Part shown: in pieces, positions 1 to 34,131 of the stretch | Layout: the number at the start of each line of letters is the position of its first letter | Position numbering within the stretch: position 1 is the stretch's first letter | IMG/VR virus record: IMGVR_UViG_3300032323_001139 | Coordinates: 1-34,131 of that record | Source of the DNA: a virus | Length of the DNA stretch: 34,131 bases | Direction: 5' to 3' (one strand) | The notes under the pieces: model-generated | Seen by the model: the letters and a program-made list of their open reading frames with translations, nothing else | Database searches by the model: none | Told to the model about the DNA's origin: nothing | Program-made: the position numbers and the translations under genes

Positions 1-104
1 AAGACAGCGCCAGCCAGCAGAAAGCCCCACATCCCACCCGCGAAACAGGTAAAGACATGGGTTAACCAGGCGAAGAAACAAGCCAAGCCAATGATGTAAC
101 CCAT
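1..104 (-). CDS. 5' part of small membrane protein (duplicate of 34009-34112)
   Basis: The ATG is at 104-102 and the frame runs leftward off the window after about 35 codons. The sequence is the same as in the right-hand repeat, where the gene continues to its stop at 33963. It is therefore not a separate gene but the part of the 49-residue membrane protein that falls in the repeated end. The start follows the stop of the 88-residue gene by 11 bases and has an AGGTGA ribosome binding site. Confidence 0.8.
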   Translation of the reverse strand, partial: MGYIIGLACFFAWLTHVFTCFAGGMWGFLLAGAV

Positions 105-123
105 GGTGTCACCTATCAGGGAA
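1..123. repeat. Direct terminal repeat, left copy (123 bp)
   Basis: Bases 1-123 are identical to 34009-34131 by direct reading. Removing one copy leaves a 34,008-bp unit. Either the assembly is circular with an assembler overlap, or the virion DNA has a short direct terminal repeat. The repeat contains no special hairpin and lies inside a leftward gene that is intact only at the right end. A circular or permuted genome is therefore more natural, because P22-like phages package by headful. Confidence 0.97.
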
Positions 124-382
124 AGTCGGGGAAGTCGTTGCCCATATCGTCGAACCCGCTGCCCTGCGGTTGCTGGCGCTGGTCATCTTTTGGTCGCGGA
201 TCGTTGATGTATGCCCAACCGTCCCACCCGCCTTCCTTCAGTGGGATGGCGTCGATTTTGAGCATCGGGCCGTTTTTGGTTTCGATGATCGAGCCGATGC
301 GCTGATACCGCTTTTTGCGTTCGTTGCGCGAATTGGTGTATTCGCCCACGATGCAACTGATTTCCTTGATGACTTTGGACAT
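116..382 (-). CDS. Small acidic-tailed protein beside recombinase genes, possible SSB-like
   Basis: This is an 88-residue protein. The N-terminal two thirds alternate basic and hydrophobic residues (NERKKRYQRIGSIIE, GPMLKIDAIP), the look of a short beta-barrel. The last 15 residues are acidic, with DDMGNDFPDFP at the end, which resembles the acidic-hydrophobic tip of bacterial single-strand binding proteins. It lies directly downstream of the exonuclease (TAA, then ACC, then ATG) and in the same leftward operon as the ERF annealing protein. Similar small proteins next to ERF or YqaJ genes are familiar in phages. A role in binding ssDNA is inferred from the tail and the neighbours; no family was identified with certainty. 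Confidence 0.8.
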   Translation of the reverse strand: MSKVIKEISCIVGEYTNSRNERKKRYQRIGSIIETKNGPMLKIDAIPLKEGGWDGWAYINDPRPKDDQRQQPQGSGFDDMGNDFPDFP

Positions 383-385
383 GGT

Positions 386-1012
386 TTATTCCCCAATGAT
401 TTGTTTGAGTGCTGCGACCTTGGCTTCGACTTCAGCCAGGAACTTGATGACTTCCGCTTCCGTTGTTTCCAACCAGGCGTTGTCGCGTTCCACGCGTTTG
501 ATGAACAACTGCGCTTTGGCGGGCATACGCGGGTCAAAGACCACGTAGTCGCACCAGGAACGATCCGCGCATCGCATCTGCCACTGCATTTGCGCGAAAT
601 ACTTGGATTCGACAGGGTTGTCGGACAGCCAGCATTCCAGTGCTGTCTTGCTGTCAGGGCATTTGATTTCCACCATGCCATCGTCGCCCACCAGGCCGTC
701 AGGCGAGGCGCCAGCCATCGCAATAGTCGGGTGAGGGATGAACCCCACTTCGTCCACCATGACGCCTTTGGTGGCTTCATATGCGGCCCTGGCGAACGGT
801 TCCTGATCGACGCCCCACTGCATGGACGCGTTCATGTAGGAATCGGCCTTGGCGCCGGTGACGCGTTCCAGAACCAGTTGGGTCATGTAGTTGCCGCGGT
901 CGGCCCCGTAACCCGTTTTGGTTTTGGCCAGGACTTTGTACAGGCTGGATGCCGTGACTTTGCCCAGGCGGGCGGCATACCAATCGTCGGTGCGTTGTTC
1001 GATGTTATCCAT
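386..1012 (-). CDS. exo: YqaJ/lambda-type 5'-3' exonuclease
   Basis: This 208-residue protein belongs to the YqaJ viral recombinase family, PD-(D/E)XK nucleases that chew the 5' strand of double-stranded ends. E71 (in DQEPFAR), D105 (in ASPDGLV), E115 and K117 (in EIKCP) have the same mutual spacing as E85, D119, E129 and K131 of lambda exonuclease, so the active site looks complete. The length is close to the 226 residues of lambda Exo. The start overlaps the end of the ERF gene by 8 bases (ATGGATAA) and has an AAAAGGATC ribosome binding site. Exonuclease followed by loading of the annealing protein is the expected function. Confidence 0.95.
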   Translation of the reverse strand: MDNIEQRTDDWYAARLGKVTASSLYKVLAKTKTGYGADRGNYMTQLVLERVTGAKADSYMNASMQWGVDQEPFARAAYEATKGVMVDEVGFIPHPTIAMAGASPDGLVGDDGMVEIKCPDSKTALECWLSDNPVESKYFAQMQWQMRCADRSWCDYVVFDPRMPAKAQLFIKRVERDNAWLETTEAEVIKFLAEVEAKVAALKQIIGE

Positions 1013-1607
1013 TTGCTTGATCCTTTTTGGCGCGTTCGATGCGGGCTTTCTTTGCGTTGATGACTTTGGCTTGGAGTTGCTGGTTGCCCTGACAGGCTTC
1101 GTATGCGGCTTTGTAGGCTGCGGCCAATTCGTCGCTATTTGCGCTGGCGTCGATTGCTGCTAGGTGGTCGGTAATGTCAGGCAGTGGTGCGGCTGGCGCA
1201 GTTGTGCGACCGCTGGCGGCGTTGCCGTCATCGTCTTCCGGTGCAATGCCACACGCAGCCATGAGCGAATAGCGGCGGGCATACGTCAGGGCGCTGCCGT
1301 AGCCCTGCGGGTCATTCTTGGCCGCGGGGACGTGCAATTGGCCGTTGTTGATCGTTTCGCCTGATTCGTGGATGAACACTGTTTCGACGATCACGCCGTT
1401 GTCGCACGGGCTGACGCGTTGGGTCAGTGCGATGCCGTTGTTGTTCAGCGCGTCGATGACGGCTTCGACACACGCGGCCAGGTCAGCATATCGACCACCG
1501 CGGCCATTCTTGACAAACGCGGGGTTGATCGCCGACTTCAGCGCAGGGCCAAATTCTTTTTGGGCTTTGACAAACGCCGAAGCGATTTTGTTGAATGTGG
1601 GTTCCAT
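1005..1607 (-). CDS. erf: ERF-family single-strand annealing protein
   Basis: This 200-residue protein has the ERF family signature at residues 101-130: GYGSALTYARRYSLM, then CGIAPEDDDGNA. P22 Erf and relatives form rings that anneal complementary single strands and help circularise incoming DNA. Residues 1-130 form the core; 131-200 are an Ala/Pro linker and a helical, lysine-rich tail (NAKKARIERAKKDQ). The gene is just upstream of the exonuclease and overlaps it, the usual pairing of annealase and nuclease. The start at 1607 has AAAGGA about 8 bases upstream. It is the P22-type counterpart of lambda Red beta. Confidence 0.95.
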   Translation of the reverse strand: MEPTFNKIASAFVKAQKEFGPALKSAINPAFVKNGRGGRYADLAACVEAVIDALNNNGIALTQRVSPCDNGVIVETVFIHESGETINNGQLHVPAAKNDPQGYGSALTYARRYSLMAACGIAPEDDDGNAASGRTTAPAAPLPDITDHLAAIDASANSDELAAAYKAAYEACQGNQQLQAKVINAKKARIERAKKDQANG

Positions 1608-1609
1608 GT

Positions 1610-1801
1610 TCAGTTGTCCTTTGCTATCAGTTGGGTTTCAAGATCGCGGATGTGGTCGGCCTGGCAGTTGATGATGTGGATCAATTCGCGCATCTTGCTT
1701 TCGAGCATTCCGACCTGGTAGGGCCAGCGCATCGGATCGTCGGGCTTGTAATAGTTGTTGCTGGTGTCTTGGATTGCTTGCAGAACGTGGTCGATGTTCA
1801 T
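1610..1801 (-). CDS. Small coiled protein of unknown function
   Basis: This 63-residue protein starts at an ATG with a GAAAGG ribosome binding site (GAAAGGCAAACC before the start). It has a short N-terminal helix, a Trp/Tyr-containing middle (NNYYKPDDPMRWPYQ) and a C-terminal amphipathic helix rich in Glu, Ile and Leu (SKMRELIHIINCQADHIRDL). It ends 2 bases before the start of erf, so it is probably cotranslated with it. A helical protein in front of the annealing protein could be a recombination accessory or a host-takeover factor. I do not recognise a family. Confidence 0.72.
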   Translation of the reverse strand: MNIDHVLQAIQDTSNNYYKPDDPMRWPYQVGMLESKMRELIHIINCQADHIRDLETQLIAKDN

Positions 1802-1811
1802 GGTTTGCCTT

Positions 1812-1943
1812 TCATTTGTCAGTGAACCAAAGCGATACGGCGAACATCGCCAGCGCCAGCACCAGCCAATTCCACAAACGCTGGAAGCGCGTGGTCTTTG
1901 GGTAATACGGGCCGTCAAGATCGATGCGGATGGGTTTTTTCAT
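1812..1943 (-). CDS. Small single-span membrane protein
   Basis: This 43-residue protein starts at the ATG at 1943, preceded by GAAAGGCTCACC. Residues 1-24 are charged (MKKPIRIDLDGPYYPKTTRF), and residues 25-40 form one hydrophobic segment (LWNWLVLALAMFAVSLWF). The positive N-terminus suggests it stays inside. It lies in a run of very short leftward genes of the early unit, a place where phages often encode host-modifying or superinfection-related membrane peptides. The function is unknown. The upstream in-frame codons lack a ribosome binding site, so the short form was chosen. Confidence 0.65.
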   Translation of the reverse strand: MKKPIRIDLDGPYYPKTTRFQRLWNWLVLALAMFAVSLWFTDK

Positions 1944-1953
1944 GGTGAGCCTT

Positions 1954-2064
1954 TCAGAATGGCGCGTCGGGTAGTTGGTCGCGCTGTTGTTTGGCATAGT
2001 CGCGCTGTTGCTGGCGCGTCCAGGGGATAGGCCCGCCAGGCGGCGGGAATGGCCAGTTAGACAT
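1954..2064 (-). CDS. Tiny Pro/Gln-rich protein
   Basis: This 36-residue frame (begins MSNWPFPPPGGPIPW, ends RDQLPDAPF) has its ATG at 2064-2062. It overlaps the last 8 bases of the upstream 67-residue gene and ends 10 bases before the next ATG, so it fits tightly into the operon. The N-terminus is proline- and glycine-rich. The middle has a repeated Q-Q-R-D (QQQRDYAKQQRDQ). AAGG lies about 9 bases upstream of the start. Small phage proteins of the form WPFP..PWT..Q..DY are familiar, but I cannot name a function. Confidence 0.55.
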   Translation of the reverse strand: MSNWPFPPPGGPIPWTRQQQRDYAKQQRDQLPDAPF

Positions 2065-2260
2065 TGGCAAGCGCCTTGGCTTTGTTGATTGCCTGGGCCA
2101 GCATGGCGGCAGGGTAGATGTAGACACCGACGATTTCTTCAGCGTCGGTGTCCAGCAGCGTGACGGCGTAACCGCGGCTGATTTTGGTCACGGTCGCGGC
2201 GATGCCGTATTCCGCGTTGGGGAACGTTGCGATTTGGTCGGGGGTTGCAATCATCATCAT
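2057..2260 (-). CDS. Small protein of unknown function
   Basis: The protein has about 67 residues. Three ATG codons in a row (2260, 2257, 2254) follow AGAAAGGA. The second or third has the better spacing, so the true length may be 65 or 66. The sequence alternates short beta-like stretches (AATVTKISRGYAVTLLDT, VGVYIYPAA) and ends in a helix (AMLAQAINKAKALANV). It is the first gene after the second leftward promoter at 2300-2329, so it may be strongly expressed early. No family recognised. Confidence 0.7.
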   Translation of the reverse strand: MMMIATPDQIATFPNAEYGIAATVTKISRGYAVTLLDTDAEEIVGVYIYPAAMLAQAINKAKALANV

Positions 2261-2297
2261 TTCCTTTCTGAATAGACCGCTTTGCTGCGGCATGGGT

Positions 2298-2474
2298 TTA
2301 TTGTAAGCGCGCTTTACCAAACAAGTCAACAGGGCCAGCAAAGATTTTTTGAAAATTTGTGCGAACGGCCACCGCGTCCCGCAATTCTTGTTCGCTGGCG
2401 CGTTCGATGTACACGCCGCTGATGTAGGTTGCGAAGAACACCTGGCCGCCCCGATGAACTTTGATGATTTTCAT
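2298..2474 (-). CDS. Small basic protein of unknown function
   Basis: This 58-residue protein starts at 2474 (MKIIKVHRGGQVFFA) with AAAGG in GAAAGGCACGAA upstream. It has an N-terminal beta-hairpin-like stretch with a YISGVYIERA segment, then a helix with mixed charge. Its stop codon lies against the -10 box of PL2, so the leftward unit restarts immediately after it. The upstream gene's stop codon sits 10 bases before its start and lends bases to the ribosome binding site. No family recognised. Confidence 0.65.
   Translation of the reverse strand: MKIIKVHRGGQVFFATYISGVYIERASEQELRDAVAVRTNFQKIFAGPVDLFGKARLQ
2300..2329 (-). promoter_or_regulatory. Leftward early promoter PL2
   Basis: On the minus strand TTGACT (2329-2324) is followed after 18 bases by TACAAT (2305-2300). 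The layout matches PL1 at 3183, including the operator-like element in the spacer. Transcription would start near 2293, before the tandem ATG codons at 2260. Confidence 0.72.
2303..2317. promoter_or_regulatory. Operator-like palindrome in PL2
   Basis: GTAAGCGCGCTTTAC is a near-perfect inverted repeat that overlaps the -10 box. It matches the PL1 element (3186-3200) at 12 of 15 positions, differing only in the three central bases. It is a likely Cro site. Confidence 0.65.
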
Positions 2475-2484
2475 TTCGTGCCTT

Positions 2485-2583
2485 TCAAAACAGGGCCATG
2501 GCAAGCCACAGCAAAACGTAGATGACAGGCGCTGCGACCAGCGCCATGCCCACAATTTCCAGATCGGTCGGTTCGCGGTTCAT
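2485..2583 (-). CDS. Very small membrane protein
   Basis: This 32-residue frame begins MNREPTDLEIVG and has one hydrophobic segment over about residues 11-32 (VGMALVAAPVIYVLLWLAMAL). GAAAGGA stands 6 bases before the ATG at 2583. It sits between the LPD29 gene (ends 2595) and the 58-residue gene with gaps of about 10 bases on each side, the same spacing as its neighbours. The acidic N-terminus and the single span resemble other small early phage membrane peptides. Function unknown. Confidence 0.62.
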   Translation of the reverse strand: MNREPTDLEIVGMALVAAPVIYVLLWLAMALF

Positions 2584-2594
2584 GGCGTTTCCTT

Positions 2595-3134
2595 TCAAGC
2601 GGCCAGACGGCCAACGCTGTTGTATCCGTAGCCATCGTCGCCAAGGAAGGCAACGCGGTTCAGGGTCTTGCTTTCGGCTGCATCGTCCATGCTGAATTCG
2701 CTGGCCAGTTGCATGATGCGGCGTTCCTGTTCGTAGTCAGCGCCGACGATCCGGGCGCCGAACCCGTTGTCAACAACATCAAACTTGGGGTAGCCGTAGC
2801 GCACAGCAGCCAGGGCAACGAACCCCTGCATGAATGCGACAGTGAATTTGCGATTGACAAAGATGAAGTCAGCGCCGAACCGGACTTGTTCGCCGTCGAG
2901 CGTGTTGTAGTTGCAGCCCTTGAAGTCGGTCATGCCGTCGAAGTAAGCGCCCTGGAAAGCACCTACAACACCCTTGACCTGATCGGCAGCAGGGCCGTCG
3001 GTGTAGGCCACGTCAATGCTGGCGCCGCCACTGTACACGCTACTGCGGACGCTGAACTTGACGCCAGGGAACGCTTCCTTGAGTGCGGCACGAACCAGTT
3101 TTGCAGTTTCGGCGCAGGTGAGATATTTAGCCAT
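2595..3134 (-). CDS. LPD29-domain protein, first leftward gene
   Basis: This 179-residue protein matches the large polyvalent protein-associated domain 29 (LPD29). The hallmark is a start like MAKYLTCAETAKLVR followed by FPGVKFSVRSSVYSGGASIDV, then a conserved FGADFIFVNRK region. LPD domains are usually parts of giant multidomain phage and conjugative-element proteins; this is a stand-alone copy. It is transcribed from PL1 as the first early-left gene, which suggests a takeover or anti-host role, but the biochemical function of LPD29 is not established. The ATG at 3134 was chosen because the family begins at this motif. Confidence 0.85.
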   Translation of the reverse strand: MAKYLTCAETAKLVRAALKEAFPGVKFSVRSSVYSGGASIDVAYTDGPAADQVKGVVGAFQGAYFDGMTDFKGCNYNTLDGEQVRFGADFIFVNRKFTVAFMQGFVALAAVRYGYPKFDVVDNGFGARIVGADYEQERRIMQLASEFSMDDAAESKTLNRVAFLGDDGYGYNSVGRLAA

Positions 3135-3182
3135 CTTGATTCTCCAAAAAGACCCTTTGCGGAATTGCTAGGGCATGGATGA

Positions 3183-3211
3183 ACTGTAAGCCGCCTTTAC
3201 ACCCAAGTCAA
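3183..3211 (-). promoter_or_regulatory. Leftward early promoter PL1
   Basis: On the minus strand TTGACT (3211-3206) is followed after 17 bases by TACAGT (3188-3183). Transcription would begin near 3176, about 40 bases before the LPD29 start. The spacer and -10 contain the shared operator-like element. Confidence 0.75.
3186..3200. promoter_or_regulatory. Operator-like palindrome in PL1
   Basis: GTAAGCCGCCTTTAC is an imperfect inverted repeat lying in the PL1 spacer and -10. It matches the PL2 element at 12 of 15 bases. It is a likely binding site of the Cro-like protein encoded 76 bases away. Confidence 0.65.
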
Positions 3212-3240
3212 GCCCCCTTACGAAATATTTTTTTGGGTTG

Positions 3241-3269
3241 TTGCTTTTTTGCGAAAGTTGGCTTACCAT
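3241..3269 (+). promoter_or_regulatory. Rightward early promoter PR
   Basis: TTGCTT (3241-3246), a 17-base spacer and TACCAT (3264-3269) precede the cro ATG by only 6 bases, so the mRNA would begin at or near the start codon. The -10 box is embedded in GCTTAC as in PL1 and PL2. No ribosome binding site is seen before cro, which fits a leaderless transcript. Confidence 0.6.
3252..3266. promoter_or_regulatory. Operator-like element in PR
   Basis: CGAAAGTTGGCTTAC matches the minus-strand PL1 element (GTAAAGGCGGCTTAC) at 11 of 15 positions, in the same orientation relative to the -10 box. A second, overlapping imperfect palindrome, GTTGGC-N7-GCGAAC (3257-3275), reaches to the cro start codon. 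Confidence 0.5.
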
Positions 3270-3275
3270 GCGAAC

Positions 3276-3434
3276 ATGGACACACAGCAAGCAATCGAAA
3301 AAGCGGGCAGCGCCGCGGCCCTGGCCAAGTTGCTAGGCATCACCAGGCAAGCGATCAGCCAATGGGGCGACACGGTTCCCCAGGCCCGCGTTTGGCAGTT
3401 GCGGGCCTTGCGCCCCAAGTGGTTCAAGGGCTAG
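3276..3434 (+). CDS. cro: Cro-like repressor (P22 Cro family)
   Basis: This 52-residue protein has a helix-turn-helix at residues 14-31 (AALAKLLGITRQAISQWG) and the short C-terminal strand region (VPQARVWQLRAL) typical of P22-type Cro. P22 Cro has about 61 residues, so this one is slightly shorter. It is the first rightward gene and lies opposite the leftward unit. It probably binds the three operator-like sites in PL1, PL2 and PR and lowers early transcription. No CI gene is present beside it. The ATG at 3276 starts right after the PR -10 box and has no ribosome binding site; an upstream TTG in frame overlaps the promoter and is unlikely. Confidence 0.88.
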   Translation: MDTQQAIEKAGSAAALAKLLGITRQAISQWGDTVPQARVWQLRALRPKWFKG

Positions 3435-3465
3435 AATTGTTTGGAATCCGGCTAGGTGCGAAGTC

Positions 3466-3573
3466 ATGAGCGCACCGAAAAGCGAGCCCACCCGCCTGCC
3501 GAGATTTCCTTTTGTGTGGGACAGCGTGAGGGAAAAATGCACTACTACCAGCATCACATTGGTGACTTCATAA
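3466..3573 (+). CDS. Possible tiny protein between cro and the replication gene
   Basis: This is a 35-residue frame (begins MSAPKSEPTRLPRFPFVW) with AGGTG about 9 bases upstream of the ATG. It overlaps the first 37 bases of the DUF1376 gene in another frame and fills the 100-base gap after cro. The N-terminal part has a Pro-Arg-rich start and then FPFVWDSVREK, which looks protein-like. The tail after residue 24 (Thr- and Ser-rich) may be only read-through into the overlapping gene. Translation is uncertain. Confidence 0.35.
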   Translation: MSAPKSEPTRLPRFPFVWDSVREKCTTTSITLVTS

Positions 3574-4295
3574 AAGCCACCGCCAGGCTGTCAGACAGCC
3601 AAGCAATGGCCTATTTGCGGTTGTTGTGGATGTACTACGACACCGAAAAACCCCTGAAGCCTGACGCCAAGTTGTTGGCGTTCCAGATCGGCGCGTCCGT
3701 TGAAGAAACGGAACTGTTGCTGGAATCCTTTTTCTGGTTGGCCGACAGCGGCTGGCATCACACGCGATGCGACCAGGAAATTGCCGAGTACCACGCGTTC
3801 CTGGAGAAAAAATCCAACGCCGGTAAAGCATCCGCTGAACGCCGGAGGAACAGCAGCGCAACAGGTGTTGAACAGGTGTTGGACGGGTGTTTAACTACTG
3901 AGCAACTAACCAATAACCATAAACCACTAACCACTAACCAAAGAAAAGAGAGTCAGCGCGGAACGCGCCTGACCCATGACTTTGTGTTGCCGGAAGACTG
4001 GATTGTTTTTTGTGGCCAGCAAAGGCCCGAATTAGACCCCAGGGACGTTTTTGAGGGATTCCGAGACTACTGGGTAGCCCAACCCGGTCAAAAGGGCGTA
4101 AAGACCGATTGGACGGCCACCTGGCGCAATTGGGTGCGACGCCAGCAAACGCCAAAGAAAACCGCGGTGGAGGAACGCCGCAGCCAGATGGCCGAATTGA
4201 CCCGCGGAATGTCCGTTCCCAAGCCGAAGCCGTTTTGGGCAAAACCAGAAACCACGGAGGTGATTCCCCATGTGGAACCAAAACGACTTTTGTGA
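3537..4295 (+). CDS. DUF1376 (YdaU-like) replication initiation protein
   Basis: This 252-residue protein starts at the ATG at 3537 behind GTGAGGGA. Residues 1-90 match the DUF1376/YdaU domain (begins MHYYQHHIGDFIKAT, then SDSQAMAYLRLLWMYYDTEKPL), a winged-helix-like module of phage replication proteins. A polar linker follows, and residues 150-210 form a DnaT/O-protein-like tail domain (LPEDWIVFC to TDWTATWRNWVRRQ) that usually mediates contacts to DNA or the helicase loader. It is followed, with overlap, by the P-like loader, the same order as lambda O and P. The replication origin is probably inside or near this gene. The repeated ACTAACCA/ACTAACC runs at 3894-3940 are a candidate for origin iterons. 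Confidence 0.85.
   Translation: MHYYQHHIGDFIKATARLSDSQAMAYLRLLWMYYDTEKPLKPDAKLLAFQIGASVEETELLLESFFWLADSGWHHTRCDQEIAEYHAFLEKKSNAGKASAERRRNSSATGVEQVLDGCLTTEQLTNNHKPLTTNQRKESQRGTRLTHDFVLPEDWIVFCGQQRPELDPRDVFEGFRDYWVAQPGQKGVKTDWTATWRNWVRRQQTPKKTAVEERRSQMAELTRGMSVPKPKPFWAKPETTEVIPHVEPKRLL
3894..3940. repeat. Short A/C-rich tandem repeats inside the replication gene
   Basis: The stretch contains four spaced copies of CTAAC (ACTAACC and relatives) in a window rich in A and C, unlike the GC-rich surroundings. It encodes a Asn/Thr/Gln-rich linker of the replication protein. In lambda the origin iterons lie inside the O gene, so these repeats could be the origin. They are short, and this may be only low-complexity coding sequence. 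Confidence 0.35.
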
Positions 4296-4659
4296 TGTGG
4301 ACAGCGGGTTCGACTACGTGTTTACCCGTATGAATGCCATCTACGGCGCCGCCTTTGAAAACAACTGGCGCAACGTTGACCCGGCCATTGTTCGCCAGGT
4401 CTGGAAGGACGAATGCGGGCGCGGCCTGACGTACCGGCCAAAGATGGATTACGCGCTGAAACACATGAACCCGGATCGGCCACCGTCTGCCTTGGCGTTT
4501 GCTAAGTTGCTGAACGACGGCCCGCGCATTCCTGACAAACCGGACACGCTGATTACGCGTCAGCCGACCGTCCATGAGCGCATCGCAACCGAAAGGGCCA
4601 AGCAGGAAGCCCTGGCCAAGCTGCGCGAAATCACCCAACAAATGAGGTTTCCGAAATGA
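4270..4659 (+). CDS. Lambda P-like helicase loader
   Basis: This 129-residue protein has the WKDECGRGLTYRPKMDYALKHMN and PPSALAFAKLLNDGP regions seen in phage replication P-family proteins, which recruit and load the host DnaB helicase at the phage origin. It is shorter than lambda P (233 residues). GGAGGTGA lies 6 bases upstream of the ATG, the strongest ribosome binding site in this region. The start overlaps the end of the DUF1376 gene by 26 bases, which fits translational coupling and the O-P arrangement. The family assignment is from recalled motifs and the gene order. Confidence 0.68.
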   Translation: MWNQNDFCDVDSGFDYVFTRMNAIYGAAFENNWRNVDPAIVRQVWKDECGRGLTYRPKMDYALKHMNPDRPPSALAFAKLLNDGPRIPDKPDTLITRQPTVHERIATERAKQEALAKLREITQQMRFPK

Positions 4660-5183
4660 CCATCGAAGCAATGAAGCAGGCGCTGGAGGCGTTGGAGTTT
4701 GCCGCCGACAAATTGGATTACCGCTGCGAATACACCATCACCGCCCTCCGCGCAGCGATAGCAAGCTATAGCACCGCCATCCATGCAACGGAGTTGCGGG
4801 AGCAAGCAGAGAAATCAAACATCAAGCAGGTCATCCACCTGTATGACGAGCCACCCGCAGCACCTGTGCAGGAGTCGGTGGCGTGGGTCGACCTGCTCAA
4901 GCAAGCCGACGAAATCGTCCGCAGCAAACCACTGTGGAAGAAGTTTATCGACGGGACGCCACTGGCAAACGACATCGCAGTTTGGATGGCCAGTTTTGCG
5001 CAGGAACACACCACCCCACCAGCAGCACAGCGGCAATGGGTTGGGCTGACGGATGCCGAGATACTTGAGGTGCTTTGCATCTGGCCTGACGCTGATGACG
5101 ATCCAGACGATTACATGGAAGACATCCGTGAGGCCCGCGCCATCGAAGCCAAGCTGCGCGAGAAGAACGGAGGGCAGGCATGA
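4656..5183 (+). CDS. Conserved phage protein of unknown function
   Basis: This 175-residue protein begins MTIEAMKQALEALE and ends in a helical WVGLTDAEILEVL ... ARAIEAKLREKNG segment. Proteins with these two end signatures, often with a variable proline-rich middle (PPAAPVQ, TTPPAAQRQW), are common in prophages of Comamonadaceae and other Burkholderiales, as far as I recall. That supports the host guess. The start overlaps the P-like gene as ATGA, and the end overlaps the next start in the same way. Function unknown. Confidence 0.8.
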   Translation: MTIEAMKQALEALEFAADKLDYRCEYTITALRAAIASYSTAIHATELREQAEKSNIKQVIHLYDEPPAAPVQESVAWVDLLKQADEIVRSKPLWKKFIDGTPLANDIAVWMASFAQEHTTPPAAQRQWVGLTDAEILEVLCIWPDADDDPDDYMEDIREARAIEAKLREKNGGQA

Positions 5184-5491
5184 CCCGCGACGAAGGCCAT
5201 TTATTGCTGGACAAAATCAGGGAAGGCCAGACCTTTGACTACGAACAAATCACCGCAGCCCTTATCGCAACAGGCGACCTTGCTGGATGGCGAGAAACAC
5301 ACCTGGTCGGAAGCCTGGCGGCTGGAATGCGAAGCGAGGGAATGGGGCAGACGGTACAAGCAGCACCTGAAGGAACGGGGGCGCAGGTTCGCGGATTCGT
5401 GGTGGATCGACACGAAGGATCAGATAGCCAAGAAACGTGGCCAGGCTGGTCTAAATACCTTGATCGCGGAAATGAACAGGCTGAAAAATGA
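5180..5491 (+). CDS. Conserved small protein with overlapping second frame
   Basis: This frame has 103 codons and begins MTRDEGHLLLDKIREGQ, then ITAALIATGDL. This N-terminal motif of about 34 residues is familiar from small phage proteins. After residue 34 the frame becomes Gly/Glu-rich and atypical, and the +1 frame starting near 5235-5280 gives the more protein-like sequence. Either two genes overlap heavily here, or an ancestral protein was split by a frameshift. The ATGA start overlap with the 4656 gene supports translation of the beginning. Confidence 0.55.
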   Translation: MTRDEGHLLLDKIREGQTFDYEQITAALIATGDLAGWRETHLVGSLAAGMRSEGMGQTVQAAPEGTGAQVRGFVVDRHEGSDSQETWPGWSKYLDRGNEQAEK

Positions 5492-5510
5492 GGCGAGCGG
5501 CAAAAGTTGA
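5280..5510 (+). CDS. Small protein, overlapping frame (HTWSEAWRLECEAR type)
   Basis: From a TTG at 5280 (the open frame extends to a TTG at 5235) this gives 76 residues beginning LLDGEKHTWSEAWRLECEARE, then a basic helical region (RYKQHLKERGRRF) and a C-terminal helix. The TWSE.WR.ECEAR core is a conserved motif of small phage proteins that I recall as a DUF family. No ATG is available and the ribosome binding site is poor (AGGCGA). It either starts at TTG by coupling to the overlapping frame or is joined to it by a frameshift. It overlaps the VRR-NUC gene by 23 bases. Confidence 0.5.
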   Translation: MLDGEKHTWSEAWRLECEAREWGRRYKQHLKERGRRFADSWWIDTKDQIAKKRGQAGLNTLIAEMNRLKNEASGKS

Positions 5511-5784
5511 TGCAAACCAGGAACAGATTGTCGAGGCACTGCGGGCCGCTGGTGCTACGGTTCAGACTTTGGCGGCAGTTGGCAAAGGCGTCCCTGACTT
5601 GTTGGTGGGCTTTCAAAATCAAACCCTGTTGCTTGAGGTTAAAGATGGCCGCAAGCCGCCGTCGGAAAGGCGACTGACCGAAGACCAGTTGAAATGGCAC
5701 GGCGCCTGGCGTGGTGGGCCGCTGGCTGTGGTCACCGACGTGGAATCAGCGTTGCGAATGTTGAGGATGCTGGATGATTTTTGA
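5488..5784 (+). CDS. VRR-NUC-like nuclease
   Basis: This 98-residue protein has the PD-(D/E)XK pattern of VRR-NUC domains: E12 in the first helix, D37 in GVPDLLVGF, E50 and K52 in LLLEVKDG, and a C-terminal LTEDQLKWH with Q67. Stand-alone phage VRR-NUC proteins act on branched or flap DNA and may replace a RusA-type resolvase. It lies between replication genes and ninB, where lambdoid phages keep their resolvases. The start at 5488 overlaps the upstream genes. All expected catalytic residues are present. Confidence 0.85.
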   Translation: MRRAAKVDANQEQIVEALRAAGATVQTLAAVGKGVPDLLVGFQNQTLLLEVKDGRKPPSERRLTEDQLKWHGAWRGGPLAVVTDVESALRMLRMLDDF

Positions 5785-6175
5785 GTTGTACAACCCGCAG
5801 CAAGCCAAAATCCTGATGGAACGGCTATGGCCTGACATAAAGGCCAACCTGACCGCGGGCAACAAAATGCGGCTAGAAGTCAAAAAGGCGACGCGCAGCC
5901 AGGATCAGAACGCCAAGTTTCACGCGATGATTGGGCAGATCGGCGCCGTGATGCGGATGGCCGGATCAACCTGGTCGGATGATGACTGGAAACGCCTGTT
6001 GATTGACCAGTGGGCGCACGAAACCAACCGCAAAATGGGTCGGGTCGCGCCAAGCCTGGACGGCGAACGGGTTGTCCAGTTGGGCTGGCAAAGCCACAAA
6101 TTCACAATCGAAGACGCAAGCGAATTTATCGAATGGTTATACGCATGGGCAGCAGAAAAGGGCATGGAGATATGA
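5774..6175 (+). CDS. ninB: NinB recombination protein (lambda Orf family)
   Basis: This 133-residue protein matches NinB (lambda Orf, 146 residues): a start with short beta strands, RLEVKKATRSQDQNAKFHAMIGQI, and WSDDDWKRLLIDQWAHE. Orf binds single-stranded DNA and SSB and can stand in for host RecFOR in phage recombination. It therefore fits functionally with the ERF and exonuclease genes of the leftward unit. The start overlaps the VRR-NUC gene by 11 bases; the stop overlaps the next ATG. Confidence 0.9.
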   Translation: MIFELYNPQQAKILMERLWPDIKANLTAGNKMRLEVKKATRSQDQNAKFHAMIGQIGAVMRMAGSTWSDDDWKRLLIDQWAHETNRKMGRVAPSLDGERVVQLGWQSHKFTIEDASEFIEWLYAWAAEKGMEI

Positions 6176-6342
6176 CGTTCTGGCCAGGAACCAAAATCAT
6201 CAAAAGCCGCGGCAACGCATTTGACTGGCGCAACCAGGAAAGCCAGTTGGCCAAGGATTACGCGTTCAATCGCCAGTCAACCGCGCCGACGCAGCAGGGC
6301 CGGTCATTCACCATTTACAGCAAAGCGCAGCGCAGCAAATGA
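6172..6342 (+). CDS. Small protein between ninB and HNH nuclease
   Basis: This 56-residue protein begins MTFWPGTKIIKSRGNAF. It overlaps ninB by ATGA, and its stop TGA overlaps the start of the HNH gene in the same way. It is polar and basic, with NQESQLAKDYAFNRQ and an end of SKAQRSK, and probably partly disordered. The tight coupling on both sides argues that it is translated. No family recognised. Confidence 0.72.
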   Translation: MTFWPGTKIIKSRGNAFDWRNQESQLAKDYAFNRQSTAPTQQGRSFTIYSKAQRSK

Positions 6343-6698
6343 GATTCCCTAAGCACCAATATGTCCGCAGCAAAAAGCTGTTGCAGTTGGTGGCCAGCCT
6401 GGATTGCCAATTGTGCGGCAGCGCACATTTTGTTCAGGCCGCGCACACCAATTGGGGCGGGGGCAAGGGCCGCGGGATCAAGGCCGACGACAACCTGGTG
6501 GCCGCGCTTTGTATGCACTGCCACTACGACATAGACCAGGGCGCCAAGTGGTCGAAACAGGAAAGGCAGCAAGCCTGGACGGTCGCGCACATGAAAACCG
6601 TGGCCGCGCTGGTCGATTCTGGCCGCTGGCCGGTTGACATTCCCGTGCCTGGTGAGGAACAATTGGGTAGGCTTATAGACAGTTGCCAGAGCCTTTGA
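6339..6698 (+). CDS. HNH-type nuclease, DUF1364/YbcO-like
   Basis: This 119-residue protein has C23 and C26, then QAAHTNWGGGKGRGIKADDN with H36, then C58, C61 and H62 in LCMHCHYDID. These are the features of beta-beta-alpha-metal nucleases of the YbcO/DUF1364 type, found in the nin regions of lambdoid phages. It could process recombination or replication intermediates. It is the last gene before the terminator at 6699 and closes the replication-recombination block. The start overlaps the preceding gene as ATGA. Confidence 0.8.
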   Translation: MRFPKHQYVRSKKLLQLVASLDCQLCGSAHFVQAAHTNWGGGKGRGIKADDNLVAALCMHCHYDIDQGAKWSKQERQQAWTVAHMKTVAALVDSGRWPVDIPVPGEEQLGRLIDSCQSL

Positions 6699-6730
6699 CG
6701 GGGGGCTACCACCCCCCGACCTTTTCCTTT
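6699..6730 (+). terminator. Rho-independent terminator after the early-right block
   Basis: A 7-bp stem (C plus six G, loop CTACCA, six C plus G) occupies 6699-6718 and is followed by a T-rich stretch (CTTTTCCTTT) at 6721-6730. It begins directly behind the HNH stop codon and separates it from the next block. Confidence 0.8.
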
Positions 6731-6735
6731 ATCAT
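6730..6735 (+). promoter_or_regulatory. Possible -10 box of a late or middle promoter
   Basis: TATCAT ends 6 bases before the ATG at 6742, the same geometry as the PR -10 box and cro. No clear -35 box is present at 16-18 bases upstream, because the terminator hairpin occupies that place. The gene at 6742 has no ribosome binding site, which would fit a leaderless mRNA. Confidence 0.35.
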
Positions 6736-6741
6736 CGCGCC

Positions 6742-7101
6742 ATGAACGATGAAATGTCCGAATTCCTGACCGCGTTGCTGCATAGCAGTACCGTGACGCA
6801 TTTTTTGCATTGGTCAACTGATTCCTATGCAAAACACCAGGCGTTGGGCGAATTCTACGAACAGATCATCGAACTGACTGACAAACTTGCCGAAGCCTAC
6901 ATGGGCAAGTATGAGCAGATCAAAAAGTTTCCTGAAGAATTCCACGGCGCGAAGGAACCAGTCAAGTACCTGGAATCGCTGAAAGAGTTTGTCCAGGAAA
7001 GCCGCGAGGATTTGCCGCAAGATTCAGAACTGCAAAACATCGTCGATGAAATTGCAGACCTGATTAACAGCACCCTTTACAAACTTCGATTCCTAACCTG
7101 A
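6742..7101 (+). CDS. DUF5856-family helical protein
   Basis: This 119-residue, mostly helical protein has the signature H..HW.TDSYAKHQALGEFYEQI, then DKLAEAYMGKY. It matches the DUF5856 family of phage proteins, whose His/Glu pattern resembles ferritin or Dps-like four-helix bundles. Whether it binds metal is not known. It is the first gene after the terminator at 6699 and so heads the accessory-late block. The ATG at 6742 has no visible ribosome binding site. Confidence 0.8.
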   Translation: MNDEMSEFLTALLHSSTVTHFLHWSTDSYAKHQALGEFYEQIIELTDKLAEAYMGKYEQIKKFPEEFHGAKEPVKYLESLKEFVQESREDLPQDSELQNIVDEIADLINSTLYKLRFLT

Positions 7102-7112
7102 AAGGAAAGACC

Positions 7113-7331
7113 ATGAAAGACAACGCCGAAATGCAGCCCAAGGGCTATGGTACTAGCGCCAAGGCGCCCGCTGGTGCAACCGCTAGCGACAGCACTGGCA
7201 ACCGCCACGAACGCGTGGTCAATGGCGTTGGCATGGGCAAGGCCGATGCTACTGGCGCCAATCACAATTTTGATGGTGGCCGTTCCAAGGGTGTGTGCTA
7301 CACCCACGAACGCAAGTCTTACCAAAAGTAA
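7113..7331 (+). CDS. Conserved phage protein, Gly/Asn-rich
   Basis: This 72-residue protein has GAAAGGAAAGACC before the ATG. It is polar and probably disordered up to residue 35, then has a conserved-looking end (MGKADATGANHNFDGGRSKGVCYTH) containing one Cys and several His. Similar short proteins ending in GGR..GVCYTH.RKS are familiar from podoviruses. Its TAA stop overlaps the start of the kinase gene by one base (TAATG), so the two are probably cotranslated. Function unknown. Confidence 0.75.
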   Translation: MKDNAEMQPKGYGTSAKAPAGATASDSTGNRHERVVNGVGMGKADATGANHNFDGGRSKGVCYTHERKSYQK

Positions 7332-8245
7332 TGGCCACCCCGCTGTCGCAAATGGCAGCGGCGGGTCAACAACAGGCAGCGCCGCAAGGCACACAAGCCA
7401 GCCTGGCTTCGCTTGTCCCGCAGCCAACGCTGCCGCAGACTGGTCAATCCAACCCGATTGAACAGGCGTATTTCGACCGCCTGGCCAATGACTACACAGG
7501 TCTGGCCAGCGAATACGCACAACTACCATCCACCGACGGTGGGCGCGTCTTGAACACGGATGACGCCCGCGAAATGTCGCCCGAATACCGTGCAGACCGC
7601 ACCAGGTCGGCAGACGTTCATGAGCCGTCATCGGCGTTTGTCAAACAGATGTATGCCGAGAAACTTTCCAACCCCACGCCGCCAGGCAAGGACAACACCG
7701 TGTTGTTCACCGCGGGCGGCACTGGCGCAGGAAAGACCACGGGCCTTCAGGAAGCCCAAAAAGTCAGCCAGGGCATACGTGATGCTGAAATCGTGTACGA
7801 CACGAACATGAACACGTTTGAGAGCGCCGACAAGAAAATCCAGCAAGCCCTTAAAGCCGGTCGCAAGGTCGGCATCGTGTACACGTATCGCGATCCTGTC
7901 GAAGCCATGGAGAACGGCGCCCTGAAGCGGGCCAGCCGCATGGAAGCCGAAATGGGCACGGGCCGCACCGTACCGATTGACGAACACTTCAAGACCCACA
8001 TGGGTTCACGCGAAGTGATGGATCGGCTGCAAGACAAATACGGCGACGATCACCGATTCCACATGATGGTCATCGACAACAGCCGCGGCCCTGGCAATGC
8101 AACCGTTGTAAGCGGTCTTGACAAGCTGCCGCGTCTGGATCATAATGAAGTCAGAAAGGGATTGAGTGATGTACTCGAAAAAGCCTACCGAACCGGCAAG
8201 ATCAGCCAGGCCATCTACGAAGGGACGCGAGGCAACGCCCGCTGA
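7331..8245 (+). CDS. Zeta-toxin-like P-loop kinase
   Basis: This 304-residue protein has a Gln/Ala-rich N-terminus (residues 1-45) and a kinase core. The Walker A motif is GGTGAGKTT at 129-137, preceded by the strand NTVLFTA. Further on are DAEIVYDTNMNTF and VGIVYTYRDPVEAMENGALKR, as in the zeta-toxin and related AAA kinases. Zeta toxins phosphorylate UDP-N-acetylglucosamine and block wall synthesis. No epsilon-type antitoxin is seen nearby, so this copy may be a modified kinase used by the phage or carried in the virion. The ATG at 7331 is coupled to the preceding stop. The GTG upstream was not chosen. Confidence 0.75.
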   Translation: MATPLSQMAAAGQQQAAPQGTQASLASLVPQPTLPQTGQSNPIEQAYFDRLANDYTGLASEYAQLPSTDGGRVLNTDDAREMSPEYRADRTRSADVHEPSSAFVKQMYAEKLSNPTPPGKDNTVLFTAGGTGAGKTTGLQEAQKVSQGIRDAEIVYDTNMNTFESADKKIQQALKAGRKVGIVYTYRDPVEAMENGALKRASRMEAEMGTGRTVPIDEHFKTHMGSREVMDRLQDKYGDDHRFHMMVIDNSRGPGNATVVSGLDKLPRLDHNEVRKGLSDVLEKAYRTGKISQAIYEGTRGNAR

Positions 8246-8348
8246 ACATCGTATGAAGCGGATGCACGAAGCCAAAGTGCGTTCGATTGCTGAGGAAATG
8301 GCCGCAGCGCTGAACGGCGCTGTTCGTGCTGGAAAGCCCGTGCGATGA
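8169..8348 (+). CDS. Small basic protein overlapping the kinase gene
   Basis: This 59-residue protein (begins MYSKKPTEPARSARPSTKG) has AGAAAGGGA about 8 bases before its ATG. It overlaps the last 77 bases of the kinase gene in another frame. The first half is basic and disordered. The second half is a helix (HRMKRMHEAKVRSIAEEMAAALNG). Similar MYSKKPT... proteins occur in other phages near packaging genes, from memory. Its stop overlaps the next start as ATGA. Confidence 0.65.
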   Translation: MYSKKPTEPARSARPSTKGREATPAEHRMKRMHEAKVRSIAEEMAAALNGAVRAGKPVR

Positions 8349-8587
8349 GCGAAGTCCGCTGCAAAACCTGTCGTTTTTTTGTGAATGGCCAGGTGATGGG
8401 CGCTTGCCGCCGTTACCCGGAAATGCACAACAAACACGAAATGGACTGGTGTGGTGAACATCAGGTGGCCATGGTGGAGTTGCCGGTCTACGACATCATG
8501 ACGGACGAAACCAAAGTCGCCCAAGTCCCTGTCGAGCGTAAAAAACCTGGAAGGAAGCCCAAGAATGCAGATTCGTCCGTTGCATGA
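8345..8587 (+). CDS. Small zinc-motif protein
   Basis: This 80-residue protein has C6, C9, C21 and C36 with H39 close by (RCKTCRFF, GACRRYP, DWCGEHQ), which probably form one zinc knuckle. The pattern C..C.FF......G.C...P resembles widespread small phage and prophage proteins of unknown function. A basic tail (ERKKPGRKPKN) may bind nucleic acid. It overlaps both neighbours (ATGA at the start, 23 bases at the end). Confidence 0.75.
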   Translation: MSEVRCKTCRFFVNGQVMGACRRYPEMHNKHEMDWCGEHQVAMVELPVYDIMTDETKVAQVPVERKKPGRKPKNADSSVA

Positions 8588-8825
8588 CCGCGTTGTTGTC
8601 AAGCCGTTTGTCAGAAAGCTGTCAGACATAATCATTGTCAACAACACCGAAAAATTCAACGAAGGCGAAATCGTCGCTGTTGGGCCTGACGCCACCGAAG
8701 TGAGGGTGGGCGACAAAATCAAATACGGCAACGGGACATATCTGGACTGGCCCGTTCACACGTTTGATGGCCAGGATTACCAAATCATCCAGGAAGCCGA
8801 TGTGGCTTGCGTGGTCGAGCAATAA
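8565..8825 (+). CDS. groES: GroES-like co-chaperonin
   Basis: This 86-residue protein begins MQIRPLHDRVVVKP, the hallmark of Cpn10/GroES. It continues with the mobile loop region (KLSDIIIVNNTEKFNEG, residues 18-34; the hydrophobic III/V triplet that binds GroEL is present), GEIVAVGP, RVGDKIKYGNG and a final DVACVVEQ strand. Host GroES is about 97 residues, so the phage copy has lost part of the roof loop. Phage GroES analogues (such as T4 gp31) help the host GroEL fold the coat protein. No GroEL gene is present here. GGAAGGAAG precedes the ATG. Confidence 0.92.
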   Translation: MQIRPLHDRVVVKPFVRKLSDIIIVNNTEKFNEGEIVAVGPDATEVRVGDKIKYGNGTYLDWPVHTFDGQDYQIIQEADVACVVEQ

Positions 8826-8852
8826 CCGGGATACTTTCCGAAAGGACACGTT

Positions 8853-9125
8853 ATGGCCAAAGGCGACAAACCCATTGCACGAACCACGGTTGGGAAGGGT
8901 AAGAACTACAACCCGACCGAAAAAGGCGCGGGTATGACCGCCAAAGGCCGTGCGGAATACAACCGCAAGAATGACGCGAACTTGAAACCGCCAGCACCAA
9001 ACCCGAAGACAAAAGCCGACGCAGGTAGGAAAGCGTCCTTTTGCGCGAGAATGGAAGGGGTGGTAAAAAACGCCAAAGGCCCGGCAGAACGGGCTAAGGC
9101 ATCCCTGAAAAACTGGAACTGTTGA
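8853..9125 (+). CDS. DUF6321-like basic protein
   Basis: This 90-residue basic protein has GKNYNPTEKGAGMTAKGRAEYNRKN in the first half and GRKASFCARMEG before a helical end. This combination (an E-K-G-x-T-x-K-G-R-x-x-Y-N motif, then KSFCARM.G) is typical of the DUF6321 family of phage proteins, whose function is unknown. GAAAGGACACGTT precedes the ATG. The high Lys/Arg content suggests contact with DNA or the virion interior. Confidence 0.8.
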   Translation: MAKGDKPIARTTVGKGKNYNPTEKGAGMTAKGRAEYNRKNDANLKPPAPNPKTKADAGRKASFCARMEGVVKNAKGPAERAKASLKNWNC

Positions 9126-9136
9126 AAGGACACATC

Positions 9137-9352
9137 ATGTCGAATAACAAAGCTGTTGGCGTTGCATACGCTGATCCCGCCGTTGAATTGGTCGAATTCC
9201 AGGCATACACCGTGGCCACCGTGCCGTCGGCATCGCCCGCTGGCCAAATGATTTACGTGTCGAACGGCGCTGCCGGTCAACCGATCATGGCGTTTTCCAC
9301 TGGTTCTAGCTGGCTGCGCGTTGACACCCGCGGCGCTATTTCCGCGACCTAA
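9137..9352 (+). CDS. Small beta-rich structural-type protein
   Basis: This 71-residue protein starts at 9137 with AAAGGA upstream. The core (FQAYTVATVPSASPAGQMIYVSN, then PIMAFSTGSSWLRVDT) is a motif often found in phage fibre or decoration proteins, in which a beta strand is followed by a Gly-rich turn and a final W-x-R-V-D-T strand. It may be a virion decoration or a fibre fragment. It lies before packaging genes rather than in the tail block, so the role is unsettled. Confidence 0.68.
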   Translation: MSNNKAVGVAYADPAVELVEFQAYTVATVPSASPAGQMIYVSNGAAGQPIMAFSTGSSWLRVDTRGAISAT

Positions 9353-9354
9353 TC

Positions 9355-9519
9355 ATGGCAACCCAACCTGGGCTTTACGCCAACATCCACGCCAAACGCG
9401 AGCGGATCGAGCGTCAAAAAGCAGCGGGCAAGACGCCAGAACGTATGCGTAGCCCTGGGGACAAAGGCGCCCCCACGGCTAAGGCTTTCAAACAAAGCGC
9501 CAAAACAGCAAAGAAATGA
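9355..9519 (+). CDS. Conserved short basic phage protein
   Basis: This 54-residue protein (begins MATQPGLYANIHAKRERIE) has the conserved pattern GLYANIHAKR.RI...K...E.MR.PG.KGAPTA.AF..SAKTA. It is widespread in phages near the terminase genes and of unknown function. It starts 3 bases after the previous stop, without a clear ribosome binding site, so reinitiation is likely. Its stop overlaps the next start as ATGA. Confidence 0.8.
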   Translation: MATQPGLYANIHAKRERIERQKAAGKTPERMRSPGDKGAPTAKAFKQSAKTAKK

Positions 9520-9707
9520 CACCGGAACAAATTGCTAACCGCCTGGCTGAATTGCGTGAACTGGCGAAGCAACACGAAGCCATCTTGTTGCAGATCAGCG
9601 GCGCCATCCAGGAATACAACAAAGTCTTGGCCGAATTGAGCCAAGCCAAATCCGCGGAAGGAAAAGACCATGCCACTGACCAAATCGACCAGCAAGCAAG
9701 CGTTTGA
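9516..9707 (+). CDS. Small coiled-coil protein
   Basis: This 63-residue, almost entirely helical protein (MTPEQIANRLAELRELAKQHEAILLQ and so on) has heptad spacing of Leu and Ile, so it probably forms a coiled coil over residues 3-45. It starts as ATGA over the previous stop. Its last 38 bases are shared with the following small gene in another frame. Function unknown; it may be an assembly helper. Confidence 0.68.
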   Translation: MTPEQIANRLAELRELAKQHEAILLQISGAIQEYNKVLAELSQAKSAEGKDHATDQIDQQASV

Positions 9708-9819
9708 AAAAAACGTCAAAGCCGAAGTGAAAGCCGGTAAGCCACCCAAGCAAGCGGTGGCCATCGCCTATTCTGTGAAGCGGGAAGCCGCCAAGAAAGC
9801 ACCGAAGGGCAAAAAATGA
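9670..9819 (+). CDS. Conserved short basic phage protein
   Basis: This 49-residue protein (begins MPLTKSTSKQAFEKNVKAE) has the signature PL.KS.SK.AF..N...E..AGKP.KQAVAIAYSVKR, a common small protein next to terminases and of unknown function. GGAAGGAAAAGACC precedes the ATG at 9670. It overlaps the end of the coiled-coil gene by 38 bases, and its stop overlaps the terS start (ATGA). The protein is strongly basic. Confidence 0.8.
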   Translation: MPLTKSTSKQAFEKNVKAEVKAGKPPKQAVAIAYSVKREAAKKAPKGKK

Positions 9820-10295
9820 GCGCGGGCGGTAGACCACCCAAGTACCGGGAGGAATACGCCGACGAACTGCTAGAGTTTTTCAGCGCCCCCCCGACACGCG
9901 AGGTCATAGTAAGGGACAAGTCAGGCAACGAAACCACACAGGTGTTGCCAGGGTTTTTCCCTACTATGGCCCGCTTCGCTGCCAACATCGGTGTTTGTCG
10001 TGACACCCTGCATGATTGGGCGCACGCCAAGAACGAAAAAGGCGACCCAAGGCATCCAAAGTTTTCCGACGCCTATAAAAGAGCCAAGGCATTGCAGGAA
10101 GCCAACCTGGTCGAAGGCACGATTACGGGCGCGTACAACAGCACATTCGCCATCTTTACGGCCAAAAACGTGTTGGGCTGGCGCGACAAGGTAGAGCAGG
10201 AAATCACCGGCAAGGACGGCGCCCCGCTTGGCCCGATGGGCATCCAGGTGCAATTTTTGAATTCCGATGGAACAGTTGCAGACCTACCCGGCTGA
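9816..10295 (+). CDS. terS: Terminase small subunit
   Basis: This 159-residue protein begins GGRPPKYREEYADELLEFF and has a helix-turn-helix-like segment (TMARFAANIGVCRDTLHDWAH), as in terminase small subunits and DNA-binding packaging proteins. The C-terminal part contains FAIFTAKNVLGWRDK, a conserved motif of this class. It recognises the pac or cos site and hands DNA to TerL. The site may lie inside this gene. It is followed by terL with a 29-base overlap, the classic order. Confidence 0.9.
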   Translation: MSAGGRPPKYREEYADELLEFFSAPPTREVIVRDKSGNETTQVLPGFFPTMARFAANIGVCRDTLHDWAHAKNEKGDPRHPKFSDAYKRAKALQEANLVEGTITGAYNSTFAIFTAKNVLGWRDKVEQEITGKDGAPLGPMGIQVQFLNSDGTVADLPG

Positions 10296-11565
10296 CCAGG
10301 TTGACCAGGCGATTGCCAAGGCGCAGTTTCCGGTCAAACTTCAAGGGTTGTTTAAGGCCAGCCGCTACAAGGTGCTGTATGGCGGGCGAGGCGGTGCGAA
10401 GTCTTGGGGGATCGCCAGGGCGCTTTTGATTAAGGGCGCCAAAAAGCAGATCAGGGTGCTGTGCGCCCGTGAGTACCAGACCAGCATCAAGGATTCCGTT
10501 CACAAGTTGCTGTGCGACCAAATCGAAGCCTTGGGCCTGATGGGGTTCTACGAAATCACGCAGACCAGCATCCGCGGCGCCAACGGCACGGAATTCGCGT
10601 TCATCGGCCTGAAGAACAACCCGACGAACATCAAGTCGTTTGAAGGTGTGGATATCTGTTGGGTCGAGGAAGCGCAGTCGGTCAGCCGCCTGTCGTGGAA
10701 CATCCTGATCCCGACCATCCGCAAACAGGGCAGCGAAATCTGGGTGTCATTCAACCCGGAACTGGAAACCGACGAAACCTACCAGCGGTTTGTGGTCAAA
10801 CCCCCGCGGGACTGCATAAGCATCAAGATCAACTGGTCGGACAATCCCTGGTTCCCTGAAACGCTGGCGCAGGAAAAGGACGCGCTGAAAGCCCGCGACC
10901 CCGAAGCCTACAACCAGGTGTGGGAAGGGCTGTGCCGCCAGACCGTGGACGGCGCCATCTTTGCCAAAGAACTGCAACAGGCCGAAATGGATGGACGCCT
11001 GACCAAAGTGCCCTACGACCCAAGCAAGCCGGTTCACGCCGTTTGCGACCTGGGTTGGGCCGACGCCACCGCCTGGTGGTTTGTGCAGTTTGTGGGCATG
11101 GAAACCCGCCTGATCCGCTACTTTGAAGACACGCAGCGCACGATGACCAGCTACCTGGCGCAGTTGCAGACGTTCGGGTATGTGTACGACACAATCTGGC
11201 TTCCGCACGACGCGCAGAACAAGACCCTGGCCGCGGCTGGTCGCAGCATCGAAGACATTGTGCGTGGCGCGGGCTACAAAACCCGCATTCTTGAGCGTGT
11301 GCCCGTGGTCGATTCGATCAACGCGGCCCGCACGGTATTCCCCAACTGTTATTTCGACCGCGAGAACTGCGCCGACGGCCTGAACTGTCTGCGCCATTAC
11401 CGCTACGAAGTTGACCCCGAAACTGGCCAATTCAGTCGGACACCGCTACACGACCAATATTCACACGGCGCCGATGCGTTCCGATATATTGGCCTGATGA
11501 TTAAAGAACCCGCCAAAGTCCGCAAGCCGAAAGCTGTTGTAATGGGCGGCGGGTGGATGGGATAA
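10267..11565 (+). CDS. terL: Terminase large subunit
   Basis: This 432-residue protein is a PBSX-type (Terminase_3) packaging ATPase-nuclease. Walker A is GGRGGAKS at 39-46, and Walker B with the catalytic Glu is VDICWVEEA at 128-136. The RNase H-like nuclease acids are probably D261 in CDLGWADATAW, D315 in LPHDAQ and D403 in HGADAFRY. The motor translocates DNA and cuts it. The length is typical. The ATG at 10267 lies inside terS. AGGTG is about 15 bases upstream, rather far, so coupling to terS translation is likely. Confidence 0.96.
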   Translation: MEQLQTYPADQVDQAIAKAQFPVKLQGLFKASRYKVLYGGRGGAKSWGIARALLIKGAKKQIRVLCAREYQTSIKDSVHKLLCDQIEALGLMGFYEITQTSIRGANGTEFAFIGLKNNPTNIKSFEGVDICWVEEAQSVSRLSWNILIPTIRKQGSEIWVSFNPELETDETYQRFVVKPPRDCISIKINWSDNPWFPETLAQEKDALKARDPEAYNQVWEGLCRQTVDGAIFAKELQQAEMDGRLTKVPYDPSKPVHAVCDLGWADATAWWFVQFVGMETRLIRYFEDTQRTMTSYLAQLQTFGYVYDTIWLPHDAQNKTLAAAGRSIEDIVRGAGYKTRILERVPVVDSINAARTVFPNCYFDRENCADGLNCLRHYRYEVDPETGQFSRTPLHDQYSHGADAFRYIGLMIKEPAKVRKPKAVVMGGGWMG

Positions 11566-11586
11566 TCCTGACAAAAGGGGATTTTT

Positions 11587-13803
11587 ATGGCATGGCAAGA
11601 CACAGACATGGATGGCCGCATCGGCGATGCGATTAAGTTTTTGCGCCTGGTCGGAGAGGCCGACAGCCAAAACCGCGCTGAAGCCCTGGGCGACCTGAAG
11701 TTTGCCGGTGGCGATCAGTGGCCCGTCGAGATTCAGAACAGCCGCAACCTGGAATCGCGCCCGTGTCTGACCATCAACAAGATTGACGCCTACATCCGCC
11801 AGGTCACCAACCAGCAGCGCCAGCAGCGTCCCCGCATCAAGGTTCACCCGGTCAACAACGAAGGCGACCTGAAAATCGCCCAGGTGGTCGAAGGCATCAC
11901 CCGCCACATCGAAGTCAATTCCAACGCTGACACCGCATACGACACCGCGTTTGAATACGCCGTCCGCATGGGTTGGGGCTACTGGCGCGTGACCACCAAC
12001 TACGTGTCCGAAGACAGTTTCGACCAGGAAATTTACATCGAACCAATTGACGATCCGTTCAGTGTGTATTTCGACCCCAACAGCGTCAGCCCCGACGGTT
12101 CAGACGCCGAAAAATGCCTGGTGACCACGGTTATGTCGAAGCGGGCATTCCGTGAGCAGTACCCAGGCGCCGACGATGGGTCTGGCTTCCTGCCCCGCGC
12201 CACGGGCGATGACACCGCGGAATGGGTCACCCGTGAGGACATTCGCCTGGCCGAATATTGGTATGTCGAGCGCGAACGCGCCACGCTGGTGTTGCTGTCC
12301 GATGGCACGAAGGTCTACGAAGACGAATTGCCGTCCCCTGAGTTGCTGGACGCCAGCAAAATCACGATCATGGACAAGCGCCCGTCGTACCGCAAAAAGG
12401 TCAAGTGGTGCAAGCTGACGGCCATGGAAGTCCTGGAAGAAAAGGAATGGCCAGGCAAGTACATCCCCATCGTGCCGTGCTATGGCGCCCAACTGATCGT
12501 TGAAGGCAAGCGCAAAAAGTATGGCTTGGTGCGGTTTGCAAAAGACCCGCAGCGGATGTACAACTTCTGGCGCACCAGCATGACCGAGAGCATCGCGCTG
12601 GCGCCGAAGCCCAAGTGGTTGCTGGCCGAAGGTCAGGACGAGGGCCACGAAAGCGAATGGGCACTGGCAAACATCAAGTCCACGCCCGTGCTGCGCTACA
12701 AGCAAAAGGATATCGAGGGCGTCCCTGCCCCCGTGCCAACCCGCATCCAGCCGGAGCCGCCGCCAGACGGCATCATGGTGGCCGCGGCTGCAATCGCGGA
12801 TGACTTGAAAACCGTCCTGGGCATCTTTGACCCGGCACAGGAACTGCCTGGCAATATTTCGGGCAAAGCCCTGATGGGCCAGCAGCAGCAGGTTGACCTG
12901 TCGAATTTCCACTTCTACGACAACATGACCCGGAGCATCAAGCACACGGGCAAAATCATCCTGGACTTGATCCCGAAAATCTACGACACACAGCGCGTGT
13001 TGCGGATCATCGGCGTAGACGGCAAGCCCGACCTGGTGACCATCAACGAAATCCAAGCCACCGGCGAAGTGATGAACGACGTGACCGTCGGCCTGTATGA
13101 CGTGGTGATGGACACCGGCCCAGGCTACAACAGCAAGCGCCAGCAAGCCGTCGAATCCATGATGCCCCTGATGACCGAACCCGCCGTGTTCCAAGCCGCG
13201 GGCGACTTGTTGTTCAGGAACATGGATTTCCCCGGCGCCGACGTGATTGCCGACCGCCTGGCCGCGATGAACCCGCTGTCCAAGATTGACGCGCAGTCCG
13301 ATGTGCCGCCGCAAGCGCAAATGACCATCCTGCAACTGCAAGACCAGATCGCCAAGATGGAACAGCAATTCATCGCGATGCAGTTGGAAATCAACAACCG
13401 CGGCCAGGTGGCGCAGATCAAGGAAGACGGCCAGAACCGCCGCAAGCTGATGGACGTTATCAGCCGCGCCTACAACACGGACACGATCAACGAAGCCCGC
13501 GTGAACCAGGTCAACATCAAGGCCGTGACCGACCAGAACAAAATGGAACTGGACGCCATGACGCGCCTGATCCTGGCTGGCCTGTCGCCCGAAGCCCTTG
13601 CCGCGGAAATCGAACGCCGCAACGCCGAGCAAAAGGGCGCATCCGCGTTTGCCGAAGTCGAAGTCAACCAAACGCAAAACCCGTTCATTCAGGCCGGACA
13701 GGAACTGATGCAGCAGCCGCCCATGGCCCCCGAAATGGCCCCGCCTATGCAGCAGCCGATGGAACAACAACCCATGGCCCCGATGGGCCAGCCCATGCAA
13801 TAA
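11587..13803 (+). CDS. P22-like portal protein
   Basis: This 738-residue protein is close to the 725 residues of the P22 portal. The N-terminal part (FAGGDQWPVEIQNSR, PCLTINKIDAYIRQVTNQQRQQ) matches the P22-type portal family. The dodecameric ring forms the DNA channel and the docking site for terminase and the tail. A long helical stretch from about residue 580 to 680 would form the barrel. The last 30 residues are Met/Gln/Pro-rich (MAPEMAPPMQQPMEQQP). AAAGGGGA precedes the ATG. Confidence 0.93.
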   Translation: MAWQDTDMDGRIGDAIKFLRLVGEADSQNRAEALGDLKFAGGDQWPVEIQNSRNLESRPCLTINKIDAYIRQVTNQQRQQRPRIKVHPVNNEGDLKIAQVVEGITRHIEVNSNADTAYDTAFEYAVRMGWGYWRVTTNYVSEDSFDQEIYIEPIDDPFSVYFDPNSVSPDGSDAEKCLVTTVMSKRAFREQYPGADDGSGFLPRATGDDTAEWVTREDIRLAEYWYVERERATLVLLSDGTKVYEDELPSPELLDASKITIMDKRPSYRKKVKWCKLTAMEVLEEKEWPGKYIPIVPCYGAQLIVEGKRKKYGLVRFAKDPQRMYNFWRTSMTESIALAPKPKWLLAEGQDEGHESEWALANIKSTPVLRYKQKDIEGVPAPVPTRIQPEPPPDGIMVAAAAIADDLKTVLGIFDPAQELPGNISGKALMGQQQQVDLSNFHFYDNMTRSIKHTGKIILDLIPKIYDTQRVLRIIGVDGKPDLVTINEIQATGEVMNDVTVGLYDVVMDTGPGYNSKRQQAVESMMPLMTEPAVFQAAGDLLFRNMDFPGADVIADRLAAMNPLSKIDAQSDVPPQAQMTILQLQDQIAKMEQQFIAMQLEINNRGQVAQIKEDGQNRRKLMDVISRAYNTDTINEARVNQVNIKAVTDQNKMELDAMTRLILAGLSPEALAAEIERRNAEQKGASAFAEVEVNQTQNPFIQAGQELMQQPPMAPEMAPPMQQPMEQQPMAPMGQPMQ

Positions 13804-13812
13804 GGATTCGAT

Positions 13813-14184
13813 ATGCCAACCGTGACCAGCCAGAACCTGGACGATTTCAACCAGGCCAAAATCGCCGGTGAGCCGCCCGAGGGCTACCAGGACGAACAAA
13901 ACAACGGCGAATACAACAAAGTCGCGGCCAAGGCCGACAGCCTGAGTGGCAGCGCCGACGATATGTTCGCCCACCGCCAAGCCCTGAAAGAACATCGTGT
14001 GGCTATGGGGCTGGCGCAGTCCCCCGAAAATCGGGCATACCACCGCGCCAAGTACCTGGAACACGAAGCCATGGCCGACAAAATGGAACGCATGGATCGC
14101 CAAAAGGTCAAAAAAGGCGTCGTGGCCGAAAAAGCTGCAAAAGCCCGTGCGCGGTACGAAGCTGCCACGCGTGAGAGCAATTGA
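13813..14184 (+). CDS. Unknown protein between portal and scaffold
   Basis: This 123-residue polar protein has a disordered first third (NLDDFNQAKIAGEPPEGYQDE) and a long charged helix (residues 55-120) rich in Ala, Glu, Lys and Arg. Genes in this place often encode a second scaffold-like or head-assembly helper protein. The start is 9 bases after the portal stop with AAGGATTC upstream. No family recognised. Its stop lies inside the TTGACA of the promoter-like region that follows. Confidence 0.7.
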   Translation: MPTVTSQNLDDFNQAKIAGEPPEGYQDEQNNGEYNKVAAKADSLSGSADDMFAHRQALKEHRVAMGLAQSPENRAYHRAKYLEHEAMADKMERMDRQKVKKGVVAEKAAKARARYEAATRESN

Positions 14185-14209
14185 CAACATATAAATTCGG
14201 GTTGACAAT
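14181..14209 (+). promoter_or_regulatory. Promoter-like site before the scaffold gene
   Basis: A perfect TTGACA at 14181-14186, a 17-base AT-rich spacer and GACAAT at 14204-14209 (4 of 6 with the -10 consensus) would start RNA near 14216. A second TTGACA lies at 14202. The site may boost scaffold and coat expression. Confidence 0.45.
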
Positions 14210-14241
14210 CAACCCACAACCTACCAATGGGTTTTCATTGG
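14199..14241 (+). promoter_or_regulatory. Two hairpins in the scaffold leader
   Basis: The first hairpin is GGGTTG-ACAAT-CAACCC (14199-14215). The second is CCAATG-GGTTTT-CATTGG (14224-14241). No T-run follows either, so neither looks like a terminator. They may control RNA stability or translation of the scaffold at 14262. The region 14185-14261 holds no gene. Confidence 0.45.
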
Positions 14242-14261
14242 GTTAATTCGTAGGGATACCT

Positions 14262-15203
14262 ATGTCGGAAGTGCAAGAACGAGTGGCCGCTAACGTGGTC
14301 ACAAGTGAAAATTTAGCGGAATTCACAGCCCAGAAACTTGGTCTAGTTGATCCAGCGCCAGCGGAACCCGTGGCGGCTACTGAAGCCGAGCCGGACACCG
14401 TTGCCGATCAGAGTGGACAAGAAAATGGAGAGGATGACGCGACAGCAACAGAGGAACAAAAGGAGCGCAAGCCCAATCCGAAGTTGGAACGGCGGTTTTC
14501 GGAGATCACAAAGCAGCGCGAAGCGGCCCGCGAGGAAGCCCGCTTAGAGCGTCAGCGGCGTGAGGAACTGGAAGCCAGGCTGAGGGACTACGAAGCCAAA
14601 GCAAACCCGCAACCAGCGCAAGCTGAAGCGGAGGATTTGGGCGAGGAACCGAAGCCGGAACAATTCAGCGATATGTTTGAATACGCGAAAGCGTTGGCCG
14701 AATATACCGCTGACAAGAAGTTGGCAGAACGGGATCAGGAAGAACGGAACCGCAAGGCCGCGGCAGAACAGGAAGCGAAATTCAAAGCCTGGGCTGACCG
14801 TGTGAACGCAGTGAAGTCTGAAATGCCCGATTTCGACGACATGGTGCAGTCGAGCGACGTGCGCGTAAGCGACCCGGTGCGCGATGCAATCATGGAATCG
14901 GATCACGGCCCCAGGATTTTGTACCACTTGGCTGAAAATACCGAGTTGGCGAAAAAACTGGCCGAAATGTCAGCAGTGTCCGCTGTCCGCGAGATTGGAA
15001 AAATTGAAGCCCGCTTTGAGCGAGATTCAAAAGCAAGCGCCCCGGAAGTGAAACCTGTTGTTGGAAAGTCAAAAGCGCCAGCGCCGATTTCGCCGCTGCG
15101 TGGTGCAGTCAACACGGTTGACGCGGGCCTGGATGCCGACGGCAATTTCCATGGCACGTATCAGCAGTGGAAAGCCGCCCGCGCTGCCAAGCGTATCCGC
15201 TGA
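14262..15203 (+). CDS. Scaffold protein
   Basis: This 313-residue protein is very rich in Glu, Ala, Lys and Arg, with long coiled-coil stretches (about residues 65-115 and 135-180) and an acidic N-terminal part. The C-terminus (about 295-313, QQWKAARAAKRIR) is basic and amphipathic, as in P22 gp8, whose basic end binds coat protein. It lies directly before the coat gene. P22 gp8 has 303 residues. GTAGGGATACCT precedes the ATG. The assignment rests on composition, length and position. Confidence 0.85.
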   Translation: MSEVQERVAANVVTSENLAEFTAQKLGLVDPAPAEPVAATEAEPDTVADQSGQENGEDDATATEEQKERKPNPKLERRFSEITKQREAAREEARLERQRREELEARLRDYEAKANPQPAQAEAEDLGEEPKPEQFSDMFEYAKALAEYTADKKLAERDQEERNRKAAAEQEAKFKAWADRVNAVKSEMPDFDDMVQSSDVRVSDPVRDAIMESDHGPRILYHLAENTELAKKLAEMSAVSAVREIGKIEARFERDSKASAPEVKPVVGKSKAPAPISPLRGAVNTVDAGLDADGNFHGTYQQWKAARAAKRIR

Positions 15204-15232
15204 CAATTTAACCCTTTTCAAAGGAACCCAAA

Positions 15233-16477
15233 ATGTCCAACAATTTGCTTACCATTAGCAAGATCACCAACGAAGCGTTGATGGTCTTGGAAAACGAACT
15301 GACCTTCACCAGCGAAGTCAATCGCGAGTATGACGACCAGTTTGCCGTGGTTGGCGCCAAGATCGGCAACACCCTGAACGTTCGCCGTCCTGGTCGCTTT
15401 ATCGGCACTACCGGCCCCGCCCTGAACGTTGAAGACTTCAACGAAACCAGCGTCCCCGTGACCCTTTCGACGCAATTCCACGTCGATACCCAATTCACGA
15501 CCCAAGACCTGGCCCTTTCGCTTGATATGTTCAGCGACCGTGTGCTCAAGCCCGCCATTGCCGCCATTGCCAACAAGATCGATTTCGACGGTCTGACCAT
15601 GGCGAAAAACGCAACCGCCAACATCGTTGGCACGGCTGGCACGCCCCCGACTGGCCTGATTACGTACCTGACCGCCCAGGCTTACCTGGACAGCGAAGGT
15701 GCGCCCCGCGACGGTCGCCGTTCGTGCATCATCGAGCCGTTCACCAGCGCCACCATCGTTGACAGCCTGAAAGGTCTGTTCAACCCCCAGAGCCAAGTGA
15801 GCCAGCAGTACCAAAAAGGTCTGATGGGTCGCGATTCTGGCGGCATGAACTGGAAGATGGATCAGAACGTTGTGAACCAAACTTTTGGTTCCTACTCTGA
15901 CACCCTGTCCACCAACACCGCAACCTTCACTGGTTCGCTGACCACTGGTTGGGCTTCCACTTCCACGATCACCCTGGTGTCGTCTGCCGGTACTGCCGCC
16001 CTGAAACAAGGCGACGTTATCCAGATCGCTGGCGTGTTCGCTGTCAACCCGCAGAACCGCGCCGCCTACGGTTCGGGCAAGCTGCGCAACTTCGTGGTGA
16101 CTTCCAACGTGACCGTGGCTTCCGGTGGCGGCACTGCCGTGACCGTTTCGCCCGCGATCATCACTGGCGGTCAATTCCAGAACGTCGTGGTGACCAGCAC
16201 CAGCAGCACTGCCGTTGTGACCCCGTTCAACAAGACCGGCGCCACTTCGCCGCAGAACATCGTGATGCACCGCAATGCCTTCACGCTGGCCACTGCCGAC
16301 CTGGAACTGCCTGACGGTGTGCATTTCGCTGGCCGCGCTTCCGACAAGGAACTTGGCCTGTCGATCCGCGTGGTTCGTCAGTACACGATCAACAACGACA
16401 GCATCCCGACCCGTCTGGATGTGCTGTACGGTTGGGCGCCGCTGTACCCTGAACTGGCTTGCCGCGTTGCAGCCTAA
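15233..16477 (+). CDS. Major coat protein, P22 gp5-like
   Basis: This 414-residue protein begins MSNNLLTISKITNEALMVLE and continues with RPGRFIGTTGPALNVEDF, SVPVTLSTQFHVDTQFT and LALSLDMFSDR, matching the P22 coat family (430 residues, HK97 fold). Residues about 220-335 are Ser/Thr/Gly/Val-rich and fit the extra beta-barrel (I-domain) of that family. The conserved end is HFAGRASDKELGLSIRVVRQY. AAAGGAACCC precedes the ATG. It probably needs GroEL, which makes the phage GroES homologue relevant. A terminator follows 8 bases after the stop. Confidence 0.95.
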   Translation: MSNNLLTISKITNEALMVLENELTFTSEVNREYDDQFAVVGAKIGNTLNVRRPGRFIGTTGPALNVEDFNETSVPVTLSTQFHVDTQFTTQDLALSLDMFSDRVLKPAIAAIANKIDFDGLTMAKNATANIVGTAGTPPTGLITYLTAQAYLDSEGAPRDGRRSCIIEPFTSATIVDSLKGLFNPQSQVSQQYQKGLMGRDSGGMNWKMDQNVVNQTFGSYSDTLSTNTATFTGSLTTGWASTSTITLVSSAGTAALKQGDVIQIAGVFAVNPQNRAAYGSGKLRNFVVTSNVTVASGGGTAVTVSPAIITGGQFQNVVVTSTSSTAVVTPFNKTGATSPQNIVMHRNAFTLATADLELPDGVHFAGRASDKELGLSIRVVRQYTINNDSIPTRLDVLYGWAPLYPELACRVAA

Positions 16478-16484
16478 TTGAAAT

Positions 16485-16517
16485 GGGGGGCTAATCACCC
16501 CCCTTCACCAACTTTTT
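16485..16517 (+). terminator. Terminator after the coat gene
   Basis: Six G (16485-16490), a 7-base loop (CTAATCA) and six C (16498-16503) form a hairpin, followed by five T at 16513-16517 after 9 bases. The stem matches that of the terminator at 6699. It would keep coat mRNA more abundant than downstream messages. Confidence 0.7.
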
Positions 16518-16528
16518 AGGAGAACATC

Positions 16529-16771
16529 ATGGCAAATCCTGGGCCAGCATCTACTCAAACCCCCGTCCAACTTTTCAACGGTGACGCAGCCGACGGTATC
16601 GTTATCGGCGGTTCCGCATCGAAACTGGTGGGCTTTCACGGCGTCGCAGCCACTGTGCAAGGCAACGCTATTACCAACCTTGGTAACAGCGCATCCGGCA
16701 CTGAGATTGCAACCGCTGTGAACGCAATCATCACGTTGCTGGAAACCAAAGGTCTGATCGCCCCCAACTGA
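16529..16771 (+). CDS. Small head-fibre or decoration-like protein
   Basis: This 80-residue protein has a disordered N-terminus and the pattern KLVGFHGVAATVQ ... ATAVNAIITLLETKGLIAPN. A strand followed by a helix and a short GLI end is typical of the C-terminal trimerisation motif of phage head fibres and decoration proteins. It sits between two terminators directly behind the coat gene, a usual place for such proteins. TTAGGAGAACATC gives a strong ribosome binding site. Surface display is inferred. Confidence 0.7.
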   Translation: MANPGPASTQTPVQLFNGDAADGIVIGGSASKLVGFHGVAATVQGNAITNLGNSASGTEIATAVNAIITLLETKGLIAPN

Positions 16772-16788
16772 GGATGGCGAAACCTTGA

Positions 16789-16825
16789 GAGAAGCCGCCC
16801 CCAAAAGGGGTGGCTTTTCTGTTTT
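16789..16825 (+). terminator. Terminator before the fibre block
   Basis: AGAAGCCGCCCC, loop CAAAA and GGGGTGGCTTTTCT form a long stem with one G-T pair, followed by GTTTT. It is the strongest terminator seen in the window. Confidence 0.85.
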
Positions 16826-16832
16826 GAAACCC

Positions 16833-16838
16833 TATAAT
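16833..16838 (+). promoter_or_regulatory. Perfect -10 box before the fibre block
   Basis: TATAAT lies just behind the terminator and 22 bases before the next ATG. The -35 region at the right distance (TGGCTT or GTGGCT, overlapping the terminator stem) is weak. A start near 16845 would restart transcription after the terminator. Confidence 0.5.
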
Positions 16839-16859
16839 TTCCCATGAAAGGGGAACAAT

Positions 16860-17201
16860 ATGCTGCCAAGTTTTAGGCCCAATGGGCCGACGTATCGGAT
16901 CACCGTGCCGTCTTCCGCGTCGAGCGCCCTGGCCATCGAACCCACTACCAACGTCGAAAACAACTACGTCGGGCTGGTCAACACCGGCACGGCATCGGTC
17001 GTTGTTTCCCTTGGGCTGACCGCGGCTGATACCGCTGCGCCCGCTGTGCCTAGCACTGGCGCATCGACGCCTGGCATTGTGCTGCCGCCGAGCATGAACT
17101 ACCCCATCGTAGTTCCAGCCCCCCGCAACACGTTTTACATCCGCATCATCGGTACGGCTGCAAACGGCGAATGCTTTGTGACGCCCTTGGCCGCGGGGTA
17201 A
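16860..17201 (+). CDS. Small beta-rich virion protein candidate
   Basis: This 113-residue protein is rich in Val, Thr, Ala and Pro, with strand-like repeats (PTYRITVPSSASSALAI, YVGLVNTGTASVVVSLG, TFYIRIIGTAANGECFV). The composition fits a small beta-sandwich of a head or fibre component. It starts the fibre block after the promoter-like site, with GAAAGGGGAACAAT before the ATG, and ends 3 bases before the large fibre gene. No family recognised. It may be a decoration or fibre-attachment protein. Confidence 0.68.
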   Translation: MLPSFRPNGPTYRITVPSSASSALAIEPTTNVENNYVGLVNTGTASVVVSLGLTAADTAAPAVPSTGASTPGIVLPPSMNYPIVVPAPRNTFYIRIIGTAANGECFVTPLAAG

Positions 17202-17204
17202 ACC

Positions 17205-19700
17205 ATGGCCAACCAGGTCGCCAGCAAACAGACCACCAACATTGTTCCGGTTCAAGGGGTCTTTGACCCCGAACCGACATTCGCCATCCAATACTTTGTT
17301 GGCCCTGCCGGAACGCCGTTTTTTGCGCCGATCAGCCCCAATCAGTCCGGGCTGGCGATCACCAACAGCACGATTGACAGCACGGTCATCGGCGGCAATT
17401 CGCCAGCCGCGGCGTATTTCACGACCGCCCAGGTAGCCGCATCCCCGACGGCTGACGCCGACGTGGCCAACAAGGCTTATGTCGATTCCGTCGCCCAGGG
17501 GCTGGATATCAAAGCGTCGTGCCTGTACACGACCACAGGCATCATCACGCTGGCGGGCCTGGCTACGCAAGCGGGTGGCGATTGGCCATCCACGCTGACC
17601 GCGGGCGACCGCATCCTGGTCAAGAATCAAGCCAACGCAGCGCAGAACGGCATTTACGCAGCCAGCGCCAGCGGTTGGACGCGCACCGCCGACATGAACA
17701 ACTGGTCGGAAGTGCCTGGCGCGTTCACGTTCATCGAAGACGGCGTGACCCTTTCGTCTACCGGATGGGTGACCACCGCGGGATCGACCGGCACGATTGG
17801 CGTGACGGCCATGCCCTGGACGCAGTTTTCGGGCGCGGGAACGTACACCGCGGGCAACGGGCTGCAACTGTTGTCGAACCAGTTTTCCGTCAAACTGAAC
17901 GGAACCAGCCTGGACGCCAGCGCCAGCGGATTGCAGATTTCCACCACCTGGCCAGGCCAGACCAGCATCACGACCCTGGGCACGATTTCCACGGGCACAT
18001 GGGCGGCGACCGACGTTGCGGTGCTGCATGGCGGCACGGGCGCGTCAGACGCAGCCGGAGCCAGGGCGAATCTGTCCGCGGCTGTCCTGGGCGCGAACAA
18101 CGACATTACAAGTATGTCGGCCATCACGGGCGGCATCGCCACGCCGTCCTACATCGACTTCAACCACACGCAAAGCCCGCTGCCGACCAACACCACGGCG
18201 CGGCTGTACTACGACAGCACCGACCAATTCCAGACCCTTGCCTTCCAAATGAACGGCAACGTGGTGCAAAAAATCGGCGAAGAACAGTTTTACCGGGTCA
18301 AGTGCCAAGGCGCCATCACCAAAGGCCAAGTCGTGGCATTTGCGGGTACGTTGGGCGCGTCTGGTGGTCTGGTGGGCAAAGCAGCCACCGGCCTTACACC
18401 GACGCAAGGCCAATACATCCTGGGCTTGGCCACCGAAAGTGGCGCCAACAACGATTGGATTTTCGTCGTGTGCTTTGGCGAGGTGAGGAACATCAACACC
18501 ACGGGTGGCGCGGAAGCCTGGGCACAGGGCGACGAACTGTATTACAACCCCGCTGTTACTGGTGGACTGACCAAAAACAAGCCCGCGATCCCGAATGCGA
18601 TTGTGCTGGTGGCCGCGGTGGTCAACGTTGGGTCGAGCAACGGCATTCTATTCGTGCGCCCGACCTACGGGTCGCTTTTGGGCGGCACTGACGGCAACGT
18701 TCAATTCACCACCCTGAACAACCTGGACGTTATCCAATATGACAGCACTGCCCAATACTGGAAAAACGTCGCGGCCAGCACCCTGTCTGTCAGCTACGCA
18801 GCCACAGCGGGATCAGCGGGAAGCGCCACCACAGCGACCACGGCCACAAACCTTGCTGGCGGGGCCGCGGGAAGTGTCCCGTACCAAACAGGTTCCGGCG
18901 CTACTACGTTCTTGGGCCTTGGAACATCCACATTCATCCTGACCGCGGGCGCGACTGCCCCGGCTTGGACTGATCCGGCCAGCATCACGGTAGGCAGCGC
19001 CAGCACGGCCACCAGCGCGACCACAGCGACGAATTTGGCCGGTGGTGCAGCCGCCAGTATTCCCTACCAGTCCGCGACCGGCACGACCGCATTCCTGGCG
19101 TCTGCGGCGGGTGATTCGGGCAAGGTCTTGCAATCGAACGGAACCAGCGCCCCGTCTTGGGTGACGCCCGTGGCCTATGCGACGGTTACCGACGACACGA
19201 CCACCAACGGAACCAGGTATCCGCTGTTCGCCAACCAAACGTCGGGCAGTCTGACCACGGTGTTTGCGGCGTCCACCAAATACCAATTCAACCCATCGAC
19301 AGGCATCCTGACGGCCACCGGGTTTTCTGGGCTTGGGTCGGGCCTGACGGGTCTGCCCGCGGGAGAGTTGACCGGCACGATTCCTTCGACCGTCCTGGGC
19401 AATTCATCATTGCACATCGGCACAACCACCATTGCCTTAAACCGCGCCAGCGCCAGCCAAAGCCTGACCGGCGTTTCCATTGATGGAAGCGCGGGCAGTG
19501 CCGCAAGTGCAACAAACGCAACAAACGCGGCCAACATCGCAATCACGGATGACACCACCACGAACGCGGATGAATATCTGGTTTGGGTGAGCAACAGCAC
19601 AGGAAACTTGCCCGCTTATGTGTCATCGACTAAACTGAAATTCAATCCATCGACCGGCGTTTTGACCGCAACAGGTGGAACCGGCGGGGGCACATTCTGA
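17205..19700 (+). CDS. Large tail fibre protein
   Basis: This 831-residue protein is rich in Thr, Ala, Gly and Ser. After the N-terminal region, ADVANKAYVDSVAQGLDIK leads into a widespread fibre module (SCLYTTTGIITLAGL, GDRILVKNQANAAQNGIY, WTRTADMNNWSEVPGAF, residues about 85-210). The later part holds repeats with the core TATNLAGGAA.S.PYQ..(G)TT.FL at about 548-640. Two further repeats (TDDTTTN...FNPSTG.LTATG) follow near the end. It closes with GGTGGGTF. It probably forms a trimeric host-recognition fibre. The end overlaps the next start (TGATG). Confidence 0.88.
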   Translation: MANQVASKQTTNIVPVQGVFDPEPTFAIQYFVGPAGTPFFAPISPNQSGLAITNSTIDSTVIGGNSPAAAYFTTAQVAASPTADADVANKAYVDSVAQGLDIKASCLYTTTGIITLAGLATQAGGDWPSTLTAGDRILVKNQANAAQNGIYAASASGWTRTADMNNWSEVPGAFTFIEDGVTLSSTGWVTTAGSTGTIGVTAMPWTQFSGAGTYTAGNGLQLLSNQFSVKLNGTSLDASASGLQISTTWPGQTSITTLGTISTGTWAATDVAVLHGGTGASDAAGARANLSAAVLGANNDITSMSAITGGIATPSYIDFNHTQSPLPTNTTARLYYDSTDQFQTLAFQMNGNVVQKIGEEQFYRVKCQGAITKGQVVAFAGTLGASGGLVGKAATGLTPTQGQYILGLATESGANNDWIFVVCFGEVRNINTTGGAEAWAQGDELYYNPAVTGGLTKNKPAIPNAIVLVAAVVNVGSSNGILFVRPTYGSLLGGTDGNVQFTTLNNLDVIQYDSTAQYWKNVAASTLSVSYAATAGSAGSATTATTATNLAGGAAGSVPYQTGSGATTFLGLGTSTFILTAGATAPAWTDPASITVGSASTATSATTATNLAGGAAASIPYQSATGTTAFLASAAGDSGKVLQSNGTSAPSWVTPVAYATVTDDTTTNGTRYPLFANQTSGSLTTVFAASTKYQFNPSTGILTATGFSGLGSGLTGLPAGELTGTIPSTVLGNSSLHIGTTTIALNRASASQSLTGVSIDGSAGSAASATNATNAANIAITDDTTTNADEYLVWVSNSTGNLPAYVSSTKLKFNPSTGVLTATGGTGGGTF

Positions 19701-20020
19701 TGAATACGACCTGGAAAATTCTAGGCATCAAAGCGGATGGTGATTTAATTACCGAAGCCAAGTATTTCGCCCGTCTTGAAAATCAGTTTGCCGCGGTCGA
19801 AACCGAAGGCAACTGGTTTTTTCGTGAACCTAAAATGAACGTGCCGTTTGACCAGGTGACGCAAGACATGATTGTGGGCTGGATCAAGGCTGAAACCATG
19901 GCCGACGGCAAAAACATGATCGAAGCCCGCCTGGCTGAACAAATGGTTAACGTGGTGGAGCAGCAAGACCGCCCATTACCTTGGGCGCCCCAGGTGTTCA
20001 CCCCAAATTTTGAGGAATAA
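19700..20020 (+). CDS. Small fibre-associated protein, DUF7936-like
   Basis: This 106-residue protein begins MNTTWKILGIKADGDLITEAKYFARL and ends VNVVEQQDRPLPW, PQVFTPNF. This pattern (WKI....G.LI..A.Y..., VETEGNW.F.EP...VPF..VT..MI..WI) is common in short phage proteins behind tail fibres. The function is unknown; it may be a fibre assembly chaperone or tail tip. Its ATG overlaps the stop of the big fibre, and GGGGGCACATT just upstream serves as ribosome binding site. Confidence 0.8.
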   Translation: MNTTWKILGIKADGDLITEAKYFARLENQFAAVETEGNWFFREPKMNVPFDQVTQDMIVGWIKAETMADGKNMIEARLAEQMVNVVEQQDRPLPWAPQVFTPNFEE

Positions 20021-20022
20021 CT

Positions 20023-20526
20023 ATGACTGTCAGCCTTTCCCCTTTTTATGGCGTTGCGGGTCAACTGTTCAACGACAACGGCGATCCGTTGGCTGGCGGC
20101 AGAATTGAAACATACCTAGCCGGTAGCAACACCAACGCCACCACCTACACGACCAGCGCGGGCAACATCGCGCATTCCAATCCGATTGTTTTGAACGGTG
20201 CTGGCCGTGTGCCTTCCGGCGAAATTTGGCTGACCAGCGGCATATCCTACAAATTCGTTGTCAAAGATTCGACCGGCGCTTTGATCGGTACTTTTGACAA
20301 CGTAAAGGGCATCAACCAAAGTGTGTTCACAAACATTGTGAATTACAACGGCGATGGCGTCACCACCGCTTTCACGCTACCCGTCGCGCCCTTGTCTGAG
20401 AACTTCATCAACGTGTTTATCAACGGGGTGTACCAATTCAAAAACACGTTTTCTATCACTGGTGGAACCACGTTGCTGTTTTCTGAAGCGCCGCCCGATG
20501 ATGGAAAAATTGAAGTGGAGTATTGA
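20023..20526 (+). CDS. Tailspike head-binding-like and linker protein
   Basis: This 167-residue protein has two familiar modules. Residues 1-95 (QLFNDNGDPLAGGRIETYLAG, PIVLNGAGRVPSGEIWL, SYKFVVKDS) resemble the virion-attachment domains of tailspikes. Residues 100-167 (DGVTTAFTLP, NFINVFINGVYQFKNTFS, APPDDGKIEVEY) are a common fibre module. No receptor-binding body follows in the same gene. It may be an adaptor for the next fibre or spike. Its stop overlaps the upstream TTG of the following frame. Confidence 0.82.
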   Translation: MTVSLSPFYGVAGQLFNDNGDPLAGGRIETYLAGSNTNATTYTTSAGNIAHSNPIVLNGAGRVPSGEIWLTSGISYKFVVKDSTGALIGTFDNVKGINQSVFTNIVNYNGDGVTTAFTLPVAPLSENFINVFINGVYQFKNTFSITGGTTLLFSEAPPDDGKIEVEY

Positions 20527-20528
20527 AC

Positions 20529-21635
20529 ATGGCGCAAACAGGGTTCACCCCACTTTTGATTTACAGCAGCAGCACGGGCGGCAGTGCGCCCGCGGCTGGA
20601 AATTTGACCAACAGTACATTGGGATCAGAACTTGCCATCAACATCACCGATGGCAAACTGTTCTACAAAGACAACGCAAACGCCGTACAGGTCATCGCCT
20701 GGAAAACCACGCCGACCACCGCGGGGGGAACGGGTCTGACCAGCTATACGGCGGGCGATTTGTTGTATTACGTCAGTGGAACAACCCTGACAAAATTGGG
20801 CATTGGTGCAAGTGGCCGTTATTTGTCGAGCAGTGGCAGCGCCCCGCAATGGTCTGCGCCCGCCGCGTTGACCAAAACTGATGACACCAACGTCACGCTG
20901 ACATTGGGCGGCAGCGCCAGCACGGCATTGCTTAACGCTGCATCGTTGACCTTGGGCTGGACTGGAACTTTGGCTGTATCGCGTGGCGGTACTGGCACTG
21001 GAACCGCTGGCATCACGGCATTCAACAACATCACGGGCTACACGGCTTCAGGCGCAACGGGAACCACCAGCACGAACCTGGTGTTTTCAACTAGCCCAAG
21101 CATCACAACGCCCACGCTTGTTGGTGATGTAACCATGTCCACCGGCAATTTGATTGTCGGCACATCGGGCAAAGGCATCGACTTTTCCGCTACACCAGGC
21201 ACTGGCACAAGCGAATTGTTGGATGATTACGAAGAAGGAACATGGACACCAACGCTGTCTGGTGATGGCGGGTCTGCGGGGTCAATTGCGTTCACATCGG
21301 CCGGCACGTACACAAAGGTTGGTCAGTTGGTGCAAGTCGGCGGTTTTATTTCTTTGTCGGCATTGGGTTCGTATACAGGGCGAGTGCGGATTGGCGGCTT
21401 GCCGTTTTCGTCTAACGTCACGGCTTATTCGGCATCTTGGGGGTCTGGTTTCTTTCAGAATATCAATGCTGGATTTACGTACATGACGATCACCCCGCAG
21501 ATTGGCAGCGTGTCATTTACGGAAGTTTTGTTTTCTGGTTCCATATCCGGGTCTGGTGGTGTTTCATTGAATTGGACTGAAATGACTTCAACAACTGCGA
21601 TCAGTTTCACAATCACCTACCGGACAAATTCATAA
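20529..21635 (+). CDS. Second tail fibre with conserved C-terminal beta-domain
   Basis: This 368-residue protein starts at 20529 with GGAG upstream. The first part (NLTNSTLGSELAINITDGKL, then LFYKD) is a common fibre attachment module. Thr/Gly repeats follow (VSRGGTGTGTAG, NLVFSTSPSITTPTL). From about residue 230 the domain DDYEEGTWTPTLSGDGG ... YTKVGQLVQVGGFI, then RIGGLPF, is a beta-sandwich found at the C-terminus of many phage adhesins. It is the probable receptor-binding tip of this fibre. Confidence 0.87.
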   Translation: MAQTGFTPLLIYSSSTGGSAPAAGNLTNSTLGSELAINITDGKLFYKDNANAVQVIAWKTTPTTAGGTGLTSYTAGDLLYYVSGTTLTKLGIGASGRYLSSSGSAPQWSAPAALTKTDDTNVTLTLGGSASTALLNAASLTLGWTGTLAVSRGGTGTGTAGITAFNNITGYTASGATGTTSTNLVFSTSPSITTPTLVGDVTMSTGNLIVGTSGKGIDFSATPGTGTSELLDDYEEGTWTPTLSGDGGSAGSIAFTSAGTYTKVGQLVQVGGFISLSALGSYTGRVRIGGLPFSSNVTAYSASWGSGFFQNINAGFTYMTITPQIGSVSFTEVLFSGSISGSGGVSLNWTEMTSTTAISFTITYRTNS

Positions 21636-21645
21636 GGATTCAAAA

Positions 21646-23466
21646 ATGGCATTGACAAAAGTAACGCAATCAATGATCGAATTGCCGATTCTTTCGACGG
21701 CAGTTAACGGCGTTTCAATCAGTGTTCTGGATTACGCGCATTTGGCTGAAGTGGTCACCGCGAAAGACCCAAGCGATCCTGCTAGCCACTTGCTAACGTC
21801 GTTTTTGTCGTGGCGCAAACCAATTCAGGCCGCGCTTGATGCCGCTTATGACGCTGGTGGTGGGTCTGTTGTTTTGTCGAAAAACACTGTGCCCTACTAC
21901 TTGGATGACTTCATCACGGTTAAGGACAATACATCCTTCATTTGTGAGGATTGGCTGATCCTGGCTGACTACACCAGTGTTGGTGGATCGTTTGGGGCAA
22001 ACGGCAGCAACATCTATGTCGAAAACTTGATGCTGGACAATTCCAACATCTACGCCGGTGGGTCTGGTCAAAACGGCATTGGCGCTGGCGCTGGCGCTTC
22101 CGGTGTTGGTAAGAACATCAAGTTTTCTGGCGGCATCGTAAAAAACTGCGCCGCTGGTTTTGGCGGAACACCCGCAACTTTCACCGCTGGTTCATTCATT
22201 CCCGGACTTGAATTCCAAATCAAATCCATCGGGACAACCGACTTCACCTTGATCGGTGCTGCATCTAACACCGTTGGTGAGTTTTTCACTGCGACTGGTG
22301 TTGGCACTGGCACTGGCGAGGCTTATCTGTATGGTGATGGGGGCAAGGGCGTCCAAATTGAGCCGGGTGACGGTGAGGCGATTGTTATTGATGGCATGAC
22401 CTTCAGCAACTGTTTCATGGCCATGTCCACGATCCGTGACTTTGGAACCGTGGACGATTATTACGGCATCGTGTACAGCAACATCACCGCTGACAACTGC
22501 CGCATTCTGTTTTTTGTCCGACAAGCCAACGGCGCACAAAGTCAAACCGGCTTGAAACACACGGTACAGCTAAACAACTTCTATGCGGTCAACTGCGGCG
22601 CGTTTGAAGGCGTAATTCAACTTTCCCGCGCATCGAACGTCATGGTAAGCAACGGTGTGGTGGTGGTTGATCCTGGAACGTCGCCCACCCCGCTGATTCG
22701 CGGCAACCATGCAAACTGTGTGTTCACCAATATCGGATGGTATGGTGATACAAACACTTGTGTGAGCCTTGATCCTAGTTCTTACGCCCAAGACACAAGC
22801 CAGCCGAACGAAAACAACCGTTACGACATTGATGTATGGGGCCAGGTCAACACATTTGCGGATGCAAACGCTTCTACCGCATACCCCACGCTAAATGCGT
22901 GTACGGGCAACGTTTCTTTTCGTTTGCCGCCCGCAGTTGCATTTTTTGGGTACGAGTTGCGAAACGGAACGTCCACGTTCACCATGAGTTGCAACACAGG
23001 GCCGTTTGGCAATTCCAAAATTGTCCAAGCGCAGACCAGTCTGAACTTCTATCAAAGTGGGCAACCTGCCACGTTTGAAGGGTTTGAGGTTGGAACGTAC
23101 AACCAAATTCCATACGCTGCCGCCGCCCCAACGACGGGAACGCATTTTTTTGGAAAGATCATCTACAACAACGCCCCAACTCCAGGTGGTTTTGTGGGAT
23201 GGGTTTGCACAACAGCGGGGACTTTCGGCACGTATTCCGAAGGGCGAACCGTTACGTCTACTGGAAGCGGCGTGGTTACCCTTAGCAGTGCTTCTGCGGT
23301 GTTGCAAGTGGGAATGTATCTGACAATCAACAGCGTCGCTGCTGGCAAAATTTTGTCCATTTCCGGGACAACAATGGTAATGTCTTCTGCGGTTGGTGCT
23401 GGCAGTGGTTTGTCAATTGCTTACAGCACCCCTGTTTACAAAACTTTTGGCGCAGTTTCAGTATAA
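21646..23466 (+). CDS. Tailspike, beta-helix protein
   Basis: This 606-residue protein has an N-terminal part with ASHLLTSFLSWRKPIQAALDAAYDAGGGSVVLSKNT, typical of pectate-lyase-fold tailspikes. Beta-helix rungs follow from about residue 80 to 440 (IYVENLMLDNSNIYAGG, ITADNCRILFF, MVSNGVVVVDP). An inserted module at about 178-229 (FTAGSFIPGLEFQIKSIG, DFTLIGAASNTVGEFFTATG) is a mobile adhesin module known in many phages. It probably binds or cuts surface polysaccharide. No catalytic residues could be assigned, and the substrate is unknown. Confidence 0.88.
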   Translation: MALTKVTQSMIELPILSTAVNGVSISVLDYAHLAEVVTAKDPSDPASHLLTSFLSWRKPIQAALDAAYDAGGGSVVLSKNTVPYYLDDFITVKDNTSFICEDWLILADYTSVGGSFGANGSNIYVENLMLDNSNIYAGGSGQNGIGAGAGASGVGKNIKFSGGIVKNCAAGFGGTPATFTAGSFIPGLEFQIKSIGTTDFTLIGAASNTVGEFFTATGVGTGTGEAYLYGDGGKGVQIEPGDGEAIVIDGMTFSNCFMAMSTIRDFGTVDDYYGIVYSNITADNCRILFFVRQANGAQSQTGLKHTVQLNNFYAVNCGAFEGVIQLSRASNVMVSNGVVVVDPGTSPTPLIRGNHANCVFTNIGWYGDTNTCVSLDPSSYAQDTSQPNENNRYDIDVWGQVNTFADANASTAYPTLNACTGNVSFRLPPAVAFFGYELRNGTSTFTMSCNTGPFGNSKIVQAQTSLNFYQSGQPATFEGFEVGTYNQIPYAAAAPTTGTHFFGKIIYNNAPTPGGFVGWVCTTAGTFGTYSEGRTVTSTGSGVVTLSSASAVLQVGMYLTINSVAAGKILSISGTTMVMSSAVGAGSGLSIAYSTPVYKTFGAVSV

Positions 23467-23476
23467 GGATCAAATC

Positions 23477-23725
23477 ATGGCACTAGAAAAAACAGAATTG
23501 GTTGACCTGATTGAAGTTGTAGCCGATGGCTGCGTTCAGGTTCGCGTAAAAACATCCGTTCACGATGACGGCATGGAAATCGGAACATCATTCAAACGTT
23601 ACATTGTTGTGCCTGGCGAGGATTACAGCAGCCAGCCGCAGCGGGTTCAAGCAATTTGCGCTGCGGTGCATACGGCTGAATTGATTGCTGCCTACAAGGC
23701 CGCACAGGCGAAAGCAGAGGTCTAA
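23477..23725 (+). CDS. Small protein between tailspike and tail adaptor
   Basis: This 82-residue protein (begins MALEKTELVDLIEVV) starts at 23477, 10 bases after the tailspike stop with AAGGATC upstream. It has a beta-rich first half (VQVRVKTSVHDDG, SFKRYIVVPGEDYS) and a helical end (VQAICAAVHTAELIAAYKAAQAK). Similar proteins follow fibre genes in other phages and may act in fibre assembly. Function not established. Confidence 0.75.
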   Translation: MALEKTELVDLIEVVADGCVQVRVKTSVHDDGMEIGTSFKRYIVVPGEDYSSQPQRVQAICAAVHTAELIAAYKAAQAKAEV

Positions 23726-23726
23726 C

Positions 23727-24707
23727 ATGACCACGCCATACGACATCATCACCCGCGCCATGAAAGACATTGGCGCGTTGGCCAGCGGCGAGAACCCGAC
23801 AGCAGACGAAGCCCAAGACGGGCTGGATATGCTGAATGACATGATCGCGCAATGGTCAAACGAGAACATGATGGTGTTCTATCGCACCGAAATCATTTTC
23901 CCGTGTGTACAAAACCAAATCCAGTACACCCTTGGCCCTGGTGGCAACGTATCAGCGCGGTTTACAGGTTCGATCAGCGGCACAACTTTGACCGTTCCGA
24001 ACGATGGTGTTTTGCGCGGTGCGATCACCATGGGGATGACATTGACCGGCCCCGGTGTGCTGCCTGGCACGACCATTGTGGGCTTTGGAACTGGCGCCGG
24101 TGGCAACGTTAACGAAGGCGGCACATACACCGTCAGCCGCGTTCATACGACGCCCGTGGTGCTGCAAATCATCGACGCCTACTATGAGCGCCCGCTGACC
24201 ATTGAAAGCGCGTTTGTGCGCGTTACAACCACATCCAACGGTGTGCCCATTTACGGTGGTGGCCTGGATTACCCCATTGCCATTTTGAGCCTTGAGGAAT
24301 ACGAATCCATCGGCCTGAAGTCATTGAACGGCCCGTGGCCCAAGTCGGTCTATTACCAGCCGTCCGAACAGTTGGGCACGGTCTACGTGTGGCCGAACCC
24401 TGCCCAGGGTGAAATGCACCTGTTCACACAGACCATTTTCCGCGTGTTCGGCGACCTATACGGCGACATTCAATTCCCGCAGGGCTACAACATGGCGCTG
24501 CGCTGGTGTCTGGCTGAACGCCTGATGCCAATGTTCGGCAAGGTCAACCAGGTGCAGGTTGGCCAGATTACCGCCTACGCCGCCCAAGCCAAAGCTACGA
24601 TCAAACGAACCAACATGAAGCCGCCGCAAGTGTCGAAGTATCCTGACGTGCTGATGACAGGTCGGCCAAAGGATGCGGCGTTCATCCTTGACGGGGGATT
24701 CAACTGA
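23727..24707 (+). CDS. P22 gp4-like tail adaptor with inserted domain
   Basis: This 326-residue protein starts at 23727. Residues 1-73 (PYDIITRAMKDIGALASGENPTADEAQDGL, then LNDMI) and about 153-326 (RPLTIESAFVRV, YGDIQFPQGYNMALRWCLAE) match the gp4 adaptor that follows the portal and closes the P22 head (166 residues in P22). Between them, residues about 74-152 form a Thr/Gly-rich insert (ARFTGSISGTTLTV, GMTLTGPGV, GGTYTVSRVH). That motif occurs as a separate module in many virion proteins. The insert likely sits on the outside of the neck. The gp10-like gene overlaps its end by TGATG. Confidence 0.85.
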   Translation: MTTPYDIITRAMKDIGALASGENPTADEAQDGLDMLNDMIAQWSNENMMVFYRTEIIFPCVQNQIQYTLGPGGNVSARFTGSISGTTLTVPNDGVLRGAITMGMTLTGPGVLPGTTIVGFGTGAGGNVNEGGTYTVSRVHTTPVVLQIIDAYYERPLTIESAFVRVTTTSNGVPIYGGGLDYPIAILSLEEYESIGLKSLNGPWPKSVYYQPSEQLGTVYVWPNPAQGEMHLFTQTIFRVFGDLYGDIQFPQGYNMALRWCLAERLMPMFGKVNQVQVGQITAYAAQAKATIKRTNMKPPQVSKYPDVLMTGRPKDAAFILDGGFN

Positions 24708-26179
24708 TGCCTGATTTTGGCTTTGTCGGTGCGTCCTACACCACCAGGTCTATCTACCAGGATGCCCAGGAGTGCATCAACTTTTACCCCGAAATCGACC
24801 CGACTAAACAGCCTGGCGAACGGGGTATCGTTGCGCTGTACCCTACGCCTGGGCTGGTGACCGAAATTACATTCCCGATCACCGCGGAAGTGCGCGGGAT
24901 GCGGGCATTGTCTGGTCTTCAATACGCCATCGCCGTGTGCGGCAATCGCGTATATCGAATTGATACCAGTTTTGCCTACACGCAAGTCGGCACGTTGACC
25001 ACTAGCACAGGGCCGGTTTCGATCACCGACAACCAAATGACCAGCGGCGGGCTGACAGCCTACATCGTTGACGGCGTGAACCGCTATTACTACGTGGTTA
25101 GCACAAACACGTTTACCACGCTGCCGCCAAGTGATGGCCCGTGGCAAGGCGCATCGGTAACTGACACATACGATGGATATGTGCTGTATAACCAGGTCGG
25201 GACGCAAAACTGGTCATCCACTGACCTGGATTCGCCACTGTCCACGCAAGCCTGGTTCGGCACAAAGAACGGGTCGCCCGACCCCATCGTGTCGCTGATC
25301 GCTGACCACCGCCAGGTCTTCCTGTTGGGCGAAGTCACCACCGAAGTGTGGGTCGATGTGGGAAGTCAGATTTCCGGCTTGCTGACATTCCCCTTCCAGC
25401 GGATTTCGGGCACATCGTCGCAGAACGGCTGCGGCGCGGCGTTTTCCGTGGCCCGCTTTGCCGAAACGTTCATGTTCCTGTCGCGGGACACCTTGGGCAC
25501 GGCCACCATCGGCCAAATGGTCGGCTATGAATACAAGCGCCTGTCCACCCACGCCGTCGAAAACAGCCTGGTCGGCATCGACGTAACAGACGCCCGCGCC
25601 TGGTCTTACCAGGTCGAAGGCCACGAGTTTTACGTCATCACGTTCCCCAACGCTGACCTGACCTGGGTTTATGACCTGGCCACGCAACAATGGCACAAAT
25701 GGCTGTATTGGAATTCAACCACGGCCACATATCACCGTCACCGCGCCAATTGTGGCATCGCGTTCGCCAACAAAAACCTGGTGGGGGATTGGGAAAACGG
25801 CAAGATTTACAGCCTGGACTTTGACCAATACACCGACGCTGGCGCCCCGATCCGTCGGCTGCGCCGCGCCCCGCACATTACGACAGACTTACAACGCCAG
25901 TATTTCGAGGAATTCCAAATCCAATTCCAGCCTGGTGTTGGTTTGGCAAATGGCCAAGGCGAAAATCCCCAGGCTATGCTGCGCTGGTCAAATGACGGCG
26001 GGTCTACCTGGTCGAACGAACATTGGGTGGGCATCGGTCGCCAGGGCAACTACACGAACCGCGCTATCTGGCGCCGCTTGGGCTGGTCGCGTGACCGCAT
26101 CTTTGAAGTTGCCCTGACTGATCCTGTCAAGGCCGTGATTGTTTCCGCGAACCTGAAGGCTTCCGCGGGGGATAACTGA
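24707..26179 (+). CDS. P22 gp10-like packaged-DNA stabilisation protein
   Basis: This 490-residue protein (P22 gp10 has 472) begins PDFGFVGASYTTRSIYQDAQECINFYPE, with YPTPGL soon after, the family signature. It continues with HRQVFLLGEVTTEVW, SGTSSQNGCGAAFSVARFAETFMFLSRD and DLATQQWHKW. gp10 joins the gp4 ring to the tail needle and spikes and keeps the DNA inside the head. The start is TGATG over the gp4-like stop. No gp26-type needle gene was recognised next to it. Confidence 0.93.
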   Translation: MPDFGFVGASYTTRSIYQDAQECINFYPEIDPTKQPGERGIVALYPTPGLVTEITFPITAEVRGMRALSGLQYAIAVCGNRVYRIDTSFAYTQVGTLTTSTGPVSITDNQMTSGGLTAYIVDGVNRYYYVVSTNTFTTLPPSDGPWQGASVTDTYDGYVLYNQVGTQNWSSTDLDSPLSTQAWFGTKNGSPDPIVSLIADHRQVFLLGEVTTEVWVDVGSQISGLLTFPFQRISGTSSQNGCGAAFSVARFAETFMFLSRDTLGTATIGQMVGYEYKRLSTHAVENSLVGIDVTDARAWSYQVEGHEFYVITFPNADLTWVYDLATQQWHKWLYWNSTTATYHRHRANCGIAFANKNLVGDWENGKIYSLDFDQYTDAGAPIRRLRRAPHITTDLQRQYFEEFQIQFQPGVGLANGQGENPQAMLRWSNDGGSTWSNEHWVGIGRQGNYTNRAIWRRLGWSRDRIFEVALTDPVKAVIVSANLKASAGDN

Positions 26180-26418
26180 TGGCGACAGTCACGAATATCC
26201 GGTTTCCTGTTTCGCCGTTCATCGACCCGGCAACCGGGAGGCCGTCCCGTGAATGGATCATTTGGCTGCAAAACCCCCAAGTGGTGAGCCAGACGGTCAA
26301 CTATCAGATCATCAATGGCGGTCAAATCAACAATACCGTCATCGGGAATGTGACGCCAGCGCAAGGCACGTTTACACTGTTGACTGCAACAACAGGCATC
26401 GGTGGGGGCACATTTTGA
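26179..26418 (+). CDS. Small virion-associated protein with fibre-like end
   Basis: This 79-residue protein begins MATVTNIRFPVSPFIDPATGRPSREWIIWLQNP and ends QGTFTLLTATTGIGGGTF. The first part is a common motif of short phage proteins between gp10 and ejection genes. The end matches the last residues of the big fibre (LTATGGTGGGTF). It could bind the needle or tail tip. Its stop overlaps the TTG start of the acetyltransferase, and GGGGG in GGGGGCACATT serves as the ribosome binding site. Confidence 0.75.
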   Translation: MATVTNIRFPVSPFIDPATGRPSREWIIWLQNPQVVSQTVNYQIINGGQINNTVIGNVTPAQGTFTLLTATTGIGGGTF

Positions 26419-26870
26419 ACGTTAGACCAGCAACAGCGGCAGACCTGGACAGGTACATCGAACTATTGGCCGATTTTCACGCCGCGTCCCCGATGAAAGG
26501 GGTTGCTGACTTTGACCCGCCGAAAACCCGTGCATTTTTGGCCGCATCATTGGAAAATAGCAACATTCTTTTGCTGGTCGGTGAACTGGACGGCGAAATT
26601 GTTGGCGTGACTTCGTGTTTGCTGTACCCCCTTTATTTCAGCCCCGACTACCAGGTGGCGCAAGAATTGTGGTGGTGGCTTACACCCGCAGCCAGGGGCA
26701 GCGGTATCGGTCAGGCAATGTTCAAGTCAATTGAAACTTGGGCACAGAATAAAAACGCAAGGGCGCTGTTTATGATTGCTTTGGAAGATGAACGCGCAGC
26801 AGCGATGGAAAAAGTTTACTTTCGGGCTGGCTTCAGGCCGCTTGAAAGAACGTTCATTAAGGAGTTTTGA
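26415..26870 (+). CDS. GNAT-family acetyltransferase
   Basis: This 151-residue protein starts at TTG 26415 (then NVRPATAADLDRYIELLADFH). The acetyl-CoA loop is RGSGIG at 94-99 (TPAARGSGIGQAMF), and a strand YFRAGFRPLERTF stands near the end, as in GNAT enzymes. N-acetyltransferases next to ejection genes recur in P22-like phages of betaproteobacteria, from memory. The target may be a virion protein or a host protein. No ATG is available in frame near this point; the frame continues upstream but would run inside the previous gene. Confidence 0.85.
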   Translation: MNVRPATAADLDRYIELLADFHAASPMKGVADFDPPKTRAFLAASLENSNILLLVGELDGEIVGVTSCLLYPLYFSPDYQVAQELWWWLTPAARGSGIGQAMFKSIETWAQNKNARALFMIALEDERAAAMEKVYFRAGFRPLERTFIKEF

Positions 26871-26872
26871 AT

Positions 26873-27547
26873 ATGGCAATCGGAACCGGAACCGCGTTAT
26901 TGCTAGGTGCTGGCGCTGGCCTACTTGGCGCTGGAATGCAATCGAGCGCGGCGAAATCTGCCGCGGGTATGCAAGCGGGCGCGACGCAATACGCTGCGGA
27001 TCAGCAGCGGGAAATGTTCAACATCATCAACGAGCAGCAAAAGCCGTACCGCGAAGCCGGTTATGGTGCGCTGACCCGCATTGGTGAATTGCTGCCTGGC
27101 CTGACAAAGCCGGTTTCCCGCGAGGAAATTTTGGGTTTGCCTGGCTACCAGTTTGCGATTGAGCAGGGCACAGGCGCAGCCCGGCAAGGCTTCAACGTCG
27201 GTTCGCCTGGTTCCAACGTGGATCGCGCCGCACAAAAGTTTGCGACCGATTACACGCTGTCCACGGCCATGCCGCAGGTCATCGCGCAGCGCCAGAACAT
27301 CTACAACACCTTGGCGGGCATCGCTGGCATCGGCCAGACCGCACAGACGCAAACCAACGCAGCCGGAACCGCGGCAGCGGGCAACATTGGCCAGGCTGCA
27401 ATCGGTGGCGCAACCGCCTTGGGCGCTGGCCAGGTCGGCGCGGCGAACGCCTATGCGGGGGCATTCGGCAACATGGGCAACAGTGCGCTGATGTATTCGC
27501 TGTTGAATCGTCCGGCAACCGTGCCCCCAATCGTGCCCGTGGCGTAA
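26873..27547 (+). CDS. Ejection protein, P22 gp7-like
   Basis: This 224-residue protein starts at 26873 with AAGGAG upstream. The N-terminus has a Gly/Ala-rich hydrophobic segment (residues 5-22, GTGTALLLGAGAGLLGAG). It is followed by a helix (AGATQYAADQQREMFNIINEQQKPYREAGYGAL), LPGYQFAIEQGTGAARQGF and a long Ala/Gly stretch. This fits the DNA-transfer proteins of the gp7 class, which leave the head with the DNA and help cross the cell envelope. Position and order (gp7, gp20, gp16) support it. Confidence 0.82.
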   Translation: MAIGTGTALLLGAGAGLLGAGMQSSAAKSAAGMQAGATQYAADQQREMFNIINEQQKPYREAGYGALTRIGELLPGLTKPVSREEILGLPGYQFAIEQGTGAARQGFNVGSPGSNVDRAAQKFATDYTLSTAMPQVIAQRQNIYNTLAGIAGIGQTAQTQTNAAGTAAAGNIGQAAIGGATALGAGQVGAANAYAGAFGNMGNSALMYSLLNRPATVPPIVPVA

Positions 27548-27556
27548 GGAGGAAAC

Positions 27557-29158
27557 ATGGCAGACCTAAGCGTTACCCCTGTCGCAAGCCAGATCAAACC
27601 CGTCCCCGGCATGAGCCTGGGCGAAATGGTGAATTTTGCCCGCGGCGTTCAAGACTATCGGCAAGGCGAAATCAGCCTGTCGCTTGAGCAGCAAAAAGAA
27701 CGTGAGCGCAACGCCATCACCGAATTTTTGAAGCGCCCGGAAAACTTCCAGACGGAAGGCCGCGTCGATATCAACAAGCTGAACGCTGAGATTCCCAAGA
27801 TCGCGCCGCTGACTGGCGCCGACTGGATGAGCAAATACACGACCCTGGGCAACGCGCAAACGCAAGCCGTCCAGGCCGCGCAGAACCTGACGCAAAGCCA
27901 GCGCGAAATGATTGCGTCGCGCCTGTCTATCATGGGCCGCTTGGGCGTGAACGACAAACGCGCTTATGTGTCGGAACTGGATCAACTGGTTAAGGAAAAC
28001 CCTAATAACCGCGAGTTGGCCAGCCTGGTCAACGCGTACAAAACCACCATTGACGTGCTGCCGGGTGACGCCAATCTGCCGTCGCTTGCCATTTCGGGCG
28101 CGAATTCGCTGTTGAACCCGCAAACCCAACAGCAACTGTTTGCCCCCCAATCTGGCACAGCCAGCACCGGCGCTGCGACCTTCCAAACCACTACCCGCCC
28201 ATCGGTGGCTGGCGAGGCGCCGACCACGACCGTGGCGCAGCAGCCGCTGATTACGTCGCAACTTGGCCCTGGCAGTCGCGAAGTGCCCACCGGCCAGGTC
28301 GATATCAACAACAATCCGATTGTCAACGTGTTCGACGCCAATGGTCGGTTTGTTGGCCAACGCGCTGGCACGGGTACACCTGGCGCTGGCGAGTTGCCTG
28401 GCGCACAAATGCCGCGCCCTGTTTCCACGATGCCTGGCGCCCCCGCTGGCGCACCTGCCGCTGCCCCGGCAATGCCTGGCGCTGCCCCGATGGGCGGCAC
28501 AGCCCCTGTCGCACGTTTGCGCCCCGGCGAAACGCCACAGACGTTGCAGCAAGCCAACGAACTGCGAACCAACAGCATGAACGCCGCGCAACAGGTTCCG
28601 TTGCAAACGTTCAACAACAACCAGATCATCAAGCTGGCCGATGACGTTATCACTGGTCGCGGCGCGAACTTTGTGGGCGCCCTGACTGGCGGTTATGCTG
28701 CGCTTCCGTTCACGACTGACAACGCCACCAACCTGAATCAGTTGGGCCATTACATGGCGCTGCAAACCGCGTCGCTGGCCAATTCGTCTGGCCTGGCTGG
28801 ATCGGATGCTGCCCGTGCGGTGGCCGGTGAGATTTCGGGCACGACCAGTTGGACTGCGCCAGCAATCAAACAGACCGCCCGCGTCAACCGCGCACTGTCC
28901 ACGGCCACAGACCTGTTCAACCAGGGCGTTCAAAACGCATTCAGCAAGTCAAACGACCCGTTCGCTGCCCGCGACTTCCAGAACAAGTGGTCGCAGACGG
29001 TGGATATCAACGCCGTTCGACTGTACGATGCCATGCGGAACAACGACAAGGAAGCGATCCGCGAAGTGGTTACCAAAGCCGGTGGCCCGAATTCCGCAGG
29101 ATATAAGAGCCTGGTCAACAACATTACGAAAATCCAGCAACTTGTTAGGGGGCAGTGA
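27557..29158 (+). CDS. Ejection protein, P22 gp20-like position
   Basis: This 533-residue protein is helical over residues 20-180 (SLSLEQQKERERNAITEFLKRP, LTQSQREMIASRLSIMGRLG). A disordered Pro/Ala/Gly-rich linker covers about 190-335 (PGAPAGAPAAAPAMPGAAPMGG). A second helical domain covers about 340-533. It lies between the gp7-like and the large ejection gene. The order and the low-complexity middle fit the second internal virion protein. No catalytic motif was seen. The stop overlaps the next start (TGATG). Confidence 0.72.
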   Translation: MADLSVTPVASQIKPVPGMSLGEMVNFARGVQDYRQGEISLSLEQQKERERNAITEFLKRPENFQTEGRVDINKLNAEIPKIAPLTGADWMSKYTTLGNAQTQAVQAAQNLTQSQREMIASRLSIMGRLGVNDKRAYVSELDQLVKENPNNRELASLVNAYKTTIDVLPGDANLPSLAISGANSLLNPQTQQQLFAPQSGTASTGAATFQTTTRPSVAGEAPTTTVAQQPLITSQLGPGSREVPTGQVDINNNPIVNVFDANGRFVGQRAGTGTPGAGELPGAQMPRPVSTMPGAPAGAPAAAPAMPGAAPMGGTAPVARLRPGETPQTLQQANELRTNSMNAAQQVPLQTFNNNQIIKLADDVITGRGANFVGALTGGYAALPFTTDNATNLNQLGHYMALQTASLANSSGLAGSDAARAVAGEISGTTSWTAPAIKQTARVNRALSTATDLFNQGVQNAFSKSNDPFAARDFQNKWSQTVDINAVRLYDAMRNNDKEAIREVVTKAGGPNSAGYKSLVNNITKIQQLVRGQ

Positions 29159-31662
29159 TGGCCGTCGATTTCCTAGACCCCACGCAAATTGACGCGGCGG
29201 TCGGTGACGCGTTTGGCATCAAACGCAAGCCAGCGCCAGCCGCCCCTGCCGCCACGCCCACAACCCCGGCCACGCCAGCGCCCATCCGCACCAACAATCC
29301 AGGCGCTTTGATGCCTGGCGGCAAGCTGGCCGAGTTTGGCAGCATGGAAGAAGGGCTGGCCGCGCTGGACAAAAATCTGCGCGGCTACAAAAAGAAGGGC
29401 ATCAACACGCTGGAAGGCGTCATTTCGACCTGGGCGCCCCCTAACGAAAACGACACGAAGGCGTATATCGCCCACGTCGCCCGCGTGACAGGTCTTGACC
29501 CCAAGCAAGCCATCGACCTGGACAGCCCGCTGGTTCGCCAGCAATTAGCCGCTGGCATTGTGCAAATGGAAAGCGGTCGCAAGGCTGTGTTTGGCCATAG
29601 CGGTCAACCATCAAGCCAGACGCCTGGCCAGGCCAACGTCGAAGACTTTATGAAGCCCGAAGCGGTGGACGCCGCGGTGGCTGATGCATTTGGCGAAAAG
29701 CCAAAGCAAGGCAAAGTCGCCAGCAAGGTGACCGGCATTCTGCGTGGATCGGCTGCGCTGGCCGACACGGTGTTGGGCGTTGTTCCGTCCGTGGCTGGCA
29801 TGGCCACCTATGCGGGCGCCCGTGCCATGGGCCAGACGCCAGAGCAAGCCAGCGCCACCCAGGCCAGGGTCACCGCACCGCTGCAACAGCCTGTTGGTCG
29901 CGCATTCGGCGTCACTGAAACGCCCGAGTACAAAGGCGAAGCCAGCCAGCGCATCATGCAATTCATCGGCGAGAACGTCGGCAAGGGTGCAGACTGGATC
30001 AGCCAGAAAACCGGGATGCCCAAGGCTGACGTTGAATACTACATGAACTTGGGCATGACCGCGGCGCCGTTCAGCAAGACGGTTCGCCGTGAAGCGGGCA
30101 TGGTCACTGAAGCGGCAAAAACCGCCGGTGGCAAAGTGGTCGAAGCGGCCAAGCAAGTCACGCCCGCACCCGTGCAACGCGCCGTCGGTGCAACGGTCGA
30201 AGCCGTGGCGCCAGGAACCACCAGACCCGTTCCCAAGGCACCGACGTTGGGTATGCCTGGCCAACCCCCTGCCGCCCCCGCTGTCGTGCCGCCTACGCCC
30301 CCCATGGGCCGCGCAAGCGTTGGCGCTGCCGGTGTGCCGGATGCAAACATCGTGCGCCAGGCGCTGACCAGTGCCACGCCTGAATTCCAGCAGTTGTACG
30401 GCAATATGCCGCTGGATAAGGTGAACACGCCCGTGGTGCTGCGCCACCTGGAAGCCGACACACTGCCTGTTCCCGTGCGACTGACCAAAGGCCAAGCCAC
30501 TGGCGATGTGGTGCAGTTGTCGAAGGAACAGAACTTGCGCGGAAGCCAGCCGGAATTCGCGCAACGGTTCAACCAGCAAAACCAGCAACTGGTCGAAAAC
30601 GTGCCGTTGATCCGCGAGAAGTCCGCGCCGGATGTGTATGCCACCAAAACCATCGAATCCAGCCAGGCGCTGATCGACGCATACAAAGCCCTGGACGATA
30701 CCCGCCGCACCGAAATCACCGCCGCATACAAGGCACTGGAAGACGCCAACGGTGGCCAATTCCCTGTTGACGGCGTGAGCCTGGCCACAAATGTCGAAAA
30801 GGCACTGAGCAAAAAGCTGAAGTCGGAGTTTCTGCCGTCCAGCATCAAGTCGCAACTGGATCGTTTCAAGTCCGGTGAGCCGATGACGTTTGAACAGTTT
30901 GAAGCCATGCGAACCAACCTGGCCGCGGAAATGCGGAAGGCTGATCGCAGCGGTGACGGCAACCTGAAGGCCGCAGCCAGCATCGCCATGGGCGAACTGG
31001 AAAAGCTGCCCATGTCGCCCCAGGCTGCAAACTTGAAGCCGCTGGCAGACCAGGCCCGCACACTGGCCAAAGCCCGATTCGACGCGCTGAAGAAAGACCC
31101 GGCATATCAAGCCGCGGTCACTGACGCCGTGCCCGCTGACAAGTATTTCAACAAGTTTGTCATCAACGGCGTCAACAAAAACATCAACACGATGATCGAC
31201 ACGTTGGGCCGCGATTCTGTTGGCCACCAGCACATCAAAGCCGGGACGATCAATTACCTGTCAGACAAGGCGGGCATCATCGACGGCAAGGGCAATTTCA
31301 GCCAGGCCAACTACAACAAGGCTTTAAAGCAACTGGATGACGTGAACAACTTTGGGGCCATTTTTGATCCTGAAAGCCAGTTGCAACTGCGAACCCTGGG
31401 CAACGTGGCCGCGTACACGCAATTCCAGCCCCGTGGTTCGTTTGTGAACAATTCCAACACCCTGGTGGGTTACCTGGCCAACAAAGCCGCTGGCGGCGCT
31501 GAACAGGTCGGAAACGTGATTGGATTGAAGACTGTTGGGTATCCGCTTGGCAGCGAGGCGCGTCGCGTCATTCGTGCGTCGCGGGAACGAAAGGAAGCGG
31601 CTGAAGCCCTACGGCCAGGGGCTGGCAGCACGTTGGGTGAAATCAGCAAAAAGGGGCAGTGA
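29158..31662 (+). CDS. Large ejection protein with N-terminal NNPG domain (gp16-like)
   Basis: This 834-residue protein starts at ATG 29158. Residues 4-20 (DFLDPTQIDAAVGDAFG) recur at 163-179 (DFMKPEAVDAAVADAFG). Between them, residues 43-145 hold a domain with IRTNNPGALMPGGK, FGSMEEGLAALDKNLRGYKKKGI and STWAPPNENDTKAYI. This domain is common in phage virion proteins and is thought to be wall-directed, although no catalytic residue was assigned. A hydrophobic helix (about 200-225) and a coiled C-terminal half follow. It is probably the largest internal protein, delivered with the DNA and possibly opening the wall. Confidence 0.82.
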   Translation: MAVDFLDPTQIDAAVGDAFGIKRKPAPAAPAATPTTPATPAPIRTNNPGALMPGGKLAEFGSMEEGLAALDKNLRGYKKKGINTLEGVISTWAPPNENDTKAYIAHVARVTGLDPKQAIDLDSPLVRQQLAAGIVQMESGRKAVFGHSGQPSSQTPGQANVEDFMKPEAVDAAVADAFGEKPKQGKVASKVTGILRGSAALADTVLGVVPSVAGMATYAGARAMGQTPEQASATQARVTAPLQQPVGRAFGVTETPEYKGEASQRIMQFIGENVGKGADWISQKTGMPKADVEYYMNLGMTAAPFSKTVRREAGMVTEAAKTAGGKVVEAAKQVTPAPVQRAVGATVEAVAPGTTRPVPKAPTLGMPGQPPAAPAVVPPTPPMGRASVGAAGVPDANIVRQALTSATPEFQQLYGNMPLDKVNTPVVLRHLEADTLPVPVRLTKGQATGDVVQLSKEQNLRGSQPEFAQRFNQQNQQLVENVPLIREKSAPDVYATKTIESSQALIDAYKALDDTRRTEITAAYKALEDANGGQFPVDGVSLATNVEKALSKKLKSEFLPSSIKSQLDRFKSGEPMTFEQFEAMRTNLAAEMRKADRSGDGNLKAAASIAMGELEKLPMSPQAANLKPLADQARTLAKARFDALKKDPAYQAAVTDAVPADKYFNKFVINGVNKNINTMIDTLGRDSVGHQHIKAGTINYLSDKAGIIDGKGNFSQANYNKALKQLDDVNNFGAIFDPESQLQLRTLGNVAAYTQFQPRGSFVNNSNTLVGYLANKAAGGAEQVGNVIGLKTVGYPLGSEARRVIRASRERKEAAEALRPGAGSTLGEISKKGQ

Positions 31663-31901
31663 TGGCGCAGTTTGAGGAACCGACAATCGATCCGGTGAAG
31701 TATGGCCAGTTGTGGGAAAAAGTCCAGAACTACGAACGCCGCTTCGACGAAATGGAAAAAAAGATGGACAAGATGGAAGGCAACCTGGAAAAGCTGGTCG
31801 CCCTTGCCAACCAGGGCCGCGGTGGCTTTTGGGCTGGCATGGCCCTGGTGTCGGCTGCATCCAGCGCCATCGGCTATATGTCCAGCTACTTTCACAAGTG
31901 A
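31662..31901 (+). CDS. Coiled-coil membrane protein, possible holin or antiholin
   Basis: This 79-residue protein starts at 31662 (TGATG). Residues 14-49 form a charged coiled coil (YGQLWEKVQNYERRFDEMEKK) and residues 54-75 one membrane span (GGFWAGMALVSAASSAIGYM). The plan, a coil followed by one C-terminal span, is that of XhlA or DUF1515-like lysis proteins. It opens the small-membrane-protein and lysis block in front of the holin and endolysin. Whether it is holin or accessory is not clear. Confidence 0.75.
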   Translation: MAQFEEPTIDPVKYGQLWEKVQNYERRFDEMEKKMDKMEGNLEKLVALANQGRGGFWAGMALVSAASSAIGYMSSYFHK

Positions 31902-31907
31902 GGAAAT

Positions 31908-32324
31908 ATGGACGAACAACAATCAATTGCCATCATTAAGGCCCAGGCCGAAATTGAACTGCAACGCCTGGAAGCCCAAAGCCCTGCAAAAGATGTGGCG
32001 GGCCGTGCTATTGGCAAAAACGGCCTGTTTTACATCACACTGATCGTGGCAATTGGTGTTGCGTCCAGCCTGGTGCTAGATAAGGACAAGATCGCCGCCG
32101 TGATGGGTCTTTTGGGCGCATCGTTGACCGCGCTGATTTCCATGTTGAATGGTATTGCCGGAACTGCGCCAAAACAAGAGCGCCCAGAATTTGAAGTCAT
32201 CAAAGACTTGATCGCAAAACTGGATCGCTTGGATCGCAAAGAACAACCCATGAAGGTTACAGTCGAGGGCGAAAAGGTCACCGTGTCAAAAGGCGATGAC
32301 CAGATCACCGCATCGAAGGGATAA
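31908..32324 (+). CDS. Two-span membrane protein of the lysis block
   Basis: This 138-residue protein has an N-terminal helix (residues 1-25, charged), two membrane segments (39-57, GLFYITLIVAIGVASSLVL; 62-84, IAAVMGLLGASLTALISML) and a polar C-terminal tail ending VTVSKGDDQITASKG. The topology fits a holin or a regulator of one. GAGGAAAT precedes the ATG. It lies between the coiled-coil membrane protein and the 3TM holin. Confidence 0.75.
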   Translation: MDEQQSIAIIKAQAEIELQRLEAQSPAKDVAGRAIGKNGLFYITLIVAIGVASSLVLDKDKIAAVMGLLGASLTALISMLNGIAGTAPKQERPEFEVIKDLIAKLDRLDRKEQPMKVTVEGEKVTVSKGDDQITASKG

Positions 32325-32327
32325 GCC

Positions 32328-32738
32328 ATGATCGGACTGGATGCATTGTTGAATGTCGGTGGCAAGCTGATCGACAAACTGATTCCCGACCCTGAAGCCA
32401 AAGCCAAAGCCCAACTGGATTTGGCCAAGATGGCCCAGGACGGCGAACTGGCCAAGATGGCCAACGACACCAAACTGTTTGAAACAGAAATGGGCAACGT
32501 GTCGGATCGCTGGAAAGCCGACATGAATTCCGATTCGTGGCTGTCAAAGAACATCCGGCCCATGGCGCTGATCGCCATTTTTGTGGCTTATTTCGTGTTC
32601 ACCATGATGAGCGCATTCGGATACAGCGCCCAGGAATCCTACGTGCAACTGTTGGGGCAGTGGGGCCAGATCATTTTCCTGGCGTATTTTGGTGGCCGCA
32701 CCGTTGAAAAGCTGGCCGACATGAGGGCCAAAAAATGA
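32328..32738 (+). CDS. 3TM-type holin
   Basis: This 136-residue protein has LIPDPEAKAKAQLDLAKMAQ near the start and DSWLSKNIRPMALIAIFVAYFVFTMMS later, then LLGQWGQIIFLAYFGGRTVEK. These are the features of the holin family called 'Holin of 3TMs' (GTA_holin_3TM). Two strong hydrophobic segments are visible (about 76-98 and 107-125); a third, weaker one may lie at the N-terminus. It releases the endolysin that follows. The endolysin gene overlaps its stop (ATGA). Confidence 0.85.
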   Translation: MIGLDALLNVGGKLIDKLIPDPEAKAKAQLDLAKMAQDGELAKMANDTKLFETEMGNVSDRWKADMNSDSWLSKNIRPMALIAIFVAYFVFTMMSAFGYSAQESYVQLLGQWGQIIFLAYFGGRTVEKLADMRAKK

Positions 32739-33172
32739 ACATCACGCCGCATTTCACCCTGGAAGAATTGACCGCCAGCGAAACCGCAGAACGCAACGGG
32801 TGGGACAACACCCCAAGCGAAGCGGAAATGGAAAATCTGAAGCGCCTGGCCGATATGCTGGAACAAGTCAAGGTGGTGCTGAAAGGCAAGCCCATCATGG
32901 TCAACAGCGCATACCGCAGCAAACTGGTCAACGACGCCGTTGGATCGCGTGACAGCAGCCAGCACCGTATCGGCTGCGCTGCCGACATTCGTGTGCCTGG
33001 AATGACGCCTGATGAAGTTTGCCGCGCCGTGATTGCCAGCGGCATTGCCTACGATCAGATCATCCGCGAATTTGATCGCTGGACGCATATCAGCGTCCCG
33101 AACACCGATTCAACCACGCCGCGCAAGCAAGCCCTGATTATCGACAGGGCCGGAACCAGGCCGTTCGTTTAA
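32735..33172 (+). CDS. M15-family peptidase endolysin
   Basis: This 145-residue protein begins TPHFTLEELTASETA and has the zinc ligands H77 (SSQHRIGCAADI), D84 and H118 (RWTHISV), with E112 as the likely general base, as in peptidase M15 (family M15_3) endolysins. They cut L-Ala-D-Glu or D-Ala bonds in the peptide stem. It is the last rightward gene. The stop TAA (33170-33172) overlaps the stop of the leftward gene (33171-33169) in TTAA. No signal peptide, so it depends on the holin. No spanin was seen. Confidence 0.92.
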   Translation: MNITPHFTLEELTASETAERNGWDNTPSEAEMENLKRLADMLEQVKVVLKGKPIMVNSAYRSKLVNDAVGSRDSSQHRIGCAADIRVPGMTPDEVCRAVIASGIAYDQIIREFDRWTHISVPNTDSTTPRKQALIIDRAGTRPFV

Positions 33173-33444
33173 CGTTTCTTGCGCCGAATGAAGGCCGCAA
33201 ACGACGCCGCGGTGTCGCCCAGGCTTTTCATTTGGTCGAATTCGTGCGCGATTTCTTCCAGCACCTGGTTGCGGATCGCCAGGCTTTTGCATTCGTCCGG
33301 CGTTTCGCATTTGGTCGCGTAGCAGAACGGACAGACCCAATCGGTCTTTTCTGTTTCCAGTCGCTGGTTTCGCGCCCGCAGCAACTTGTTTTCGTATTCC
33401 AATTCGGCGACCAGCATATCCAATTCCGCTTCCGTCTTGTTCAT
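33169..33444 (-). CDS. Coiled-coil zinc-motif protein
   Basis: This 91-residue protein has a coiled coil at residues 4-33 (EAELDMLVAELEYENKLL) and then C38, C41, C46 and C52 (CPFCYATKCETPDEC), which probably bind one zinc. The C-terminal part is basic (FIRRKKR). It is the last gene of the leftward unit, overlaps its upstream neighbour by ATGA, and converges on the endolysin gene. The sequence resembles short phage proteins of unknown function; a role in DNA or RNA contacts is possible. Confidence 0.75.
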   Translation of the reverse strand: MNKTEAELDMLVAELEYENKLLRARNQRLETEKTDWVCPFCYATKCETPDECKSLAIRNQVLEEIAHEFDQMKSLGDTAASFAAFIRRKKR

Positions 33445-33953
33445 AGTTTGATGGCGTTGAGGTTGAAGTTATCGGCCATGACTTCCGCATAGTCAAAATG
33501 ACGGCCAAAGCAATCCCTGAACGAAACGCATTCGTCCGACCACGCTTCCACCTGGTTGTTGTAGATGAAAGCCTTTTTGGGCACGGTAATGGTTCCGCAC
33601 AGAAAGTGCAAGCCCTTGGGCGTCACGCGCCAGAACCCGTCCGACCGCTTGGCCGTGTCGGTGTTCCCGCCGTGTTCGATCAGCCCCCACTTGGCCATCG
33701 TCGTGTAGTTTTTGCCGCGCAGCATCCAGGCCGGTGCAATCGGCGGCACGTCCACCCACCCGTCACCGTCACACGGCGCCCTGGACAGCCATAGAAGCGC
33801 CAGGGCGTGTGTTTCAGTGATGGAAAAGGGCGATATCTTGCCCCACTTCCCGCAGCAGGGGCAGTGGCCCCCGTCGCCTTCAATGGTGGTGCGCCAGTTG
33901 GCCTTCAACTGCGCCAGGTATTGTTCGGCGTCCCCGAAAAAATCCAACTGCAT
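33441..33953 (-). CDS. Zinc-motif, winged-helix-like protein
   Basis: This 170-residue protein has a CPCC cluster (H30, C31, C33, C34 in GGHCPCCGKWGK) and then a helical region (SPFSITETHALALLWLSRAP) and a YTTMAKWGLIEH segment with RVTPKGLHFL. The layout resembles winged-helix proteins with a zinc knuckle, which occur in phage recombination regions. AGGGGG precedes the ATG, 9 bases after the stop of the 49-residue gene. A DNA-binding role is likely from these motifs but not proven. Confidence 0.72.
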   Translation of the reverse strand: MQLDFFGDAEQYLAQLKANWRTTIEGDGGHCPCCGKWGKISPFSITETHALALLWLSRAPCDGDGWVDVPPIAPAWMLRGKNYTTMAKWGLIEHGGNTDTAKRSDGFWRVTPKGLHFLCGTITVPKKAFIYNNQVEAWSDECVSFRDCFGRHFDYAEVMADNFNLNAIKL

Positions 33954-33962
33954 GGCGCCCCC

Positions 33963-34112
33963 TTATGTGAACCACAGGTAAAACCCGTGCAGTATCCCAA
34001 TCGGGAAAAAGACAGCGCCAGCCAGCAGAAAGCCCCACATCCCACCCGCGAAACAGGTAAAGACATGGGTTAACCAGGCGAAGAAACAAGCCAAGCCAAT
34101 GATGTAACCCAT
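33963..34112 (-). CDS. Small two-span membrane protein (intact copy)
   Basis: This 49-residue protein starts at ATG 34112 and begins MGYIIGLACFFAWLTHVF. It has two hydrophobic segments, about residues 3-21 and 24-46 (GMWGFLLAGAVFFPIGILHG). It has almost no charged residues. The AGGTGA ribosome binding site lies in the repeated end. It is transcribed with the genes of the window start, because its upstream neighbour is the 88-residue gene at 116-382 of the left copy. Possible roles are host-membrane or superinfection functions; none is shown. Confidence 0.75.
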   Translation of the reverse strand: MGYIIGLACFFAWLTHVFTCFAGGMWGFLLAGAVFFPIGILHGFYLWFT

Positions 34113-34131
34113 GGTGTCACCTATCAGGGAA
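34009..34131. repeat. Direct terminal repeat, right copy (123 bp)
   Basis: This segment is identical to bases 1-123. It contains the intact start region of the 49-residue membrane gene and the last bases of the 88-residue gene. It marks the closure point of the 34,008-bp unit. Confidence 0.97.

Follow-up and report, generated by a model that had tools for sequence, protein, structure and literature searches.

Cro is familiar as one of the two partners in a bistable switch. In P22 and lambda, cro is the first gene of PR, triplet operators (OL and OR) overlap PL and PR, recombination genes lie to the left and replication genes to the right, and the CI repressor is encoded divergently from cro. 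Control of many dispersed promoters by one repressor is familiar from phage P1, in which the lysogeny repressor C1 acts through overlapping operators. Lambdoid morons are small genes with their own promoter that lie between core genes; as a rule they have a terminator at their end and are free of phage control. The temperate Cluster A mycobacteriophages use one repressor with many dispersed sites, some in early promoters, and their stoperators block elongation away from promoters (PMC6550527). In prophage CP-933P, the Cro analogue YdaS acts in a short divergent intergenic region; leaderless regulator mRNAs are known for lambda cI and PaaR2, in both cases the CI-type gene (PMC8630535).

The freshwater phage genome described here (the window, meaning the whole 34,131-nt stretch of DNA analyzed) resembles P22 and lambda in its P22-family Cro encoded first behind PR, its AAGnnnnCTT-type operators overlapping leftward and rightward promoters, and its division into left recombination and right replication genes. 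The AAGnnnnCTT core agrees with that of P22 Cro/C2 operators. Unlike P22 and lambda, no CI or integrase was detected, PL1 and PR stand back to back with single operators, further operator-bearing promoters occur inside the left unit, and the cro mRNA is probably leaderless. None of the traits of the lambda/P22 switch (CI divergent from cro, integrase, prophage occurrence) was found here in the searches made. The locus shares with YdaS/PaaR2 a Cro-type regulator, a short divergent region and, as predicted here, a leaderless regulator mRNA; in CP-933P, however, it is the CI analogue paaR2 that is leaderless, whereas here it would be cro, and no CI analogue was found. As with P1 C1, one repressor would serve dispersed promoters, but the protein is Cro. 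In contrast to Cluster A, the searches gave no prophage repressor, and the conserved sites either coincide with promoters or lie between them; the top matrix matches in the window are promoters, not sites lying off promoters and oriented with transcription. Two moron traits, an own promoter and a variable gene behind it, are seen in the left units, but each of these units also comes with a putative Cro operator and a hairpin at the 5′ end.

We interpret the locus as a putative Cro-only early shut-off circuit in a phage probably unable to form lysogens, a reading to which we give a probability of a little under 0.8. Cro, P22-type operators and accessory genes with their own promoters are already known. 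The openly accessible literature that was searched gave no precedent for Cro-only phages or a leaderless cro, and no description of a group-wide Cro-only circuit combining a reused promoter-operator-hairpin unit with a leaderless cro.

Cro and its putative operators in the window

The record carries an exact 123-base direct terminal repeat (positions 1-123 and 34009-34131) and is probably a complete, terminally redundant or circular genome of 34,008 unique bases. The failure to find CI thus applies to what is probably the whole genome. Features of the early region are listed in Table 1.

Table 1. Coordinates of early-region features in the window.
Feature	Position	Strand	Sequence or description	Evidence or remark
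YqaJ exonuclease	386-1012	-	left unit	known function
Erf-like annealing protein	1005-1607	-	left unit	known function
Gene directly behind PL2 cassette	2057-2260	-	67 aa	family behind internal cassettes in 17 cases
PL2 5′ leader hairpin	2276-2291	-	GCCGC-AGCAAA-GCGGT	sequence, covariation
PL2	2300-2329	-	-35 TTGACT, 18 bp, -10 TACAAT	internal left-unit promoter
PL2 15-bp element	2317-2303	-	GTAAAGCGCGCTTAC	
Operator core at PL2	2305-2314		AAGCGCGCTT	core scan, matrix
LPD29-domain protein	2595-3134	-	179 aa, first gene behind PL1	Pfam LPD29 6.9e-25
PL1 5′ leader hairpin	3152-3174	-	GCCC...GGGT, then TCTTTTT	starts at about +2/+3
PL1	3183-3211	-	-35 TTGACT, 17 bp, -10 TACAGT	sequence
PL1 15-bp element	3200-3186	-	GTAAAGGCGGCTTAC	
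Operator core at PL1	3188-3197		AAGGCGGCTT on minus strand	core scan, matrix
Middle operator core	3210-3219		AAGCCCCCTT, between PR and PL1	overlaps PL1 -35
PR	3241-3269	+	-35 TTGCTT, 17 bp, -10 TACCAT	sequence
PR 15-bp element	3252-3266	+	CGAAAGTTGGCTTAC	
Operator core at PR	3255-3264		AAGTTGGCTT	core scan, matrix
cro	3276-3434	+	52 aa, P22-type Cro repressor, first gene of right unit	Pfam, PDB sequence match, model

The identification of a P22-type Cro in the preliminary description is upheld by family, sequence and predicted fold. The protein matches Pfam P22_Cro (PF14549) at 1.4e-13 (50.9 bits against a curated cut-off of 30.2) and P22 Cro (PDB entry 1rzs) by sequence at 1.5e-6. Its AlphaFold model (pLDDT 93) is all-helical, with helices at residues 3-10, 13-20, 24-28 and 36-45, and aligns with 1rzs and with N15 Cro (6on0) at Z 7.8, the rmsd to 1rzs being 1.5 over 51 residues. 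The PR -10 box ends 6 nt before the cro ATG, both in the window and in relatives with a core at -21; given the usual distance from -10 to start, this places +1 at the A of the ATG, and the cro mRNA is thus predicted to be leaderless.

Three 15-bp elements, at PL1, PL2 and PR, had been described, with identities of 12/15 (PL1 vs. PL2) and 11/15 (PL1 vs. PR) and with ends in the first bases of the -10 box. Re-reading of the sequence found all three in place, recomputation returned the same identities, and the terminal TAC forms the first three bases of each -10 box. A stricter core, AAGnnnnCTT, is common to the three elements and fused to the -10 box. The count of three sites does not stand, as a fourth core between PR and PL1 had been missed; the P22-type Cro is therefore accompanied by four AAGnnnnCTT cores at or near PR, PL1 and PL2. 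The operators are imperfect palindromes, and several relatives have CTA for CTT in one half. PL2 overlaps the 3′ end of a 58-codon ORF.

When 93 distinct sites of relatives, window excluded, are made into a weight matrix, its top three matches in the 34-kb genome are PR, PL2 and PL1 (22.1, 22.1, and 17.7 bits); the maximum in 30 random Markov sequences was 17.6 bits. With the -10 columns removed, the same three sites lead by a small margin (15.6-14.5 bits), and random sequences average 0.40 matches at or above the third site, a weak separation from random sequence. Comparative evidence therefore outweighs that from the window alone, and matrix scan and conservation together rule out a chance repeat.

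Other candidate sites were rejected. A match inside the kinase gene (8105-8122, AAGCGGTCTT) has no promoter, and a relative (L067) carries identical bases within a coding sequence; it is treated as a coding chance. The match at the LPD29 start codon (3123-3140, 16.0 bits) covers AAGATGGCTAAATAT around the ATG, with no -35 noted, and is likewise ascribed to chance. No good -35 was seen that would make the middle site a third leftward promoter.

Operator conservation and a portable left cassette

Relatives retrieved by Cro protein sequence alone (the best 80 of 137 viral contigs) and loci retrieved with the LPD29 protein together gave 85 distinct loci, window included; allowing for kinship, these amount to about 17-23 effective sequences per site class. 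The core starts exactly 21 bp upstream of the cro ATG in 73 of the 85 loci, and the 150 bp upstream of cro contain cores at 16.5 per kb, compared with 0.65 per kb overall. The middle core is present in 63/85 loci, and its center is CCCC in 53 of 64 cores, making it far more fixed than the centers at promoter sites. Three loci (L074, L075, and L145) have no core at -21 and carry a shifted AAGnnnnCTA instead.

Where the recognition helix has diverged most, relatives have different repeats in this position: GTCAC-N6-GTGAC, leading into the -10 box, at PR in L084, ACACTA-N6-TAGTGT at PR in L086, and GTATAGnAAnCTnAAC at both PR and PL1 in L080. These repeats were spotted by eye and then scanned for. 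They support, without proving, a joint change of operator and Cro recognition helix, since the diverged cases are few and were found by eye. Clean covariation of half-site and helix was rejected because the CTA half-site occurs with several helix types, and only the three strongly diverged cases are therefore quoted.

Leftward promoters in the group are built as a cassette comprising a -35 box, an operator fused to the -10 box, a 5′ hairpin and a Shine-Dalgarno sequence. Promoter-operator composites were counted 74 times at PR, 81 times in leftward orientation close to cro (PL1 in almost every case) and 70 times within the left unit, a few of these being coding matches or mirror readings; the right unit of relatives had no same-strand composite. 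The internal copies mostly have an 18-base spacer, and PL1 17. A second leftward promoter with its own operator had been called uncommon, a judgment reversed by the 70 internal composites: the arrangement is usual in the group, and PL2 of the window exemplifies a wider pattern in which left genes are preceded by such cassettes.

The cassette precedes more than 20 gene families. Clustering by similarity sorts the genes directly behind it into 27 groups; two or three of these are false positives from coding sequence. LPD29 follows PL1 in 56 cases and an internal cassette in four, six gene groups occur in both positions, and in four relatives (L008, L034, L088, and L097) an extra gene with its cassette is inserted between PL1 and LPD29. 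The cassette is portable, in that left genes come with a putative operator-bearing promoter, and, the operator being part of the cassette, any gene behind it is predicted to fall automatically under Cro. Whether the cassette is also a transferable module, a recombination joint at which early genes are gained, lost and swapped, each newcomer being wired into a Cro-only shut-off run by Cro from a leaderless mRNA, is a tentative proposal that we rate at slightly less than an even chance.

A similar cassette occurs in the right unit of a more distant relative (L006, MW202674.1, 5448-5520, plus strand), whose Cro-like protein is longer; it consists of TTGACA, AAGTTAGCTT/TAATAT and the hairpin ATGGC-AATAAC-GCCAT.

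The hairpin starts eight bases after the -10 box (about +2) in 97 of the 109 distinct leaders where it could be placed, and is followed by a U-run and Shine-Dalgarno sequence (SD-like motif in 112/119). Its closing pair is C-G in 90, G-C in 25 and mismatched in one of 116 distinct leaders, covariation that appears strong even allowing for shared ancestry. The case for the hairpin rests on this covariation, since on shuffling the leaders reach only a modest z-score (mean -0.7). In L135 and L006, a hairpin is formed at about the same place from other sequences. A stem of 4-5 bp starting from about +2 comes too early to terminate, and an ordinary terminator was thus dismissed. A stem at the extreme 5′ end of an mRNA fits protection from decay, and protection of the mRNA 5′ end is probably its function.

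Search for a lysogeny partner and the proposed circuit

The preliminary description had suggested a Cro-only circuit rather than a lysis-lysogeny switch, Cro being the sole repressor seen. Searches of the window and 26 relatives (most 30-35 kb; L086 was the 28th record) returned no Peptidase_S24 repressor over cut-off, no tyrosine integrase (PF00589), no serine recombinase or resolvase (PF00239), no ParB and no second HTH_3 domain over cut-off. In the window, only Cro gives an HTH_3-like signal, and this falls below cut-off; PHROGs scans of the early and small ORFs of the window gave no other repressor. Direct reading of the gene beside cro and divergent from it, in the slot that cI occupies in a temperate phage, shows it to be LPD29. 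A search of about 85,000 bacterial and archaeal genomes gave no relative of Cro. Both points are supported by these searches, together with the position and sequence of the operator kept in dozens of relatives, subject to a caveat on sensitivity that comes from L086.

L086, whose Cro is 61% identical, alone among the relatives searched has an integrase (PF00589). In its LPD29 slot, beside cro, lies a gene for a 139-aa CI-like protein (5511-5930, minus strand; PHROG transcriptional repressor, 1.7e-7) that the Pfam S24 and HTH_3 models miss and PHROGs make visible. Absence by family model alone is therefore weak evidence. The pairing of integrase and CI-like gene beside cro also suggests that the Cro-only layout is a real alternative state, and makes L086 a natural comparator for circuits losing or gaining lysogeny.

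Portal relatives of 45-46% identity lie in large bacterial contigs of Burkholderia and Paraburkholderia (L176, L177, and L180); bacterial portal relatives are at most 63% identical. Prophages of this Burkholderia type were considered as temperate parents and rejected, as no P22-type Cro was found in the four bacterial genomes with a related portal that were searched. The virion module probably has temperate relatives with a different control region, and these portal relatives make Burkholderiales a guess for the host group.

In the proposed circuit, host RNA polymerase would read the strong early promoters PR, PL1 and PL2 at infection, PR driving cro together with the replication genes, and the leftward pair PL1 and PL2 driving the LPD29 gene, small genes and the Erf/YqaJ recombination genes. 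Cro made from PR would accumulate, bind AAGnnnnCTT and block all three promoters, its own included, since each site overlaps the -10 box and spacer; the middle site would contribute further repression between PL1 and PR. From that point late genes would need a promoter of their own, for which 6699-6741 is a candidate start. Cro binding, repression and their timing are predicted here from sequence, and the phage group probably has a lytic life style.

Could the sites instead serve a lysis-lysogeny switch whose repressor, LPD29 or a small left gene, has gone unrecognized, in a temperate, plasmid-like or pseudolysogenic phage? The LPD29 gene does occupy the cI slot, about ten small ORFs have no family match, the L086 protein is an example of a short divergent repressor that standard models can miss, and relatives of the virion module lie in Burkholderia and Paraburkholderia contigs. 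LPD29, however, is a known accessory domain that lacks an HTH, and in relatives its place behind PL1 is also taken by other gene families. Taken with the lack of integrase, serine recombinase and ParB in the window and 26 relatives, of a close Cro relative in the roughly 85,000 bacterial genomes, and of a P22-type Cro in the four with a related portal gene, this makes a hidden switch improbable. We regard as slightly more improbable still that the element is a shared promoter style, reflecting host polymerase preference or a host regulator site, and not a Cro operator. It is true that the -10-proximal half (GCTTAC) overlaps the -10 box and would be conserved anyway, and that the distal half is TAG rather than AAG in some relatives. 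Yet the distal AAG lies 9 bp from the -10 box, where it has no known promoter value, and carries 1.2-1.7 bits at PL1 and internal sites (sets selected for containing the core) and 0.6-1.3 bits in the PR set, which had not been filtered for an operator. The middle core, moreover, has no fused -10 box, AAGnnnnCTT is the P22 Cro/C2 operator core, and relatives with a different recognition helix have their own repeats at this position.

A less remote, though still unlikely, alternative accepts Cro as the regulator and makes it a rheostat that tunes left versus right strength or timing and does not shut off the early units. Cro is small and may dimerize weakly, a leaderless mRNA may be poorly translated and keep Cro levels low, and site spacing varies among relatives, with no fixed cooperative array. 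Against these points, all the promoter sites lie across core promoter elements, a geometry that goes with full repression, and the same site is retained at every cassette copy. Under the preferred reading, Cro-only early shut-off, Cro appears alone in at least 80 viral contigs, and the group makes it testable whether the role of Cro without a lysogeny decision is to end the early phase. The cassette, standing before so many gene families, would offer a way to accept new early genes without losing control.

Further features of the window

A strong terminator (6699-6718, plus strand) lies downstream of the HNH gene, and a -10-like TATCAT stands exactly 6 nt upstream of the ATG of gene 6742-7101, which has no Shine-Dalgarno sequence. 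TATCAT, TATAGT or TATGAT occupies that position in 26/38 distinct loci, and variants of the terminator and -10-like layout occur in most relatives examined. The 6699-6741 region is a possible late promoter giving a second leaderless mRNA. The gene itself matches phrog_858, annotated "starvation-inducible transcriptional regulator," which is not a phage repressor.

An int-alpA RNA (Rfam RF02996; 37.4 bits, cut-off 35.8) lies directly behind cro at 3445-3520 (plus strand), with no integrase gene found in the window to accompany it; the same RNA is found at the same or a nearby place in L002, L010, L015 and L016. Between the early and packaging genes, a zeta-toxin-like kinase domain (PF06414, 9.5e-13) is encoded at 7295-8245 (plus strand), and a GroES-like gene is located at 8565-8825.
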